A DNA stretch of 64,000 bases from Scytonematopsis contorta HA4267-MV1 (GTDB lineage: Bacteria; Cyanobacteriota; Cyanobacteriia; Cyanobacteriales; Nostocaceae): NCBI GenBank assembly GCA_019359035.1, contig JAHHIC010000087.1:1-64000 (forward strand), read 5' to 3'. This document shows, in pieces, positions 1 to 64,000 of the stretch. The notes under the pieces are model-generated. The model searched no databases. It had not been told where the DNA came from and worked only from the letters and a program-made list of their open reading frames with translations. The position numbers were made by a program, and so were the translations under genes. Each line of letters begins with the position of its first letter. Positions within the stretch are counted from its first letter, which is position 1.

Positions 1-247
1 CGAATTGATATTTTCTCCTGAATATGTGCTAAAACTATTTTTTCTCGTAGGTCTATTGAATATGCTTTCATAAGAAGATAATATTTGTATCCTTAGTGTA
101 CCTCATAACAGCCGGAAGTGCTGTAATGATTCACCACCGACTGCAAAAGCAATCAGAAGCAGTGGTAAAGGCAACAAAAGTGCTAGCTTAAAAGGATGTA
201 GTTTTGGTAACCAGGGCGACATAAGGAAATTATAAGTTTTAAGCTTT
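1..247. other. leader region before the first kinase, with a possible membrane-protein scrap
   Basis: No complete gene is visible. On the minus strand a 39-codon ATG frame spans 222 down to 103. Its middle is strongly hydrophobic (KLALLLPLPLLLIAFAVGG), so it may be the broken N-terminus of a membrane protein, but I do not recognise the family. A response regulator for the kinase at 248, if it has one, would lie outside the window. Confidence 0.25.
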
Positions 248-1504
248 ATGTTTCATCGTAGCCGTTGCAATCTAGCTTTGTGGTTTACCCTCACAATGGG
301 AAGTATTTTGGTTATTTTTGCCGGAGTACTTTACTACCAAGCTGCCCTAGATGAACTAGAAGAACTTGACCGCTTACTAGACAGGAAATCCAAAGTAATG
401 GCTGTAAATGCAAAATACGATACGCTGAAAGGACAGCTAGATTTGGAAAATGTGCCGCTTATAGGTAGTAATGTACCACCACTAGGTAGTGACCTTGTAT
501 ACGCACGCTGGTACAACACCAAAAGGCAGATGGTTCAATTTTTCGGTACTATTCCCCCGCAGTGGTTGATAAATAAACTTGGATTTTACACAATCAAGCC
601 CAGCCATACACAGAATAATCTTTGGCTGCGTGAACTGACGCTACCTGTATATCAAGACGATTTATTAATCGGTTATCTACAAATTGCAACACCATTGACA
701 TCTGCTCAAGATAATCTGGCTCAGTTACGGTTAGTTTTGCTTTTAGCTGTACCATCTACTTTAGGTGTAATTGGTTTAGCTGGTTTTTGGTTAAGCGGGC
801 TGGCAATGCAACCAATTCGGGATAGCTACGAACAACTACAACGTTTCACTGCTGACGCTTCCCATGAATTGCGTTCTCCTTTGTCAGGTATTAGTAGCAA
901 CGCTCAATACGGCTTACTAACTAGTAATCCTACTGTTCAGCGTCAGCGCTTTGAGAAAATAGTTGAGATTGCTAAGTCAATGAATACTCTGCTGAATAAT
1001 TTGCTGTTTCTGGCACGTTATGGAGGTAGATTACCTCATGAATCATTGCAAGAAGTTGACTTAAAAAGTGAACTTGTAAAAATAACTTCAGAATATACTA
1101 CGCAAGAAGTTGCACAGCATGTCAATCTGACTTACACTTTACCGACTAACAGTGTAATGGTGTTAGGTGATGCAAATTTGTTATGTCAAGCAGTAGTTAA
1201 TTTACTTAATAATGCCTGTAAATATACTGTTGCCGGAGGTCAAATTAAATTGAGATTGTTTACTCAATCTTCCAATGCAGTAATTGAAGTAACAGATAAT
1301 GGTATCGGTATTCCTGAAGCTGACTTAGCGTACATTTTTGAGCGATTTTATCGAGTGGATAAAATGCGAGCGCGCAAGACTGGGGGATATGGCTTGGGGT
1401 TAGCCATTGTCCAACAAATTGTCTTTGCACATGGGGGTTACATTAGTGTTAAAAGTGTAGTAAATAAGGGGTCAAATTTTCAAATTATTTTGCCGCTAAA
1501 ATAG
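248..1504 (+). CDS. membrane sensor histidine kinase
   Basis: Two-component sensor kinase, 418 aa. TM helix 1 covers about residues 10-30 and TM helix 2 about 161-183, with a short extracytoplasmic sensor between them. The HisKA motif has phospho-acceptor H206 in ASHELRSPLSG. The HATPase domain shows the N box NLLNNACKYT (about 318-327), G1 DNGIGI (350-355) and G2 GGYGLGLAI (379-387). These motifs indicate an active autokinase. The layout (two TMs, no PAS or GAF) is like cyanobacterial RppB/ManS-type kinases, but the sensed signal cannot be read from sequence. No response regulator is adjacent downstream, so a partner would be upstream of the window or encoded elsewhere. A strong Shine-Dalgarno sequence is not obvious. 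Confidence 0.93.
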   Translation: MFHRSRCNLALWFTLTMGSILVIFAGVLYYQAALDELEELDRLLDRKSKVMAVNAKYDTLKGQLDLENVPLIGSNVPPLGSDLVYARWYNTKRQMVQFFGTIPPQWLINKLGFYTIKPSHTQNNLWLRELTLPVYQDDLLIGYLQIATPLTSAQDNLAQLRLVLLLAVPSTLGVIGLAGFWLSGLAMQPIRDSYEQLQRFTADASHELRSPLSGISSNAQYGLLTSNPTVQRQRFEKIVEIAKSMNTLLNNLLFLARYGGRLPHESLQEVDLKSELVKITSEYTTQEVAQHVNLTYTLPTNSVMVLGDANLLCQAVVNLLNNACKYTVAGGQIKLRLFTQSSNAVIEVTDNGIGIPEADLAYIFERFYRVDKMRARKTGGYGLGLAIVQQIVFAHGGYISVKSVVNKGSNFQIILPLK

Positions 1505-1640
1505 AAAAGCGAATACGTTATATCTTATATAAAGGTGCGTTACAAGAAATCTAACACACCTTATAAATGAGGTTATTGCGACCTTAATTCCTTCTTTCTT
1601 CTATGAACCTTCAGCACGGATGCGCTCTGCTTTTTTTTAA

Positions 1641-2579
1641 TTATCTGGCATTTGAATTTCGACCATAAACCCGAACTAAATATTGATTAGCCTGAGAATT
1701 TTCAGGAAGTGGTTCTATTTTTCCTTGATTGACTAATGTTTGATGAACTAAAGCCGCAATTGTTGCACGGCTAACAGGTTGGTTAGGATTAAGAACTTTT
1801 CGATTTGGGTAGTTAACCACTATATTTTGTTTAGTGGCTGCGGCTACATCATCAACAGCATTATTTGGGATACGATTGGCATCGGTATAATATTGATTAA
1901 CAATAGCCTTTGTAGAAGAAGCAGGTTCTGCTTTTTGGGCTGTTGTTGGTGCAGTCGTAGCTTGGGGTGCAGCAGCTTGTGCCCTAGATAATATGGGCTG
2001 CATCAAAGAAGTAATTGCAATTGGAACAAATATAGGTCTTCTGGCTGTTCGTTGTTTGGCTGGTTGTGTCGTTTGTTGTGTAGATGTGGTTGCAGCTCGT
2101 TGCGTAGCATCCGGCAAATTCAAACCTCTGTTTAAAGCAGTGATGGCTTGAACTTTAGTCACAGGTTGATTTGGCCTAAAGTTACCGCTACCATCACCGG
2201 ACATAAATCCTTGTTCTGAAGCGGATTCAATCGGACGCTCTGCCCAATAACCGGATGAAACATCTTTATATACAGACCCACTTTCTATCTGCTGCACTAC
2301 GGGTTGGTTAAAAGCTTTACGAATAACAGCAGCCAACTCATCACGCTGCATTGTTTGTTCTGGTCTAAATGTACCATCAGGATATCCTGCCAAAATCTCT
2401 CTTTGTGCCAAGCGCTGAATAAAAGGCTGTGCCCAGTAGTTAGATGGAACATCCGGAAAGCTTGTTTGTGTTTGTGTTGGTGCTTGGGCTTTACTTATTG
2501 ATGGCGTAATGCCATGAACAACAAAAGATAAAACTGGCAATGTAGCAAAAAGTGATAAAAATCTCAGAAACCGACTCAT
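1641..2579 (-). CDS. secreted SLH-domain protein
   Basis: Surface or periplasmic protein, 312 aa. The start at 2579 is chosen because TAGGAGG lies just upstream and the residues after it form a signal peptide (MSRFLRFLSLFATLPVLSF, cleavage near SKAQA); an in-frame TTG further upstream would place this SD inside the gene. Two clear S-layer homology repeats follow: FPDVPSNYWAQPFI...GYPDGTFRPEQ and YKDVSSGYWAERPI...GDGSGNFRPNQ. A Thr/Gln/Ala-rich linker leads to a degenerate third SLH unit at the C-terminus (VLNPNQPVSRATIAALV). SLH domains bind peptidoglycan-linked polysaccharide. The protein lacks the OprB-type porin barrel found in many cyanobacterial SLH proteins, so a scaffold or anchor role is inferred. 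Confidence 0.88.
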   Translation of the reverse strand: MSRFLRFLSLFATLPVLSFVVHGITPSISKAQAPTQTQTSFPDVPSNYWAQPFIQRLAQREILAGYPDGTFRPEQTMQRDELAAVIRKAFNQPVVQQIESGSVYKDVSSGYWAERPIESASEQGFMSGDGSGNFRPNQPVTKVQAITALNRGLNLPDATQRAATTSTQQTTQPAKQRTARRPIFVPIAITSLMQPILSRAQAAAPQATTAPTTAQKAEPASSTKAIVNQYYTDANRIPNNAVDDVAAATKQNIVVNYPNRKVLNPNQPVSRATIAALVHQTLVNQGKIEPLPENSQANQYLVRVYGRNSNAR

Positions 2580-2682
2580 GATGCCTCCTAAATGATTATG
2601 CTTATGCAAAAATCGTAAGCTCTGGATTGAATTTATGTATCTATCTATTGATATTTAATTTGATTGAGAAATATTTGTATCT

Positions 2683-5424
2683 TTAGTCAAGAGGGTCAAA
2701 CCGATTAACTAAAGCCGCGACTAAAATCATTGGCAAGCCGACAACTAAACAAATTAACCATTGGGTTAAGTTTAATGGTGCGGTGGAAAATAAGTTGTTC
2801 ATTAAATTCCATTGACTAAAAATTATTTGTAAAATTACCGTAGTCGTAATCCCAATAATCATCGCTGAAGTATCGCTAATATTTTCTTTGCTTCCACGTA
2901 GCTTATTTACAAAAGCTTTACCTAGGTGACTAATACTCAAAAGATAAAAAATTCTTCCAGATACTAAAGCTTGAATTGCCATTGTACGAGCTAAATCAAT
3001 ATTTCCTGTAGTTTGTCTTATCCATTCAAATACACCAAAAATCAAAATCCAGTTAAAGACTGAAATCGCCAAAATACGCTTGATTAAGCTGCCGGAAAGT
3101 AAAGGCTGATTGGGATTGCGTGGAGGTTGTTGCATTAAGAACTCAGACTTCGGCTCAAAAGCTAAGGGTACAGTCATAGCGATGGAATTCACCATGTTCA
3201 GCCACAGAACTTGTAAAGACAAAATCGGCAAAGCTCTAGCAAGTAGTACGCTAATCAAAATTGTCATTGATTCGCCACCGTTGACAGGGAGAATAAAAGC
3301 AATGGCTTTGAGCAAATTTCTATAAACAGTACGTCCGGACTCAACCGCAGCTTCTATCGAAGCGAAATTATCATCTGTTAAAATCATATCAGAAGCTTCT
3401 TTGGCTACTTCTGTACCAGCACCTCCCATTGCGATACCAATGTCCGCTTGTTTAAGAGCAGGAGCATCGTTGACCCCATCACCTGTCATAGCGACGATTT
3501 CACCTTTTGACTGTAGTGCTTCAACGATACGCAGTTTTTGTTCGGGTGCTACACGGGCAAACACTACCCCATTTTCCACAGAGTTAGCGAGTTCTTGTTT
3601 ATCCATTTGGGCTAGTTGCTCACCTGTAAAAGCAATAACTTCGGCATTTTTGTTAAACCCCATGTTTTGAGCTATGGCTCTTGCTGTGACAGCATGGTCG
3701 CCTGTAATCATTTTGACTTGGATTCCAGCCTCTTGACAAGCTTGTACAGCTTTGATAGCTTCGCTTCGGGGTGGGTCAATCATCCCTTGTAGCCCCAAGA
3801 AAATTAAATTTTGTTCAATGTCCGCATGGTCGAGTGAATTTTGACTATCAGGCACATATTTTTTCGCAAAAGCTAGCACCCTTAAACCTTCATGAGCCAT
3901 TGCATCGACTTGCTGATGTATGATATCTGGGTTTATCGGAATAAGACTGTCCCCTTTATTTAACTGAGATTGGCAACGTTTGAGGATAGCTTCAACTGAA
4001 CCCTTAACGTAAATGATTTTGGATTGGGAGATTTTTCTTTGCTTCCCGCTCCGTATTTCATGCAAAGTTGCCATGTACTGAAAGTCCGACTCGAAGGGAA
4101 TCACATCTAGTCTGGGCATCTGGAGTTTCAAGTTTTCGTTTTGCAGGTCAACTTTATTCGCGGAGGCTATTAATGCTCCTTCTGTTGGGTCACCTACAAC
4201 TTGCCATTGTCCATCTTTTCGTAACAAGCGTGAGTCATTGCATAAAAGTCCAGCAACTAAACACTCCACAAGCTCTGGTGAGTTATTAAGATTAAATAAC
4301 TTTCCGTTTGACAAAATTTCCCCAGATGGCGTGTAACCTACTCCTGTTAATGTATAGCGTTCGCCTCCCACAATAATAGTTTGTACTGTCATTTGGTTTT
4401 CTGTCAAAGTGCCAGTTTTGTCAGAGCAAATAACTGTTGCACCACCAAGAGTTTCTACTGCTGGTAACTTGCGAACAATTGCGTGACGACGTGCCATGCG
4501 GGATACACTGATTGCAAGAGTCACAGTTACTACAGCAGGTAGTCCTTCAGGAATAGCACTTACAGCAAAAGCTATGGCAGCTTCAAACATTTCTGACCAA
4601 GAGTTACCATATCCCAACCCAATTACAAATATCATCGCCGCGATGCCAAGAATGACATACAATAAAGTGCGACTAAATTGGTCAAATTTGCGAGTTAATG
4701 GAGTTGTTAAGCTCGTTCCTTGTTCCATTAACTGGGAAATTCGCCCGGTTTCTGTCGCTTCTCCAATGGCAACAACAAGACCTTTACCAGTACCAAATGT
4801 CACAAAGCTACCAGCGTAAGCCATATTGGTACGTTCAGCTAATTGTGTATTTATGTCCAAGGGCTGAGTACTTTTTTCAATTGCAATTGATTCACCTGTA
4901 AGTGCTGATTCATTCACCTGTAGATTCCGTACCTCTATCAAACGTAAATCAGCTGGCACTTTATCACCTGAAACCAGTAGTACAAGATCCCCCGGTACTA
5001 ATTCACCAGAAGGAACCTGGATTTTTTGACTATTCCTGACAATAGTAGCGTTCGTTTGCACCGAAGAAGCTAATGCAGCGATAGCACTTTCGGCTTTTGA
5101 TTCTTGAATAAAACCAATAATAGCGTTAATCAGTGTTACACCCCAAATCACCCAAGCATTTACCCACTGTCCCAGTAGAGCCTTAATAACACCCGCAATT
5201 AACAAAATGTATAGTAGTGGTTGGTTAAACTGTAAAAGAAATCGTATTAATGGGCTTTTCCCAGGTTTACTTTTAAGTTCGTTAGCACCAAAACGCTGTT
5301 GTCTTTTTGCTACTTCACTTGAATTTAAACCTATATTTAAATTGGTTCCTAAATGCCGAGTAATCTCTTGAACGGGTAAATTATGCCATTGGCTTGATTG
5401 AATTACCTCTGTTGTTGCTGTCAT
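2683..5424 (-). CDS. P-type cation-transporting ATPase (P2/SERCA-like)
   Basis: 913-aa P-type ATPase of the inner membrane. Order: N-terminal cation-ATPase domain, actuator loop with TGES (176-179), M4 motif IPEGLP (291-296), phosphorylation motif CSDKTGTLTEN with D335, and hinge motif TGDGVNDAP followed by the C-terminal transmembrane block. These place it in the P2 group with Ca2+ pumps. The M5 NxxE pair is present (VNGGE), but the M6 region reads LNMVNSIAM, so the SERCA aspartate (NxxTD) is absent; Ca2+ specificity is therefore uncertain and H+, Na+ or Mn2+ transport is possible. It is divergent from the holin-like gene at 5621. A GTGA-N7-GTGA site lies between them. Confidence 0.93.
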   Translation of the reverse strand: MTATTEVIQSSQWHNLPVQEITRHLGTNLNIGLNSSEVAKRQQRFGANELKSKPGKSPLIRFLLQFNQPLLYILLIAGVIKALLGQWVNAWVIWGVTLINAIIGFIQESKAESAIAALASSVQTNATIVRNSQKIQVPSGELVPGDLVLLVSGDKVPADLRLIEVRNLQVNESALTGESIAIEKSTQPLDINTQLAERTNMAYAGSFVTFGTGKGLVVAIGEATETGRISQLMEQGTSLTTPLTRKFDQFSRTLLYVILGIAAMIFVIGLGYGNSWSEMFEAAIAFAVSAIPEGLPAVVTVTLAISVSRMARRHAIVRKLPAVETLGGATVICSDKTGTLTENQMTVQTIIVGGERYTLTGVGYTPSGEILSNGKLFNLNNSPELVECLVAGLLCNDSRLLRKDGQWQVVGDPTEGALIASANKVDLQNENLKLQMPRLDVIPFESDFQYMATLHEIRSGKQRKISQSKIIYVKGSVEAILKRCQSQLNKGDSLIPINPDIIHQQVDAMAHEGLRVLAFAKKYVPDSQNSLDHADIEQNLIFLGLQGMIDPPRSEAIKAVQACQEAGIQVKMITGDHAVTARAIAQNMGFNKNAEVIAFTGEQLAQMDKQELANSVENGVVFARVAPEQKLRIVEALQSKGEIVAMTGDGVNDAPALKQADIGIAMGGAGTEVAKEASDMILTDDNFASIEAAVESGRTVYRNLLKAIAFILPVNGGESMTILISVLLARALPILSLQVLWLNMVNSIAMTVPLAFEPKSEFLMQQPPRNPNQPLLSGSLIKRILAISVFNWILIFGVFEWIRQTTGNIDLARTMAIQALVSGRIFYLLSISHLGKAFVNKLRGSKENISDTSAMIIGITTTVILQIIFSQWNLMNNLFSTAPLNLTQWLICLVVGLPMILVAALVNRFDPLD

Positions 5425-5477
5425 ACTATTTTAAAAATTATGCAAATATACTTAACTTTTGATTCTAAAAAGTGAAT

Positions 5478-5492
5478 GTGATTCAAAAGTGA
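5478..5492 (+). promoter_or_regulatory. GTGA-N7-GTGA direct-repeat box (site a)
   Basis: Two GTGA half-sites start at 5478 and 5489, exactly 11 bp apart, with an A-rich spacer (TTCAAAA). A further GTGA starts at 5472. A possible -10 element TATACA is at 5514-5519, about 20 bp downstream, which would suit an activator of the gene at 5621. Site a also lies 54 bp upstream of the divergent P-type ATPase. Confidence 0.5.
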
Positions 5493-5620
5493 CTTATGTA
5501 AATTTAGTTTTGTTATACAATTTTATAACTTAAGAGGGATGAAATAATATAATTAAAATCATTACTTTGTCACTAGCTCACCCTACATTTGTAAGTCAGG
5601 GATTTAAAAACATTTTTCTT

Positions 5621-5977
5621 ATGGTACTAATAATTAATTTTTTCTTAACTTGGTTAATTGCAGCTGCTTCGTTGCTAATAACAGCCTATATTGTACCAGG
5701 TTTTGAATTCGATAGCTTTGGAACAGCAGCTATTGCTGCATTAATCTTAGGTTTGGTAAATGCATTTGTGCGGCCAATTATCTTTATTTTTACTCTGCCT
5801 TTGACAATTATCACTCTTGGTCTATTTTTATTTGTTATCAATGCATTTATGCTTTGGTTTGTAGGAGTTTTAACACCAGGTTTTTTAATCACTGGTTTTA
5901 TTCCTGCTCTGTTAGCTTCAATTGTATTGACAATTGTTTCTACAGTGCTGGGATTGCTAGTAGGAAAAGCAGCTTAA
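5621..5977 (+). CDS. phage holin family 4 (DUF360-type) membrane protein
   Basis: Small integral membrane protein, 118 aa, about four TM helices. The signature NAFVRPIIFIFTLPLTIITLG followed by FLFVINAFMLWFV is typical of the Phage_holin_4_2 family, which is common in cyanobacterial chromosomes and is probably not a true phage lysis protein. The ATG at 5621 gives the usual family length; an in-frame TTG at 5567 would add an unusual 18-residue tail. Its biochemical role is unknown. It is followed by a perfect 26-bp palindrome. Confidence 0.8.
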   Translation: MVLIINFFLTWLIAAASLLITAYIVPGFEFDSFGTAAIAALILGLVNAFVRPIIFIFTLPLTIITLGLFLFVINAFMLWFVGVLTPGFLITGFIPALLASIVLTIVSTVLGLLVGKAA

Positions 5978-6010
5978 AAACTTTCAATAGACAGCTGGTG
6001 GAAAAGAATG

Positions 6011-6036
6011 TAGAGACCGAATTAATTCGGTCTCTA
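6011..6036. repeat. 26-bp perfect palindrome (copy 1)
   Basis: Perfect inverted repeat whose left half is TAGAGACCGAATT. An identical copy is at 40542-40567. It lies just after the holin-like gene and could act as a terminator stem, but there is no clear U-tract. Palindromes of this GTAGAGAC type are dispersed in cyanobacterial genomes. Confidence 0.85.
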
Positions 6037-6092
6037 GAAGGATTTCAAACAACGCATGATTAATTGTTGGATACGTCTAATAATAAATTCAG

Positions 6093-6107
6093 TCACTTTC
6101 TAATCAC
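6093..6107 (-). promoter_or_regulatory. GTGA-N7-GTGA direct-repeat box (site b)
   Basis: Read on the minus strand, GTGATTAGAAAGTGA has half-sites 11 bp apart. With flanks it is almost identical to site h at 28937. It sits 96 bp upstream of the fasciclin gene, in reverse orientation to it. Confidence 0.5.
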
Positions 6108-6202
6108 ATTTAAGTTTCACACTCAGATTCAGAGGATAAAAATAACTGGAAGAAATAAACCATTACCCAACAGATAGCTAGCATTTTATTGGAGTCAACA
6201 AA

Positions 6203-6850
6203 ATGAGTAATCAAAATCCTGTGAACATGATGAAAAAACTTGTAGGTTTTACTGTAGGTGTGTTGATGCTACCAGCATTCGCAGCTTGTGGGACAAATCA
6301 ACAAACCACTGAAGTACCCCCTACAACTACAGCTCCTCCTGTTGCTGATGTAACTCCTGTACCTGCACCAACCGCAGCTTCTCCTGTTCCTCCGATTAGT
6401 GGTGTAACAACAAACGAAAATATTAAGGATGTTGTTGGAGATAATCCTTCATTAGGAACTTTTGCTAATTTGATTGACGAAGCAGACTTAGAAAATATTT
6501 TAGAAGGTAGCGGACCATTAACCTTGTTTGCTCCCTCAGACCAGGCGTTTGCCGCAATTCCCCAAGCTACTAGACAGCGATTGCTACAACCACAAAACCG
6601 CCAACTTCTGAGACAGATTTTAAATTATCATATTGTTCCAGGTAATTTGACAGCCAATCAACTTCAGTCTGGAGAAATACAAACTCTTGCTCAAAATCCA
6701 GTCAACGTTCAAGTAAATCAAACAGCGAATCAGATTCGGGTTAATGATGCGACTGTAACTCAACCAAACATTCAAGCGAGAAATGGCATTGTTCATGTAG
6801 TTGACAGAGTTATTTTACCTCCAACCATACAAAAACAGTTAGCTAATTAA
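6203..6850 (+). CDS. fasciclin (FAS1) domain lipoprotein
   Basis: 215-aa exported protein. The N-terminus carries a signal sequence (KKLVGFTVGVLMLPAFAAC) ending in a probable lipobox at the cysteine near residue 29. A Pro/Thr-rich linker runs to about residue 65, then one FAS1 domain (about 70-210) with the two hallmark motifs: LTLFAPSDQAFAAIP (H1 region) and NYHIVPGNLT, closing with NGIVHVVDRVILPP (H2 region). FAS1 domains mediate adhesion and matrix contacts; the ligand here is unknown. GGAG lies about 10 bp before the ATG. The decayed phospholipase D reading frame begins 10 bp downstream, suggesting that both once formed one unit. Confidence 0.9.
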   Translation: MSNQNPVNMMKKLVGFTVGVLMLPAFAACGTNQQTTEVPPTTTAPPVADVTPVPAPTAASPVPPISGVTTNENIKDVVGDNPSLGTFANLIDEADLENILEGSGPLTLFAPSDQAFAAIPQATRQRLLQPQNRQLLRQILNYHIVPGNLTANQLQSGEIQTLAQNPVNVQVNQTANQIRVNDATVTQPNIQARNGIVHVVDRVILPPTIQKQLAN

Positions 6851-6859
6851 GTTTTTTAA

Positions 6860-7431
6860 ATGCGGACTGAAAAAAGGAGTCAAGAACATCGAAAAGTAGT
6901 GAACAAAAAGTCGTTGTGGTGGTTAGGTGGTGGAATTCTTGCACTGCTTATCACTGGTTTTAGCTTTCTCTACATGCGGGGATTTTTGCGTAGAGAACCT
7001 AAGTACAAAATTACAAATGTTCCGAATTTGGAAGATAACCGCTTCCCGCTGCTAGTGGTAAGTTCATCTAACGCATTGACCGCAAGCGGTCGTTTAGCTG
7101 GTTTTTGGATGGGAGCAGATGCAATTTATGGTGTTTGAATGAATGCCATTCGTAATGCTCAACGCACGATTCACTTTGAAACGTATTAGCAGCTTTAATT
7201 GATGATGATTGGGTCAGTGCTGGGAGTGCTAATTTTGACCCTCGTAGTTGCCATCACAACGACGAACTAAATGTTTCAACAAGTAATCCACAATTAATAG
7301 AAAAAATTAACGACTTATTTGTAGATGCGTTGACGAATAGCCACTGTCTTAAATATACCGAATGGGAAAACTGTTCAATTATAGAAAGAATACAAGGTCA
7401 AGTGGGATTGATTTTTAAACCTTTGTTGTAA
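6860..7431 (+). pseudogene. phospholipase D / cardiolipin synthase remnant
   Basis: Residues 1-92 of the first frame give an N-terminal TM anchor (WWLGGGILALLITGFSFLYM) and the start of a PLD-like domain, ending at the TGA at 7136. Homology continues in another frame as MNAIRNAQRTIHFETY (7139-7186). From 7192 a third segment gives ALIDDDWVSAGSANFDPRS and NDELNVSTSNP, the end of the second HKD active site. The middle of the protein, including the first HKD motif and the H and K of the second, is missing. A family member is normally 400-500 aa. This is a dead gene with a large internal deletion and frameshifts. Confidence 0.85.
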
Positions 7432-7585
7432 TTGTTTTAATATTTAAGTTTATATTTATACTATGGCTTCAGTCATCACTCACAAAAATTAGCTAGAAGA
7501 ATGTTAGTAAATTATTGAAAAATCAGTAACTTACTACTAAGTTAAACCTAGTTAATCACGCTTCCTGGTCTGCTGAATTATGCTA

Positions 7586-7610
7586 GGGTGGGATAAGAAA
7601 AAGCCCACCC
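7586..7610. repeat. GGGTGGG/CCCACCC hairpin
   Basis: A 7-bp stem with an 11-nt loop lies between the PLD remnant and the peptidoglycan-binding gene. A related hairpin starts near 53487. It belongs to the dispersed GTAGGGTG-type repeats and may end transcription from both sides. Confidence 0.45.
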
Positions 7611-7662
7611 ACAAGATTTCTATTAATTTAATTTTTACATAAACAAATCATGGATGGAGTAA

Positions 7663-8076
7663 TTAACTAATACTACCAAACATCGTACTCCAAGTGTTTC
7701 GCCCAACGATACCATCGTTACTTAAATTGTTGTAACGTCGTTGAAATGCCAGAACAGATGCGCTTGTTTGAGAACCGTATATGCCATCAATAGCGCCTCG
7801 ATAAAATCCTTGTTGTCGTAAAAATATTTGAACATCTCTCACTGCTTGTCCTCGACTACCACGCCTTAAAAGTGGTGCATTTGTGCGTGAACTTTGTCTA
7901 ATTCTGCCAGGGAAATTAGGTTCAACTAACGGACTTGGTGGAGCAGTGAATGGTCCAGGAACATAAGGAAAATTTGTTTGTGCTTTCACATTTGTTACGT
8001 TTGCGAATACTGTCATTATTGAAGCAGTAATCAATCCAAGTGAAATCATTTTTGAGCGAATGAATTTAATATTCAT
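7663..8076 (-). CDS. secreted peptidoglycan-binding (PG_binding_1) protein
   Basis: 137-aa exported protein with a signal peptide (about residues 1-32, ending VKAQ), a short Pro-rich linker, and one C-terminal PG_binding_1 domain: LLRRGSRGQAVRDVQIFLRQ then GAIDGIYGSQTSASVLAFQRR and DGIVGRNTWSTM. No catalytic domain is attached, so it probably binds cell wall as a small accessory protein. It is divergent from the OB-fold gene at 8424; site c lies in the 347-bp region between them. Confidence 0.88.
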   Translation of the reverse strand: MNIKFIRSKMISLGLITASIMTVFANVTNVKAQTNFPYVPGPFTAPPSPLVEPNFPGRIRQSSRTNAPLLRRGSRGQAVRDVQIFLRQQGFYRGAIDGIYGSQTSASVLAFQRRYNNLSNDGIVGRNTWSTMFGSIS

Positions 8077-8423
8077 AAATCAACACTCCTTTATTTTGCA
8101 AATTTTCGAGGAAATGCAGTCTATCAATAGCTTGTGTTTGATAGACTCAAACTTTATTTAAGTGAGGAATAAGAAATGAAAACGCTTATCTTTAATATTA
8201 AAGATAAATATGAGTAAAAAGTGACAATATAGTTATTCATTAAAAAAATGTTTATTGTGTCAGATAATATAGAAGGGATTCATTCTAGTTAAAAATCTTA
8301 ACCGAGCAGTGCTGAAATATGATTTGGTCATCTTTAAATCATATTTGTTGCTAAAAATAAAAATTATGAAACTTCATATATAGAAGTTAACCCATAGTTA
8401 AATTTTGTTAAAGAGGCTAAAAA
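8077..8423. other. divergent intergenic region
   Basis: AT-rich 347 bp between two divergent exported-protein genes. It contains GTGA-type site c at 8210-8224 and an ATTGATAG-like stretch near 8115-8125. No reading frame is recognised. Confidence 0.5.
8210..8224 (+). promoter_or_regulatory. ATGA-N7-GTGA direct-repeat box (site c)
   Basis: ATGAGTAAAAAGTGA with half-sites 11 bp apart. It lies 134 bp upstream of the peptidoglycan-binding gene start and 200 bp upstream of the OB-fold gene. Confidence 0.45.
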
Positions 8424-8852
8424 ATGAAAAAAAAAGTTATTTTGGCATTGGCTGTTACCGCAGCTAGCTCGTCGATGTTGGCAATTCCAAAATTTGTACA
8501 AGCTCAAACCAATAATGACCAATTACAAGTAATAAGAATTGCTGACTTACTACGTTCTAGAAATATGGCAATATCTGGTCGAGTACAAAGCATTATTGGT
8601 AACAAGTTTACGCTTAATGATGGCACAGGGCAAATAATTGTTGATGCAGGTCCGCCTCGCTGGCGTCAAATAAATCTTAACCAAGGCGAGCAAGTATCTG
8701 TCACAGGAGAGTTGAGTAAATCTGGTCGAGAATTTAACGCTTTCAATATCAGACGCTCTAATGGTTCTGTAATAGAAATTCGTTCACCTGAAAGTCCGCC
8801 ACCTTGGGCTGGTAGTTCTGGTAGGGGTAAACCTAAACCTAAACCTTATTAA
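8424..8852 (+). CDS. exported OB-fold (BOF/YgiW-like) protein
   Basis: 142 aa. Signal peptide about residues 1-28 (KKKVILALAVTAASSSML...VQAQ). The mature part has a five-strand OB-fold pattern: MAISGRVQSIIGNKFTLNDGTGQIIVDAG and GEQVSVTGELSKSGREFNAFNIRR. It resembles bacterial OB-fold (BOF) periplasmic proteins, implicated in stress tolerance; a ligand cannot be assigned. The C-terminus is Pro/Lys-rich. Good SD (AGAGG) 9 nt before the ATG. The next gene, also exported, starts 57 bp downstream, so they may be co-transcribed. Confidence 0.75.
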   Translation: MKKKVILALAVTAASSSMLAIPKFVQAQTNNDQLQVIRIADLLRSRNMAISGRVQSIIGNKFTLNDGTGQIIVDAGPPRWRQINLNQGEQVSVTGELSKSGREFNAFNIRRSNGSVIEIRSPESPPPWAGSSGRGKPKPKPY

Positions 8853-8909
8853 ACTTCTTTTTGCTGCGGTTAATATCCGCAGTAACAACAATAAATTATG
8901 GAGTTAAAA

Positions 8910-9512
8910 ATGAACAAGTCAACTTCTAAAAAATTCTTTTTTTGGGCATCAACCGCAACATTTTTGGCATTTAGTGCCGGCTGTAATTCAGGACAACCTC
9001 CCCAAGCTGCAAACGAACAACCACAAGTCGCTTCTCCTGTAGTTCAACAAACACCTCAGCCCGTAAATCCTCCCGTAGTTCAACAAACAACACCTCAGCC
9101 CATAAATCCCCCTATTGCACAAGCTTCCAACCAAACGGTATCAAACGAAGTTTCACGGCTACTACAAACTAAGCAGTGTGCGAACTGTAATTTGGTTGGA
9201 GCTAATTTGCAAAATGCGGATTTAGAAGATGCCAATTTACAAGGTGCTAACTTACGGCAAGCAAATCTTCAGCAGGCAGATTTAGAGAAAGCTAACTTAC
9301 AGGGAGCTAATTTACAAGCAGCCAATCTGATTAATGCAAAACTAGAAAAGGCAAATTTACAGTCAGCAAATCTACAGCAAGCAAACCTTCAAAGAGCAGA
9401 CTTGGAAGATGCAAATCTAACTGGTGCTAATATCACGGGAGCAAATTTACAACGAACAGATACAGATTTTGATAATACGATTATGCCTGATGGGACTGTA
9501 AGACGGCGGTAA
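8910..9512 (+). CDS. pentapeptide-repeat lipoprotein
   Basis: 200 aa. The start at 8910 is preferred over the in-frame ATG at 8898 because GGAG at 8900-8903 is well placed for it. The signal peptide ends in lipobox FSAGC. A Pro/Gln-rich linker with a duplicated PVVQQTxPQP segment is followed by CANC (possible disulfide or metal pair) and about 17 pentapeptide units of the A(N/D)LQx type forming a right-handed quadrilateral beta-helix. The role is unknown; exported pentapeptide proteins are abundant in cyanobacteria. It ends in front of a 30-bp perfect palindrome likely to act as a terminator. Confidence 0.88.
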   Translation: MNKSTSKKFFFWASTATFLAFSAGCNSGQPPQAANEQPQVASPVVQQTPQPVNPPVVQQTTPQPINPPIAQASNQTVSNEVSRLLQTKQCANCNLVGANLQNADLEDANLQGANLRQANLQQADLEKANLQGANLQAANLINAKLEKANLQSANLQQANLQRADLEDANLTGANITGANLQRTDTDFDNTIMPDGTVRRR

Positions 9513-9530
9513 TTCGTAAAAAAATATAGA

Positions 9531-9560
9531 TATAAAGACGCGATATATCGCGTCTTTATA
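9531..9560. terminator. 30-bp perfect palindrome after the pentapeptide gene
   Basis: Left half is TATAAAGACGCGATA and the right half is its exact complement. It lies 18 bp after the stop codon. The stem with flanking A/T runs would work as a bidirectional terminator. It resembles the dispersed GTAGAGACGCGA palindromes of cyanobacteria. Confidence 0.6.
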
Positions 9561-9586
9561 ATATGTGAATAACCTTTTTAAATTTG

Positions 9587-9601
9587 TCACTTTTTGTTCA
9601 C
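9587..9601 (-). promoter_or_regulatory. GTGA-N7-GTGA direct-repeat box (site d)
   Basis: Minus-strand GTGAACAAAAAGTGA with 11-bp spacing. It abuts the broken end of the AI-2E remnant, so its original target gene may have been deleted. Confidence 0.45.
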
Positions 9602-9604
9602 TTT

Positions 9605-9863
9605 GATTTTGTAAATTAAAAAGTAAACTGAATAGAAATACAATAGTTACTGCAACAGTATGAGGTAAAAAATGCTCAATCCACTTCACTGGATAACTTA
9701 GTAAAAATGCTAAGACTCCTGCAAATATGAAAACGATAAGCACAGTGCCAAAATAAGCTAAGACTTGAATAATTGCCCAACCAAGCGCAAAAAGCAATAG
9801 ATAACGAATTAGTTTTGCATTATTCAAATTTTCCCAAAATCTTTTGATATTTGGTTCATTCAT
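9605..9863 (-). pseudogene. AI-2E family (UPF0118) transporter, N-terminal remnant
   Basis: Only the first 85 or so residues of an AI-2E-type permease remain: NAKLIRYLLLFALGWAIIQ, then FIFAGVLAFLLSYPVKWIE and TVAVTIVFLFSLL. A full protein is about 340-370 aa. The frame runs on to 9447 but its tail is not transporter-like and overlaps the pentapeptide gene. The 5' end and upstream flank (9804-9921) are copied at 17783-17890. Confidence 0.8.
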
Positions 9864-9950
9864 ATTTATTCAAATCTGAAATTATCGAGAGATGGTAATA
9901 ATAATAAAATATTAAGACTATGATTACCTGCTATTTAAATTGATTACTAA

Positions 9951-11426
9951 CTAATGATTTCCAAATAAGTGTTGTCGGTATTGATTCCAAAGCAACAATG
10001 GAATGCCTGCTAGTACAACTAAAACTCCAGTAATTGCCCCTATTCCCGTATACGCCAAGCTAGAATAAAGCAAATATCCGCAAATAAGGCAAAATAATAG
10101 TGGTGTCAAAGGGTAAAATGGCACTTGGAAAGGTCGAACTATATCATGGTCTTTTCTTCGCAACACAAATAATGAGATAGCAGAAAGTAAGAAAAAGAAC
10201 CAAAATACAGGTGCTGTAAAATCCACAATCGTTTCAAAACCTTTGCGAGTAATAGTGCCTAAAAAAACTAATACTAAAGAAGCAATTCCTTGGAGTAATA
10301 AGGCTTGAACGGGAGTTTCTTTTTGTTGTTGCCAACGTCCCATGAAACCGAACAAGGAAAAATCTTGTCCCAGAGCAAAGTTAGAACGGGCGCCTGTCAA
10401 AATTGTGGCGTTGATGGCGCCTAAAGTGCAAATCGCCACTAAAACACTGAGAAATAATGCTCCTGAAGTGCCTGCTGTCTTATCCATTAAAGCCGCGCCT
10501 ACAGCTTCAGACTTTGCCATTGCTGTTAATCCCAAACCTCGCAAATATGCAAGATTAATTAGTAAGTAAATAGTAGTGATAATGCCAATGCTCCAGAGCA
10601 GAGAACGCACCATGTTGCGTCGTCTATTTTTTATTTCTGCTGAAATATAAGCAGCTTCATTCCATCCACCGAAGGAAAGTAAGACGAATACCATTGCCAG
10701 TCCCCAGTTAGAGGAAGTAGAGGTCGTAGGGGCAGTATAGGGAGGGGGAGCGCTTGAGAAAATTCCAATTATGACTACTAAGAGTAAACCTAGTACTTTT
10801 GCAGGGGTGAGCAAATTCTGCGTCCATTTGCCAGGACATAAACCAAGAATATTCAAACCTGTTAGTAAGATAATTACCAGAGTTGCGTATATAGAAGATG
10901 AATAGACACCTCCGAGGGGCATTAACCCAGAAAAATAGTCTCCAAAAACAAACGCTAGCAAAACGATAGAACCAGTTTGAATCACTGTCATCCTTGCCCA
11001 AGCAAATAGAAAAGCAATTGGAAGCCCAAAAGCACGTTTCAAATAATAATAGGTTCCACCAATATCTGGGTAAGTTGTTGCTAGCTCTGCATAACACAGC
11101 GCTCCAACAAAAGAGACTACACCACCCAGCGACCACAGCAGCATCACAGCCATTTCACTCCCTGCATTCGCTGCTACAAACGCCGGAGTTTGAAAAATTC
11201 CTGCCCCAATCACAATACCAACAATTATTGCCACTGCGTCAAAAAGTGCTAGTGATGGTCTTTGTTGTGCAATTGGCACAATTGCTGCGCTTTCTTCTAC
11301 ACTACTATAGTGGCGTTTACTCACATGAACTCCTGTTTTTCTAGCACTTTTGACTAAAGAGCAAGCCTTATTTAGGTTATCCCGGAGGTAATGCTTCTGC
11401 TCTCCTATTTGATTCGCTAATTTCAT
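9951..11426 (-). CDS. APC-superfamily amino acid permease
   Basis: 491-aa transporter with about 12 TM helices. The first helix has the classic unwound APC motif GIVIGAGIFQTPAFVA, followed by the conserved loop CYAELATTYPDIGGTYYYLKRAFG. The C-terminus shows the usual RPFQVPFYPLTPLLF segment. The substrate cannot be assigned; amino acid or polyamine are typical. ATG 11426 is chosen over an upstream TTG (11435). The N-terminal 50 residues are a soluble extension before helix 1. Site e starts only 15 bp upstream of the start codon. Confidence 0.9.
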   Translation of the reverse strand: MKLANQIGEQKHYLRDNLNKACSLVKSARKTGVHVSKRHYSSVEESAAIVPIAQQRPSLALFDAVAIIVGIVIGAGIFQTPAFVAANAGSEMAVMLLWSLGGVVSFVGALCYAELATTYPDIGGTYYYLKRAFGLPIAFLFAWARMTVIQTGSIVLLAFVFGDYFSGLMPLGGVYSSSIYATLVIILLTGLNILGLCPGKWTQNLLTPAKVLGLLLVVIIGIFSSAPPPYTAPTTSTSSNWGLAMVFVLLSFGGWNEAAYISAEIKNRRRNMVRSLLWSIGIITTIYLLINLAYLRGLGLTAMAKSEAVGAALMDKTAGTSGALFLSVLVAICTLGAINATILTGARSNFALGQDFSLFGFMGRWQQQKETPVQALLLQGIASLVLVFLGTITRKGFETIVDFTAPVFWFFFLLSAISLFVLRRKDHDIVRPFQVPFYPLTPLLFCLICGYLLYSSLAYTGIGAITGVLVVLAGIPLLLWNQYRQHLFGNH

Positions 11427-11435
11427 GATTAACAA

Positions 11436-11761
11436 TGAATGTGAATGAAAAGTGATAAATAAGCTTGTAAACTCTCACTCACTCTATTCACTAATGCTTT
11501 AGAGTTATAATTTAACAGTCCAGCTTGCTGTAAACTCAAACTTTACAACAAGCGTTACAGGCTATTTTCCAACTAGAAGCAACACCCGCTCCTGCTATTA
11601 TCCGTCCATTGGAGGAGCCGATGCCACCTGAACAATAGTCATATTTTATTCACATTTATTTGTAATCATGAAAATAACGGCATTTAAATAATAACTGCCC
11701 GCTCAGGAGTGACAAAGGTGTCTGTTAATCTAATATTTATAAATTTTATGGTAATTTAGTT
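11436..11761. other. intergenic region with a possible C-terminal gene scrap
   Basis: 326 bp. A plus-strand open stretch 11534-11638 encodes 34 residues ending in [18 protein letters not shown] and a stop; it has no start codon and may be the tail of a lost gene. A TATAAT-like element lies near 11508. Site e is at the left edge. Confidence 0.3.
11441..11455 (+). promoter_or_regulatory. GTGA-N7-GTGA direct-repeat box (site e)
   Basis: GTGAATGAAAAGTGA, half-sites 11 bp apart, between the APC permease (minus) and the membrane protein/mgtE pair (plus). Confidence 0.5.
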
Positions 11762-12202
11762 ATGAATATTGAATTTTTAAATCGATTTTCTTGGTCGTCT
11801 ATATTGTTAATGTGTCTAGGTTACACTCTTATAGGATGGTATTTATCTGCTCATCACATTGTTTGGCTGGTAGGAATTTTTCTAGCATCAGTAGTTTTAT
11901 ATATAGCAAGTAAAACTAATCCTATACTCGAAAGTTTAATAAGTTTTTCTTCTCAAGGTTGGCTAGCTGTTTTATTTATCAGTTTTATTGCGAGTATATT
12001 AATTGCCTTAGCAGTAATTTGGTCGATGTTGTGGACTCTTATATTTATTCCACTTTCGACTACACTATTAGCTGAATTAGAAATACGTTTAGCAGGGTTT
12101 GATAAAACTGATACGTTTTGGATTTTAACATTTTTTGCTGCATTTGGTTTAATTGTGGGTGAAATTATTGACTTAGTATTACTACCAAGTATTAGGTACT
12201 AA
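11762..12202 (+). CDS. small integral membrane protein of unknown function
   Basis: 146 aa with about five hydrophobic helices (for example SSILLMCLGYTLIGWYL and WILTFFAAFGLIVGEIIDLV). No motif is recognised. It ends 42 bp before mgtE on the same strand, so a partner or helper role in cation transport is possible but is inferred from position only. Codon use matches its neighbours. Confidence 0.7.
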   Translation: MNIEFLNRFSWSSILLMCLGYTLIGWYLSAHHIVWLVGIFLASVVLYIASKTNPILESLISFSSQGWLAVLFISFIASILIALAVIWSMLWTLIFIPLSTTLLAELEIRLAGFDKTDTFWILTFFAAFGLIVGEIIDLVLLPSIRY

Positions 12203-12244
12203 TAAATGCAAACTTTCCTATTATTCTAATATAGAAGGTTTATC

Positions 12245-13642
12245 ATGACTCAGAATCCACCTTACTCTTCACGAAAACAAACTGTTTCCCAGCAAGAACT
12301 TGTAGAGTTAGTACATAAGCAATTAGAAGCGTTACTACAACAAGAAAACTTTCAGGGAGCAAAAACCCTGTTAATACCTGTACAGACTCCGGATATTGCA
12401 GAAGCGATTGAGAAATTACCGAAAAGTATGCAGGCTATAGCTTTTCGTTTGCTTTCCAAACAGGAGGCAATCGAAGTTTACGAATATTTTGACTCTAGTG
12501 TGCAGCAATCGTTAATGGCAGAATTTAAGCACCAAGAAGTTTTAGATATTGTCGATAAGATGGCACCGGATGATCGAGCGCGACTTTTTGATGAGTTACC
12601 AGCTTCATTAGTTCGGCGCTTACTAGAACAAATTAGCCCATCTGAACGGGAAGCTACGTCCCTACTGTTATGTTACAAACCTGGAACTGCTGGACGAATT
12701 ATGACTACAGAGTATCTTGCTGTCAAGGAGGATTTAACAGTCAGTCAAGCCATCGAACGAGTTCGCATTTTAGCTAGTATCACTGAAACTATTTACTACC
12801 TTTATGTCATTAATAGAGAGCGTTTTCTCACAGGTATTGTTTCGTTTAAAGACTTAATAATTGCAGATTCCTCCGAAAGGCTGGATAAAATTATGATGCG
12901 CGATGTAGTGTTTGTAGGTACACACACAGACCAAGAAGAAGTCGCGCAAATCATCCAACGCTACGACTTAGTAGCATTGCCTGTGGTAGATACAGAACAC
13001 CGCTTAGTTGGAATTGTGACTGTCGATGATGTCCTAGATATCTTGGAAAAAGAAGCCACTGAGGACATTTATGCTCAAGGTGGTATAGAAGCTAAAGGTG
13101 ATAAATATTTCCAAACTAATGTGCTAGCCGCTGCTCGCAAACGAGTTGTTTGGCTATTTGTTCTTTTAATTGCCAATACTGCCACCAGTGCGGTCATCAG
13201 CGCTCATGAGGATGTTTTACAACAAGTTGTTGCTTTAGCTGCTTTTATTCCTTTGTTGATTGATGCAGGTGGAAATGTTGGAGCGCAGTCTTCAACAGTG
13301 GTGATTCGGGGTTTGAATCTTAAGGAAGTTGGCGTCAAAAAAGCTTTGCAAGTCGTAACCCGTGAAACAATCACAGGAGGATTGCTAGGTGTGATGTTAG
13401 CAATAGCAGTGATTATTTGGGCTTATTTTCTTGAAGGTAGTTTGCCAATTGCAATTACTGTAGGACTTAGTTTACTAGCAATTACTGTCTTAGCTGCTGT
13501 ATCTGGTTCGGGTTTACCTTTTCTATTTGGTGCGCTTGGTTTAGACCCTGCCTTAATGTCGGCGCCATTTATTACTTCTGTTGTAGATGTTTTGGGTGTT
13601 TTAATTTACCTAATGCTAGCTAGAACAATTTTGCAACTTTAA
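12245..13642 (+). CDS. mgtE: magnesium transporter MgtE
   Basis: 465-aa Mg2+ channel/transporter. The N-terminal MgtE_N superhelix (about 15-140, including the DIVDKMAPDDRARLFDELP signature) is followed by MTTEYLAV and a pair of CBS domains (about 150-275, closing with LVGIVTVDDVLDILEKEATEDI). The C-terminal five-TM pore domain (about 295-465) includes PLLIDAGGNVGAQSSTVVIRG and ends as usual for the family. CBS and N domains normally gate the pore by cytosolic Mg2+. All expected parts are present. An SD-like AGAAGG is just upstream of the ATG. Confidence 0.95.
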   Translation: MTQNPPYSSRKQTVSQQELVELVHKQLEALLQQENFQGAKTLLIPVQTPDIAEAIEKLPKSMQAIAFRLLSKQEAIEVYEYFDSSVQQSLMAEFKHQEVLDIVDKMAPDDRARLFDELPASLVRRLLEQISPSEREATSLLLCYKPGTAGRIMTTEYLAVKEDLTVSQAIERVRILASITETIYYLYVINRERFLTGIVSFKDLIIADSSERLDKIMMRDVVFVGTHTDQEEVAQIIQRYDLVALPVVDTEHRLVGIVTVDDVLDILEKEATEDIYAQGGIEAKGDKYFQTNVLAAARKRVVWLFVLLIANTATSAVISAHEDVLQQVVALAAFIPLLIDAGGNVGAQSSTVVIRGLNLKEVGVKKALQVVTRETITGGLLGVMLAIAVIIWAYFLEGSLPIAITVGLSLLAITVLAAVSGSGLPFLFGALGLDPALMSAPFITSVVDVLGVLIYLMLARTILQL

Positions 13643-13717
13643 GCTAGCTGTAGCCTAATTGAAATTTTTCTTAGTGGTTTGCAAAGTGTTGGCTCGTAAT
13701 TTACCCGCTCCAACTCA

Positions 13718-13915
13718 TCATAATTCAGGTAAATACTGAACTTGCTCTCTTGTTAATCCTTTGGCATAAACGCGACGATTCGTATCATCTACACGACAGG
13801 GGGCAGTTGGTAGTAATACATGCTTACCTTTTACCCAAAAAGCTGTGTCTACAACTAAATAACGTTTAAAAGTGACTGCTGCATTGCTGCCAGCAAGTTG
13901 AAAAATAGAAGTATC
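13718..13915 (-). pseudogene. PRC-barrel protein, C-terminal fragment
   Basis: About 65 residues of a PRC-barrel domain in one frame, without a start: RYLVVDTAFWVKGKHVLLP then VDDTNRRVYAKGLTREQVQYLPEL and stop. Full cyanobacterial members carry this module near the N-terminus of about 200-300 aa proteins, so this is a leftover. It faces away from mgtE. Confidence 0.75.
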
Positions 13916-14028
13916 AGTAAGTAACTAAAAAAGTAACTTACTGATTCTGTCGATAGGTACTATCCAACCAGCTGCTATTACAACCGGACTTCGCATTAAT
14001 AGACTTCCCATATTTCATCTCTGTTAAA

Positions 14029-14178
14029 TTAACCTTGGCGTGATGCTTGTGCGCGTCGATTTATTTCATTCCAGTTGACTACATTCCACCAATTATTTAA
14101 ATAGTCAGCACGACGATTTTGGTATCTCAAATAGTAAGCATGTTCCCACACGTCGTTGCCCATGATTGGATATAATCA
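14029..14178 (-). pseudogene. Fe/Mn superoxide dismutase, C-terminal fragment
   Basis: One frame encodes the SOD C-terminal signature: [19 protein letters not shown], then [15 protein letters not shown] and stop. D and H of DVWEHAYY are two of the four metal ligands. The N-terminal half with the other ligands is gone, and stop codons appear immediately upstream. This is a relic of a deleted sod gene. Confidence 0.85.
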
Positions 14179-14261
14179 TATTGTGTTGCGAAATGTTAAA
14201 ATTACTATTTAGACAATGACAACAAACAATTAGGTTCATTCAGTATTTCTTAAGAGGCAAA

Positions 14262-14795
14262 ATGGTTTCTGCTCAACTCCAACGTGCTATTGGTATATTT
14301 TCCTACCGTCAAAATGTAGTACAAGCATTTGACGAGCTTAGAAGTAATGGCTTTCCTATGAATAAGATTTCTGTAATCACCAAAAAAGCTGAAGATGAGC
14401 AACTTGACAATACTGACACGAGTGAAAGTAATATTACTCCATCAGAAGGCGCAGCAATGGGTGCATTAGCAAGTGCTAAAACAGCAGGTTTACTTACCTT
14501 GGTTGCGGGTCTAGGTATTTTGCTAATTCCAGGCTTTGGTCCAGCGTTGGCTGTTGAGTCTGTTTTAGTGACTCTTTTAGGAAGTGGAGCTAGTGCAACT
14601 GCTGGCGGTCTAATTGGCGCACTTAGGGGTTGGTTTCTTCCTGAAGAAGCTGCTCAACTTTATAACGACCGAGTATTCCAAGGAGAATATTTAGTAACAA
14701 TAGAAGGAACAGAGGACGATATGCGTCGTGCCCAATCAGTTCTTAATCGTTGGGGTATTCAGGAGTGGCGTGTTTTTGATATTCCTAAAAGTTAA
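14262..14795 (+). CDS. general stress protein (YflT/GSP17M-like domain)
   Basis: 177 aa. The N-terminal AIGIFSYRQNVVQAFDELRSNGF and C-terminal GEYLVTIEGTEDDMRRAQSVLNRWGI form the alpha/beta fold of heat-induced YflT / general stress 17M proteins. They flank a glycine-rich hydrophobic hairpin (about 65-120, MGALASAKTAGLLTLVAGLG) that probably inserts in a membrane. Such proteins are often mis-annotated as histidine kinases in cyanobacteria, but there are no kinase motifs. SD AAGAGG precedes the ATG. trkA begins about 55 bp downstream. Confidence 0.78.
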   Translation: MVSAQLQRAIGIFSYRQNVVQAFDELRSNGFPMNKISVITKKAEDEQLDNTDTSESNITPSEGAAMGALASAKTAGLLTLVAGLGILLIPGFGPALAVESVLVTLLGSGASATAGGLIGALRGWFLPEEAAQLYNDRVFQGEYLVTIEGTEDDMRRAQSVLNRWGIQEWRVFDIPKS

Positions 14796-14849
14796 AGCGT
14801 TAACTAGATATATAGTGAAGTAGGAAGTCGAAGAGTGTCAGGAGCAGCC

Positions 14850-15527
14850 ATGTACGTGCTAATCGGTGGAGCAGGCTTGGTAGGGCTAAGTTTGGCTCAA
14901 AAATTGGTAGAATTAGGGCATACTGTCGCCGTTATTGACATTGATCCTAATGCTTGTCACTATGCACGTGAACAAGTAGGAGTAATGGCTTTTGAAGGAA
15001 GTGCAGTTAGTACAGAAGTTTTGTTAGAAGCTGGAATTCGTAAAGCTGATGCCTTAACAGCTGTTCTCCGCAGTGATGCTTTAAACTTGGCGATGGTGAC
15101 TCTTGCTAAATACTATGGTGTCACTCATATTATAAGTCGGATGCTTCATCCCGATTTTGCTGAACCGTTGCGTTTGGTTGGAGCCAATCATATTATCAGT
15201 ACTGTTGATTTGGCGGTAAACACGATGGTAAATGCCATTGAGTATCCGCAAGTTGAATCAATGATGCATTTTGAGCAAGGACAGATTGAGGTTTTGAAAC
15301 TTTCTATCCCAAACAACTGCGACGTTATTGGTCGTAGCGTTGCCGAAATTGCTCAGGATTCCCGTTTTCCCAATGGTTCTCTAATTATTGGCTATCAATC
15401 TCATCCGCATGAAGATTTAACGATTCCTAACGGTAGTACAGTACTGACGCTTAGTTCAGTTGTACTAATTGCAACAAAACCTGGCTCCATACATCAAGTT
15501 ATTGATTTTATCGGAGGTTGTAAATAA
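14850..15527 (+). CDS. trkA: TrkA-type NAD-binding potassium regulator
   Basis: 225-aa cytosolic regulator of TrkH/Ktr-type K+ channels. RCK_N Rossmann domain: MYVLIGGAGLVGLSLAQKL with the nucleotide glycine motif GGAGLVG, then acidic VIDIDP at the end of strand 2. RCK_C domain begins about residue 135 (EVLKLSIPNNCDVIGRSVAEI). ATG 14850 is chosen over GTG 14835 because AGGAG lies just before it. The matching TrkH gene is 6.3 kb downstream at 21841 rather than adjacent, which fits the rearranged state of the island. The DUF3124 lipoprotein starts 5 bp after its stop, so they are probably co-transcribed. Confidence 0.9.
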   Translation: MYVLIGGAGLVGLSLAQKLVELGHTVAVIDIDPNACHYAREQVGVMAFEGSAVSTEVLLEAGIRKADALTAVLRSDALNLAMVTLAKYYGVTHIISRMLHPDFAEPLRLVGANHIISTVDLAVNTMVNAIEYPQVESMMHFEQGQIEVLKLSIPNNCDVIGRSVAEIAQDSRFPNGSLIIGYQSHPHEDLTIPNGSTVLTLSSVVLIATKPGSIHQVIDFIGGCK

Positions 15528-15532
15528 ACTTA

Positions 15533-16102
15533 ATGAAGCTGTACACACATTTTTTTTTATTTATTGCGTTTATTTTTCTTGCATCTTGCACATCAGACAA
15601 TTCACTCAAGTCAGAATCAAATACTAATCAAATAAATCCATCTCAAAAGGTGGTGATTTTAGATAAAAATTTTAAGGCAGCAATAGGTCAAACTATTTAT
15701 GTACCCATCTATTCTTATATTAATCACTCTGATCAAAAAAAACCTTTAAATTTAGCAGCTACGCTTAGTATTCGTAATACAGATTTGAATCGGCCTATGA
15801 TTATTACTTCTGTGCGTTACTACGGTTCAACTGGTAAATTAGTTAATCAGTATTTGAAGCAAGCTATTCAACTCGAACCATTAGCTTCTACAGATTTTTT
15901 TGTGCAAAGAAGTGATATTAGTGGAGGTTTAGGAGCAAATTTTATTGTCGAGTGGGTAGCTCAAACTGAAATTACTGAACCGATAGTGGAGGCTATTATG
16001 ATTGCTACTGAATTTCAGCAAGGAGTTTCTTTTATTAGTCCTGGTAAGGTAATCAAAACTCAAAAAAACAATAATAGTTTATCGACAAAACCGAGTTCTT
16101 AA
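15533..16102 (+). CDS. DUF3124 lipoprotein
   Basis: 189 aa. A signal peptide with lipobox FLASC (Cys about residue 19) marks a lipoprotein. The rest matches the DUF3124 pattern: QTIYVPIYSYINHSD, LSIRNTDLNRPMIITSVRYY, LEPLASTDFFVQRSDISGGLGANFIVEW. The function of DUF3124 is unknown. It begins 5 bp after trkA and converges on the antiporter gene. Confidence 0.85.
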   Translation: MKLYTHFFLFIAFIFLASCTSDNSLKSESNTNQINPSQKVVILDKNFKAAIGQTIYVPIYSYINHSDQKKPLNLAATLSIRNTDLNRPMIITSVRYYGSTGKLVNQYLKQAIQLEPLASTDFFVQRSDISGGLGANFIVEWVAQTEITEPIVEAIMIATEFQQGVSFISPGKVIKTQKNNNSLSTKPSS

Positions 16103-16109
16103 TCAGCGA

Positions 16110-17663
16110 TTAATCATCTTCTAGCTTCAGCAATTGCTCATCAATTTTTTGAAGCCGTCCACGCGCGATTTCTTCTAAGAGAATTCGTTTGCGTATTGCC
16201 TCGTTTAGTGCAGCTTTCTCTGCCAGTAGCAATCGACGACGAATAGCATCAAGTTTTTTGTATTCTCCACTTTTGGTATCATATTCATCTGGGCGCCGCC
16301 GATTATATAATTCTCGCAATGCCTTTTCTGCACTTGCTATTTGCACTTGGTAAGCTGAACGCATTTCTTCATACACAGCTTTTGGTAATACGCCTGTTTT
16401 CAATAGCGTATCTAATTCATCTTGCGCTGCTTTAGCTGTAATTAATTGGGCTTGCAATTGTTCAACCTGTTGCTGTGCCTCTGAAAATTTAGATAAGTTT
16501 AAGCGTTTTACTAACCAAGGTAAGCTTAACCCCTGCCCCACTAATGATAATAGTACACAGCCAAAAACTAAAGCGATTAGACTTTCTCGCCCTGATAGTG
16601 TGGTGGGTAAGCTTAACGCTAGAGCCATTGAAAGCGAACCTTTGATATTGCCTAAAAATAGTAAATGTTGCCAGCGCACTGGAATTGGACGGTCAAAGAG
16701 ACGCACCATACCTAGCAGGGGATAGACTGTAATAACTCGTCCGGCTTGATACGCCAAAACTGCAAGTAGAATAGCAGGTAAAGTCCTCCAAAGCGTCACC
16801 AAGTTAATTTCTACACCAATCAATAGAAAAATGAAGGTGTTGACAGTAAAACTGGCATATTCCCAGAAACTTAATAAGGTAATGCGACTAGAAGCAGAAG
16901 TATTGCCAAGCCCTAAATTGCCAAAAATTAATCCAGCTACAACTACAGCTACAGCACCTGATACACCTATAAATTGCCCAACCTGAAAAGTTCCTAATGC
17001 AACTGCAACAGTTAGTAAAAGACTGCTAAGGGGATCATCTAAACGGTCAAATATAGGTATACTCAAGTAGCCCAAGACTAACCCAACGAGGCAACCCCCT
17101 AGAGAGATAAATAGTAGTTGCTGGACTCCTTCTAGGAACGTAAGCGAACCTGTCGAATATACCTGTAAAATTAGGTTGAACGAAACTAAGGCTGCGGCAT
17201 CATTAAAAAGAGTTTCTCCTTCAACAATAGTGGAAAGCCGTGATGGTACTGGTATTTCTTTGAAGACGGCAATCATGGAAACTGTATCAGTGTTTGCTAG
17301 AATTACTCCTATAAATAGAGCGGGTATCCAAGCTAGTCCTAACCACAATTTCAACAGGACGGCAATAATAGCACTAGAAAACACAGCTCCTGGTCCTGCT
17401 AGCAGGGCAATTGGTTTAAACGTACTGCGTAGACGCCGGATATCTGTATTGATGCCAGCTTCAAATACGAGAATTGGTAGAAAAAGATTTAAAACAAGGA
17501 TTGGGTCTAAACCAATGCGGCGAGACAATAGCTCAGTAATTGGCAAACCTGCCAATACTAAACCTGTAACATAGGGAACACGAAGACGCCGTGTAATCAG
17601 GGCAACACCTGTGGCTAGGAGCAGGAGAATAATTGAAACAGTGATTAAGGAAGCAACATCCAC
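16110..17663 (-). CDS. Na+/H+ antiporter (CPA1/NhaP type)
   Basis: 517 aa. About 12 TM helices in residues 1-390, with the CPA1 motifs ANTDTVSMIAVF (helix with the TD pair) and ETLFNDAAALVSFNLIL (the ND cation-binding pair). A long charged cytosolic tail (about 395-517) is coiled-coil-like and rich in Glu, Lys and Arg; such tails regulate plant and cyanobacterial NhaP-type exchangers. Role: extrusion of Na+ (or K+) against H+ across the plasma membrane. It converges with the DUF3124 gene with 7 bp between stops. The start overlaps a typical TTG/GTG-rich region; ATG is taken at 17663. Confidence 0.92.
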   Translation of the reverse strand: MDVASLITVSIILLLLATGVALITRRLRVPYVTGLVLAGLPITELLSRRIGLDPILVLNLFLPILVFEAGINTDIRRLRSTFKPIALLAGPGAVFSSAIIAVLLKLWLGLAWIPALFIGVILANTDTVSMIAVFKEIPVPSRLSTIVEGETLFNDAAALVSFNLILQVYSTGSLTFLEGVQQLLFISLGGCLVGLVLGYLSIPIFDRLDDPLSSLLLTVAVALGTFQVGQFIGVSGAVAVVVAGLIFGNLGLGNTSASSRITLLSFWEYASFTVNTFIFLLIGVEINLVTLWRTLPAILLAVLAYQAGRVITVYPLLGMVRLFDRPIPVRWQHLLFLGNIKGSLSMALALSLPTTLSGRESLIALVFGCVLLSLVGQGLSLPWLVKRLNLSKFSEAQQQVEQLQAQLITAKAAQDELDTLLKTGVLPKAVYEEMRSAYQVQIASAEKALRELYNRRRPDEYDTKSGEYKKLDAIRRRLLLAEKAALNEAIRKRILLEEIARGRLQKIDEQLLKLEDD

Positions 17664-18555
17664 TTTAGTTTTATAAATTTGTTTTAACTACTTGTGATTT
17701 GCAGTATTGCGAAACCATACAAAATATAATATCATTTCGCAACCTCCAATTCATCAAATTTAGCTTTTAACGGGAACATATTAATTAGTTTTGCATTATT
17801 CAAGCTTTCCCAAAATCTTTTAATATTTGGTTAATTCATATTTACTCAAATCTAAAATTATCTAAGTCGGTAATAAAACATTAAGACTATGTGGAATAGT
17901 ACTCAAAGACTTTGATTTGTTGATAAATTTTATTGTGGTATGTCTCCAACCCTGTCGTTATGCGATAGGAACTTGATAGAAGTATTTTGCCAGTTTCAAT
18001 AGTCGCTTTTAGTTGCTTAGACTAATCAATTAATAAAACTTTTACATCTAGCTTACGGAATGCTACAACGTAACCAAGTTATCTAAAGTAGTATGCCTTC
18101 TGATAGAAGTATATCTGTTTAACGAACTTTTGCGACTGGCACCTGAAGATACTTGATTATCTAGTTATTGCAAGCCGTGTATCATTATTTTTATAAATAA
18201 ACTAGTAGGGTGCGTATTTAACGCTGTTAAGTCATTCTTTTAAAAAAGAAACATGCGTTATAAGGATAATTTCTCAACTCGTCGCTTATATTGCTTGTAT
18301 ACAGGTGAAAACAAAAACTTAAAAAATTAATCCTCATGTTCATTCTATCCTGCATGATGTTGGCTTATTACTTCATGTCCCAGGTGTAATGGCACTTGCC
18401 TCTTTGCCTGTGTGTCTATGGTTTAGAGAATATTATGCAGTTTGGGGATTTTTGATAACTGCGCTTTCTTCTTTACTTATTGGTCAGTTGTTATATCGTA
18501 GCTTTCAGCAATTGCAAGATAATTTAGGTAGCAAACAGTATTATGAAATTTTATT
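17664..18555. other. mosaic of collapsed duplicate fragments, no intact gene
   Basis: Four stretches match other parts of the window in the same strand and order. 17783-17890 matches 9804-9921 (AI-2E 5' end and flank). 17905-18172 matches 20616-20883 (5' end and upstream of the sorbosone dehydrogenase). 18259-18508 matches 21793-22044 (trkH leader and first 68 codons). 18509-18552 matches 24252-24296 (inside the kinase-like gene). By eye all are roughly 85-95 percent identical. The remaining bases are unassigned. Confidence 0.85.
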
Positions 18556-18975
18556 GCTAGCTCAAGGGCAATGACCAGCATATTCAAACTATACATGCCC
18601 ATCCAGCTTGAACCATCAGATTGTTCTAAATATCCACCTGTCGGCATATGCCCATTCATACATGCCATCTTCCTAGCTTGTATCTAAACCTAAAAATCCT
18701 CCCTGGAAAACATTATCCCCATTATTATCCTTTCTATTAACCCACCAAGTAAAATTGAGCAATAACTTTTGAAAAACTCGTTCGAGAAAATCAGTGTCAC
18801 CACGACCATAAAATTCTTTCTCAATCTGATAAACTCGCCAAGTTCCCCAAGCATGAACGGGTGGGTTGACATCACTAAAATGCCATTCATAAGCGGGAAT
18901 TTGTCCGTTAGGATGCATGTACCATTCCCGTGTGAACCTATCCATCTGTCGTTTAGCGAAATCAGGGTTTTAACG
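18556..18975 (-). pseudogene. GH63-like glucosidase remnant
   Basis: From 18975 downwards the minus strand reads [60 protein letters not shown] and GGFLGLDTS then a stop. After a deletion and frameshift it resumes as [30 protein letters not shown]. This is the catalytic barrel region of GH63/YgjK-like alpha-glucosidases, which are normally about 800-900 aa in cyanobacteria. Only about 130 residues survive. Confidence 0.8.
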
Positions 18976-19891
18976 AACGAGAAGTTCTCCTTTTGTCCTT
19001 ATTTCGAGGAACTGCATACTCTGATGGAACAATTGGAGAACCACGTCTTTGAGCAAAAACTTTAGTAAAAACCGCTCCTAAAAGAAGAACTTGAGCAGCA
19101 TAATAAACCCACGTAATTAGAATAACAAAAGAACCTGCTACTCCGTAAGCAGAGCCAAAATTGCTTTGTTTAAGAAACAGTCCAAATAAAGATTGACCGA
19201 TTAAAAATAAGATTGCTGTTATTACTGCTCCCACAACTGTATTTCGCCATGAAATCTCAGCATCGGGTAAAATAGTGAATATGGCGCCAAATATAAATGT
19301 TGTTACTCCAAAAGTAAGCAATAAGCTCAAAAGCTGCCACCAGTAACCATAACCAGGAACTATAGTCTTTAAAACATCAACAAAAGCAGCTAAAATTGTA
19401 TTGCTAATAAAAGATACTAGTAATAAAAATGCAATTACTAATATCATGGCGAATGACAACAAACGTTTACGTAAAAAGTTAAATATTTGTTGTTTAGGGG
19501 CTGGTTCAACTTCCCAAATTCTATCCAATGCGTCTTGAATTTGAGCAAAAATACCAGAGGCGCCAAATAGTAAAAACCCAAGACTGAAAATTAGCCGAAA
19601 TGGTCCCCCAGTTGCATCAGTTCTCATATTAGTAATAGCAGTGGCAATTACCTCTGCAGCTTGTCCTCCTACCAATTCTGTCATTCGAGCGACAATTTGC
19701 TCTTTTGCAGCTTCTTCTCCAAAAATAGCTCCAACAATCATCATCACGATAATCAGTAATGGCGCCAGAGAAAATACTGTATAGTAAGCAAGCGAAGCCG
19801 CTAAAAGAGAAACTTCATTAAATTGCCATTCGGAAATAGTATCTCTTAATAGTCCCCAAATATTTCTTAAACGTGTCTTATAATTCCGCAT
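18962..19891 (-). CDS. YihY/BrkB family membrane protein
   Basis: 309 aa, about six TM helices. It shows the family pattern [21 protein letters not shown] near the N-terminus and [35 protein letters not shown] near the C-terminus. Family function is unsettled (once called ribonuclease BN; now seen as an envelope protein). The last six residues (RSLKP, stop) run directly into the GH63 remnant, so the original C-terminus may have been cut and replaced during rearrangement. Length is otherwise normal. Confidence 0.85.
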
Positions 19892-19930
19892 ATTATTTAT
19901 GTATGGTGGCTGATGCCACCGTACAGTAGT

Positions 19931-20644
19931 TTAAAAAGATGCAACTTTTTGAAGTGATGTCTCTGGTAAAACAACCGGGTTATCATCAATTGACAACAAG
20001 AATTGAATTAAATCAGTTTGTTCTTGAGCGCTATAACCAGCTTTTTGGTCAACCCAGTATTCATGACCATCGTCGCAAGCGTTGCAAGTACTGCCCACAG
20101 AAATATAAAGCATTCCGTCAGGGCCAAAAGCCATTGTTCGGTTGGGGTGTTGACCTGCATCAGGTAAATTAGAAATCAAAGTTTGTAGTTTTCCAAGAGA
20201 ACCATCTGCTTGTAAGTCGGCGTCGTATAAACTGGTGTCAGTAACAATGTAAAGACGATTTTTATTAATCGTAATACCGTTAACGTACTTTAAACCTTTG
20301 GCGACAATATTCATCGAGTCAGCCCGTCCATCTCGATTTGTGTCTCTGAGTGCAATAACATCAGCTTCTTCACGACGGGTAACGTAAATTATACCATTAG
20401 GAGCAACAACTAAATTACGAGGATTACCTAAACCTTTTGCAAATACATTAATTTGAAATCCACGCGGTAATTGCAACTGTTTCAAAAGAGATTCATTAAA
20501 ATCTAGTCTTTGTGGCGTTGACAAATAACCTTCCATTCGCTCAAATCTACGCTGTTCTGGTCGTTGTCCGTTGGCAGTTTGAGAAATTAGTAAAGCCAAT
20601 GTACATCCAGCCAAAAAAGACTTTGATTTGTTGATAAATTTCAT
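19931..20644 (-). pseudogene. sorbosone dehydrogenase-like protein, internally deleted
   Basis: 237-aa open frame, but chimeric. Residues 1-195 carry a signal peptide (FLAGCTLALLISQTANG) and the first blades of a PQQ-dependent sugar/sorbosone dehydrogenase propeller (FAKGLGNPRNLVVAPNGIIY, GITINKNRLYIVTDTSLY, MAFGPDGMLYISVGSTCNAC). At that point the frame jumps to GYSAQEQTDLIQFLLSIDDNP, which looks like the end of a c-type cytochrome or haem protein. A full dehydrogenase is about 400-430 aa. I infer a deletion fusing two neighbouring genes in frame. An encoded product could be made but would lack most of the propeller. The 5' end is copied at 17905. Confidence 0.75.
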
Positions 20645-20886
20645 TGTGGCATGTCTCCAACCCTGTCGTTATGCGATAGGAACTTGATATAACTATTTTG
20701 CTAGTTTCAATAGTCGCTTTTAGTTGCTGAGAATAACCAATTAATAAAACTTTTACATCTAGCTTACGGAATGCTACAACGTAACCAAGTTATCTAAAGT
20801 AGTATGCCTTCTGATAGAAGTATAGCTTTTTAACGAACTTTCGCAACTAGCGCCTGAAGATACTTGATTATCTAGTTATTACAACC

Positions 20887-20914
20887 CTACTTAGCGTTCT
20901 TTTCAATCCTGTAG
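20887..20914 (+). repeat. 28-bp direct repeat, copy 1
   Basis: Begins CTACTTAGC and ends CAATCCTGTAG. The second copy at 21059-21086 differs at about three positions; spacing is 172 bp. Confidence 0.75.
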
Positions 20915-20974
20915 GGTGCGTCAAAGCTATTACAATCTTTAATAAAACTAAAAATTAAATTGCTTTGACGCACC
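20915..20974. repeat. inverted repeat with 13-bp arms
   Basis: Arms GGTGCGTCAAAGC (20915-20927) and its exact complement (20962-20974) enclose an AT-rich loop. It belongs to the GTAGGGTGCGT type of dispersed cyanobacterial hairpins; the GTAGGGTGCGT word also occurs at 18207. Confidence 0.7.
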
Positions 20975-21058
20975 ATACTTGAATGTCAGTACGTGACGCG
21001 ACAAGTTCTTTATATTGGATGGAATTTTCCTTCTTCGTCACACCCTATCATATCATAA

Positions 21059-21086
21059 CTACTTAGCATTTTTTTCAATCCTGTAG
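21059..21086 (+). repeat. 28-bp direct repeat, copy 2
   Basis: Second copy of the repeat at 20887, flanking the inverted repeat on the other side. Confidence 0.75.
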
Positions 21087-21189
21087 TTTTACTGTCGAAG
21101 AGTCTACCTTACATATATTTTCATAAAACTGTATTTCTATAAACATAACAGCGACCATTATTTAAAGACTTACATTTTAAAAAATAAAT

Positions 21190-21204
21190 GTGACTAAAAA
21201 GTGA
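21190..21204 (+). promoter_or_regulatory. GTGA-N7-GTGA direct-repeat box (site f)
   Basis: GTGACTAAAAAGTGA, 11-bp spacing. A possible -10 TATATT is at 21227-21232, about 21 bp downstream. It precedes the small Cys-rich gene and trkH. The following 100 bp resemble those after site h. Confidence 0.55.
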
Positions 21205-21419
21205 CTGTAATCAAAATCATAGGAAATATATTATATTACTATAAATTCAATACTATTGATAGATATACAAGTAATTTATTTTTGCTAAATGTTAAATTAT
21301 GAATATATAGTTTATAAAACTGTATTTTTAAAAGGTATTTATAAATTGTATTTTTATTGTAGTAGTAGCAGTTGTTGAATACTTATAACTATACATTTAT
21401 AAAAGGGAGGTCAATTAAT

Positions 21420-21794
21420 ATGTCTTTGACACTGAGTCATCCAAATCAAATGTTCGCAGTAACTTCTTATCAGAGAACGCAAACAGAAGTCCAAGTTCAA
21501 GAAAAAGTATCCAATCAAGCAGAAATTACTGAAATTTTAATTACACAAGGAGGAGGAATTATTGCTTTTATTTTCTTTTGGGCAGGTTTTTTAGTTTGGG
21601 CATCAAAGAGATTAAAAACTGTATCGGATGAGCAGTTAGACTTGTGTAGAAATTCATTACCGAACCACCGTTGTACTCAATGCCAATATTTTACAAAAAA
21701 TCATTTTATGAATTGTGCTGTACAACCTTCTCTTGTTCTTACAGATGAAGCAGATAATTGTTCAGACTATTGCCCTAAGAATCAAAAACCATAA
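21420..21794 (+). CDS. small membrane protein with cysteine-rich tail, unknown
   Basis: 124 aa; ATG 21420 follows a strong SD (GGGAGG). One TM helix at about residues 50-66 (GGIIAFIFFWAGFLVWA). The C-terminal 50 residues hold six cysteines: CRNSL, RCTQC, MNCAV, NCSDYC, a possible metal- or disulfide-bound knuckle. No family is recognised. trkH starts 46 bp downstream on the same strand, so it may act with the K+ transporter. Confidence 0.7.
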   Translation: MSLTLSHPNQMFAVTSYQRTQTEVQVQEKVSNQAEITEILITQGGGIIAFIFFWAGFLVWASKRLKTVSDEQLDLCRNSLPNHRCTQCQYFTKNHFMNCAVQPSLVLTDEADNCSDYCPKNQKP

Positions 21795-21840
21795 AGGTAA
21801 TTTATCAACTCGTTGCTTAATATAATTTGCTTGTATACAG

Positions 21841-23352
21841 GTGAAAACAAAAACTCAAAAAATTAATCCTCATGTCCATTCCATCCTACATGATGTTGGC
21901 TTATTACTTCATGTCCCAGGTGTAATGGCACTTGCCTCTTTGCCTGTGTGTCTATGGTTTAGAGAATATTATGCAGTTTGGGGATTTTTGATAACTGCGC
22001 TTTCTTCTTTACTTATTGGCCAGTTGTTATATTGCGGCTTTCAGGAAAAAGGGGAAACTCAGTTACGTCACGCGATGATAATTGCTGCTTTAAGTTGGGG
22101 GATAATTCCATTTTTTGGCGCCATTCCATTTTGGGTTACTGCTTCTTTTTTTTCTAATACCCAAACACCAATAACTATACGAGAGTTCCAAGATTTCTGG
22201 AATGCCTTATTTGAAGCTGTTTCTGGATTTACTAGCACAGGATTAACTGTAACACTGAATGAAAGCAGACTACCACATAGTTTACAGTGGTGGCGTTCGT
22301 TCATGGAATGGATTGGTGGAGTTGGAGTAATTGTACTAGTTCTCTCTGTATCAGAACCAAGTACGGATGCTTACCAACTTTACAGTGCAGAGGGACGCTC
22401 AAAACGTATTGCTGCAACTGTTAGTACAACAGTACAACGAATTTGGTGGATTTATTTGCTTTACACCGGATTCAGTATCTTATTGTTTCGTATTACTGGA
22501 ATGCCTTGGTGGGATGCTATTAATCATGGATTAACAGGTATTTCTACAGGTGGATTTAGTATACGGGATGATAGTATTACTAGTTATAATTCAGCGGTTC
22601 AGCTTGCTGTAATTGTAGTGATGACTCTAGGCGCCATTAGCTTCCCAATTCATTATTACTTTATTACACAAAAACGTTTATCTGCATTCTGGCAAGATTC
22701 TCAACATAAAGCATTATGGCTGTTACTAGCTCTTGGTTCTGTCGTACTATTATTTGAGAACCGTTGGTTTTTTGGTTCGTTTATTTGGCTAGATAGTTTA
22801 TTTCAATGGGTTTCTGCTTTAGGGACTTGTGGATTTGAAACAGTCGATTTACAAAATTGGAGTTCGAGCGCAAAACTGTTATTAATTTTGGGAATGCTAG
22901 TAGGTGGCACCGCTGGTTCTACTGTTGGTGGGTTAAAATTAAATCGTTTGGTATTCTTTGGCAAAGCAGTTGTATGGCATTTGCAAAAAGTAGCACTGCA
23001 ACCTAATCAATCTATGTATTATCGAGTGGAAGGTGAAACAGTGACGGAAGCAGAAGCTAGTCGCACTATTGAAGCAGCTACTGTTTTACTAGTACTTTGG
23101 TTAACTGCTATTGCTACGGGGGTTATACTTTTACTGCATGTGTCGCCGGGATATAATTTAATAGATGTAATTTTTGAAGCAACTTCAGCTTTAGGAAGTG
23201 TGGGTTTATCAGTAGGAATTACTCAACCTGACTTACATTGCTTTGGTAAAGTTGCCTTAATGATATTAATGTGGATAGGAAGATTAGAAATTGTTCCTGT
23301 TTTAGTTTTATTTTTATCGTTGATTAATTTTAACAAAAAAGGTGTTAATTAA
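21841..23352 (+). CDS. trkH: TrkH/KtrB family potassium transporter
   Basis: 503-aa K+ channel-like transporter. Four pore loops with conserved glycines are visible: SGFTSTGLTV (about 129-138), TGISTGGFSI, SALGTCGFETVD and SALGSVGLSVG, the four-fold M1-P-M2 plan of Trk/Ktr. It would work with a TrkA/KtrA ring such as that at 14850. Translation starts at GTG 21841; there is no good alternative ATG before the conserved part. The leader and first 68 codons are duplicated at 18259-18508. The C-terminus ends soon after the last helix, as usual. Confidence 0.92.
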   Translation: MKTKTQKINPHVHSILHDVGLLLHVPGVMALASLPVCLWFREYYAVWGFLITALSSLLIGQLLYCGFQEKGETQLRHAMIIAALSWGIIPFFGAIPFWVTASFFSNTQTPITIREFQDFWNALFEAVSGFTSTGLTVTLNESRLPHSLQWWRSFMEWIGGVGVIVLVLSVSEPSTDAYQLYSAEGRSKRIAATVSTTVQRIWWIYLLYTGFSILLFRITGMPWWDAINHGLTGISTGGFSIRDDSITSYNSAVQLAVIVVMTLGAISFPIHYYFITQKRLSAFWQDSQHKALWLLLALGSVVLLFENRWFFGSFIWLDSLFQWVSALGTCGFETVDLQNWSSSAKLLLILGMLVGGTAGSTVGGLKLNRLVFFGKAVVWHLQKVALQPNQSMYYRVEGETVTEAEASRTIEAATVLLVLWLTAIATGVILLLHVSPGYNLIDVIFEATSALGSVGLSVGITQPDLHCFGKVALMILMWIGRLEIVPVLVLFLSLINFNKKGVN

Positions 23353-23564
23353 TATTTGATTATCAAAATTTATTTTTAACGCCTTAAATGTTAAAACCTC
23401 TCCCCCAAGCATTATCCTAGAAGCGAAGAGGCTCGGGCTAGATTCTAGGTTAGCTTAACATCGGCTATCATTTTTAAATCATATTTATAAATGAATATAA
23501 AGATAACTATGCCGTGTTTGTTACATCGTTAAATTTATTACAATTATAAATTCAGAGCAATTCA

Positions 23565-25136
23565 ATGAAAAAACAACAAAATCTTAATAATAAACTATTA
23601 GGTGCTGGTAGGTCTGGACAAGTATTTTTAGTAAAAAATCAAGAAGAGCGAATAGCAAGGAAAATATTTTATTCAGATACAATCGCCAGTATAATCCATT
23701 ATTTTTTCTTTGGCGCCCCTAATCCATATGTTTGGAACGAAGACGCGATTAAGTGCGCTTTTTATCGTCGTCGAATTATGAGCGCATTAGTGAAATATTG
23801 GTTTCATGATAATTTAAAAATTGCAGAGGCAAAAGGTACTGATTGGAATCAAGAATTTAAAGCTTACCAAATGGATACAGAGTTTATTGAAGGAAGGCAC
23901 GTCGCACTAAAACAACCTTGTAACCAAGATAGAATTGGTGAATTATCGGCTTTAATTTACGGTATTATGAAACCTTTACAAAATAAATTAATTGAGGCTG
24001 GTTTTGACGGATTAGTTTGGCAAGCAGGAAAAGGAACACCTACAGCTTTAAATAATTTTTTATTAGCTAGTGACTCAGACCAAGCTCTTTTTGTTTGGAT
24101 AGATTTAGAATCAGGTGTGCCAGCTTTATTTCCTTTAAATCTCTTAGCGCTTTTGTCATTTTATATTCCTGCATCATTTAAATATAGACGAGCATTATTT
24201 GATGATGTAGATACTATTAAGTTAAAACAATATGTAAGTAATAATTATTTACAGTTGCAAGATAATTTAGATTGCAAACAGTACTATGAAATTTTAGATA
24301 ACATCGACCAATTAAATTATCATCAAGATAAGTGGAAAACTTTAAGCAGGATTGATTGCAGTATTCAATACCAACTAAAAAAGGGGTTTATCAACGAACA
24401 TCAAGCTAGATGGTTTTTAAATCATCCTTTTTTCTGGTATCAAAGAGAACTCTCCAGATTATTAAGAAAGACGTTAAAAAAAATATTGATTGAACTGCCT
24501 ATAGCAATAGTTCAGAAAATTATTACAATTAATTATTTGCAATTTCTTCAAAGATTTTGTCAGTTTGTATCTTCTCAACGCTATAGATTACAGATGGCAA
24601 GAAATTATATAGCGACAAGAATTACTTACTGGCAAGATAGAAAACAGTTAACACTAGAAGAAACAGAAATGCTGCTGCAATCTCTAAAAAGGGAGGAGAG
24701 TAGCGCTTATCTAAATGATTTTAGCGTTCATGTCGGTATTAAGGTATTTATTAAAACTTCTGAGTATATCTTAGTACCACTTCTTTATATGGTTGGGTTG
24801 ATTGATGAATTTATTTTTATTACTTGGCTAATTATCGGGGGACCAATTTATCGGCAAGTTTATACAATTTTTAGAATGATACAAGCGGTTGTCAATAAGC
24901 AAGAAATTCCTTGGGTTGCCTTTTTGGTTGGATTACTTCCTACTGTAGGTACTTTGGCTTATCCTTGTCAGATTATTTATTCATCTTCCGGTAAAAATAA
25001 AAAGATTGCTCAATTTATTATATACGATTTTTTTACTAGAATTGGTGAAAAAATTCCTGCTTGGGGTGGAGAAGACACCCAGACAGAACATTTTTTCAAC
25101 CGTATTTGCGGCGGAATCGCTCGTATCAGAGTATAA
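23565..25136 (+). CDS. membrane-anchored kinase-like (probable pseudokinase) protein
   Basis: 523 aa. The N-terminal 220 residues resemble a protein-kinase/RIO-like lobe. A glycine loop LGAGRSGQVFLVKN (12-25) is followed by ARKIF with the candidate lysine. A degenerate catalytic region reads TPTALNNFLLASDSD and then VWIDLESGVPALFP, where HxD is not evident and DFG is replaced by DLE. The C-terminal part (about 390-480) has two or three hydrophobic helices (YILVPLLYMVGLIDEFIFITWLIIGG; VAFLVGLLPTVGTLAY). Between them is a long basic helical region. Activity is doubtful; a scaffold or lipid-kinase-like role is possible. A 45-bp piece of this gene is copied at 18509. Confidence 0.65.
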   Translation: MKKQQNLNNKLLGAGRSGQVFLVKNQEERIARKIFYSDTIASIIHYFFFGAPNPYVWNEDAIKCAFYRRRIMSALVKYWFHDNLKIAEAKGTDWNQEFKAYQMDTEFIEGRHVALKQPCNQDRIGELSALIYGIMKPLQNKLIEAGFDGLVWQAGKGTPTALNNFLLASDSDQALFVWIDLESGVPALFPLNLLALLSFYIPASFKYRRALFDDVDTIKLKQYVSNNYLQLQDNLDCKQYYEILDNIDQLNYHQDKWKTLSRIDCSIQYQLKKGFINEHQARWFLNHPFFWYQRELSRLLRKTLKKILIELPIAIVQKIITINYLQFLQRFCQFVSSQRYRLQMARNYIATRITYWQDRKQLTLEETEMLLQSLKREESSAYLNDFSVHVGIKVFIKTSEYILVPLLYMVGLIDEFIFITWLIIGGPIYRQVYTIFRMIQAVVNKQEIPWVAFLVGLLPTVGTLAYPCQIIYSSSGKNKKIAQFIIYDFFTRIGEKIPAWGGEDTQTEHFFNRICGGIARIRV

Positions 25137-25240
25137 TGAATTGGTAATTACTTTTAGAGGTATTTCATGTAAACATGGGAAGGAATATTGTCAAGATAAA
25201 AATAATACTTTATAATTTTGTAGTTAGCAATGTGTTTTTA

Positions 25241-25936
25241 TTACGGACGTTTGTACAAGCCGAATAAGGGGGCAAGAATAGCACCAAAAACAAACCCTCC
25301 TGCGTGCGCCCAATACGCTATTCCACCACTTTCCATACCAATATTACTGCGGACTTGTAAGCTAGCTACGCTGTAAAAAGATTGCTGGAAAAACCAAAAT
25401 CCTAAAAATAAGAATGCGGGAAGTCGTACTGTAGTTACAAAAAATCCTATAGGAAGTAAAGTCAAAATTTGTGCGCGTGGAAACCTGAGAATATATGCTC
25501 CTAAAACTCCTGCAATTGCACCACTTGCACCTAAAGATGGAATAGTCGAATTTTGTGAAAAAAACCACTGACTTAAACCTGCCAAAATACCACAAGTTAA
25601 ATAAAAAATTAAATATTTTACATGCCCTAACTGGTCTTCAATATTATTACCAAAAATAGACAAAAATAACATATTTCCACCTAAGTGTAAAAAACCACCA
25701 TGTAGAAATTGGGAAGTAATTAAAGTTAGCCATTCCGGAATTAGTTGACTATCGATGCCAACAGGGCAAGTGGTAGAAAGTTGGCAGGGAACTAACGCTG
25801 CTACGCGAAAAAAACCTTGTAATTGTTCTGGTGTTAAGGTTAATTGATAAATAAATATAATGATATTAGTGATAATCAATCCATAATTGATATATGGAGT
25901 AATTCTTGTTGGGTTATTGTCACGTAGTGGAACCAC
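25241..25936 (-). CDS. rhomboid intramembrane serine protease
   Basis: 231 aa, about six or seven TM helices. The catalytic dyad is visible: S138 in GASGAIAG and H211 in YWAHAGGFVFG. The oxyanion helix motif HLGGNMLFLSIFGNNIED (84-101) is also present. It cleaves TM segments within the plasma membrane; substrates are unknown. It starts 2 bp after the MscS stop codon and is the last gene of a baeRF7-MscS-rhomboid operon. Confidence 0.93.
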   Translation of the reverse strand: MVPLRDNNPTRITPYINYGLIITNIIIFIYQLTLTPEQLQGFFRVAALVPCQLSTTCPVGIDSQLIPEWLTLITSQFLHGGFLHLGGNMLFLSIFGNNIEDQLGHVKYLIFYLTCGILAGLSQWFFSQNSTIPSLGASGAIAGVLGAYILRFPRAQILTLLPIGFFVTTVRLPAFLFLGFWFFQQSFYSVASLQVRSNIGMESGGIAYWAHAGGFVFGAILAPLFGLYKRP

Positions 25937-25938
25937 GG

Positions 25939-27306
25939 TTAATTTTCCTCTAAGCTATGTCTCTTATTTTGCTCTTCATGATTGACACGGTGGTTATCAA
26001 AAAATGGCGCTAGACCTCTTAACCTTACGGTATAAATATCTGTTGGCATATCAACTCCCGCTTGCATTAATGCTTCTTTAATTGCCTGCGCTACTATAGA
26101 AGTAATTTCTAGAAATGGCAAACGGTGAGAATTAATCCAAAAGCGTACTTCAATATTTACTGTACTTGCTGCAAGTTCACGCACTAATATTTCTGGTTTC
26201 GGGTCTGATTCTACATCTTCGATACTTAAAACAGCATCATTAATTATTTGTTTAGCTCTTGTAATATCTGATTCGTAGCCAATACCGACTGTAAGGAAAC
26301 TACGACGAATTTTACAGGCAGTGTTATTAGTAATAACAGCAGTAAATACTTCTTGATTCGGGATGTAAACTATACGTCCATCATAAGTTTTTAATGTTGT
26401 GGCGCGTAACTGAATTTGAGTTACCGTACCTTCAAATTCTTTGATGATAATTTGGTCGCCTAACTTAAAAGGACGAGATGCGAGTAAAATAATTCCAGAG
26501 AAGTAATTGCTCAATACATCTCGCAAACTAAAACCAATTGCTACGCTCGTTAATCCTAAAGTTCCTACTAAGGTAGCAAAGTCAAGTCCCAAAACTCCCA
26601 AAGCGACAACTGAACCAATCACCCAGACACCACCATACATTAAGCGACTTACGAGAATTTTGGAATTGCGGTCTACTTCCCATTGCAAAGAACCTAGTAA
26701 GGTTATACGACGTACGCTTGCGGCAATTATCCAAGTTGCACCTAATGCTAAAGTAGCGCCTAAAAAAGATGGTAGGTTGTCGATAGTATCTCGCTGGAAC
26801 TGACGCACGGGACTATACAACCTTTGTCCAACATCAATTGCTAACGGTGGTTGTTCAAATGCTTGATTGAGTTCTTGTGCCCACTGTTGCGCGAGAGTTT
26901 CCACTTTTTCGTTAAAATCTTGCGCGTCTTGTTGGGTAACGGTCAATAAAACCCGGTTATTTATTTGCAACGTTGCGATACCCCGTGATTGGTCAGGCAC
27001 AACAGTAACATTTTTAGTAGCTTGAGGTTGTGCCAAAATACCTGCAATGCGACGGTTCACTATCTGGGCACGCTCAGTCGCATTTACGTCTCCAACACTA
27101 CCAACCTGAAAGACAGGCTGTCCTCTAACAATAATATCAGCGAAAAACAACCCATCAGTTGCAGTTTCTGTTTCTTCTTGTTGAGGTGTAATCGGGATTG
27201 ATTGTGTTATTGCTTTTTCAGGTGATATTAATAGCACGCTGGTGATAGCGAATATAAATGTGGTTGCGACAAGCTTGTGTTTGCCACGATGGAAGACGCG
27301 ATTCAT
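25939..27306 (-). CDS. MscS-family mechanosensitive channel
   Basis: 455 aa. Signal peptide about 1-35, then a periplasmic domain (about 36-165) with IIVRGQPVFQVGSVGDVNATERA, found in larger cyanobacterial MscS proteins. TM helices follow at about 180-290. The pore helix and beta-domain are conserved: VGTLGLTSVAIGFSLRDVLSNYFSGIILL and KLGDQIIIKEFEGTVTQIQLRATTLKTYDGRIVYIPN. The protein should release osmolytes on hypo-osmotic shock. It starts 5 bp after the baeRF7-like gene and overlaps none of its neighbours. Confidence 0.93.
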   Translation of the reverse strand: MNRVFHRGKHKLVATTFIFAITSVLLISPEKAITQSIPITPQQEETETATDGLFFADIIVRGQPVFQVGSVGDVNATERAQIVNRRIAGILAQPQATKNVTVVPDQSRGIATLQINNRVLLTVTQQDAQDFNEKVETLAQQWAQELNQAFEQPPLAIDVGQRLYSPVRQFQRDTIDNLPSFLGATLALGATWIIAASVRRITLLGSLQWEVDRNSKILVSRLMYGGVWVIGSVVALGVLGLDFATLVGTLGLTSVAIGFSLRDVLSNYFSGIILLASRPFKLGDQIIIKEFEGTVTQIQLRATTLKTYDGRIVYIPNQEVFTAVITNNTACKIRRSFLTVGIGYESDITRAKQIINDAVLSIEDVESDPKPEILVRELAASTVNIEVRFWINSHRLPFLEITSIVAQAIKEALMQAGVDMPTDIYTVRLRGLAPFFDNHRVNHEEQNKRHSLEEN

Positions 27307-27311
27307 ATTTA

Positions 27312-28463
27312 TTAATAACGCAAAACTGCTGCTAATTGAGCATTCCCTGGTACTTGTTCCGGCTTTACAGCGTAGACTGTACCACCGTTAAGAATGGTAT
27401 GTAATGCAGCTAAATCCATCAAGTCTTCATCACCAGGTTCCTGTTCTGAGTGTATCTCCAAATTACTTGTTTCAGAATTAAACATTCCCCACTTTTGCTG
27501 CCCGAGTGGTACAAATAAAGACTCTATACGTTGATAGTAAGCTGCGGGCACAACTTCTTGAATGGTGTTAGCTGTTTTGCCTGTTCCTAAAATTGCTTTA
27601 TAGTAAGCGACAGCTTCATCCTGGGCGGCTTCAAAATAGGGTTGGACAATTTGCCAAGCTTGTGCATGTAATTCTTCTGCTTTTAATTGGTCAGGATTTC
27701 CGGTAACGCCTTCATCAATTAAATTAGAATAAGAATTTGCTTGCTTGTAAATAGGCAAAAGATAATCAACACCTGCAAGAACTAAATATGCCTTTTGACC
27801 TTTTAGCAATTCTTCTAATCTTTTGTCAACGCAGCGAAAGTAGCGAAGAATATTTTCTTTTTCATCGTCATTACCAGCCCCATGCCCGTGAAAGATTGCC
27901 GCACGGCTTCCACTCCCACCTTGAGGTGTGCCAGTATGGAACTGTAAACTTTTTTCTGGGTCATCATACTTTAAAGCTTCAGCCATACTAGTTGGTAAAT
28001 TTTCTAATTCTATTTCGCTGATACTGTAACGAGTAGCCTGGAACAAGCGCACTAAATTTTGACTTAGCGCCAAAATGTAGAACTGCCCATCACCTGTAAG
28101 TAAGGATATTAAAAGCTTAAGATGGAAGCGGTCGGTAACTACCACTAACTCCTGGAAATCAATAGGTACAGTGTAGTAACTAAACAAGTTTTTTGAAATA
28201 AAAATTGCTAATCCATTACTTTGGTGCTGCCAAAAATCATATTCATCTAGCTCTTGAGTAGGCAACAATAAATCTCTAGCGTTTTGCGGTCGCATTCCAT
28301 TTGCAACTAATTTTTCCTCAGCTTCGCGTATTAGATTTTTAAAACGAATAGGATTTTGCAACGTTTCCGTACTCATTTTATAGGTTGGCATATAAATAGA
28401 AACGCAATCTGTATTTCCTTCTGCTATTAAAATTGCTAATTCATCAATTGAAAATAACTTCAT
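27312..28463 (-). CDS. baeRF7-like (bacterial archaeo-eukaryotic release factor family) protein
   Basis: 383 aa, soluble. N-terminal CVSIYMPTYKMSTETLQNPIRFKNLIREAE, the central FYILALSQNLVRLFQATR and GVDYLLPIYKQANSYSNLI, and the C-terminal GGTVYAVKPEQVP...LAAVLRY follow the pattern of the baeRF domain (eRF1 domain 2/3-like, family 7). In the family a GGQ-like loop is generally absent; here a Gly/Ser-rich stretch TPQGGSGSRAAIFHGHG occupies the equivalent position. A ribosome rescue or stress translation role is inferred for the superfamily, not shown. First gene of the MscS/rhomboid operon; site g lies 171 bp upstream. Confidence 0.75.
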   Translation of the reverse strand: MKLFSIDELAILIAEGNTDCVSIYMPTYKMSTETLQNPIRFKNLIREAEEKLVANGMRPQNARDLLLPTQELDEYDFWQHQSNGLAIFISKNLFSYYTVPIDFQELVVVTDRFHLKLLISLLTGDGQFYILALSQNLVRLFQATRYSISEIELENLPTSMAEALKYDDPEKSLQFHTGTPQGGSGSRAAIFHGHGAGNDDEKENILRYFRCVDKRLEELLKGQKAYLVLAGVDYLLPIYKQANSYSNLIDEGVTGNPDQLKAEELHAQAWQIVQPYFEAAQDEAVAYYKAILGTGKTANTIQEVVPAAYYQRIESLFVPLGQQKWGMFNSETSNLEIHSEQEPGDEDLMDLAALHTILNGGTVYAVKPEQVPGNAQLAAVLRY

Positions 28464-28633
28464 CGCTACCTCGTAGTATTTTTGACAGTATGTTGTGAAG
28501 TTTGTACCTAGTCTAAGTTTTTGTAATAACCTTGATATTATTTATAGCGCTATCTTACGTAAAGCTTACTTAGAGACTTTTTATACAAATATCTCTCCTA
28601 TTTAATTAGCTACTTTCATTGTTAAAAATCAAT

Positions 28634-28648
28634 ATGAACAAAAAGTGA
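28634..28648 (+). promoter_or_regulatory. ATGA-N7-GTGA direct-repeat box (site g)
   Basis: ATGAACAAAAAGTGA, 11-bp spacing, upstream of the divergent minus-strand baeRF7-MscS-rhomboid operon. Confidence 0.45.
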
Positions 28649-28660
28649 TAAATGAATCTT

Positions 28661-28887
28661 AGAGGATGTTTGAAAAGTATCAATGTTAACGAAGAACCTA
28701 ACCCCTAACCCCTTCCGAACATCGGGAAGGGGAACAAGAAAATAGAGCTTTCAAAACCTCTCCCTGCTTTAAATAAAGGCTTTTAACCCCCCTTCCCATG
28801 CCGAAGCGGCACGCTACGCGAACGTAGGGAAGGGGGGCAGGGGGGTTAGGTATCTTTGTCTTATATTATACTTTTCAAACATCCTCT
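28661..28887. mobile_element. MITE-like element with 20-bp terminal inverted repeats
   Basis: The left end AGAGGATGTTTGAAAAGTAT (28661-28680) has its exact complement at 28868-28887. The interior (C-rich then G-rich arms CCTAACCCC... / ...GGGGTTAGG) also folds on itself. It has no coding capacity. End sequence of this type is common for cyanobacterial IS-derived MITEs. No clear target duplication is seen. Confidence 0.75.
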
Positions 28888-28936
28888 TAAATAAAAGTTC
28901 GCTAATTTCGATTAACATTTAATCTAAAAACTAAAT

Positions 28937-28951
28937 GTGACTAGAAAGTGA
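28937..28951 (+). promoter_or_regulatory. GTGA-N7-GTGA direct-repeat box (site h)
   Basis: GTGACTAGAAAGTGA, 11-bp spacing. No plus-strand gene follows; the downstream 100 bp resemble the leader of the gene at 21420, suggesting an orphan promoter. Confidence 0.5.
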
Positions 28952-29165
28952 CAATAAATTTTATTATTTACAGTCAATATCCATCTACGACTTTTGGAGG
29001 ATTTTCATTCTAAAAAATAAAACCATTGATAGATATATACTGATTTATATTTTGCTAAACCATTATTCAAGGCAATGTTTAATGTGCAAGATACCTTTCT
29101 TACTACTTGTCTTCGACTACCAGGTTTAAAAATCGTTTGACAATAATTATTTTTATATTTTTGTA

Positions 29166-30164
29166 TTAATTGCTTACTTCTCGTCTGACTTCTTCTACTT
29201 GACCTACCTCAAAGATTAAAGTAAAAGGCTGTCCCATTTCTCGCTCAACAAAAGCTTCTAATAATTGTACCTGTCGAGGTGTTACAGGTTCTTTAGCTCG
29301 TACATTCAAACGAATTTCTGGCGGATTTGCTAGCCAATTACTGTCAATTTTAAGTAATTCTAATCTTTGAAAAGTAACAGTTTTATTTAATAATGCCCGT
29401 CGTACATTCGTTGATAACTGTGCTTGGCGAATTAATCGAGTAAAGCTCACACCTAAGGGGAGCAAGAGGATTGCTGTTAAACCTAATGCCCAAAAAAGAG
29501 GTTTACTTGCCCTTCTCATTGAGGTGTAACCTGCTAGTAGAAATATCAACATACATGATAGGGCAATACCTAGCAAGTTTGTGGAGTAAAGTATTGTTGC
29601 TCCTAAACTTAATGACCAATTTAATTGTGCTAATCCTAAACCAATCACACATATTGGAGGCATCAAAGCAACAGCAATAGCTGTTCCCGCCAAACTCCCC
29701 GAAATTTTTGGTTCGAGTTTTGCATACCCACTAATACCACCAGCGGCTACAGCAATTCCTAAATCTAATAGATTTGGTTCCGAGCGTGCCGATATTTCAC
29801 TACCATAGCTGGGAAGACGTATAAGCATTCCTAAGCACCAAGAAATCAGAACAGCGAGCAAAGTACCGACACATAAAGATACTAAACCTTTACGAAATAG
29901 AGTGATATTTCCTTGCAAAGCGCCAAAGGCTAACCCACGAATTGGCAGCATCAAAGGAGCAATAATCATAGCACCGATGATGACTGCAGCACTGTTGGAT
30001 AATAAACCAAAAGTAGCAATAGTACAGGAAGAAACAATTAATATTATGTAAGATAAATCTAAAGTTGATTCTGCGTTTAATTCCTCTTGAATTTGGTTAA
30101 GTTCTAACTTTTGAAATTGTTTATATCTAAAATCTTGAAAGCGCTGACGAAGATTAGTTGCCAA
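29166..30164 (-). CDS. DUF389 membrane protein
   Basis: 332 aa with about six TM helices. Conserved DUF389 (TIGR00341-type) motifs: SCTIATFGLLSNSAAVIIGAMIIAPLMLPIRGLAFG, IAVAAGGISGYA and GTAIAVALMPPICVIGLGLA. A cytosolic C-terminal region (about 235-332) has LNVRAKEPVTPRQVQLLEAFV, a beta-alpha module. Transport function is suspected but the substrate is unknown. It has a good purine-rich SD (AAGGAGG) immediately before the ATG. Confidence 0.88.
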   Translation of the reverse strand: MATNLRQRFQDFRYKQFQKLELNQIQEELNAESTLDLSYIILIVSSCTIATFGLLSNSAAVIIGAMIIAPLMLPIRGLAFGALQGNITLFRKGLVSLCVGTLLAVLISWCLGMLIRLPSYGSEISARSEPNLLDLGIAVAAGGISGYAKLEPKISGSLAGTAIAVALMPPICVIGLGLAQLNWSLSLGATILYSTNLLGIALSCMLIFLLAGYTSMRRASKPLFWALGLTAILLLPLGVSFTRLIRQAQLSTNVRRALLNKTVTFQRLELLKIDSNWLANPPEIRLNVRAKEPVTPRQVQLLEAFVEREMGQPFTLIFEVGQVEEVRREVSN

Positions 30165-30562
30165 AGCCTACCTCCTTAACTATCATTTTAACTATTGACT
30201 TATAACAATTAGCCTATTAAAGCTGACACAAAAATTCGTGTCATCTAGAATTGGTTGGATTATAAAAGCATAGGTTAGTAATTTTTCCTTCACATTTACC
30301 TTTTAGTTTAAAAGCACAGTATTGAGGATACCACTGAGCTTTAGCAAAAAATTATCAGACTATGGAATGATGTTTCTATTATTAGATTACTTCTAAAGGT
30401 AGAGGTACTAAAAGAAATAATTTTTATTGATTAAGGGAAAAAATAGAGCGCTTAAAGTGCTAATTTTTCTTTAATCGTAACCAGTAATCTATTTGTTTGA
30501 ATTTACTCCTAAGTGTTTTATTTGCTGCTGTATCGAGGTTTTGGCTGTTCTTTTTTTTAGAC
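30165..30562. other. intergenic region, nothing recognised
   Basis: 398 bp of AT-rich sequence between DUF389 and the small acidic gene. I see no frame, repeat or promoter that I can support. Confidence 0.4.
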
Positions 30563-30772
30563 TCAGGCGTTTCTATAATTCTCGTCAAGCCAGTAACGTG
30601 GAAGACTCTCGCCAGATGGGAAAGCTAAATTTTTCTTTTCAAACTCTTCAGGGTCTTGTTCTTCTTGTCCCGCTTGGTCTTGAGCAAGGATGCTGTTATT
30701 CAGAGGATTAATTAATGCCACTAAGTCGTTTATTTCGATTATGCTTCCGGTTTCTTTATCTAGAAGTAACAT
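30563..30772 (-). CDS. small acidic conserved cyanobacterial protein
   Basis: 69 aa. Pattern MLLLDKETGSIIEINDLVALINPLNN then QEEQDPEEFEKKNLAFPSGE and LPRYWLDENYR is, from memory, that of short cyanobacterial proteins often labelled acetyltransferase by legacy transfer. No GNAT or hexapeptide fold fits in 69 residues, so the label is unreliable. Soluble, acidic and probably helical; function unknown. It stands alone. Confidence 0.6.
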   Translation of the reverse strand: MLLLDKETGSIIEINDLVALINPLNNSILAQDQAGQEEQDPEEFEKKNLAFPSGESLPRYWLDENYRNA

Positions 30773-31170
30773 AGTAAAAATGTTTCAATTTTGGTTGGGT
30801 AGATTAATTACTCAGACAAGTTCTTACAGTAATTTACTTCATATCTTAATGTCACTAATCTCAAGAGAGATATTAGAAAAATCTATTCAATTTTCTCAAT
30901 ACATCTGTTTAAGTAAGTTTGCTATTATTTAGATGCATAAATGCAAGAAATCAAGTGCAAAAACGAAGAAATTAAAGAATAAACAAAACTTGATTATACT
31001 ACTTATGAAGGATGCTCAATCAAAATGACTAGCTTAAATTAAAAAAGATATAGAGTTTATTAAGCTAAGCTGATTTTTTTATCCAATAAATAAAAAAAAA
31101 TGAGCCTAACCGCAATAACTAGTGAAAGTACTTTAATTAAAATATCTTTTAAATTTACCGAGTTAAATAT
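30773..31170. other. intergenic region, nothing recognised
   Basis: 398 bp, AT-rich, between the divergent small acidic and DUF1400 genes. An 80-codon frame at 30690-30932 overlaps the small gene antisense and has no support. Confidence 0.4.
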
Positions 31171-31728
31171 ATGAAATCATTGTCTAGTTTAAATTTACTA
31201 AAAAGCAGCTTATCTGTAATTTTCACTGCTAGTACTTTATTTTACACAAATGCAGCGCTTGCAGCAGAAAGAGTAGTATTTACATATGGAATTTTCCAGC
31301 AATCATTGTCAGTCGATGAATTAGTAACTTTTGCACAGACAGGAGAAACGTCATCAAGCATAAGGTACTATTTAAATCAAACGCGCCAAGACCCACAATC
31401 AATTCGTAATACCTTGACGCGAGAACTCTCAGTCACTCCTGTCACTTTAGACCGGACACTTAATAGCCGAATAGGTCAGTACTTACTCGACCAAATTAGT
31501 TATTCAATTCGCACACGTTCAAATCAAGCAAACCGACAAGCTTTGCGTTCAGCTCTAATTATATCTGCCAGTAAAGATAATCAAGTTTCATTAATTGAAG
31601 TTATTCAAAACTACCCAACGTCAGACGTTATTGTTGAAGGAGACCGCATTGTAAGAACTTATAATCAACTAAGTATTATAGCAGATGATTTAGAAAAAAT
31701 ATTCGGTATTCCCGCATCTTTGAAGTAG
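31171..31728 (+). CDS. exported DUF1400 protein
   Basis: 185 aa. Signal peptide about 1-31 (LSVIFTASTLFYTNAALAA), then one DUF1400 domain: ERVVFTYGIFQQSLSVDELVTFAQTGE, SIRYYLNQTRQDPQSIRNTLTREL and RSALIISASKDNQVSLIEVIQNYPT. In cyanobacteria DUF1400 often precedes an alpha/beta-hydrolase domain; here it stands alone, so no catalytic triad is present. Role unknown, periplasmic. Confidence 0.88.
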   Translation: MKSLSSLNLLKSSLSVIFTASTLFYTNAALAAERVVFTYGIFQQSLSVDELVTFAQTGETSSSIRYYLNQTRQDPQSIRNTLTRELSVTPVTLDRTLNSRIGQYLLDQISYSIRTRSNQANRQALRSALIISASKDNQVSLIEVIQNYPTSDVIVEGDRIVRTYNQLSIIADDLEKIFGIPASLK

Positions 31729-31886
31729 CTAAATAGCCATGATTTAGTCAAGTTATATTTAAGCCTCTTAAAGAAGAACAGAAGGCATTTATTTTTTGAC
31801 TTTCGCGTTTGAGCTTTTGCTTATTTTGATTGACCCACTACCAAGTGAGAAATAAACCCCATCTTAAACTATTAGGAGACTCATAA

Positions 31887-32141
31887 ATGAACCAGTCCAG
31901 TTACAAAGATTATAAAGATAAAGAAAATTATCTTTTTCCTCGTAGTCGCTACTATGGTAATTTTAAGCCGGAAAATCTAGTATTCAATGCGAATCTTCAA
32001 GAATTTGCTCAAAAGGTCGGCTATATTTCCAGTTTAGAAACTTCAGGTAAATTGTCTCCTGAAGAAGCTTACAATCAGATTGAGATGCTTTGGGAACAAT
32101 TGGAGAGTAGTAATAAAGAATTAGGGATTAGTACTACCTAA
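31887..32141 (+). CDS. small conserved cyanobacterial protein (DUF7219-like)
   Basis: 84 aa, soluble. Sequence YLFPRSRYYGNFKPENLVFNANLQEFAQKVGYISSLE followed by KLSPEEAYNQIEMLWEQLE is the pattern of a widespread short cyanobacterial family (I recall DUF7219). Function unknown. SD TTAGGAGAC precedes the ATG. Its 3' end overlaps the end of the convergent exoD gene by 21 bp. Confidence 0.75.
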   Translation: MNQSSYKDYKDKENYLFPRSRYYGNFKPENLVFNANLQEFAQKVGYISSLETSGKLSPEEAYNQIEMLWEQLESSNKELGISTT

Positions 32142-32762
32142 AGATGGTACAAAGTCACTAACAGCCGATATGGCGAATGCGATAACGGCGAAAATTACAC
32201 AAGCGCTAATAACTCCCAAAACAATCACTACTCCATCTTGCTCTATCAAACCCAAACTTATCACAACTATGACTATAGCGGGTAGCATGTTTCCAAAAGG
32301 AATTGGTAGAGCAATAATAAACGCCAAAATGACAAGTACTAACCCAAGGATGCGTCGTGCTAAAGGTTGAGTGACAAAGTTCCAGCGTGGATGAATCACA
32401 CTTTCATATTTTTCAAGAGTTAGAAGAATTTTATTGACAATTTTCTCAACATCTCGACGCTTTAATGAGCGATTAGCAACCCATTTTGGTAGCCAAGGTT
32501 TACGAAAACCTAAAAACAACTGTACTGAAATTATCATCAAGGGTATACCGATAACTGCTGATAATCCGGCAATCGGTAGAGGTAAAGCTTCTGGTAACGC
32601 ACAAAACAATAACACACCCGCAAACGCACGCTCACCCATATTATCTATCACATCTCTCAAGTAAATACGCTCACCTGAATGCCGTTTCAATAAATCCCGT
32701 AGTAATTTTGAAGTTTGCAATTTTTTACCCGTAATTATTTCTAAACTATATTGCTTATACAA
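32121..32762 (-). CDS. exoD: ExoD family membrane protein
   Basis: 213 aa. Cytosolic N-terminus with the family motif SGERIYLRDVIDNMGERAFAGVLLFCALPEALP, then three or four TM helices, including GIPLMIISVQLFLGFRKPWLP and ILGLVLVILAFIIALPIPFGNMLPAI. ExoD was first linked to exopolysaccharide production and alkali tolerance in rhizobia; an envelope or ion-stress role would fit this island but is inferred. It converges with the small gene at 31887. Confidence 0.88.
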   Translation of the reverse strand: MYKQYSLEIITGKKLQTSKLLRDLLKRHSGERIYLRDVIDNMGERAFAGVLLFCALPEALPLPIAGLSAVIGIPLMIISVQLFLGFRKPWLPKWVANRSLKRRDVEKIVNKILLTLEKYESVIHPRWNFVTQPLARRILGLVLVILAFIIALPIPFGNMLPAIVIVVISLGLIEQDGVVIVLGVISACVIFAVIAFAISAVSDFVPSLGSTNP

Positions 32763-32890
32763 AAAATATAATTAGTGTAATAACTAAAAAAATCTAACAT
32801 TAGTAATGGTCATATTTCCTCTTTAGGATAGTTAAAGCCGTCTGATTTCAAAGATAAATTTGGAATGCCATCTGCTTCGGTACTTAGTTT

Positions 32891-34096
32891 ATGCAAGATT
32901 TTAGCCTTTTGCTATCACAGAAAGTTGATGCTATCTCACAACAGTGGGTAGAAGCAGTCTCCCAAGACCAACATATCCAAAGTAGTGATAATCTGTCAAA
33001 AACCGCAATCCAAAACCATATTCCTTATGTTATTAACGCTTTAGTCAGCGTTTTGGCAGTTACTCAACAAAGTGATATCAAAACAATTGTAGAAGCTAGT
33101 TTGCAGCATGGCTTTGAAAGAGCAGAGCAAGGTTTTGACCCGAAAGAAATAGTACGCGAATATCACCTGCTCTGGGCTACAATCTTAGCTAATCTACGTG
33201 CGGAACTGTTACAAGAAACGCCAGAAGATATATTGCGAGCAGTATCTTTAATTAACGAAGTGATAAATGAAGCAATTGCTCAATGTTTCGATAGTTACGT
33301 TGAATCGCGTTTGCGACAACTTAACCAACTACAAAGTCAGTTAACTCTAACAGTAGAGGAATTGCAGCGGTTAGTCCGTGCCAATCAAGAAAATTTGTCA
33401 GTGCTAGCGCATGAATTGAAAACACCACTTAATTCAATTATCTGCTACTCCGAGCTATTTTTGCGTCAACAGCGCACCTCTGTTGTCAAAGGGACTGCAC
33501 CTAGTATCGAGCATATTGAGCGTGTACTGCGTAACGGTCGTCAACTTTTGCAACTAATAAACGATTTACTAGAACTATCTCGCTATGATGCGGGAAAGAT
33601 GCAGTTGCACTTGGTTTCTACAAAAAATGTCCGCTCAATTATTAATTCCGTTGTGGAAACTATGCAACCTCTAGCCGACACACGTGGATTACAGCTAATA
33701 CTAGAGTGTTCAGAAGCACCAACCCAAATAATTACTGACCCTTTACGACTGCAACAAATATTGACAAATCTTACAAGTAATGCTGTACGCTATACAGAAA
33801 AAGGTAGTGTAACTATCAAGTGTTACTCTCTGCAGGAAAATAAATGGGGGGTTACAGTCAGCGATACAGGAATTGGTATTGCACCGGAAGACCAAAAGCT
33901 CATCTTCGACCCCTTCACACGTGCTCAAAAATCTCACAAGCAGCATCCTTCTGATAGTACAGGGTTAGGACTAGCAATAGTGGTTCGGTTAGTAAAGCTG
34001 CTGCAGGGGGAAATTAGTCTGACTTCTCAAGTCGGGGTCGGCTCCGCATTTACCGTTGTTCTACCAGTAGAGATAAATACTAAGGAAGATTCATGA
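32891..34096 (+). CDS. soluble sensor histidine kinase with RsbRD-N-like domain
   Basis: 401 aa, no TM helix. Residues 1-135 are an all-helical RsbRD_N-like sensor (QQWVEAVSQDQHIQ...FDPKEIVREYHLLWATILANL). A coiled coil (140-170) leads to HisKA with H174 in LAHELKTPLNS, then HATPase with NLTSNAVRYTEKG, DTGIGIAPEDQKLIFDPF and STGLGLAIVVRLV. All catalytic boxes are intact. Such kinases sense cytosolic cues, perhaps haem or gas ligands; the ligand is unknown. No response regulator is adjacent. Confidence 0.9.
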   Translation: MQDFSLLLSQKVDAISQQWVEAVSQDQHIQSSDNLSKTAIQNHIPYVINALVSVLAVTQQSDIKTIVEASLQHGFERAEQGFDPKEIVREYHLLWATILANLRAELLQETPEDILRAVSLINEVINEAIAQCFDSYVESRLRQLNQLQSQLTLTVEELQRLVRANQENLSVLAHELKTPLNSIICYSELFLRQQRTSVVKGTAPSIEHIERVLRNGRQLLQLINDLLELSRYDAGKMQLHLVSTKNVRSIINSVVETMQPLADTRGLQLILECSEAPTQIITDPLRLQQILTNLTSNAVRYTEKGSVTIKCYSLQENKWGVTVSDTGIGIAPEDQKLIFDPFTRAQKSHKQHPSDSTGLGLAIVVRLVKLLQGEISLTSQVGVGSAFTVVLPVEINTKEDS

Positions 34097-34474
34097 AAAT
34101 TTTTGGTAGTGCAAGCCGGACAGCTTGCTACTGGAAGCGGGCAAGATGCCCGCACTACACTTTGTATTATGATTTTTTACAAATGATTTAGGATTGCTAT
34201 ATCATGTTTACTTGTTGGCTTATTAATAGCTGCGGTTGCAAGGTCAATTGTAAGCGGAATTCTTAATCGTACTAATGTTGATAACCGCATCGCTGCTTCT
34301 ATTTTAGGTCGTACAGACCGAAGAGACTTACCAAAAGTCGAGAAAGCTATCTCAAATTTTGTTTTTTGGGTTATTGTCCTGATAACGATTGTAGCTGTCT
34401 TACAAACACTTAATTTGCTATTTTAGCACGCTCAGTACGCAAGAGCCGTTTTTCAAAAATTACTTATTTTTTCA
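34097..34474. other. intergenic region with a hairpin repeat and a channel fragment
   Basis: 378 bp. 34108-34161 is a dispersed-type double hairpin (GTGCAAGCCGGACAGCTTGC then GCGGGCAAGATGCCCGC). 34202-34426 is a fragment of a mechanosensitive-type membrane protein. Confidence 0.6.
34202..34426 (+). pseudogene. CmpX-type small mechanosensitive channel fragment
   Basis: One frame without a usable start encodes LLIAAVARSIVSGILNRTNV, DNRIAASILGRTDRRDLPKV and EKAISNFVFWVIVLITIVAV followed by LQTLNLLF and a stop. This is the conserved TM-helix module of CmpX/MscS-related cyanobacterial proteins, normally repeated two to four times. Only one module remains. Confidence 0.65.
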
Positions 34475-37270
34475 TCAGGTCATTCCCTGAGTAATAGGAA
34501 TTTGAATTACAAAACAAGCCCCGCTTCCAGGAGATGAAACACATTTAAAACTACCCTTATGTCGTTCCGTAATAATTTGATAACTAATCGACATTCCCAG
34601 TCCAGTACCTTTACCCACAGTTTTTGTAGTAAAGAAAGGGTCAAAAATACGATTTTGGATTTCCTGAGGTATTCCCAGACCATTATCACAAATTGTAATA
34701 CTTACAGCTTGTTTTTTTTCTATTAATTCTGTTTTGATACAAATAGTACTAGGATTTTCCTGAATTTCTGTAAGAGTTCGTTTTTGGTCGCGTTCTTCTA
34801 AAGCATCAATAGCATTGGCCAAAATATTCATAAAGACTTGATTCAATTGTCCAGCGTAACATTGGACAACTGGCAATTTCCCATACTCTTTGAATACTTC
34901 AATCCCTGGATATTCCTGTTTAGGTTTAAGACGATTTTGCAAAATCATTAAGGTGCTATCAATACCCTCATGGATTTCTGTATTTTTACATTCAGCTTCA
35001 TCCAAACGAGAGAAAGTGCGTAGTGATTTAACAATTTCTCTGATGCGTTCTGTTCCCACTTTCATCGATTTTAAAAGTTTGGTCAGGTCTTTTTGCAAAA
35101 ATTCAAAGTCAATTGCTTCTAATTCTTCTTCTATTTGTGATACTGGTTGAGGATAATTTTGTTGATAAAGTTGAACTAATCGCAGTAAATCTTCAGTATA
35201 ATCGCAAGCGTGAGTCAAATTACCATGAATAAAATTAACGGGATTATTAATTTCGTGAGCAACACCTGCGACCATTTGACCCAAGCTAGACATTTTTTCG
35301 CTTTGAATCATCTGAGTTTGGGTCTGCTGTAATTCGGTTAAAGTTTTTTCCAGTTCAATTGCCTTAGCTTTACTTTGAGTATAAAGTTCTGCTTGATTAA
35401 GAGCAATGGCTAATTGTCCCATTACTGATTGCATTAATTCTATTTCAGCATCACTCCAATCCCTAGTTTTGTTATAGTGCATACAATTAATTACAGCAAT
35501 GCTTCCTGCTCGCACTTGCATGGGAATCATCAAAGAAGCTTTCAATCCCAACATTTGTAAAACTTCTCGGATATCCAAATCTGTTTCTATTTCTACGTCA
35601 GGGACTTCAATTGGCTTTAATTGTAGAAGTTTTACAGTCAAACCTCTCACTTTAGCAATTGGGTAATGACCTGTTGTTTTCGGTATATCTGGTAAATGAG
35701 CTTCTTTGATACAATCCCAATATGGTTCTTCGGTTTCGCAACAGTACCAAGCAAAGCAACAACTGTCTAAATGAAATAAGTCACGAACCTCTTGTAATGT
35801 GTTTTCTAAAATTTCTTCAAAGTCCAGGGAACTGCGGATTTGTTTTGTTAGCAAGTTAAGAAGTTCTTCGCGTTGCGCTTGTTCTTCAAATAGTTGCTCT
35901 GAACGTTTGCGCTCCGTAATATCTACAGAAACACCTGTAACACCAATCACTTCACCAGAATCATTGCGAATTGGACAAAAGTGCGATTCAAAAAACATTC
36001 CTGCAATTTCTGGATATGTTGTCATTTCTTGACCAGTAAGCGCTTGGTCAATATCTGCTAAAATTTTAGGATAATCATGATACATGTCATATACGTTTTG
36101 ACCAACAACCTGTTCTGGTTGTAATCCCATTGCTTGTAAACCTTTGCCATCAGAAAGGGTAAAGCGTCCCTGATTATCCAATGCAAATAAAATTAGGGGA
36201 GCAGAAGAAATCACAGTGCGTAATTGTTGTTCTCGCAAGTACAGAATTTCTTCCGCTTCTTTGCGCTCTGTTATATCTCGAACAATGCCTTGAACTCCGA
36301 CAACTTTACCATCAATATCTTTAATCGGTGAAGAATTCGCGGTCAACCAGCGCATACTACCATTTTTATGTTTGCCACGAAACTCTAATCCTGCTTGTTT
36401 TTCACCTGTTTCAAAGCCTGCTTGTATAAACTTTATACAGGCTTGTACATCATCTGGATGAACAATAGGTATGAAAGTATTACCAATGAACTCCTCTATT
36501 TGATAGCCTAATAAATCAGTAAAATAGGGGGAAAGATAGCTAAACGTCATATTCGACGATAAGCAATAAAAAATATCGTTAGCGTTTTCTACAAGGTTAC
36601 GAAATAAAATATTATTTTCATTTGTACGAATTTGGGTTTCTAACTTATTATTTAATTCTATAAGCTTTAATTCAGTTTGTTCGCGCTCAATGGCTGCACC
36701 GAAAGTTAATGCAACTGACTTCAAGGCTATCTGTTCGCTACTTGACCATTGATGAGGGCTGTGGTAATTATCAAACTGAATAAAGCCCCACAGTTTGTTT
36801 TTGATTTGAATTGGAACTGCTAAAACCGAGCAAATCTCTTGAGATTCTAAAATTTCCTGTTCTTCTACAGGAAAATCTTTGACTAACCCACTAATAACCT
36901 TACCTTGCAAAAATAGTTCATACCAGCGGGGACAATAATCTTTACCAGCAAGGTTTTGCCACGCTAGATTGTTGATTCCTGGTAGAATTCCTTCGGCTAT
37001 CCACTCCCAACGTTGACTAATTGCTAATTCCCCAGTTGTAGGATGGGAATGATACTCAAAAATATAAACCTTATCAACCCCCAATGCTTTCCCTAATGCT
37101 GAAGAAGCTTTGTCTATCGAGGTTTCTAAGTCGGGGACAGACTGTAAGCAATCGGTTGCTATCGCGATACCTTCTATAAGGTAATCCCGTGACTTAATTT
37201 CATCAACAGATGGCTTGTTTGGGAAACAAACTGACTGATTTTGGCGATTAGTTGTCAGGATGTCGGACAT
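34475..37270 (-). CDS. multi-sensor histidine kinase (GAF-PAS-PAS-GAF-HK)
   Basis: 931 aa, soluble. GAF-like domain about 30-200 (GVDKVYIFEYHSHPTTGE; ICSVLAVPIQIKNKLWGFIQFD). PAS 1 about 215-340 with PAC motif GVQGIVRDITERKEAEE, PAS 2 about 345-460 with GVTGVSVDITERKRSEQ, and GAF 2 about 475-650 (CCFAWYCCETEEPYWD; SLMIPMQVRAGSIAVINCMHY). A coiled coil leads to HisKA with H672 in GVAHEINNPVNF; HATPase carries DNGLGIPQEIQNRIFDPFFTTK and GKGTGLGMSISYQII. The CC pair in GAF 2 might bind a cofactor, but no canonical phytochrome Cys pattern is certain. No receiver domain. The C-terminal core is paralogous to the next kinase, suggesting duplication with sensor swapping. Confidence 0.92.
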   Translation of the reverse strand: MSDILTTNRQNQSVCFPNKPSVDEIKSRDYLIEGIAIATDCLQSVPDLETSIDKASSALGKALGVDKVYIFEYHSHPTTGELAISQRWEWIAEGILPGINNLAWQNLAGKDYCPRWYELFLQGKVISGLVKDFPVEEQEILESQEICSVLAVPIQIKNKLWGFIQFDNYHSPHQWSSSEQIALKSVALTFGAAIEREQTELKLIELNNKLETQIRTNENNILFRNLVENANDIFYCLSSNMTFSYLSPYFTDLLGYQIEEFIGNTFIPIVHPDDVQACIKFIQAGFETGEKQAGLEFRGKHKNGSMRWLTANSSPIKDIDGKVVGVQGIVRDITERKEAEEILYLREQQLRTVISSAPLILFALDNQGRFTLSDGKGLQAMGLQPEQVVGQNVYDMYHDYPKILADIDQALTGQEMTTYPEIAGMFFESHFCPIRNDSGEVIGVTGVSVDITERKRSEQLFEEQAQREELLNLLTKQIRSSLDFEEILENTLQEVRDLFHLDSCCFAWYCCETEEPYWDCIKEAHLPDIPKTTGHYPIAKVRGLTVKLLQLKPIEVPDVEIETDLDIREVLQMLGLKASLMIPMQVRAGSIAVINCMHYNKTRDWSDAEIELMQSVMGQLAIALNQAELYTQSKAKAIELEKTLTELQQTQTQMIQSEKMSSLGQMVAGVAHEINNPVNFIHGNLTHACDYTEDLLRLVQLYQQNYPQPVSQIEEELEAIDFEFLQKDLTKLLKSMKVGTERIREIVKSLRTFSRLDEAECKNTEIHEGIDSTLMILQNRLKPKQEYPGIEVFKEYGKLPVVQCYAGQLNQVFMNILANAIDALEERDQKRTLTEIQENPSTICIKTELIEKKQAVSITICDNGLGIPQEIQNRIFDPFFTTKTVGKGTGLGMSISYQIITERHKGSFKCVSSPGSGACFVIQIPITQGMT

Positions 37271-37423
37271 AGGGGGTTTGCAGTTAACTGGGTTGATTTA
37301 GCCTTTGTCATCTTGTTTTATTCTGCCCAAATTAATTGTGAATATTGGCATAGATTGAGTATTTTTTGGGTAAAGTAACAAAATTTATACTTCATCCGAA
37401 TAAATACTTATGTAGCAGAATTA

Positions 37424-39712
37424 TTAAAGACATACAGGAATTTCAATTACAAATTTTGCCCCCTCTCCAGGTATAGACTTGCACCAAATCTTTCCACGGT
37501 GTTTTTCTACAATAATTTGATAACTAATATATAAGCCTAATCCAGTTCCTTTTCCAACAGGCTTAGTCGTAAAAAATGGGTCAAATAATTTGCTAATAAT
37601 GTTTTCTGAAATACCAGCGCCATTATCAGCGATAGATATTAATACTGTATTTTCTGTTGTCTCCTGGGTGTCAATCAAAATTGTTGGGATACTATCATTA
37701 TCTATCTTTTTATTACTCCACGCTTCATCTAATATATCAATGGCATTAGAAATAATATTAATAAATACTTGATTAAGTTGTGCTGGATAGCATTCAATCT
37801 GTGGCAATTTATTATATTCCTTAATAATTTTGATGTCTGGACGTCTTGCTTGTGTTTGAATACGATGTTGTAATAGCATTAAGCTGTTGTCAAGACCTTG
37901 GTGTATATCTACTTTTTTAATTCCTGTTTCATCAAGACGCGAAAAGTTACGTAATGATAAAACAATTTCGCGAATACGTTGTGTACCAAATTTCATAGAA
38001 TGCAGTATTTTAGCTAAGTCTTCTTTAAGGAAATGAATATCTGTCTCATCCAGCAAAGCTTGAATTTTTTCCGGTGGTTGGGGATAATTTTCTTGATAGA
38101 CTTGTAGTAATTGCAGTAAATCTTGTGTGTAGTTGTCTACATAAGTAATATTCCCGTAAATAAAACTAGCTGGATTGTTGATTTCATGTGCTACTCCTGC
38201 AACCATTTGTCCTAAAGAGGACATTTTTTCGTTTTGTACCAGGTGTGCTTGAGTTTGTTTAAGTTCTTGCAGTGTGTTTTCTAGTTCTTTTGTTCTTTGG
38301 TTGACACGAGTTTCTAATTCTTGGTTTGTTGTTTCTAATTCTATATTTGCATCTTGTAGTTGTTGATTAGTTTTCTCTAAGACTGTAAAATAATCTCTTA
38401 ATTGTTTTGCCATTCGGTTAAATGAACGACCGAGAATATTCAATTCATTAATGCTACTTTCTTGCACAGTTTGATGAAGCATTCCACCTGAAATTGATAT
38501 GGATACCTGACTTAAATTCAAAATAGGCTTGATAATTAAATTAGATGTGAATATTCCTAAAATAATTGTAATAATCAATGCCGCAACAGATAATAAAATT
38601 GTAGTGCGAGTATTAGCATTTATTTCTGCCATAAAGTCCGATTCGGGTACAGCTACTACCACAAGCCAGTCTAAACCATACTCGTCTTTCCACGGTGTTA
38701 AATGAACAAAATAAAGTTCGTTGTCAAAGACCATATCAATATAATGATTACTTTGGATAGTTAAAAACGAGTTAAACTGTTTTTGTATTTTAGCGGCAAT
38801 ATTACGAATTAAGGGGTCTGGACTTTTAAGAGCACTATATCGTTCCGTTTTGCCATTAACTTTCGATAAGATTGGGCTTTTACTAGAACTACCTATTAAT
38901 AATCCATTTCTTTCAATAACAAAAATATTTCCTTTAGGACTAATCTTCAAGTTACTAAGGAACTCATTGATGTTAGTCAGCAGCATGTCTACGGCAACTA
39001 TACCAACTAGCTTTCCATTTTTATCAAAAATTGAAGTTCTAGCAGGTATTGCAACATAATTTTCATAACCAATATTAGAGTCGGGAGAATTATTTTGTAG
39101 AGTTTTACCTGAAGTATAAATTTCAACACTCCCTACATCTAAAGTAAAGATTTTACCCCAAATAGGCTTATCTGTTTTAATTGCTTCCTTATAACTTTCT
39201 AGTGACCTTGCATCAAAATCATAGCTTTGTAATAACTTATTTCTATTCCCCTGGTCGTCAGCAAGATAGTCCGAACCTTTACCTTTCCCTCGGTTTTCAT
39301 AAAGTGCTAAATCTACACCGTTTAGCCAGCGTCCTGCTCCTGCTTCTCTACCCTCGCTGGTAACATAACCGATATAGCTAATGTTTTTAAAGGCTTTTGC
39401 TTGCATCCAAAAATATTGTTCGTTTGCTTTCTGGTTTCTGAATTTGAGTCTACCCATAGCAATAGCATCAGCGTTCATTTGGTTAAGCTGCTGTGGTAAA
39501 GCCAAATATTTATCTAGGTGTCCATCAACTTGTTGAGCAGCTTTATCCATTATTTGATGTGCTAAGTTATTAACAGCTTTTTTCCCTTGCATAAACGAGA
39601 GAAATCCCACTAAACTGACAGCAGCAAAGATTTGCAAGACAAATGGTACAACAAGAAGCAAGCGGAGGGGTATGTTTTTGATTAACTGGGTTTTTTTATA
39701 ATTTTTTTGCAT
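37424..39712 (-). CDS. Cache-HAMP sensor histidine kinase
   Basis: 762 aa. TM1 about 17-37; extracytoplasmic double-Cache sensor about 45-365 with YIGYVTSEGREAGAGRWLNG, IPARTSIFDKNGKLVGIVAVDMLL and WLVVVAVPESDFM; TM2 about 372-394; HAMP about 395-445. A coiled coil with QQLQDANIELETTNQELETR precedes HisKA (H509 in GVAHEINNPASFIYG) and HATPase (DNGAGISENIISKLFDPFFTTKPVGKGTGLGLYIS). Catalytic boxes are intact. Cache domains usually sense small extracellular ligands such as amino acids or carboxylates. It lies 153 bp upstream of, and on the same strand as, the PAS/GAF kinase. Confidence 0.93.
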   Translation of the reverse strand: MQKNYKKTQLIKNIPLRLLLVVPFVLQIFAAVSLVGFLSFMQGKKAVNNLAHQIMDKAAQQVDGHLDKYLALPQQLNQMNADAIAMGRLKFRNQKANEQYFWMQAKAFKNISYIGYVTSEGREAGAGRWLNGVDLALYENRGKGKGSDYLADDQGNRNKLLQSYDFDARSLESYKEAIKTDKPIWGKIFTLDVGSVEIYTSGKTLQNNSPDSNIGYENYVAIPARTSIFDKNGKLVGIVAVDMLLTNINEFLSNLKISPKGNIFVIERNGLLIGSSSKSPILSKVNGKTERYSALKSPDPLIRNIAAKIQKQFNSFLTIQSNHYIDMVFDNELYFVHLTPWKDEYGLDWLVVVAVPESDFMAEINANTRTTILLSVAALIITIILGIFTSNLIIKPILNLSQVSISISGGMLHQTVQESSINELNILGRSFNRMAKQLRDYFTVLEKTNQQLQDANIELETTNQELETRVNQRTKELENTLQELKQTQAHLVQNEKMSSLGQMVAGVAHEINNPASFIYGNITYVDNYTQDLLQLLQVYQENYPQPPEKIQALLDETDIHFLKEDLAKILHSMKFGTQRIREIVLSLRNFSRLDETGIKKVDIHQGLDNSLMLLQHRIQTQARRPDIKIIKEYNKLPQIECYPAQLNQVFINIISNAIDILDEAWSNKKIDNDSIPTILIDTQETTENTVLISIADNGAGISENIISKLFDPFFTTKPVGKGTGLGLYISYQIIVEKHRGKIWCKSIPGEGAKFVIEIPVCL

Positions 39713-39736
39713 TGCGGTTACTCATAGTGTATTGGT

Positions 39737-39906
39737 TACGAAACTGAACCATTTCGCTAAAGCTGGGGTATTCGTTGTGTAGTAATTTTAATAAGTACAG
39801 GCTTTTGGTTGTTTTTACGGATGCCTTTGTATCGCCAAGTTGTTGAGCCTATGTGTATTTGCTCTTGAGTGTTATACCCTGAAATCTTGATTGTTCCCTC
39901 AGCCAT
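39737..39906 (-). pseudogene. N-terminal scrap of a Ser/Thr multi-kinase
   Basis: From ATG 39906 the minus strand reads ISGYNTQEQIHIGSTTWRYK, then GIRKNNQKPVLIKITTQRIP and reaches stops at 39757 and 39737. This matches the start of the kinase domain (glycine loop and VxIK lysine) of very large cyanobacterial STK-ATPase-histidine kinase proteins. The rest is missing. Confidence 0.45.
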
Positions 39907-40002
39907 GACTTACACCGCTAGCAAAGTAAAATTTCTCTCACTTTCTAGTATTCCCAATGTTTGGGGTGTTATATCACTTTTGGGTAAACCAGGTTTGGGT
40001 AA

Positions 40003-40052
40003 ACCAGGGAATCAATTAAGAGTCTAATAGCTAAAGTCCTCTAAAAGAGGAC
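40003..40052. repeat. half copy of the 42.3-kb MITE arm
   Basis: CCAGGGAATCAATTAAGAGT followed by a TAGCTAAAGTCCTCT...AGAGGACT hairpin matches one arm of the element at 42258-42459. It lies just before the Rpn fragment. Confidence 0.65.
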
Positions 40053-40060
40053 TAATAATA

Positions 40061-40513
40061 ATACCAATACTTGAGGGAGGCAATAACGAATCGGCACTTC
40101 AACAAGCATTACAAATGATTCGTGCTGACGAAGAATTGAGTCAATTAGAAACTGTTTTAGCTTTTTTTGCTACATTTGTTTTAGATAGCGAACTTGTTCA
40201 ACAAATCATGAGGTGGGATAAAGCCGTGTTAACTGAATCTCCTTGGTATCAAGAAATTTTGCGAGAAGGTGAGAAACTAGGTGAGCAACGAGGTGAGCAA
40301 CGAGGTAAAGAACTAGGAAGGATTGAGATGATTTTAGAAGTTAAATTTAGCACCGGAGGTCTGAATCTAATGCCAGAAATTACTGAGATTGATGATTTGG
40401 AACAGTTAAAAGCAATTCAGCATGGAATTATGGCGTTAAATACTCTGGGTGAAGTACGGAGATTTATTGAAAGTCTTAAATCCGTTTATTTACAGCAGTT
40501 TTCACTCATTTAG
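40061..40513 (+). pseudogene. Rpn-family nuclease (PD-(D/E)XK), C-terminal fragment
   Basis: The frame is open from about 40061 and has an ATG at 40115 (132 aa). It starts mid-protein with ESALQQALQMIRADEELSQL and continues WYQEILREGEKLGEQRGEQRGKELG, a charged repeat typical of Rpn/YhgA and DUF4351 proteins. It ends in LMPEITEIDDLEQLKAIQHGIMALNTLGEVRRF. The N-terminal catalytic nuclease domain is absent, replaced by the MITE half copy. The ATG could still yield a non-catalytic protein. Confidence 0.7.
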
Positions 40514-40541
40514 ACCACGCTGCACAAATTTAAACCTTTGG

Positions 40542-40567
40542 TAGAGACCGAATTAATTCGGTCTCTA
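40542..40567. repeat. 26-bp perfect palindrome (copy 2)
   Basis: Identical to the palindrome at 6011-6036. It follows the Rpn fragment by about 30 bp. Confidence 0.85.
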
Positions 40568-40621
40568 CTGCGGTCTAAAACTTAATAATCAATATTTATT
40601 TATAAATTAAGCTTTAAATTA

Positions 40622-41500
40622 TCACCGTTGGGATGGGAAAAAAAGCACGGGATACCAACTGTAACGCAATATTTCAGCCGCAAAACTGGAAACCAGCCAT
40701 TCCTGGATTTTACCTATTGTTCCTGAAGACACTGCTATTATAGTAATATCACTCATCGCAGCCGTGTCTAAAATCTGAGTGACAATGTTTCCTTCCCGAA
40801 CTTCTGTCTCTACTTGTAAATTTACTCCTTCCAAATCAGCTTTAATCTGAGACATGGTTTCATGAGCTTGCTGTGGTAGGATTTTTCTGGACATTTCTCT
40901 GCGACCAGTATTTTCTATAACCCAGCAAAGTTTACAATGTTCTAAAAATCTACCCGATTGTTGTTGAGCTAATTGCTTTATCTGTTGTACCAAATAATTC
41001 GCGGCTTTACTATCGTTGTAAGGAATTAGCAATGAACGGAAAAGGTGTTGACAACGGAGTATTAATTCCTCTGAGGTGTAAACGGAAATTAATTGAGGAC
41101 GAAGTACTAGTAGAGGAATCTTTGTTTGGTAAGATAATTCAGCCATTGTACTACCCAATAGTTTTTCTGTGAGTAAGCTACGGCTTTGAGAACCAAGTAT
41201 AACCAATTGTGACTGATTGGTCTGGGTTATCTTAAGAATTGTCTCAACGGATTTTCCTGATTGGACTTCTATTTTTATTTCTATATTTGAATGATTTTCC
41301 CCGACTGCTTCTGCTAATCTGGTTTGAGCTTCTTCTACTTTTTCATTATCAACTCGTGTTACAACGCCTTTTTCCCACAAAGGAACAACGTGGAGAAAAA
41401 CAATTTGTTTTATTCCAGCAAGCGCAAGACTGGGAGCAAAATCTGCTAGACGATGCAAACCGTCGGAAAAATCGGTGCAAATTATAATTCTTTCAAACAT
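40622..41500 (-). CDS. tandem universal stress protein
   Basis: 292 aa with two UspA domains. Domain 1 (about 1-142) begins FERIIICTDFSDGLHRLADF and ends with the ATP-binding signature GSQSRSLLTEKLLGSTMAEL then PLLVLRP. Domain 2 (about 150-292) is more degenerate: LLIPYNDSKAANYLVQQI and TIIAVSSGTIGKIQEWLVSSFAAEILRYSWYPVLFF, without a complete nucleotide motif. Tandem Usp proteins commonly bind ATP only in one half. Cytosolic. It lies upstream of nothing obvious; the GNAT gene is transcribed in the same direction 70 bp away. Confidence 0.88.
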   Translation of the reverse strand: MFERIIICTDFSDGLHRLADFAPSLALAGIKQIVFLHVVPLWEKGVVTRVDNEKVEEAQTRLAEAVGENHSNIEIKIEVQSGKSVETILKITQTNQSQLVILGSQSRSLLTEKLLGSTMAELSYQTKIPLLVLRPQLISVYTSEELILRCQHLFRSLLIPYNDSKAANYLVQQIKQLAQQQSGRFLEHCKLCWVIENTGRREMSRKILPQQAHETMSQIKADLEGVNLQVETEVREGNIVTQILDTAAMSDITIIAVSSGTIGKIQEWLVSSFAAEILRYSWYPVLFFPSQR

Positions 41501-41570
41501 AAATCATTTTATATTTTTTACCCAACTGCATTGTATGATGTAAAACTAAGCTTTTAAAGCAATTATTTAA

Positions 41571-42179
41571 CTAAGTTTTTTGATTTGCTTGGAACATGAA
41601 CCAAACTTTTAAGCCATGCAAGTCGGCTATTGTAGAAACACGGTAGCCAAAACGTTCGTAGTAAGCTATATTTTTTTCTTTCTCCGTATCGAGAGCGACC
41701 CCACAAGAGTAAGGATGCTCGGTTGACATTTCGTGTAATTTTTCTAAGAGTGCGCTACCAATACCTTTTCCCTGACTCTTGGGATGTACTGCCAGAGTGT
41801 TGAGATAAAAATGAGGTTGTATGGGTTTATTTGCATCTCCAAGATTAATGTATGCATCAATTCGCATCACAGCTTCCTCACCCACTTCTGTTTTTAGTTG
41901 CTTTTTCAGCGGTGCGATCGCAATTTCGATATCGTTCTGTGATTCTTCTGGTGGGCTGACAAAAGCGACTCCCTGTAACTCATCTTCGATAAAAGCACCT
42001 AAAAGCAGGCCGTTGATAATTTCTTTTATGTCACAGACGTATTGCCAAAAGTATTTCCCTGAATTTTGGTACTCTGAGCCAAAGAAGAATTGCATAAGCG
42101 GGTCACCATAAAAGGCTGCGGAGAAAACTTCTATGGCATTTTCTATATGTTTTGCTTCCAAGTGGGTAATTTTAACCAT
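41571..42179 (-). CDS. GNAT family N-acetyltransferase
   Basis: 202 aa. Motif A for acetyl-CoA binding is clear: LNTLAVHPKSQGKGIGSALLEKLHEM (Q/R-x-x-G-x-G as QGKGIG). Motif B is NIAYYERFGYRV. The N-terminal half (ENAIEVFSAAFYGDPLMQFFF) matches cyanobacterial GNATs of unknown substrate. A HIP1 octamer (GCGATCGC) falls inside the gene at 41914-41921, the only one I noticed in the window. Confidence 0.88.
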   Translation of the reverse strand: MVKITHLEAKHIENAIEVFSAAFYGDPLMQFFFGSEYQNSGKYFWQYVCDIKEIINGLLLGAFIEDELQGVAFVSPPEESQNDIEIAIAPLKKQLKTEVGEEAVMRIDAYINLGDANKPIQPHFYLNTLAVHPKSQGKGIGSALLEKLHEMSTEHPYSCGVALDTEKEKNIAYYERFGYRVSTIADLHGLKVWFMFQANQKT

Positions 42180-42257
42180 AAGTTAGACTGTGTTTTATAC
42201 TACAATAATTATTTACTACTTAAAGGGTATTTATTAAGAAAACATTAAGCATTATTC

Positions 42258-42459
42258 ATACCACAAGCCAGGGAATAAATTAAGAGTCTGAAAGCTAAAG
42301 TCCTCTTTTAGAGGACTGAGTAATACATCCAAAGCAAATATTTTACAAAATTTAAAATACTCCCAAAATATTATTTATTCTTAGTCCTCTTTAGAGGACT
42401 TTAGCTTTTAGACTCTTAATTTATTCCCTGGATTCCCTGGATTCCCTGGCTTGTGGTAT
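42258..42459. mobile_element. MITE-like inverted-repeat element
   Basis: Ends ATACCACAAGCCAGGGAAT (left, from 42258) and its complement (right, to 42459) begin arms of about 60 bp. Each arm contains AATTAAGAGTCT and an inner hairpin AGTCCTCT...AGAGGACT. The right arm has two extra 9-bp units (GATTCCCTG repeated), so the arms differ by repeat expansion. No coding capacity. A partial arm is at 40003. Confidence 0.8.
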
Positions 42460-42610
42460 ACATAACGCTTAATTTAATTTTTTATTTATAAACACCCTCT
42501 TAAAGATTCGTTATCAAATACTAGAAAGCGCAACAATTCATTATATAAGTATCGGCAGATGTATTAACAGAATCAAGGTTATGCGCTCTAGGAATTAATA
42601 ACCGCATTCC

Positions 42611-42624
42611 GTATCAATCGTTAC
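42611..42624 (+). promoter_or_regulatory. NtcA-binding site upstream of nirB
   Basis: GTATCAATCGTTAC fits the NtcA consensus GTA-N8-TAC exactly. It lies 86 bp before the nirB ATG, with TAATTT-like sequence about 14 bp downstream as a possible -10. NtcA is the global nitrogen activator of cyanobacteria, so expression under ammonium limitation is inferred. Confidence 0.75.
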
Positions 42625-42709
42625 AATTTGTTAACTCTAATTTTTTAGGCTTATATGCAGGGAGCAAATCCAAGCGTAGAAAATTTCCTGGTAGAAATTT
42701 CCTGAAATT

Positions 42710-45253
42710 ATGGCTAAAAAGAATTTAATCGCAATTGGCAACGGCATGGTCGGCCACAAGTTTTTGGAACGCATGATAACCAATGGTGCGGTTGCAAACT
42801 GGAATCTAATTACTTTTTGTGAAGAACCCCGTGTCGCTTATGACAGAGTAAATCTTAGTAGCTTTTTTTCGGGTAAAACGGCTGCCGACTTGACTGTGGT
42901 TGAACCTGGCTTTTATCAAAATAATGATATCAAAATTTACATTGGTGATAAAGTAGTCGCAATTGACCGCGCTAAAAGACAAGTCACTTCAGCCAATGGA
43001 ATTACCCTAAATTACGACAAACTTGTGATAGCAACAGGTTCCTATCCCTTTGTACCACCAATAAAAGGACAAAACACCGAAGGAACCTTTGTTTACCGCA
43101 CTATCGAAGATTTAGAAGCGATTGCAAACTATGCCAAAAATTGCCGAACAGGGGTAGTAGTTGGTGGTGGATTATTGGGTTTGGAATGTGCTAACGCGCT
43201 GCAAAACTTAGGACTTCAGACCCATGTTGTAGAATTTATGCCTCGTCTAATGCCAGTTCAGGTAGATGATGCGGGTGGGTTAATACTGCGAAAAAAAATC
43301 GAAGAATTGGGAGTCAGTATTCATACCAGCAAATCCACCACAGAAATTATTAGCGAACAAAATAAAGTTAACAAAATGCTGTTTGCTGACGGTTCAGAAC
43401 TGCAAACAGACATGATTGTCTTCTCAGCAGGAATTCGTCCTCGTGATGAACTAGCGAGGAATAGTGAATTAGCTGTTGGAGAACGGGGAGGAATTATTAT
43501 TAATGATTTCTGTCAAACTTCCGACACAGATATTTACGCAATTGGAGAATGTGCGCTTTACCAAAATCGGATTTATGGTTTGGTCGCTCCTGGTTACAAA
43601 ATGGCGGAAGTTGCAGCAGAACATTTGTGTCACCTAGACCATAATCCTAACAATGACCCAGAAATTGGTCGCTTTACTGGGGCTGATATGTCCACCAAAT
43701 TAAAATTGCTGGGTGTAGATGTCGCGAGCTTTGGTGATGCTTTTGCGAAAACCCCCGGTTCGCAGGAAATTGCTATACAAAATTCGGTTGCTGGTACTTA
43801 CAAAAAATTAGTTATCAACGAATCGGGTACATATTTACTAGGTGGAATTTTGGTTGGCGATGCTGATGCATATGGAATGTTGCTGCAAATGGTGCAAAAC
43901 CAAATTCCTTTACCCCAAAACCCAGAAGACTTAATTCTGCCACAACGCTCCACTAGTAAGGCTTTGTTTGGTGTCGAAAGTCTCCCAGACACAGCACAAA
44001 TTTGTTCTTGCAATAACGTTACCAAAGGAGCAATTTGTGATGCTATACGCGAACAAAAATTAATGGATGTTGGTAGCGTTAAACAATGCACCCAAGCTGG
44101 AACAGGATGTGGTGGATGCGTACCTTTGGTGACGGATTTATTAAAGGATGAGTTAAAGAAAGCCGGAATCCAAGTTAAGAACGATTTATGTGAACATTTT
44201 GCATATTCCAGACAGGAACTCTATCATTTAATTCGCACGCAAAAAATAACCACATTTGATGAGTTATTACAACGCTACGGCAAAGGTAAAGGATGCGAAA
44301 TCTGTAAGCCAGCGGTTGCTTCGATACTTGCTTCCGCTTGGAATGACTATATCCTCAATCCTCCTCATTTAGGACTCCAAGATACCAATGATGCTTTCCT
44401 AGCTAACATTCAAAGAGATGGCTCTTACTCTGTAATTCCTCGTATCCCTGGTGGAGAAATTACACCGGAAAAATTAATTGTTCTGGGTGAAATAGCCCAA
44501 GAATTTGGACTCTACACAAAAATTACAGGTGCTCAACGTATCGATTTACTTGGTGCCAGAGTAGACCAATTACCTCATATTTGGAGACGTTTGGTAGATA
44601 CAGGTTTTGAATCGGGTCACGCTTATGGAAAAGCATTGCGGACTGTCAAATCCTGTGTTGGTAGTACTTGGTGTCGATTTGGTGTACAGGATTCTGTGGG
44701 ATTAGCGATAGCTTTAGAACTGCGATATAGAGGATTGCGAGCACCACATAAATTGAAAAGTGCTGTCTCTGGCTGTACCCGCGAGTGTGCAGAAGCGCAA
44801 GGAAAAGATTTTGGTGTAATTGCTACGGAAAACGGCTGGAATCTTTATGTTTGTGGCAATGGTGGAATGAAACCACAACACGCTCAACTTTTGGCTGCTG
44901 ATTTGGATGAGGAAACTTTAATTAAATATATTGACCGTTTCCTAATGTTCTATATTCGCACCGCTAACCGTTTGGAACGTACTGCTACTTGGTTCAACAA
45001 ATTGGAAGGAGGTATGGAATATCTGAAACAAGTAATTATTGATGATTCTTTGGGTATTTGTGCTGAACTGGAAGCTGAAATGGCTCACCACGTCGCAACT
45101 TATGCTTGTGAGTGGAAAGCCACAATTGAAGACCCCGCTAAGATGGCTCGCTTCCGTCACTTTATTAACTCTGATGAAACTGACCCCAATTTGACATATG
45201 TCGAAGAACGGGGACAAAAGAGACCTAACCCCCCTACCCCCCTTCCCTGCTAG
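42710..45253 (+). CDS. nirB: NAD(P)H nitrite reductase, large subunit
   Basis: 847 aa, cytosolic; nitrite to ammonium. FAD/NADH oxidoreductase module about 1-400 (IGNGMVGHKFLERM; IATGSYPFVPPI; VVVGGGLLGLECANALQ). BFD-like [2Fe-2S] module with C432-x-C434 and C467-x2-C470; a second BFD-like segment (CEICKPAVASILAS). Ferredoxin-like half about 555-620. The sirohaem/[4Fe-4S] ligands are C649 and C655 (CVGSTWC) plus C689 and C693 (CTREC). All catalytic parts are present. The last 10 or so residues (RPNPPTPLPC) are read from a GC-rich hairpin repeat, and the stop codon lies in its loop, so the native C-terminus was replaced. Most cyanobacteria use ferredoxin NirA instead, which makes this enzyme notable. 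Confidence 0.95.
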   Translation: MAKKNLIAIGNGMVGHKFLERMITNGAVANWNLITFCEEPRVAYDRVNLSSFFSGKTAADLTVVEPGFYQNNDIKIYIGDKVVAIDRAKRQVTSANGITLNYDKLVIATGSYPFVPPIKGQNTEGTFVYRTIEDLEAIANYAKNCRTGVVVGGGLLGLECANALQNLGLQTHVVEFMPRLMPVQVDDAGGLILRKKIEELGVSIHTSKSTTEIISEQNKVNKMLFADGSELQTDMIVFSAGIRPRDELARNSELAVGERGGIIINDFCQTSDTDIYAIGECALYQNRIYGLVAPGYKMAEVAAEHLCHLDHNPNNDPEIGRFTGADMSTKLKLLGVDVASFGDAFAKTPGSQEIAIQNSVAGTYKKLVINESGTYLLGGILVGDADAYGMLLQMVQNQIPLPQNPEDLILPQRSTSKALFGVESLPDTAQICSCNNVTKGAICDAIREQKLMDVGSVKQCTQAGTGCGGCVPLVTDLLKDELKKAGIQVKNDLCEHFAYSRQELYHLIRTQKITTFDELLQRYGKGKGCEICKPAVASILASAWNDYILNPPHLGLQDTNDAFLANIQRDGSYSVIPRIPGGEITPEKLIVLGEIAQEFGLYTKITGAQRIDLLGARVDQLPHIWRRLVDTGFESGHAYGKALRTVKSCVGSTWCRFGVQDSVGLAIALELRYRGLRAPHKLKSAVSGCTRECAEAQGKDFGVIATENGWNLYVCGNGGMKPQHAQLLAADLDEETLIKYIDRFLMFYIRTANRLERTATWFNKLEGGMEYLKQVIIDDSLGICAELEAEMAHHVATYACEWKATIEDPAKMARFRHFINSDETDPNLTYVEERGQKRPNPPTPLPC

Positions 45254-45263
45254 GGAAGGGGGG
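45237..45263. repeat. G/C-rich hairpin at the nirB 3' end
   Basis: CCCCCCTTCCCT and AGGGAAGGGGGG form a 12-bp stem with a 3-nt loop containing the start of the nirB stop codon. This hairpin type is widely dispersed in cyanobacteria. Confidence 0.75.
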
Positions 45264-45267
45264 AGCA

Positions 45268-45344
45268 ATTCCCCACTCCCTACTCCCCACTCACTACTCC
45301 CTATTCCCAATTCCCCACTCCCCACTCCCTATTCCCCACTCCCC
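45268..45344 (+). repeat. heptamer short tandem repeat array (STRR)
   Basis: Eleven consecutive 7-bp units of form A(C/T)TCCC(C/T/A), one variant ACTCACT, total 77 bp. It ends 6 bp before the nirD ATG. Heptamer arrays of this kind are a known hallmark of heterocyst-forming cyanobacteria. Confidence 0.92.
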
Positions 45345-45350
45345 AAAATT

Positions 45351-45710
45351 ATGGTTCAAGCTGTATCGAAACAAGAAACTAAAACACAGTGGATTACTGT
45401 TTGTTCTCTCGAACAAATTCAAGCTAATACTGGTGTTTGTGCGTTGGTTAAAGGTGAACAAGTTGCGGTGTTTAGAATCGAAAATACTGCGGAAGTTTAT
45501 GCTATTGGCAACTATGACCCTTTTAGTAAGACATATGTATTGTCTAGAGGAATTGTGGGTGACCGTAATGGTATTTTGAAAGTTGCTTCTCCTATATATA
45601 AGCACAACTTTAATCTCGTAACTGGGCAATGCTTGGATAATGAAGCTGTTTGTGTTCCGACATTTCCAGCTAGAGTGGTTGATGGGAAAGTGCAAATAGG
45701 TATTGGTTGA
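45351..45710 (+). CDS. nirD: nitrite reductase small subunit (Rieske-like)
   Basis: 119 aa. WITVCSLEQIQANTGVCALVKGEQVAVFRI and AIGNYDPFSKTYVLSRGIVGD follow the NirD Rieske-like fold. The canonical CxH...CxxH ligands are absent (YDPF and YKHNF instead), as in other NirD subunits, so it carries no cluster. ATG 45351 is the only sensible start; the frame upstream is repeat DNA. No SD sequence is visible because the heptamer array occupies the leader, so translation may depend on coupling to nirB or on a weak leader. Confidence 0.9.
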   Translation: MVQAVSKQETKTQWITVCSLEQIQANTGVCALVKGEQVAVFRIENTAEVYAIGNYDPFSKTYVLSRGIVGDRNGILKVASPIYKHNFNLVTGQCLDNEAVCVPTFPARVVDGKVQIGIG

Positions 45711-45763
45711 CTCCCAGTCAGCTAGTGAGTTTAGTCGAATGGCATTAAGAAAAACCCCCTCAT

Positions 45764-45793
45764 ACCCCTTCACGCTTCGTGAAGGGGTTTTCT
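45764..45793 (+). terminator. Rho-independent-like terminator after nirD
   Basis: Stem ACCCCTTCAC / GTGAAGGGGT with loop GCTTC, followed by TTTCT. It lies about 55 bp after the nirD stop. Confidence 0.75.
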
Positions 45794-45970
45794 ACCAATT
45801 TGAGTTTGAAGCAAAATGCATAAATTGAAAGTTCTTGCTCCAAGTAGTAACTGGAAAGAAAACAACAAATCCAAGCTGAGCCTGCTAAATTTTCTGATTT
45901 AGGCTTTCTCAGAGGGATTTTTAAATTAGAAGAATGTCCCATTAACCACATGTGACATTTTAATTGTAGA

Positions 45971-45995
45971 CCCGCTTCTCTATTAGGGAAGCGGG
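45971..45995. repeat. hairpin CCCGCTTC/GAAGCGGG
   Basis: 8-bp stem, partly extended by CTA/TAG pairing in the loop. Dispersed-type hairpin; function unknown. Confidence 0.55.
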
Positions 45996-46269
45996 GTTGA
46001 GGCTTTGGTCATTATTTTAAAGTCCAAAAATTAGAAAATTAATTTCTTACAAATTTCTAACTAGTGCATAAATAAAAATCTTGTACATATTAGTCATTAG
46101 AGAGAAAACAATACATTAAAGCTTAGCTTTCTAAATTGTTTTATTTCAGCTTCACTTATAGAAAGATATAAGTTACAAACACTGTAATTTATTAGTCTAT
46201 AGAAGGCAAACGCAAAAAATCACAACTGCAAAATTATTGAATTTTTTCAACCAAAAAGGAATTAAAAAA

Positions 46270-46524
46270 ATGTCTACATCTTATCCTAATTGTAATGCTA
46301 AACCTTGCGAATTCGTTATTCCTATCAAACTAAGAGTTCCTGTTGATATCTATCCAGAAATCAACATTTATCCAACACCTTGCGAGCAAGCGAAATTACC
46401 TGTTTACTTACAACCCGATATCTTTTTGACACCCGAAGTATTGGCAATGCCCCAAGATTGCAAGTGCCTTCCCGAAAAAGAGCATTGCGAAGAGCCAACA
46501 CAATATATACAGCAATCTGTGTAA
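46270..46524 (+). CDS. tandem small Cys protein, copy 1
   Basis: 84 aa, no signal peptide or TM helix. Core: KPCEFVIPIKLRVPVDIYPE, then PTPCEQAKLPVYLQPDIFLT and PEVLAMPQDCKCLPEK. Cysteines lie at NCN, PCEF, TPC, DCKC and in the tail HCEEP. The beta-rich, Pro-punctuated core suggests a small repeat-like beta domain. ATG 46270 follows AAGGA; a TTG at 46237 is rejected. I do not recognise the family. It opens a head-to-tail run of five near-identical genes. Confidence 0.85.
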   Translation: MSTSYPNCNAKPCEFVIPIKLRVPVDIYPEINIYPTPCEQAKLPVYLQPDIFLTPEVLAMPQDCKCLPEKEHCEEPTQYIQQSV

Positions 46525-46593
46525 ATTAAATTGAGTTGTCTTTACTAACTAGCTTATTCAAACTTATTAATCAACAAAAAAGGATTTCAAACA

Positions 46594-46815
46594 ATGTCTA
46601 CATACAACCCTAACTGCAATTCTAAGCCTTGCGAATTCGTTATTCCTATCAAGTTAAGAGTTCCTGTTGATATTTACCCAGAAGTCAACATTCATCCAAC
46701 ACCTTGTAAGCAAGAGAAATTACCAGTTTACTTACAACCTGATATTTTCTTAACACCCGAAGTATTGGCATTGCCTCAAGATTGCAAATGTCTCCCCGAA
46801 AAAGAACACAACTAA
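46594..46815 (+). CDS. tandem small Cys protein, copy 2 (short tail)
   Basis: 73 aa. Same core as copy 1, with PTPCKQEK before LPVYLQPDIF, but it stops right after PEKEHN, lacking the 11-residue tail. SD AAAGGA with the leader TTTCAAACA immediately before ATGTCTACA, a leader shared with copies 3 and 4. Starts 69 bp after copy 1. Confidence 0.85.
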   Translation: MSTYNPNCNSKPCEFVIPIKLRVPVDIYPEVNIHPTPCKQEKLPVYLQPDIFLTPEVLALPQDCKCLPEKEHN

Positions 46816-46857
46816 AACCCACATTCCCTAATTCAACAAAACAAAGGATTTCAAACA

Positions 46858-47079
46858 ATGTCTACATACAACCCTAACTGCAATTCTAAGCCTTGCGAAT
46901 TCGTTATTCCTATTAAGTTAAGAGTTCCTGTTGATATTTACCCAGAAGTCAACATTCATCCAGTACATCGCGAGCAAGCTAAATTACCTGTTTACTTGCA
47001 GCCAGATATCTTCTTAACACCCGAAGTATTGGCAATGCCACAAGATTGTAAGTGTCTTCCCGAAAAAGAACACAACTAA
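46858..47079 (+). CDS. tandem small Cys protein, copy 3 (short tail, VHRE type)
   Basis: 73 aa. Identical to copy 2 for the first 36 residues, then PVHREQAK replaces PTPCKQEK, so one cysteine is lost. Ends EKEHN like copy 2. Starts 42 bp after it. Confidence 0.85.
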   Translation: MSTYNPNCNSKPCEFVIPIKLRVPVDIYPEVNIHPVHREQAKLPVYLQPDIFLTPEVLAMPQDCKCLPEKEHN

Positions 47080-47135
47080 AACCCACATTTCGCACCTCTA
47101 AGTAAATCATTCAACAAAACAAAGGATTTCAAATA

Positions 47136-47390
47136 ATGTCTACATACAACCCTAATTGCAATTCTAAACCTTGCGAATTCGTAATTCCTATCAAACTGAG
47201 AGTACCTGTTGATATTTACCCAGAAGTCAACATTCATCCAACACCTTGTAAGCAAGAGAAATTACCAGTTTACTTACAACCTGATATTTTCTTAACACCT
47301 CAAGTATTGGCAATGCCACAAGATTGTAAGTGTCTTCCCGAAAATGAACATTGTGAGGAGCCAACAGGATATATACAGCAATCTGCATAA
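47136..47390 (+). CDS. tandem small Cys protein, copy 4
   Basis: 84 aa. PTPCKQEK type like copy 2, but with the long tail EHCEEPTGYIQQSA as in copy 1. One change TPQVLAM in the conserved TPEVLAM. Confidence 0.85.
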   Translation: MSTYNPNCNSKPCEFVIPIKLRVPVDIYPEVNIHPTPCKQEKLPVYLQPDIFLTPQVLAMPQDCKCLPENEHCEEPTGYIQQSA

Positions 47391-47460
47391 TTTAAATTTA
47401 TAGGTTTCTGTTCATTAGTTAATTCAATTCAATCATTAAACAACAAAAGGAACTAAAACA

Positions 47461-47715
47461 ATGTCTACATCTTATCCAAATTGCAATTCTAAGCCTTGCG
47501 AATTCGTAATTCCCATTAAACTAAGAGTACCTGTTGATATTTATCCAGAAGTCAACATTCATCCAGTACATCGTGAGCAAGCAAAATTACCTGTTTACTT
47601 GCAGCCTGATATTTTCTTAACACCAGAAGTATTAGCAATGCCACAAGATTGTAAGTGCGTTCCAGAAAACGGACATCATCAACAGGCAACGGAGTATATG
47701 CAGCCATCTGCATAA
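47461..47715 (+). CDS. tandem small Cys protein, copy 5 (VHRE type)
   Basis: 84 aa. PVHREQAK type like copy 3, with a diverged long tail (GHHQQATEYMQPSA) in which the tail cysteine is lost. The N-terminus reads MSTSYPNCN as in copy 1. Confidence 0.85.
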   Translation: MSTSYPNCNSKPCEFVIPIKLRVPVDIYPEVNIHPVHREQAKLPVYLQPDIFLTPEVLAMPQDCKCVPENGHHQQATEYMQPSA

Positions 47716-47951
47716 GCGAAATTTACGTATTCCAATTAGGTACTTCTTAATTTATATCTTGTACCTAAGTCGAAAACAGGGTTTCTTAACAATAATTTTC
47801 ATCTGGAATGTTATGTGTATCGTTTAGAAACCCGGTTTTTTTAATGAGGCTTTTACAACTTATACTAGTTATATGTAAAGATTGGTATTAGCCTACATTA
47901 ATTATATAACAGTATTTTATATGAATCATAATTTTTTATTTTTTGAAGCTT

Positions 47952-48368
47952 ATGTCTACCATATCCGAACCATTTTTTTCTTCAGATGGACGTAAAATTC
48001 AGATATCTTTTGTTTTAACAATGCCCGTTGAGTTAGAACTAGAATTATCTGCACTTCCCTCAATTAACTATCATTCAATTGATGGCAAAAATGCTTTTAC
48101 TCAATCACATAATAACGTATCGACTGATTATATTGACAAAGATGTTCAATCAATATCTAATGAATTAATCGGTCAACTCTTAAAAAATAACGACTTTGTT
48201 TCCGCAATTGAGCAAATTAAATCTCAGAAAAATGTCGCTAGCTTTCATGAAAGAAACACAGATTTAAAAGGACACTTGAATATAAATATATTGCCTCCAG
48301 AAGCTGACACTGCTATTGAAGATAGCCAAATTAAACCAGCAGATTATAGTTGGGGATTTTTACGTTAA
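47952..48368 (+). CDS. divergent member next to the array, unknown
   Basis: 138 aa from ATG 47952 (ATGTCTACC, the same start context as the array). The early segment KIQISFVLTMPVELELELSALPS matches the layout of EFVIPIKLRVPVDIYPEVNI in the array, so I read it as a distant paralog with a new C-terminal half (about 45-138) that is Asn/Asp/Ser-rich and helical. It has no cysteines. 236 bp separate it from copy 5. Confidence 0.6.
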   Translation: MSTISEPFFSSDGRKIQISFVLTMPVELELELSALPSINYHSIDGKNAFTQSHNNVSTDYIDKDVQSISNELIGQLLKNNDFVSAIEQIKSQKNVASFHERNTDLKGHLNINILPPEADTAIEDSQIKPADYSWGFLR

Positions 48369-48738
48369 TAAGTTTCCACAAACTGGGACTCAATCTGCTA
48401 GTGGAATTAGCGAAAATACGTATCGGCTCAATAAATCGGGGTAGCTAAAAAATAAAAAGATTCAATAGTTTAGTTTATTTACATGAAATTATTTGGTGTT
48501 TTCCGTACTGCATAAGTTAAGTTTATTGACTCCTATTACAAGAAAAGGGAACTTATGTAAATGTTAGGGGTGTAGCATAGGCATCTCGCCTGTGCAGTGC
48601 ATGTTATAATTTTTACCACTGAGATGCAGAGGAGCCAGCGCCGTGGGCGGCTCCGCCGACTTAAGGCGAATGGCGTGGCACAGAGGAAGAGTTATTGAGG
48701 CATAACTTTTTAAAACTACATAATGGGAGTATGTCGAA
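48369..48738. other. intergenic region before the caspase gene
   Basis: 370 bp. From about 48570 it contains dispersed repeat sequence of the type GCGCCGTGGGCGGCTCCGCC and GTGGCACAGAGG. GGGAG near 48724 serves the GTG start at 48739. Confidence 0.5.
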
Positions 48739-51700
48739 GTGAATATTGCTCAACAAACGGAAGTATTTAATAACCCAGATGCTGACACCTTCTCAGGATT
48801 TGAGCGCAATTTAGCATTTATTATTGGCATCAATGAGTACCAAAACGGTATTTCTCCTCTGAAAACTGCCGTTAATGATGCCAAAAAACTTGTAGAAGTT
48901 CTGCGAGAAAAGCATAAATATCAAGTTTGGGTATGTTTAGACTCTGTTGCAACCCTAAGTAACTTAAATAAACTTTTAGAGGAAACATTACCCGCACAAG
49001 TTACCGAACATGATCGTTTGTTATTTTACTTCGCTGGTCATGGAGTTGCGCTAAATGGTGATGATGGGCCTGCTGGTTACTTAATTCCCCAAGATGCAAA
49101 GGGGGGCGATACTAGTACTTATCTACCGATGACGAAGTTGCACGATGCTTTGAGTAAGCTACCCTGTCGGCATTTTTTGGGTATTCTTGATTGTTGTTTT
49201 GCAGGCGCCTTCCGCTGGTCGAGTACGCGCGATTTAATCACCGAGCCTGAAGTTATTTACAAAGAACGTTATGACCGCTTTATTCGAGATGCAGCATGGC
49301 AAATAATTACTTCCTCAGCTTCCGACCAAAAAGCCTTAGATAACTTTAGTTTAGATACAGAACGCGGTCAAGTTGGTAATCATTCCCCATTTGCCACTGC
49401 GTTATTAGAAGCACTAGAAGGTGCCGCAGATGCTTCTCCTCCTGCCAAAAATGGTAAACCTGCTGGAGATGGTGTAATAACAGCTAATGAATTATATACA
49501 TATTTACGCGATAGAGTCGAAATCTCTACAGAAAAATATAGTCGGCGTCAAACCCCTGGTATTTGGTATTTAAATAAGCATGATAAGGGCGAGTATATTT
49601 TTCTTTCTCCCAATCACGAATTAAATTTACCACCAGCGCCACCGTTAGACGAATCAAAAAATCCCTATCGCGGTTTAAATTCATTTGAAGAAGAACACAG
49701 CCAATTATTTTTCGGTCGAAGCGAATTAGTTGAAAAATTACAAGATTTTGTCAAAATTAATCCTCTTACAGTTGTACTTGGTGCCAGTGGTTCGGGTAAA
49801 TCGAGTTTGGTCAAAGCTGGATTAATTCCTAAGTTAAAACAAGAAACTGATAATAAATGGTGTATATTGCCACCAATCCGCCCCGGTGAAACACCTTTTC
49901 AAGCATTAAATAAAGCCCTAGTTGAAGCCAGATTAACAACAGTAGAATTATATGACAAACAAAAAACTCTTGCTCAAAGTATTGATATATGGGCTAAAAA
50001 GCATCCCAATTCTAAGTTATTAATATTTATTGACCAAAGCGAAGAAATCATTACACTCTGTCAAGATGATAATCAGCGCAAGGAATTTTTCCAACAGGTA
50101 CTAACAGCAATTAATGCCCATCGCCCTATATTACGGGTAGTATTAAGCCTACGTTCTGATTTTGAGCGTCAAGTTCAAAGTACGGGCTTAAAATATGTTC
50201 CTACAGTTCTGCAATTGGGAGATACAGTGCTGAAAAACCGTTGGCAAAGCGGAAAATTTCAAGTACCAATGATGAAACGAGAGGAACTGCGCGAAGCAAT
50301 CGAAAAACCCGCTCAATTCCAGGTAATGTATTTCCAACCTCACAATTTAGTCGAACAATTAATTGATGAAGTGGCGGATATGCCAGGAGCATTACCACTG
50401 CTGTCTTTTGCCTTAAGCGAACTATTTTTAAAATATTTAAAACGGCAACGTTACGCGCAATATAGAGGTGAAAATATTGAGCGTGCGCTTACACAAGAAG
50501 ATTATCATGAATTGGGAGGAGTAATGCAATCGCTCACCCAGCGGGCAGATGAGGAATATCAAACGTTAGTACAAGAAAATCCTGCTTACGAGCAAGTTAT
50601 CCGTCATGTAATGCTGCGAATGGTAGCTATAGGTGGGGGTGAGTTAGCGCGTAGACGTGTACCATTGTCAGAATTGGAATATCCACCAGATAAAAATAGT
50701 TTAGTTCAACAAGTAATTGAGCAGTTTAGCCAAGCAAGGTTATTAGTAAAAGGACAAGATGCAGAGGGTAACCCCTACGTAGAACCAGCCCATGATGCTT
50801 TAGTTAAAAGTTGGGATAAAATACAAAAATGGCAACAACAAGAGCAAGAATACTTACCTTTACAACGGCGCCTGACACCCGCAGCAATAGATTGGAAAAC
50901 CAAAGAACAATCAAAAAGTCTAATTGGAAAAGCCGAACCTATACTAACTTGGTTCGATAAAAAAATCGACTCAGCAGAAAACTGGTTTAACAAACCTAAA
51001 GAAGAAGCTAAACAAAGCTCGTTAGAGAAAAAAAGACAATTTCTATGGAATAGCAATCCCTACCTCGACGTTTTAAAAAAGAAACTAAAATCAGTAGATT
51101 ACTGGTTCAACCAAGTAGAAGCCGAATTCGTCCAGCAAAGCGTTTGGCAAAGACGCAGAAACATTAACTTACGTTGGAGCATTGCAGTAGGCATAACTAC
51201 GTTATCAATTGGGTTAACTTTCTGGGCTTTATCACAGCAAAGAGATGCAGAAATCGGACAAATAGACAGTTCTAGACAAGCTTCAGAAGCACTTTTTCTC
51301 TCAAATCAACAACTAGATGCGCTGATTAGTAGCACACGCTCAGGAAAAAATTTAAGCAACCCACTGTTACAAACATTCCCACCAAACTCTCAACTACAAG
51401 AGCAAGTATTACAAACCTTACGGAAAGTTTTCTACGGTATGAGAGAACGTAAGCGATGGGAACCCGTACCAGGGATGAAAGTAAAGAATATGTTTTTCCA
51501 CCCGTCTGGCGAATTATTTATAGCAACCAAAAGTAATAATGGCACAGTTCAACTGTGGAACATGAAAACAAAAGGACAACCAATTCTCGAATTACCTGGA
51601 CACAAATTTAAAGTAGATGATTCTTCTGATAACATCTTTTTTAGTCCTGATGCTAGCAAAATAGCAACAGTTGACTCACAAGGCATCGTGCGTCTGTGGG

Positions 51701-53361
51701 ACTGGAACGGTAAGAGGTTAGGGAGTGATTTACGAGCAGGTTATCAAATCAATAAACTCAGTTTTAGTCCAAATGGTCAGTTCTTTATTACAGAAGGATA
51801 CGAAAATAAGGATGACATCCCTAACGGTCGTGGTGTAACTATCAAATCATGGAATTTACAAGGACGCTACAAAATATTGCCATCAAACGTAATTGGCGCC
51901 AATTTTAAAAGCGATAGCAGTATAGTGAGTGCTAATCAAAACCACGATAAAATAGAAGAGCGCGATAAAATAGAACTGTTCGGATTATCGAACAAAGCCA
52001 TCCCAATACCTTATGTAGTACCAAATGCAATGGACGGCAAGGTAGAAGTGTCTTTCAGTCCTAATAGCAATTATGTAGTATTAACCAGTAGCTATGGAGA
52101 TTCATTCTCTACCAAAATACGGAAGTGGAACGGCAAAAGCTTAGAAGTTTTAGAGTCAGACGCAGAAAAAGATTATATTGAGAATGCTCAAATAACTAGT
52201 TTTAGTTCTGATAGTAAACTAGTAGCGTTTACTAATAATAATACTGTTCGTATATATAATCTATCAACTTTTTCTGAATCTTCAATAAATTTTAACGAAA
52301 TTAAATTACCTTCTGGTACAATTCAAAATACGACTTTTAGTAAAGATGGCAAATCTATAGCTACACAAAGCGAAAATGGAACCGTTCGCTGGTGGGATGT
52401 ATATCCCCCACAACTAGAGAAATCAAAGCAATATCAATTTTTGCAAAACGATATCCAAAATATCAGTTTTAGTCCTGACAATAAGACTATTGCTACTGTA
52501 AGCAATAACGGGACTGCTGTCCGTTTACTCGATTTAAATGGCAAGCAACTATCAGAATTTCCAATTACTTCAGGCAAAATCACAAGTATTAGTTTTAGCC
52601 CTGATAGCAAAACTATTGTGACTGGTAATGAGAATGGTACTGTTAGCTTTTTCAACCAGAGCGGCAAGAAATTAGAACCAATCAAAGTACACTCAAAAAA
52701 CGTCAAGAGTGTTGTTTTTAGTCTAGATGGTCAACGTCTTGGTACTTTAGGTTCTGACGGCAAAGAAGCTGATGGCTCGGATACTTATGTAGCTAAGTTA
52801 TGGAGATTAAATGGAGGCAAATTAGAACTTGAAAAAACTTCAGAAGAATATGTGTCTTTTTATAAGGTTCGCAGTGTAAAATTTAAAGGAAATGAAGATT
52901 TACGACTAGTTACAGAAATTGATGATAACCATATGTCCGCAAATGTTTCTTTGTGGAAGATGTCTGGAGAACAAGAAGAGATATTACCAGTAGAAACAAA
53001 GAGAGGACATTCAGACAGCATAGCTTTTAGCCCGGATGACAGTTTACTTGCTAGGGTTGATACAGGTACAAATATTATCGGGTTGTGGAACTTGCAAAAT
53101 AGAAATTTACTAATGGAATTCAAAGACAATGAATGCAACATCCAAGCAAATAAACCATGCATAACAAGCATTAATTTTAGCCCTGATGGCAGTACACTAG
53201 CTATAATTAGAAGTAATGGCAGTGCTAAACTTTTGCAATTAGGAAGCTTAAACGAATTACTTGCAAAAGGTTGCTATAGAATGCGTGATTATCTAACTAA
53301 TCTTGATGAAAATAACAACAACCACCGTCTTTGTGATAGCATCGGCAATTTTCAAAGATAA
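48739..53361 (+). CDS. caspase-STAND ATPase-WD40 protein
   Basis: 1540 aa, GTG start (an ATG at 48731 stops after three codons). Caspase/C14 domain about 20-285 with H101 in FYFAGHGVALNG and C153 in GILDCCFAGAFRW, so the catalytic dyad is intact. The linker motif NPYRGLNSFEEEHSQLFFGR leads to an nSTAND-type NTPase with Walker A GASGSGKSS (347-355) and Walker B LLIFIDQSEE (D431). A helical region has a duplicated WFN...RR...W unit (about 735-810). One TM helix about 811-831 is followed by divergent WD40-like blades (about 905-1490), many with FSPD and KLW/RLWD motifs. C-terminal cap NELLAKGCYRMRDYL...LC. Predicted signal-activated protease: WD40 senses, STAND oligomerises, caspase cuts. Confidence 0.93.
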   Translation: MNIAQQTEVFNNPDADTFSGFERNLAFIIGINEYQNGISPLKTAVNDAKKLVEVLREKHKYQVWVCLDSVATLSNLNKLLEETLPAQVTEHDRLLFYFAGHGVALNGDDGPAGYLIPQDAKGGDTSTYLPMTKLHDALSKLPCRHFLGILDCCFAGAFRWSSTRDLITEPEVIYKERYDRFIRDAAWQIITSSASDQKALDNFSLDTERGQVGNHSPFATALLEALEGAADASPPAKNGKPAGDGVITANELYTYLRDRVEISTEKYSRRQTPGIWYLNKHDKGEYIFLSPNHELNLPPAPPLDESKNPYRGLNSFEEEHSQLFFGRSELVEKLQDFVKINPLTVVLGASGSGKSSLVKAGLIPKLKQETDNKWCILPPIRPGETPFQALNKALVEARLTTVELYDKQKTLAQSIDIWAKKHPNSKLLIFIDQSEEIITLCQDDNQRKEFFQQVLTAINAHRPILRVVLSLRSDFERQVQSTGLKYVPTVLQLGDTVLKNRWQSGKFQVPMMKREELREAIEKPAQFQVMYFQPHNLVEQLIDEVADMPGALPLLSFALSELFLKYLKRQRYAQYRGENIERALTQEDYHELGGVMQSLTQRADEEYQTLVQENPAYEQVIRHVMLRMVAIGGGELARRRVPLSELEYPPDKNSLVQQVIEQFSQARLLVKGQDAEGNPYVEPAHDALVKSWDKIQKWQQQEQEYLPLQRRLTPAAIDWKTKEQSKSLIGKAEPILTWFDKKIDSAENWFNKPKEEAKQSSLEKKRQFLWNSNPYLDVLKKKLKSVDYWFNQVEAEFVQQSVWQRRRNINLRWSIAVGITTLSIGLTFWALSQQRDAEIGQIDSSRQASEALFLSNQQLDALISSTRSGKNLSNPLLQTFPPNSQLQEQVLQTLRKVFYGMRERKRWEPVPGMKVKNMFFHPSGELFIATKSNNGTVQLWNMKTKGQPILELPGHKFKVDDSSDNIFFSPDASKIATVDSQGIVRLWDWNGKRLGSDLRAGYQINKLSFSPNGQFFITEGYENKDDIPNGRGVTIKSWNLQGRYKILPSNVIGANFKSDSSIVSANQNHDKIEERDKIELFGLSNKAIPIPYVVPNAMDGKVEVSFSPNSNYVVLTSSYGDSFSTKIRKWNGKSLEVLESDAEKDYIENAQITSFSSDSKLVAFTNNNTVRIYNLSTFSESSINFNEIKLPSGTIQNTTFSKDGKSIATQSENGTVRWWDVYPPQLEKSKQYQFLQNDIQNISFSPDNKTIATVSNNGTAVRLLDLNGKQLSEFPITSGKITSISFSPDSKTIVTGNENGTVSFFNQSGKKLEPIKVHSKNVKSVVFSLDGQRLGTLGSDGKEADGSDTYVAKLWRLNGGKLELEKTSEEYVSFYKVRSVKFKGNEDLRLVTEIDDNHMSANVSLWKMSGEQEEILPVETKRGHSDSIAFSPDDSLLARVDTGTNIIGLWNLQNRNLLMEFKDNECNIQANKPCITSINFSPDGSTLAIIRSNGSAKLLQLGSLNELLAKGCYRMRDYLTNLDENNNNHRLCDSIGNFQR

Positions 53362-53581
53362 TAGCATGAAATAAATGGTTACAAGAGTTCTTGCTAAATT
53401 GGTGACTTTTTTTTTAACATTTGGCTATTACTATAATAGTTTATAATTTTTACATCCTCCCTAAGATAGATTTTTAATGTAAGTAGGGTGGGTACTGCCC
53501 CACCTTACCGCTTCTGTCGAAGGTGCATAACTCCACATCAATGACACCTAAAACAATGTAGTAAATTAGAGATACATTATC

Positions 53582-55600
53582 ATGGCTAGTAACATTTACG
53601 CATTATTAGTAGGTATTGATAACTATGCGGCACCTGTTAGTAGGCTCCAAGGCTGCATTAATGATGTAATGGCTGTAGAAGAATATTTAGAAACACGGGT
53701 GAAAACTGAAGGATGGAATTTACACTTAAAAATTCTTAAAGATTCAGAAGCAACCCGTCAAGGTATAATAAACGGCTTTCGCGAACATTTATGTCAAGCG
53801 AACAGCAATGATGTTGCTTTATTTTATTACAGTGGTCATGGTTCCCAAGAGCCAGCACCTCCAGAATTTTGGGAATTTCAACCGGAAAAATTGAATGAAA
53901 CGCTCGTTTGCTACGATAGTCGTATGGAAGGTGGTTGGGATTTGGCAGATAAAGAACTAGCCAAGTTAATTGCGGAGGTAGCGCAAAAAAATCCCCACAT
54001 TACCCTAATTTTAGATTGCTGTCATTCCGGTTCGGGGACAAAAGACCCACTCCAAGAAACCGCAGTTCGCCAATATACAGCTGATGTACGCTCTCGTCCT
54101 GTAGATAGTTTTATTTTTTCCCAAGAAGATATTCAAAGTATTCGCTCCTTAAACCGACAAGCATCAGGTTGGAATTTACCAAAGGGTAAGCATATTTTAT
54201 TCGCATCTTGTCAAAATTCGGAAACCGCTAAAGAATATAAAGTTGATTCAGAACACCGAGGAGCATTTTGTTATTTTCTCACCAAAACCCTTAATCAAAC
54301 TCAAGGAAATCTTAGCTATCGAGATTTATTTAAACGTATCAATGCTTTGGTACGCAGTAAAGTTAAACAACAATCACCACAATTAGAAGCAACCGATAGT
54401 AAAGAATTAGACCAATTATTTCTAGGTGGGGCGGTACGTGATTGCCATCCATACTATACTGTTGAGCATCACAAACAATATGGTTGGATAATTGATGGTG
54501 GCGCCGTACATGGTGTACCTCGTCCTTCATCTGGAGAAGCTATGCATTTGGCGCTATTTCCAATTACAGCTAGAGCTAATGATTTACGCAAACTATCTGA
54601 TAAACTTGGAGAAGCGCAAGTTACCGAAGTTTTACCACAACTGAGTCAAATCACAATTGAAGGAATTACAAATTTAGACAAAGAACAAACTTTCAAAGCC
54701 GTTATTACCAGTTTACCTTTGCCACCATTAGGTGTACACTTTGTTGGTGATTCAGAAGGAGTGCAATTATTAAAACAAGCATTACAAAATATTAATAATG
54801 AGCAACCTTCTGTGTATGTACGCGAAGTTAGCGATAGCGAGACCGCTGAATTTAAAGTTGTCGCTCTAAACGGAGAATATATTATTACTCGACCTGCGGA
54901 TGGCATACCTATAGTTAGTCAAATTTCTGGTTATAGCCAAGAAGGCGCTATATTAGTTGTTCAACGTCTCGAACATATTACCCGCTGGACAAATCTGAGC
55001 GAACTACAAAGTCCTGCAAATAGTCGAATTAGTGCTTCGGCAATTAAACTTGAAATTTATCAAAATAATCAAGTTTTAGAAGATAGTCAAATTCGCCTTA
55101 ATTACTATCAAGATGATAGCGGGAAATGGAACCGACCGACTTTTAAAATCAAGCTAAAAAATACCAGCGACGAAACCCTTTATTGTGCATTACTCGATTT
55201 AACTGAACAATTCTCGATTAATGCGGGTTTTTTTGAAGCAGGTTACATCAAACTCGAACCTAACCAACAAGCTTGGGCTTTTGGTGGAAGAGCTATTCCT
55301 GCCAGCGTTCCTGATGATTTATGGCAACAGGGAGTTAAAGAGTATCAAGATATTTTAAAACTCATCGTTTGCACCAATGAATTTGATGCCAGATTATTAG
55401 AACAAAATAAACTCGATGTACCGCGTAAAGAATATACTCAACGTAGTTTACGGACAAGTACCCTCAACCGTTTAATGAGTCGTTGGCAACCGCGCGATAT
55501 CATTTTAGATGAAGCAGTTGAGGAATACGATGATTGGGTAGCTAGTCAAGTAGTCATTAAAACTATTCGTCCCCTCGAAACCATGACTATTCCCAACTAG
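53582..55600 (+). CDS. caspase-family (metacaspase-like) protein
   Basis: 672 aa, soluble. Caspase domain about 1-290: YALLVGIDNYAAPVSRLQGCINDV, H86 in FYYSGHGSQEPA and C147 in LILDCCHSGSGTKDP; both catalytic residues are present. The C-terminal part (about 300-670) has a domain starting HKQYGWIIDGGAVHGVPRPS and continuing in beta-rich sequence seen in other cyanobacterial caspases, with no STAND or WD40 domain. It lies 220 bp after the caspase-STAND gene and 150 bp before the PI-PLC gene, all on the same strand. It may be a downstream executioner of the larger protein; that is inferred. Confidence 0.9.
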   Translation: MASNIYALLVGIDNYAAPVSRLQGCINDVMAVEEYLETRVKTEGWNLHLKILKDSEATRQGIINGFREHLCQANSNDVALFYYSGHGSQEPAPPEFWEFQPEKLNETLVCYDSRMEGGWDLADKELAKLIAEVAQKNPHITLILDCCHSGSGTKDPLQETAVRQYTADVRSRPVDSFIFSQEDIQSIRSLNRQASGWNLPKGKHILFASCQNSETAKEYKVDSEHRGAFCYFLTKTLNQTQGNLSYRDLFKRINALVRSKVKQQSPQLEATDSKELDQLFLGGAVRDCHPYYTVEHHKQYGWIIDGGAVHGVPRPSSGEAMHLALFPITARANDLRKLSDKLGEAQVTEVLPQLSQITIEGITNLDKEQTFKAVITSLPLPPLGVHFVGDSEGVQLLKQALQNINNEQPSVYVREVSDSETAEFKVVALNGEYIITRPADGIPIVSQISGYSQEGAILVVQRLEHITRWTNLSELQSPANSRISASAIKLEIYQNNQVLEDSQIRLNYYQDDSGKWNRPTFKIKLKNTSDETLYCALLDLTEQFSINAGFFEAGYIKLEPNQQAWAFGGRAIPASVPDDLWQQGVKEYQDILKLIVCTNEFDARLLEQNKLDVPRKEYTQRSLRTSTLNRLMSRWQPRDIILDEAVEEYDDWVASQVVIKTIRPLETMTIPN

Positions 55601-55749
55601 TATAACAAACGTGAATAACGCACGCTCATCCCAACCAAAAATTCAAGAAGTAGATTGCAATCACCTCAATTACTTTAGTGATACCGCAACATTAAGGAAA
55701 ATACAACTATTATAAATATAGCTAAATAAGGAAAATAAGGAATTAAAAA

Positions 55750-56718
55750 ATGGGATTTTCTAATGAAGCTAAATCAACCCCAGCACAGAGTGATTATGGT
55801 GAATTGAGATATAATCAATACGCTTTTTTATGCACGCATAACTCTTTTACCAATAAACAAGATTCTCGTTGGTTTGTAGCAAACCAATCGCTTTCTATTA
55901 TCAACCAACTCAAAGCAGGGGTGAGAGCGCTAATGCTCGATACCTATTTTCAGACACCTGGGTCAGGGGATTTACTTAAGGTTATCCCGGAGCCAGGTGT
56001 ATATTTATTGCATGGAATCAATGACCGTGGTTGGATACTAGGAGTGACTTATGGGTTACCAGTTCAAAGACTTTATCAGGCATTAAATAATATTGTAGAT
56101 TTTCTGAATAATAACCCAACAGAAATAGTCACTGTGTTTTTAGAAGATTATACTAATAATATTGAATTAAGCCAAGAATTAGAAAAAGTCAATGGGTTAA
56201 AAGAATTAATCTACGACCCCGATAATGATGCTCAATGGAACATCAGAGAAAAAAATACATGGCCTTTGCTATCCGACATGGTTAACTGGAATAAGCGTTT
56301 GGTTATCTTTAGTAGTAAAAATCACGATAATTCCAAGACAAAAATTGGCGTAGCTTATGACCGGGTTTATACAAAACAAAACTACTGGAGCATTGGACAA
56401 TCTGGTGATAATTTAAGCTGTCAGTCGAGATGGGATAATGGTGAATATCAGGGAAATAATACTTTCCCAGCACCACCTTTATTTGTTTTCAGTCATTTTA
56501 GAGATTTTCCTCTTATTGAAAATACGAAAATTGATAATAAGTATAATAAAATAATTAACAGAATAGATAACCAATGTTGTCAAGCAGCAAAACAGCTTCC
56601 CAATTTCATTGCAATTGACTTTTTTGAACTTCCCTTAGAAGTGGAAGATAATCCACAAAAATTGATTGCTGAGTTAAATATAAGATGGAAAAATAACCAA
56701 GGTTGTCCTACTCAATAG
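55750..56718 (+). CDS. PI-PLC X-domain-like phosphodiesterase
   Basis: 322 aa, no clear signal peptide. The X-domain pattern is FLCTHNSFTN (H30), QLKAGVRALMLDTYF (D64) and VYLLHG (H89), consistent with the two catalytic histidines of bacterial and eukaryotic PI-PLC-like enzymes. Later segments (TEIVTVFLEDYTNNIE; RLVIFSSKNHDN) fit the same barrel. Substrate could be a phosphoinositide-like lipid or a GPI-type head group, which is unusual for a cyanobacterium. SD AAGGA precedes the ATG. Its last 11 bp overlap the end of the convergent CHAT-STAND gene. Confidence 0.85.
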   Translation: MGFSNEAKSTPAQSDYGELRYNQYAFLCTHNSFTNKQDSRWFVANQSLSIINQLKAGVRALMLDTYFQTPGSGDLLKVIPEPGVYLLHGINDRGWILGVTYGLPVQRLYQALNNIVDFLNNNPTEIVTVFLEDYTNNIELSQELEKVNGLKELIYDPDNDAQWNIREKNTWPLLSDMVNWNKRLVIFSSKNHDNSKTKIGVAYDRVYTKQNYWSIGQSGDNLSCQSRWDNGEYQGNNTFPAPPLFVFSHFRDFPLIENTKIDNKYNKIINRIDNQCCQAAKQLPNFIAIDFFELPLEVEDNPQKLIAELNIRWKNNQGCPTQ

Positions 56719-59700
56719 ACGTAATTCCACGACAAAGATGGCGTTCATTTTTGATATTGGGATTCGTCTTTAAATAGTCATGTAGCCAATTACAACCTTC
56801 TGCTAGTAGCGGATTCAATTCTAATTTTGACAACCTTGACCATCTACTTAAATCAATTTGTCTCAAAATCACGGTCTTGTCTCGACTACCAGAAGCGAGA
56901 GTTTTTCCGTCAGGGCTAAAACTAACACTTTGTACGCTATCTTTATGTCCTATCAAGGTTTCGATTAACTGACCATCTAAACTCCAAAGTTTGATAGTCT
57001 TATCTGCGCTACTGGAAGCGATAATTTTCCCATCTGGGCTAAAGCTAACACTCCTAACCTCGTCGTTATGTCCTCGTAAGGTTTGTAATAACCGACCATC
57101 AACGCTCCAAAGCTTGATGATTTTGTCATCGCTACCAGAGGCTATTGTCTTACCGTCAGGGCTAAAAACTACACTCCTTACCCAACCTTGATGTCCTCGT
57201 AGGTCTTGTAATAATTGACCTTTGATACTCCAGAGTTTGACTGTTCTATCTATGCTACCAGAAACAAGGCTTTGACCATCAGGGCTAAAGTTTATGCTCA
57301 TTATTGAATCTCTATGTCCTGGCAATGTATGAAGTAGCTGACCGTTTATATTCCAGAGCGTGATGGTATTATTTTCACTTGCAGCTGCAATCATTTTACC
57401 GTCAGGGCTAATAGTTATACCTCTTGTAATTTGCGGTTCTTTCCAAGTTCGCAGTAACTCACCTTTGATATTCCAAAATCGAATGCTTTGACTAGCTTTA
57501 CTAAAAGTAATGATTGTTTGACTATCTGGACTAAAATAAATATCGTTTATCTTGTCATCACCTTTACCTTTGAAAATTTGTAGTAACTGACCATCGATAC
57601 TCCAAAGTTTTGCAGTACCACCTTCGCATCGTGTAGCAATCATCTGACCGTTAGGACTAAAACGAACGAGTTCAATTACATTTTTATGTCCTTTGAGGGT
57701 GCGAAGCTTAGGCAAATCAACGTGCCAAAGTTTGATGGTGTTATCCTGACTGGTAGAAGCAAGGGTCTTACCGTCAGGACTAAAAGCAACCCCATCTACC
57801 CAATCTTGATGTCCAGCTATGGATTCGAGTAATTGACCTTCGGTACTCCACAGTTTAATTGTTTTATCCCCACTAGCGGAAGCAAGGGTCTTACCGTCAG
57901 GGCTAAAAACAACATTTTTAACTCCATCTTCATGTCCGGTTAGTGTATGGAGAAGTTTACCGTCGATACTCCACAGTTTAATGGTTTTGTCATGACTCGC
58001 GGAAGCAATTATTTTGCCGTCAGGACTAAAATTAACACTATCAACCCAATTCTGATGTCCGGTGAAAGTACGAATTAACTGATGGCTATTTATATCCCAA
58101 AGTTTAATGGTTTTATCTCGACTTGATGTCACTAACATTTTACCATCCGGGCTGAAACTAACGCCTCTGACCCAACGAACATCCTTTGATTCTGAACGAC
58201 TGTGTTCAGTGAAGGTGTGTAACAATTTCCCCTCAATAGTCCAAAGCTTGACAGTTTCATCATCGCTCGATGTCGCAATCATTTTACCATCTGGGCTAAA
58301 ACTAACACCCCAAATACCATTAGTATGTCCTTCTAAGATGCCGATTAACTTACCATCCAAGCTCCAGAGTTTGACGTTATGTTCTCGACTATACCTATCT
58401 CCACTTGCAGTGGCTAAAATTTTACCATCTGGGCTAAAAACAACTTTTGTGGCTCGTCCATCAAATCTTACTAGAGTTCGCAGTAACTGTCCACCTAAAC
58501 TCCAGATTTTTACTGTTTTATCTTCGCTAGCTGTAGCCAAAATTTTACCATCTGGACTAAACGCTGCGCTATAAACCCAACTTTGATGACCGACTAAACG
58601 ATTGCGTTCTTTAACTTGATAAATTGCTCGTCGCAGTCCTTCGGTAACCCGACTCCGGGTTTGGTTACTCACTTTTTGTTTTCCAACCTGTTGTCCTGCG
58701 CGAATTTGCTCAATTAAAGCGTCAAATTCCTGGTGGTAATTGCTAAGTAAATTAGAATAACCACTAAGCGCATTAATTTGTCCTTCCTGAACTTTTTCGG
58801 CTCGCTGCCATTGATTGACTGCTACAGTACCACCAACAAATGTACCAACTAAAGCCACACTCACCAATCCCAGCAGCGACCTTAATAGCGTCACCTGTCG
58901 TTTTTCTTTCTGATTTTGACGATTTCTTAGTTCTAAGCTCAACTTAATAAAATCTCGCTCTATAAAACTAAGCTCTTCAAAACGTTTGAATTGCCAGTCT
59001 TCTGCATCTGTTAGGGTTTTTCCTTGTAGTAAAGCACCTTCATCTTTGCCGCTATTTTCCCAAGTGCGTATTGTTCCACGCAATTGTTGTTGCCAACTGC
59101 GAAACTCCCGGTCTTGTTGCATCCATATTTTTAATTCCTTCCAACCCCTGATTAATTCTTCATGGACAATTTCCACAATTTCTGTACTTGTTTTTTCATC
59201 GCGTCCTGTCACTACCAACCGAGCGGATGCTAAATATGCTACTAAGTTCCAATTGTCTTCCCCCACTTCAGCCCTTGTTGCCAAACGCCTTGTGTCTTCC
59301 GTTCCTTCTCCCGGTTGCACTAGCTGTGTAAAAATTTGCTTAGCTCCCTTGCGCTCTGCTGGACTCAATTTGAGATAAACTTGTTCAGCATGTTTGGCTA
59401 AAGCTTTTTCAACCCCGCCAATTTCTTGATAAGCTGCACGGGATAAAATTCCTTCTCTTTGCGTTGACCACAGTTGGGTGAGCGCAAATTGCAACAAAGA
59501 TAAATGACCTGGTTGGTGGTTGACATCATTGATAATATCTTCTGTCAATCCCTCTTCTAATTTTACCCCTAGCATCTGTGCTGGCTTGACGATTGCTGAT
59601 TGCAATTCTTCCTTGTCCATAGGAATCAGCAGTTCTGGAGGATATTGCTGCAATACCTTTCCTAAACATTCGTCTTCTAAGGCTCTACCTAAAAAATCAG

Positions 59701-61360
59701 CCCTCAGAGTGATGATAAGCGTAAAATTAGGTAAATCATTCACTGCTTTTAGCAATTCTTGCAAAAATAGTAAGCGCGATGCTTCGGGGATAAGAGTGTA
59801 AAGTTCTTCAAACTGGTCTGCCACTAACACCAAGCGTTGACCTTGTTGTACTATATTTTCAATAAAATTACACAAAAAACTAGGACTCTTACTCTGCGCG
59901 TTCTGCGTCTGTGCGTTAAATAATTCAGATAGTTCTCGATAAACTTCCAGACCGTGAAGGGCTGTAGCTAAAGCGTCGAAAGGATTATTCCCCGGACGAA
60001 AAGTTGCAATTTTTACAGGAAGTTCTCCTGTAGCATGGGAGCGCAAATAGGGAATCAAGCCAGCAAAGACCACACTCGACTTACCACTACCGCTAGGAGC
60101 CATTACTGCTACCAACTTTTTGCTGTTGACTGCTTTGACCAACTGAGAAGTAAATTTTTCGCGTCCAAAAAATAAATGTGCATCTTCTTCGTGAAACGCG
60201 AATAAACCACGATAGGGACAAGGTGGTATTCCTCCCAAAGTCAGCCAGGTTGGTGGTTGAACTGCTGGGTTTTGGCAAATTACAGGTAACCAGCTAGCAG
60301 CTGGAAAATCCAATTCTAAATCGACTAATTTCTTGCGTGCTTGTTGTACCGCTAAATACAAAGCCAGTCCCTCAACGGCAAATGCATGTAAAAAATGATG
60401 AAAAAATTCCTGCGCTACAAAATTGGGAATCGGTTCCCGCATCACAATTACAGTAGGTATATTTAGTTTCTCTAATGCTAGCCCCAACCCTAGTCCATCA
60501 CAGGAGTTAAAAATCGCCAACTGCAAGCCTCTAGCAATGGCTCCTTTGAGAGCTGTTTCTAATTCTTCTATTGTTAAACTGTTTTCGGTTTTATTTTCAT
60601 TAATATAAATTCTGCCTGTTTCACCTTCCGTTTGGCTGTGACCAGCAAAAAAAAGGATATCCCAGCCATTAGAATTTAAAAGTTCTTTGTTAAATTCTTC
60701 GCGTTCTGGATTGACAAGGAATACGACTTCCGCATCATGTATACTTTGCAATAAACGGGCTTCTGTCTGCAAATCAATACCAACACTATTACCCAAAATC
60801 GCCAAAATTCTGACTTTTTGTTTCGTCACTATTGGTTGTAATCTTGACTGACGTTTAAATTCTGGTCTAGAAAGAGCCATCTCGGCTTTGGGGTATACTC
60901 GGAAAAAATCCCAACAATGCCAAGGTAATCGCCGCAGGGAGACTTCGTTGATTTCAATTATCACCCGAATTTCTTCGTTAACGTCGAGGCTAGCTCGCAA
61001 TTGTTGGTCGATATTAAGAAATTCTTGAGATTGAAACCAATTATTAATACTTTGTTCTAGATTTTGGGATAATTCATCGAAATTGATAACAGAAATATTG
61101 GTAATACCTCCTTCTTCAATTTCCAGTTCATTCTCTAATTCTGTTTCCCGCGATGGGGAAAGGCGAATAGATGGAGAGCAAAGACAGAGATAAATTTTCT
61201 GCCAATCCCTGAATAATCCTTCTAGTTCCGGTATTGCAGGTAAGCTGCCAATAAATTGTTCTGGATACGAGTGACCTGTAGCCCATAACTGAGCAGTTAC
61301 TCGTGGAAAACCTCTGTTTAAGTCTCCATGTCCTAAGTTTAGAATAATTGATTTGCTCAT
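56708..61360 (-). CDS. CHAT protease-STAND ATPase-WD40 protein
   Basis: 1550 aa from ATG 61360 (a TTG 15 bp upstream is less likely). CHAT domain about 130-360 with catalytic H241 in ILFFAGHSQTEGETG and C287 in AIFNSCDGLGLGLA. CPYRGLFAFHEEDAHLFFGR leads to the nSTAND NTPase with Walker A APSGSGKSS (421-429) and VLVADQFEELYT Walker B. One TM helix lies near SLLGLVSVALVGTFVGGTVAV. The C-terminus has 14 WD40 blades, mostly HxxxVxxVxFSPDGKxIAS and KTIKLWSxDGxLLxTL, enough for two seven-bladed propellers, and the cap LLAEGCNWLHDYL...LC. Domain plan parallels the caspase-STAND-WD40 protein but with a different protease. Predicted sensor-activated protease. Confidence 0.95.
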   Translation of the reverse strand: MSKSIILNLGHGDLNRGFPRVTAQLWATGHSYPEQFIGSLPAIPELEGLFRDWQKIYLCLCSPSIRLSPSRETELENELEIEEGGITNISVINFDELSQNLEQSINNWFQSQEFLNIDQQLRASLDVNEEIRVIIEINEVSLRRLPWHCWDFFRVYPKAEMALSRPEFKRQSRLQPIVTKQKVRILAILGNSVGIDLQTEARLLQSIHDAEVVFLVNPEREEFNKELLNSNGWDILFFAGHSQTEGETGRIYINENKTENSLTIEELETALKGAIARGLQLAIFNSCDGLGLGLALEKLNIPTVIVMREPIPNFVAQEFFHHFLHAFAVEGLALYLAVQQARKKLVDLELDFPAASWLPVICQNPAVQPPTWLTLGGIPPCPYRGLFAFHEEDAHLFFGREKFTSQLVKAVNSKKLVAVMAPSGSGKSSVVFAGLIPYLRSHATGELPVKIATFRPGNNPFDALATALHGLEVYRELSELFNAQTQNAQSKSPSFLCNFIENIVQQGQRLVLVADQFEELYTLIPEASRLLFLQELLKAVNDLPNFTLIITLRADFLGRALEDECLGKVLQQYPPELLIPMDKEELQSAIVKPAQMLGVKLEEGLTEDIINDVNHQPGHLSLLQFALTQLWSTQREGILSRAAYQEIGGVEKALAKHAEQVYLKLSPAERKGAKQIFTQLVQPGEGTEDTRRLATRAEVGEDNWNLVAYLASARLVVTGRDEKTSTEIVEIVHEELIRGWKELKIWMQQDREFRSWQQQLRGTIRTWENSGKDEGALLQGKTLTDAEDWQFKRFEELSFIERDFIKLSLELRNRQNQKEKRQVTLLRSLLGLVSVALVGTFVGGTVAVNQWQRAEKVQEGQINALSGYSNLLSNYHQEFDALIEQIRAGQQVGKQKVSNQTRSRVTEGLRRAIYQVKERNRLVGHQSWVYSAAFSPDGKILATASEDKTVKIWSLGGQLLRTLVRFDGRATKVVFSPDGKILATASGDRYSREHNVKLWSLDGKLIGILEGHTNGIWGVSFSPDGKMIATSSDDETVKLWTIEGKLLHTFTEHSRSESKDVRWVRGVSFSPDGKMLVTSSRDKTIKLWDINSHQLIRTFTGHQNWVDSVNFSPDGKIIASASHDKTIKLWSIDGKLLHTLTGHEDGVKNVVFSPDGKTLASASGDKTIKLWSTEGQLLESIAGHQDWVDGVAFSPDGKTLASTSQDNTIKLWHVDLPKLRTLKGHKNVIELVRFSPNGQMIATRCEGGTAKLWSIDGQLLQIFKGKGDDKINDIYFSPDSQTIITFSKASQSIRFWNIKGELLRTWKEPQITRGITISPDGKMIAAASENNTITLWNINGQLLHTLPGHRDSIMSINFSPDGQSLVSGSIDRTVKLWSIKGQLLQDLRGHQGWVRSVVFSPDGKTIASGSDDKIIKLWSVDGRLLQTLRGHNDEVRSVSFSPDGKIIASSSADKTIKLWSLDGQLIETLIGHKDSVQSVSFSPDGKTLASGSRDKTVILRQIDLSRWSRLSKLELNPLLAEGCNWLHDYLKTNPNIKNERHLCRGITSIE

Positions 61361-61660
61361 GGAAAGAGACACCAATAAATAAAAGGTTGTTATTTTGCTA
61401 CAACCTTATATGATGTTTTTCCGCAGCTAAATGTAATTTATAAGATTTTTAAAACTTACGCTTGTTATAGTTTATTATTTGTATTAATAAAAATTTCTAA
61501 TTTTTCCGTTAAATATTACAAATTTATAGTTATTATTGTTTTGTGAATAAGAATTTTGGTAAATTATATTCAAAGAATACACTAATTGAATAGTACCTCT
61601 AAGGGTACTTTTAAAGGGTGCAGAAAATTAAAACAACACTTATACATGGAGACATTTTTG
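61361..61660. other. divergent promoter region between CHAT-STAND and methyltransferase genes
   Basis: 300 bp, very AT-rich after 61430. GTACCTCTAAGGGTAC near 61592 is a perfect small palindrome (GTACC/GGTAC). No gene is supported. Confidence 0.5.
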
Positions 61661-62473
61661 ATGACAGATTTCCCTTTATCTGCATACAAACAACAAATCC
61701 TTAATGACTTTAACAACCGTCCGCATTATGAGAATGAATTTCATAAACGAGCCGCAAATCGGCTAGTGGAGCTAGCAAAAATACAGCCAGGTAGGAAAAT
61801 CCTAGATATTGCGACTGGAAGTGGTCTTGTGGCTATTGCTGCGGCTCAGATTGTTGGTGATACTGGCTATGTTTTTGGCTTTGACATTTCTCCGGGAATG
61901 TTACAGCAAGCGCAGGAAAAAGTTACAGCTTTATCACTAAATAATATTCAGTTGGAGGAAGCCGATGCAGATGAGCGAGAATTCGAGGAAAATCAATTTG
62001 ACGCTGTCTTGTGTTCATCCGCAATAGTCTACCTCACAGATATTCCCAAAGCTTTACGTCGATGGCATTATACTTTAAAGACAAGGGGCATAATTGCATT
62101 TTCTTGTCTTGCAGAAACTTCTCCAAGTGCATCTGTCTTGTTTCGGGAAGTAGTACAGCGACATGGTATCACTATCCCCAACCCAAATGAGATACTTGGA
62201 ACACCTGATAAATGCAAACAAATGTTACAAACAATTGGTTTTGAAAAAATTGAAATCATGACTGAGGAATTTGGCTTTTACTTCCAAGACCCAGAAATTG
62301 GATGGACAGGTAATGCTAAAAGTGCATTTGGGCTTCAGGAAGTGCATTGGACAGAAGAAGAATTGAACAAGTGTAAACAGGAGTACTTTACACAATTATT
62401 AAATATGGCTTCAACTGAACAAGGATTTTGGAATGACATCACAATGTTCTTTGTAACTGCTTGTAAATACTAA
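61661..62473 (+). CDS. class I SAM-dependent methyltransferase
   Basis: 270 aa. Motif I is ILDIATGSGLVAIAAAQIVG (SAM-binding glycines), with the acidic end of strand 2 at GFDISPGMLQQA and motif IV-like FDAVLCSSAIVYLTDI. Methyltransf_11/UbiE type. Start at 61661 has GGAG 9 nt upstream; TTG 61586 and ATG 61646 are less suitable. The substrate is unknown; a small molecule is most likely. A TetR gene converges 40 bp downstream. Confidence 0.88.
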   Translation: MTDFPLSAYKQQILNDFNNRPHYENEFHKRAANRLVELAKIQPGRKILDIATGSGLVAIAAAQIVGDTGYVFGFDISPGMLQQAQEKVTALSLNNIQLEEADADEREFEENQFDAVLCSSAIVYLTDIPKALRRWHYTLKTRGIIAFSCLAETSPSASVLFREVVQRHGITIPNPNEILGTPDKCKQMLQTIGFEKIEIMTEEFGFYFQDPEIGWTGNAKSAFGLQEVHWTEEELNKCKQEYFTQLLNMASTEQGFWNDITMFFVTACKY

Positions 62474-62513
62474 ATTATTGGTTATCGATTAGCAAAATAT
62501 CTTGGCAAAATAT

Positions 62514-63122
62514 CTACTTCTGCAAATACTCATCAACCAAAATACCAGCTACTTTTGTCAATGACACCCCTGCAACAGTAGCAAACAAACGTCGTTGTGC
62601 AAAAGCTCCGTCAATTAACAGGGTTAAATTTATACCCAGTTCCTCTGATTCAATTACACCCGAATTTGTGGCTAGTTCAACCAATCGTTTAAGTACAGCT
62701 TGTTTATGCTCAATGGCTACCCGATGTCCCGGATAATCCAACTCTCCAAACTCAGAGCTAGTTACAATAAACGGACATCCCAAACAATCTGGTTTGGCTA
62801 ATAATTCGTCCAACCATTTAAATATCGCTAATAATTTTTCTCTTGGTTGGGAGTACCTGGCAATTTCCGCTTCTATTAATTCCCAAAAGCGTTGGTTGCG
62901 TCGCTGCAAATATGCTACCACCAAATCATCTTTTGACGGGTAATAACGATACAACGTTGTTTTTGCCACCCCGGACTTAGCAATAATGGTATCCACTCCT
63001 GTTGCACGAATCCCTTCTCGGTAGAATAATTCATCTGCAATATTCAGAATATGCTCTTTAAGTAAAGGCTTTGCATCATCCTGGGTTGCTTTTCCGGTTG
63101 CTTTAACAGGGGTTTTTGGCAT
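62514..63122 (-). CDS. TetR-family transcriptional repressor
   Basis: 202 aa from ATG 63122 (a TTG four codons upstream is inside the SD region). The HTH is GVDTIIAKSGVAKTTLYRYY followed by PSKDDLVVAYL, canonical TetR_N. The C-terminal domain (about 85-200) has a CLGCPF motif common in TetR_C members that sense lipophilic compounds. It probably represses itself and perhaps the convergent methyltransferase. Near-repeats of ATACAGACYTG lie just upstream. Confidence 0.92.
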   Translation of the reverse strand: MPKTPVKATGKATQDDAKPLLKEHILNIADELFYREGIRATGVDTIIAKSGVAKTTLYRYYPSKDDLVVAYLQRRNQRFWELIEAEIARYSQPREKLLAIFKWLDELLAKPDCLGCPFIVTSSEFGELDYPGHRVAIEHKQAVLKRLVELATNSGVIESEELGINLTLLIDGAFAQRRLFATVAGVSLTKVAGILVDEYLQK

Positions 63123-63504
63123 CTCTTTTTCCAAATTTTTAACTTTATGGGTATGATACAGACCTGACTGTAGTATAACAATACAGACTTGTCCGTTTTA
63201 CACAAAATGCTTGACGGGTAATGTGCTTTCGATAGTATCTCCACTACTTAACTTGCAGCATCAAAACCCACACAAGAGGTATGATTTTTACAGGAAAAGG
63301 GTGAGGATTTGTACATATAAAGTCTTGGTTCACTCAAGACATACACTTTCGGTAATTACTGGTATTTTTCCGGAAACTAGTTAAAAATTGCTGTAGAACG
63401 CTGATATAAAACTGATACTGATATAGACTCAGTATTTATTTGCGTATTAGTACGTAATTATCCAGGGTGCAATTGAGAATTTGTAATCAAACAATTTGAT
63501 AAAT
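63123..63504. other. tetR/CHAT divergent region
   Basis: 382 bp between the TetR gene and the CHAT gene at 63505, containing the ATACAGAC repeats and otherwise AT-rich DNA. No gene is supported. Confidence 0.5.
63156..63191. promoter_or_regulatory. candidate TetR operator
   Basis: ATACAGACCTG (63156-63166) and ATACAGACTTG (63181-63191) are 25 bp apart. Each sits in a partial dyad with ACAG/CTGT or ACAGAC/GTCCGT halves. The site is 34-69 bp upstream of the TetR ATG, where autorepression usually acts. Confidence 0.4.
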
Positions 63505-64000
63505 ATGTGGCATTACAAAGAAAAAATTGACACTGAGAACCTGGTCAAAAAAATCTTAGTTCTATCAGTCAATCCCAAAAACACAAGTAAGTTGCGTCTG
63601 GATGAAGAAGTGCGGGAAATTAAAACGGCACTACAACTATCTATAAATCGAGACAAACTTCAAATCTTTACAGAGACGGCTGTACGGGTGGATGATTTAT
63701 CTCGTGCTTTGTTTAACCATCAACCTCATATTGTTCATTTTTCCGGACATGGCTCAGGTATCGATGGACTAGCCTTGGAAGATAATTCAGGGCAAATGCA
63801 ACTTGTAAGTACAAAATCTTTAGCTTCGCTATTTAATTTGTTTCAAGAACAAGTTGAATGTGTCTTGCTCAATGCTTGCTATAGCGAGGTTCAAGCTACA
63901 GCCATTTTTGAACATATTGATTATGTGTTAGGAATGAATCAAAAAATAGAGGATATAGCAGCAATTAAGTTTGCCAGCGGATTTTATACTGCCTTAGGAG
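63505..64000 (+). CDS. CHAT domain protein, N-terminal part (runs off window)
   Basis: 165 codons are visible from ATG 63505, open to the edge. KILVLSVNPKNTSKLRLDEE leads to CHAT motifs HIVHFSGHGSGIDGLALE (catalytic His) and CVLLNACYSEVQA (catalytic Cys), then YVLGMNQKIEDIAAIKFASG. This subfamily usually has the CHAT protease at the N-terminus followed by another effector or sensor module that cannot be seen here. It is the second CHAT gene and fourth caspase-clan protease gene within 15.3 kb. Confidence 0.88.
   Translation, partial: MWHYKEKIDTENLVKKILVLSVNPKNTSKLRLDEEVREIKTALQLSINRDKLQIFTETAVRVDDLSRALFNHQPHIVHFSGHGSGIDGLALEDNSGQMQLVSTKSLASLFNLFQEQVECVLLNACYSEVQATAIFEHIDYVLGMNQKIEDIAAIKFASGFYTALG

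Follow-up and report, generated by a model that had tools for sequence, protein, structure and literature searches.

Why would a cyanobacterium keep five small, cysteine-containing genes in a row, and what could such an array do? The question arises in Scytonematopsis contorta HA4267-MV1, on a stretch of 64,000 nucleotides of contig JAHHIC010000087.1 that we refer to as the window. We call the five array genes S and the gene that follows them B.

The five-copy array and its history

The array consists of the following genes:

46270..46524, + strand: S copy 1, 84 aa, long tail, residues 35-42 PTPCEQAK
46594..46815, + strand: S copy 2, 73 aa, short tail, residues 35-42 PTPCKQEK
46858..47079, + strand: S copy 3, 73 aa, short tail, residues 35-42 PVHREQAK
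47136..47390, + strand: S copy 4, 84 aa, long tail, residues 35-42 PTPCKQEK
47461..47715, + strand: S copy 5, 84 aa, long tail, residues 35-42 PVHREQAK

The alternation of PTPC (type A) and PVHREQAK middle blocks in five small ORFs was confirmed, as was the tail order long-short-short-long-long from copy 1 to copy 5. The original prediction also described the copies as near-identical. This holds for the proteins (80 to 95% identity among the five, 80 to 88% to copy 1) but not for the DNA, which is 83 to 93% identical over the 216-nt core, with 50 variable positions that fall mainly on third codon positions. By the NG86 method, dS ranges from 0.32 to 0.92 and dN from 0.018 to 0.074 (dN/dS of about 0.05 to 0.15). 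Since the differences are mostly synonymous, sequencing error and collapsed copies are ruled out, and an assembly error as the source of the copies is rejected. The third-position bias and the low dN relative to dS indicate real, separate genes under purifying selection, which covers the whole 72-residue S body. The window copies are thus old genes retained by selection, and the 10.66-Mb genome holds no credible S copies beyond these five.

Site patterns within the array bear on its origin. In the middle block, copy 2 equals copy 4 and copy 3 equals copy 5, while elsewhere the matches are 2-3 and 4-5. Sites 106 to 144 group copies 3 and 5 against 1, 2, and 4, or copies 2 and 4 against 1, 3, and 5; the start of the gene groups copies 2, 3, and 4 against 1 and 5, and further sites pair 2 with 3 or 4 with 5. 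Over 26 informative sites, neighbors are more compatible with each other than in shuffled order (P = 0.002 to 0.016, depending on the span of sites used in the test). This mosaic (P of about 0.003) supports a history in which a two-gene unit was duplicated and gene conversion then acted within each pair, much as had been proposed from the A-B alternation. PVHREQAK is likely the derived state, because the type-A block resembles outgroup sequences (HPAPAKQEK in G057). The copy order a-b-c-b-c is also found in another genus (G029 and G144), and a short form of S without the middle block occurs in G029, G144, and G019.

In the tree, the five window copies group together to the exclusion of every other genome (support 100/99). 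Among close relatives, orthologs occupy the same array position (the Mastigocoleus pair, the Calothrix pair, and positions 1 and 3 in Tolypothrix), and at larger distances the copies group by genome (the window, G057, G005, and G166), which points to array turnover. Close relatives carry arrays of 2 to 5 copies, contrary to the possibility, raised at the outset, of a single copy in close relatives and variation due to error.

Spread of the S family and its partner gene B

A profile search of 218 Nostocaceae genomes found S in 39, remnants counted, from 17 of 56 genera; carriers include Tolypothrix, Hassallia, Calothrix, Rivularia, Mastigocoleus, Scytonema, Brasilonema, Iningainema, and Nostoc sp. 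CHAB 5844. The 30 arrays that we read hold 2 to 5 copies each. The S core reads CEF(T/V)(I/V)PIKLxVPI, and the cysteines that are invariant across the family are C13 and C64. The window shows this core, the second cysteine near residue 64, and B 3' of the array on the same strand. Searches of Pfam, NCBIfam, PADLOC, and PDB sequences (for B also PHROGs) returned only chance-level matches for S and B, an order-level sample gave no convincing S-B beyond Nostocaceae, and Rfam had no match in 45900-48900. A phage or plasmid origin of the array was rejected, as S had no match in phages, plasmids, or IMG/VR and B none in plasmids. Literature searches for the family and for the promoter motif described below gave nothing relevant. 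S-B is a lineage-restricted, previously unnamed two-gene cassette with a patchy distribution in Nostocaceae.

Two further features lie 3' of the S genes:

47772..47845, + strand: long-loop hairpin GGGTTTCT ... AGAAACCC, then a T run, between the S array and B
47952..48368, + strand: partner gene B (the "sixth gene"), start codon ATG at 47952, retains the N-terminal beta motif; the C-terminal hydrophobic helix is missing, with PADYSWGFLR as a remnant

The hairpin (-21 kcal/mol, z of -2.16), which a simple scan restricted to short loops had missed, is a putative terminator-like element. B had been noted as a divergent sixth gene. It does have an S-like N-terminal motif, but it is a conserved partner and not a degraded S gene: a single B gene follows the array on the same strand, after a gap of 80 to 351 bp, in 29 of the 32 loci holding both. 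B begins like S (hhalign of the N-termini, P = 1.8e-4 with a probability of only 48%), continues with a variable linker, and ends in DSxNDGFTLxxNxxGTxLFLGKxANYSWE, the moderately hydrophobic "NYSW" helix (KD 1.2 to 1.8). This helix is missing from the window B and is cut by a frameshift in the B of G043. It is also found as a stand-alone small-protein family; with B included, matches occur in 90 of the 218 genomes. The stand-alone proteins (approximately 53 to 104 aa) are present in many Nostoc and relatives (L173-L190, e.g., L174:6568-6846), and a conjugative plasmid of Nostoc sp. UHCC 0302 carries one of them, with no gene in the PLSDB table. AlphaFold2 models have low confidence (pLDDT of 61 for S and 40 for B), so the view of S as a beta subunit rests on its sequence pattern.

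Several loci depart from the common layout. G152 keeps an intact B, its S genes being deleted. Two Tolypothrix-group genomes have flanking genes in common, and one of them has an intact B without an S array (L172:7399-7917 versus L043), a difference that reads as a natural deletion of the array. At L117:8427-8909, the start of an S gene is fused to the body of B by an apparent deletion. In G231 and G232 (L119 and L120), B and the intact S point in divergent directions, and what stands ahead of B is a remnant of S that is truncated at its N-terminus and has a promoter motif of its own. Finally, the last S copy, beside B, has a conserved tail of its own (QSAEMS or MQSVEI in G021, G150, G153, G145, G236, G237, G240, and G121), unlike the other copies, which hints that this copy may have a distinct role.

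A promoter element shared with CHAT/caspase genes

Upstream of many arrays we found the motif (G/C)TGCATAAGT(T/C)(A/G)ATTT, which includes a TGCATAAG box and is followed by a -10-like CTATNNA. The features in the window that relate to it are as follows:

46164..46200, + strand: degenerate array-promoter relic AGATATAAGTT-N14-TTATTAG, then the leader start ATAGAAGG, recognized by alignment only
48508..48523, + strand: motif copy STGCATAAGTYRATTT, 1 mismatch, 232 bp before the caspase-nSTAND-WD40 start at 48739
48739..53361, + strand: caspase (C14)-nSTAND1-WD40 protein, outside the cassette, downstream of the motif copy at 48508

With 1 mismatch allowed, the motif occurs 56 times in G057, 37 in G115, 27 in G043, 26 in G000, and 25 in G145, against 1 to 3 occurrences of a control pattern; in G003, and in G189 and G032, the two S-less genomes tested, its count is close to that of the control. 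Among 82 sites, 76 are intergenic, and a same-strand gene lies downstream of 43, compared with 12 in the mirror direction. A matrix trained on the non-S sites of two genomes placed 18 of 35 arrays above the 99% null. The window array is not among them, and the matrix scan gave no significant copy for Brasilonema/Calothrix-clade arrays. The window relic lies 104 bp before the first S start, with the spacing and leader of its relatives but with a nonsignificant PWM score, and the window leader lacks its 3' half. In the family, the leader forms a small hairpin with both-side changes in 4 of 8 pairs, a level reached in 0 of 500 shuffles. NtcA, DIF, J-box, and LexA sites upstream of the array did not exceed expectation. 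Sequence conservation continues approximately 100 nt beyond the motif in several genomes, so part of its spread may be due to a dispersed repeat carrying a promoter. At L249, L247, L211, L217, L264, L265, and L272, motif sites occur in tandem, or the approximately 100 nt downstream are common, across genomes, to sites before unrelated genes. The genome-wide motif (STGCATAAGTYRATTT...CTATNNA) with its leader is apparently undescribed.

The genes under the motif are enriched in CHAT/caspase/STAND proteins. Of 59 first genes below it, 12 matched a CHAT, caspase, nSTAND, or CHAT-type seed versus 0 of 170 background ORFs (P = 3.5e-8); two of the seven seeds were taken post hoc from the regulon itself, and 8 of 59 remain when hits on those alone are dropped. 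Among the motif-downstream genes, Pfam identified CHAT in 8 of 31 and 3 of 28 and caspase in 2 of 28. The enrichment upstream of CHAT/caspase/STAND genes refers to G000, G057, and G115 (loci L243-L282 and L199-L242). About half of the arrays have this promoter element in common with many CHAT/caspase genes. Such co-regulation does not demonstrate a shared function.

Could the array instead be a functional part of the caspase locus next to it (48739-55600)? The motif copy at 48508 speaks for it, as does the finding that 5 of 41 arrays have caspase, CHAT, or nSTAND genes nearby. However, the types, distances, and orientations of these genes differ, and with about 3 to 26 CHAT and 4 to 26 caspase genes per genome, a few near arrays are expected; fixed linkage is rejected on these grounds. 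Moreover, the genes flanking S arrays mostly vary between genera, so no synteny ties the caspase locus to the array. We consider this reading very unlikely. The adjacency to a protease locus to which the original prediction drew attention is accordingly not conserved, yet the caspase gene carries the motif common to many arrays. The commonest array neighbor is an AraC-type regulator, found in 8 genomes and directly upstream of the array in several (L102:6867-7424, L103:8890-9432, L105:6166-6684, and L126:8739-9296). Arrays behind this regulator have direct repeats AAAAATARTTAATTAGCA upstream in place of the TGCATAAGT motif.

Proposed role and known systems

We tentatively propose, as a possibility that may well prove wrong, that S-B is a conditionally expressed subunit-plus-anchor system with a structural or adaptor role, co-regulated with conflict effectors. 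S would be a small soluble protein, mostly of extended beta strands, produced at a high dose owing to its gene number. B would nucleate or bind S via the shared beta motif, and its C-terminal NYSW helix would link S to the membrane or to a further partner. Both would be made under particular conditions, in the same program as CHAT/caspase-STAND conflict proteins, probably from a dedicated promoter and, in one clade, also under the AraC-type regulator beside the array; S-B would then contribute to that response as a structural element or an adaptor. We infer the conditional expression, the S-B contact, the membrane anchoring of B, and the structural/adaptor role. Counting against this reading are the co-occurrence of S with a damaged B in the window, the B without S in G152, and the lack of a significant motif at the window array. 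The loss of the helix from the window B may mean that the system is altered or in decay here.

The small size, tandem arrangement, and copy-specific tails of S would also suit a set of peptide precursors, several per locus, whose products would be modified or secreted (RiPP-like or signal peptides), and by eye the motif also precedes precursor-looking genes (L195, L242, and L280). Yet no modifying enzyme, protease, or transporter is conserved beside any array, neither a signal peptide nor a double-glycine leader is evident in the S sequences, and the entire S body is under purifying selection, so that we regard peptide precursors as improbable. A toxin-antidote type of pair, in which the B helix would be a membrane effector and S its neutralizer, draws on the kinship of that helix with stand-alone small proteins, on co-regulation with cell-death-like genes, and on a patchy distribution with frequent decay. 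But the intact B without S in G152 and the window S with a helix-less B mean that neither depends on the other, and PADLOC gave no convincing match; such a pair is distinctly unlikely. Least probable in our eyes is a metal- or redox-binding S, despite its invariant C13 and C64 and the CxC pair of the window's clade. This pair, the "DCKC" from which metal binding had been predicted, is restricted to that clade, its second cysteine not being conserved in the family, and S lacks a His/Cys pattern typical of metallothioneins. S-B might finally consist of genes that are specific to the lineage, were multiplied by recombination, do little, and are now drifting toward loss: remnants occur in G142, G147, G154, and G233, an S-B fusion in G177, and an IS-side remnant in G119, and B decays in the window and in G043. 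The low dN/dS among copies, the conserved S-B order, and a leader hairpin conserved through both-side base-pair changes make this unlikely as well.

The subunit-plus-anchor proposal can be placed in a wider frame, which we hold to be rather doubtful: S-B may be a hitherto undescribed structural or adaptor element belonging to a multicellular-cyanobacterial regulon that is itself undescribed, and in this regulon one promoter-plus-leader would switch on CHAT/caspase-STAND proteins, adhesins, and the array. Our analysis delimits a two-gene family of large-genome filamentous cyanobacteria that had no annotation, and the 36-nt promoter consensus offers a DNA handle that ties S-B to dozens of genes, caspase and CHAT types included. 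What sets such proteins off in cyanobacteria is poorly understood; should the promoter link be real, the array would be a marker, and possibly a part, of that response.

Among known systems, curli of the CsgA/CsgB type is a polymer system made of a subunit and a nucleator or anchor. S-B lacks an evident signal peptide, export genes, and sequence relation to curli; the analogy is with how it may work, several small beta-patterned S copies being combined with one related partner that has an extra segment. The uncharacterized stand-alone NYSW proteins of Nostocaceae share the helix of B, with its D-N-K-N-Y-S-W positions, but have no S-like N-terminus, and no array adjoins those examined. The conserved modifying enzyme or transporter that adjoins RiPP precursor arrays was not found. 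CHAT/caspase-STAND proteins of multicellular bacteria are described as conflict systems (eLife 2020, PMC7159879; PNAS 2024, PMC10907252); the former names Mastigocoleus and Scytonema, of the same multicellular cyanobacteria group, and a word search of both papers returned no promoter analysis. By Pfam and PADLOC, effector, sensor, STAND, and EAD domains are all absent from S and B, and we therefore claim co-regulation only. A fixed neighborhood with effector genes is likewise absent (5 of 41 loci). What S arrays do share with the caspase, CHAT, and nSTAND genes of these conflict systems is the promoter element, present at 18 of 35 arrays, though not significantly at the window's own.
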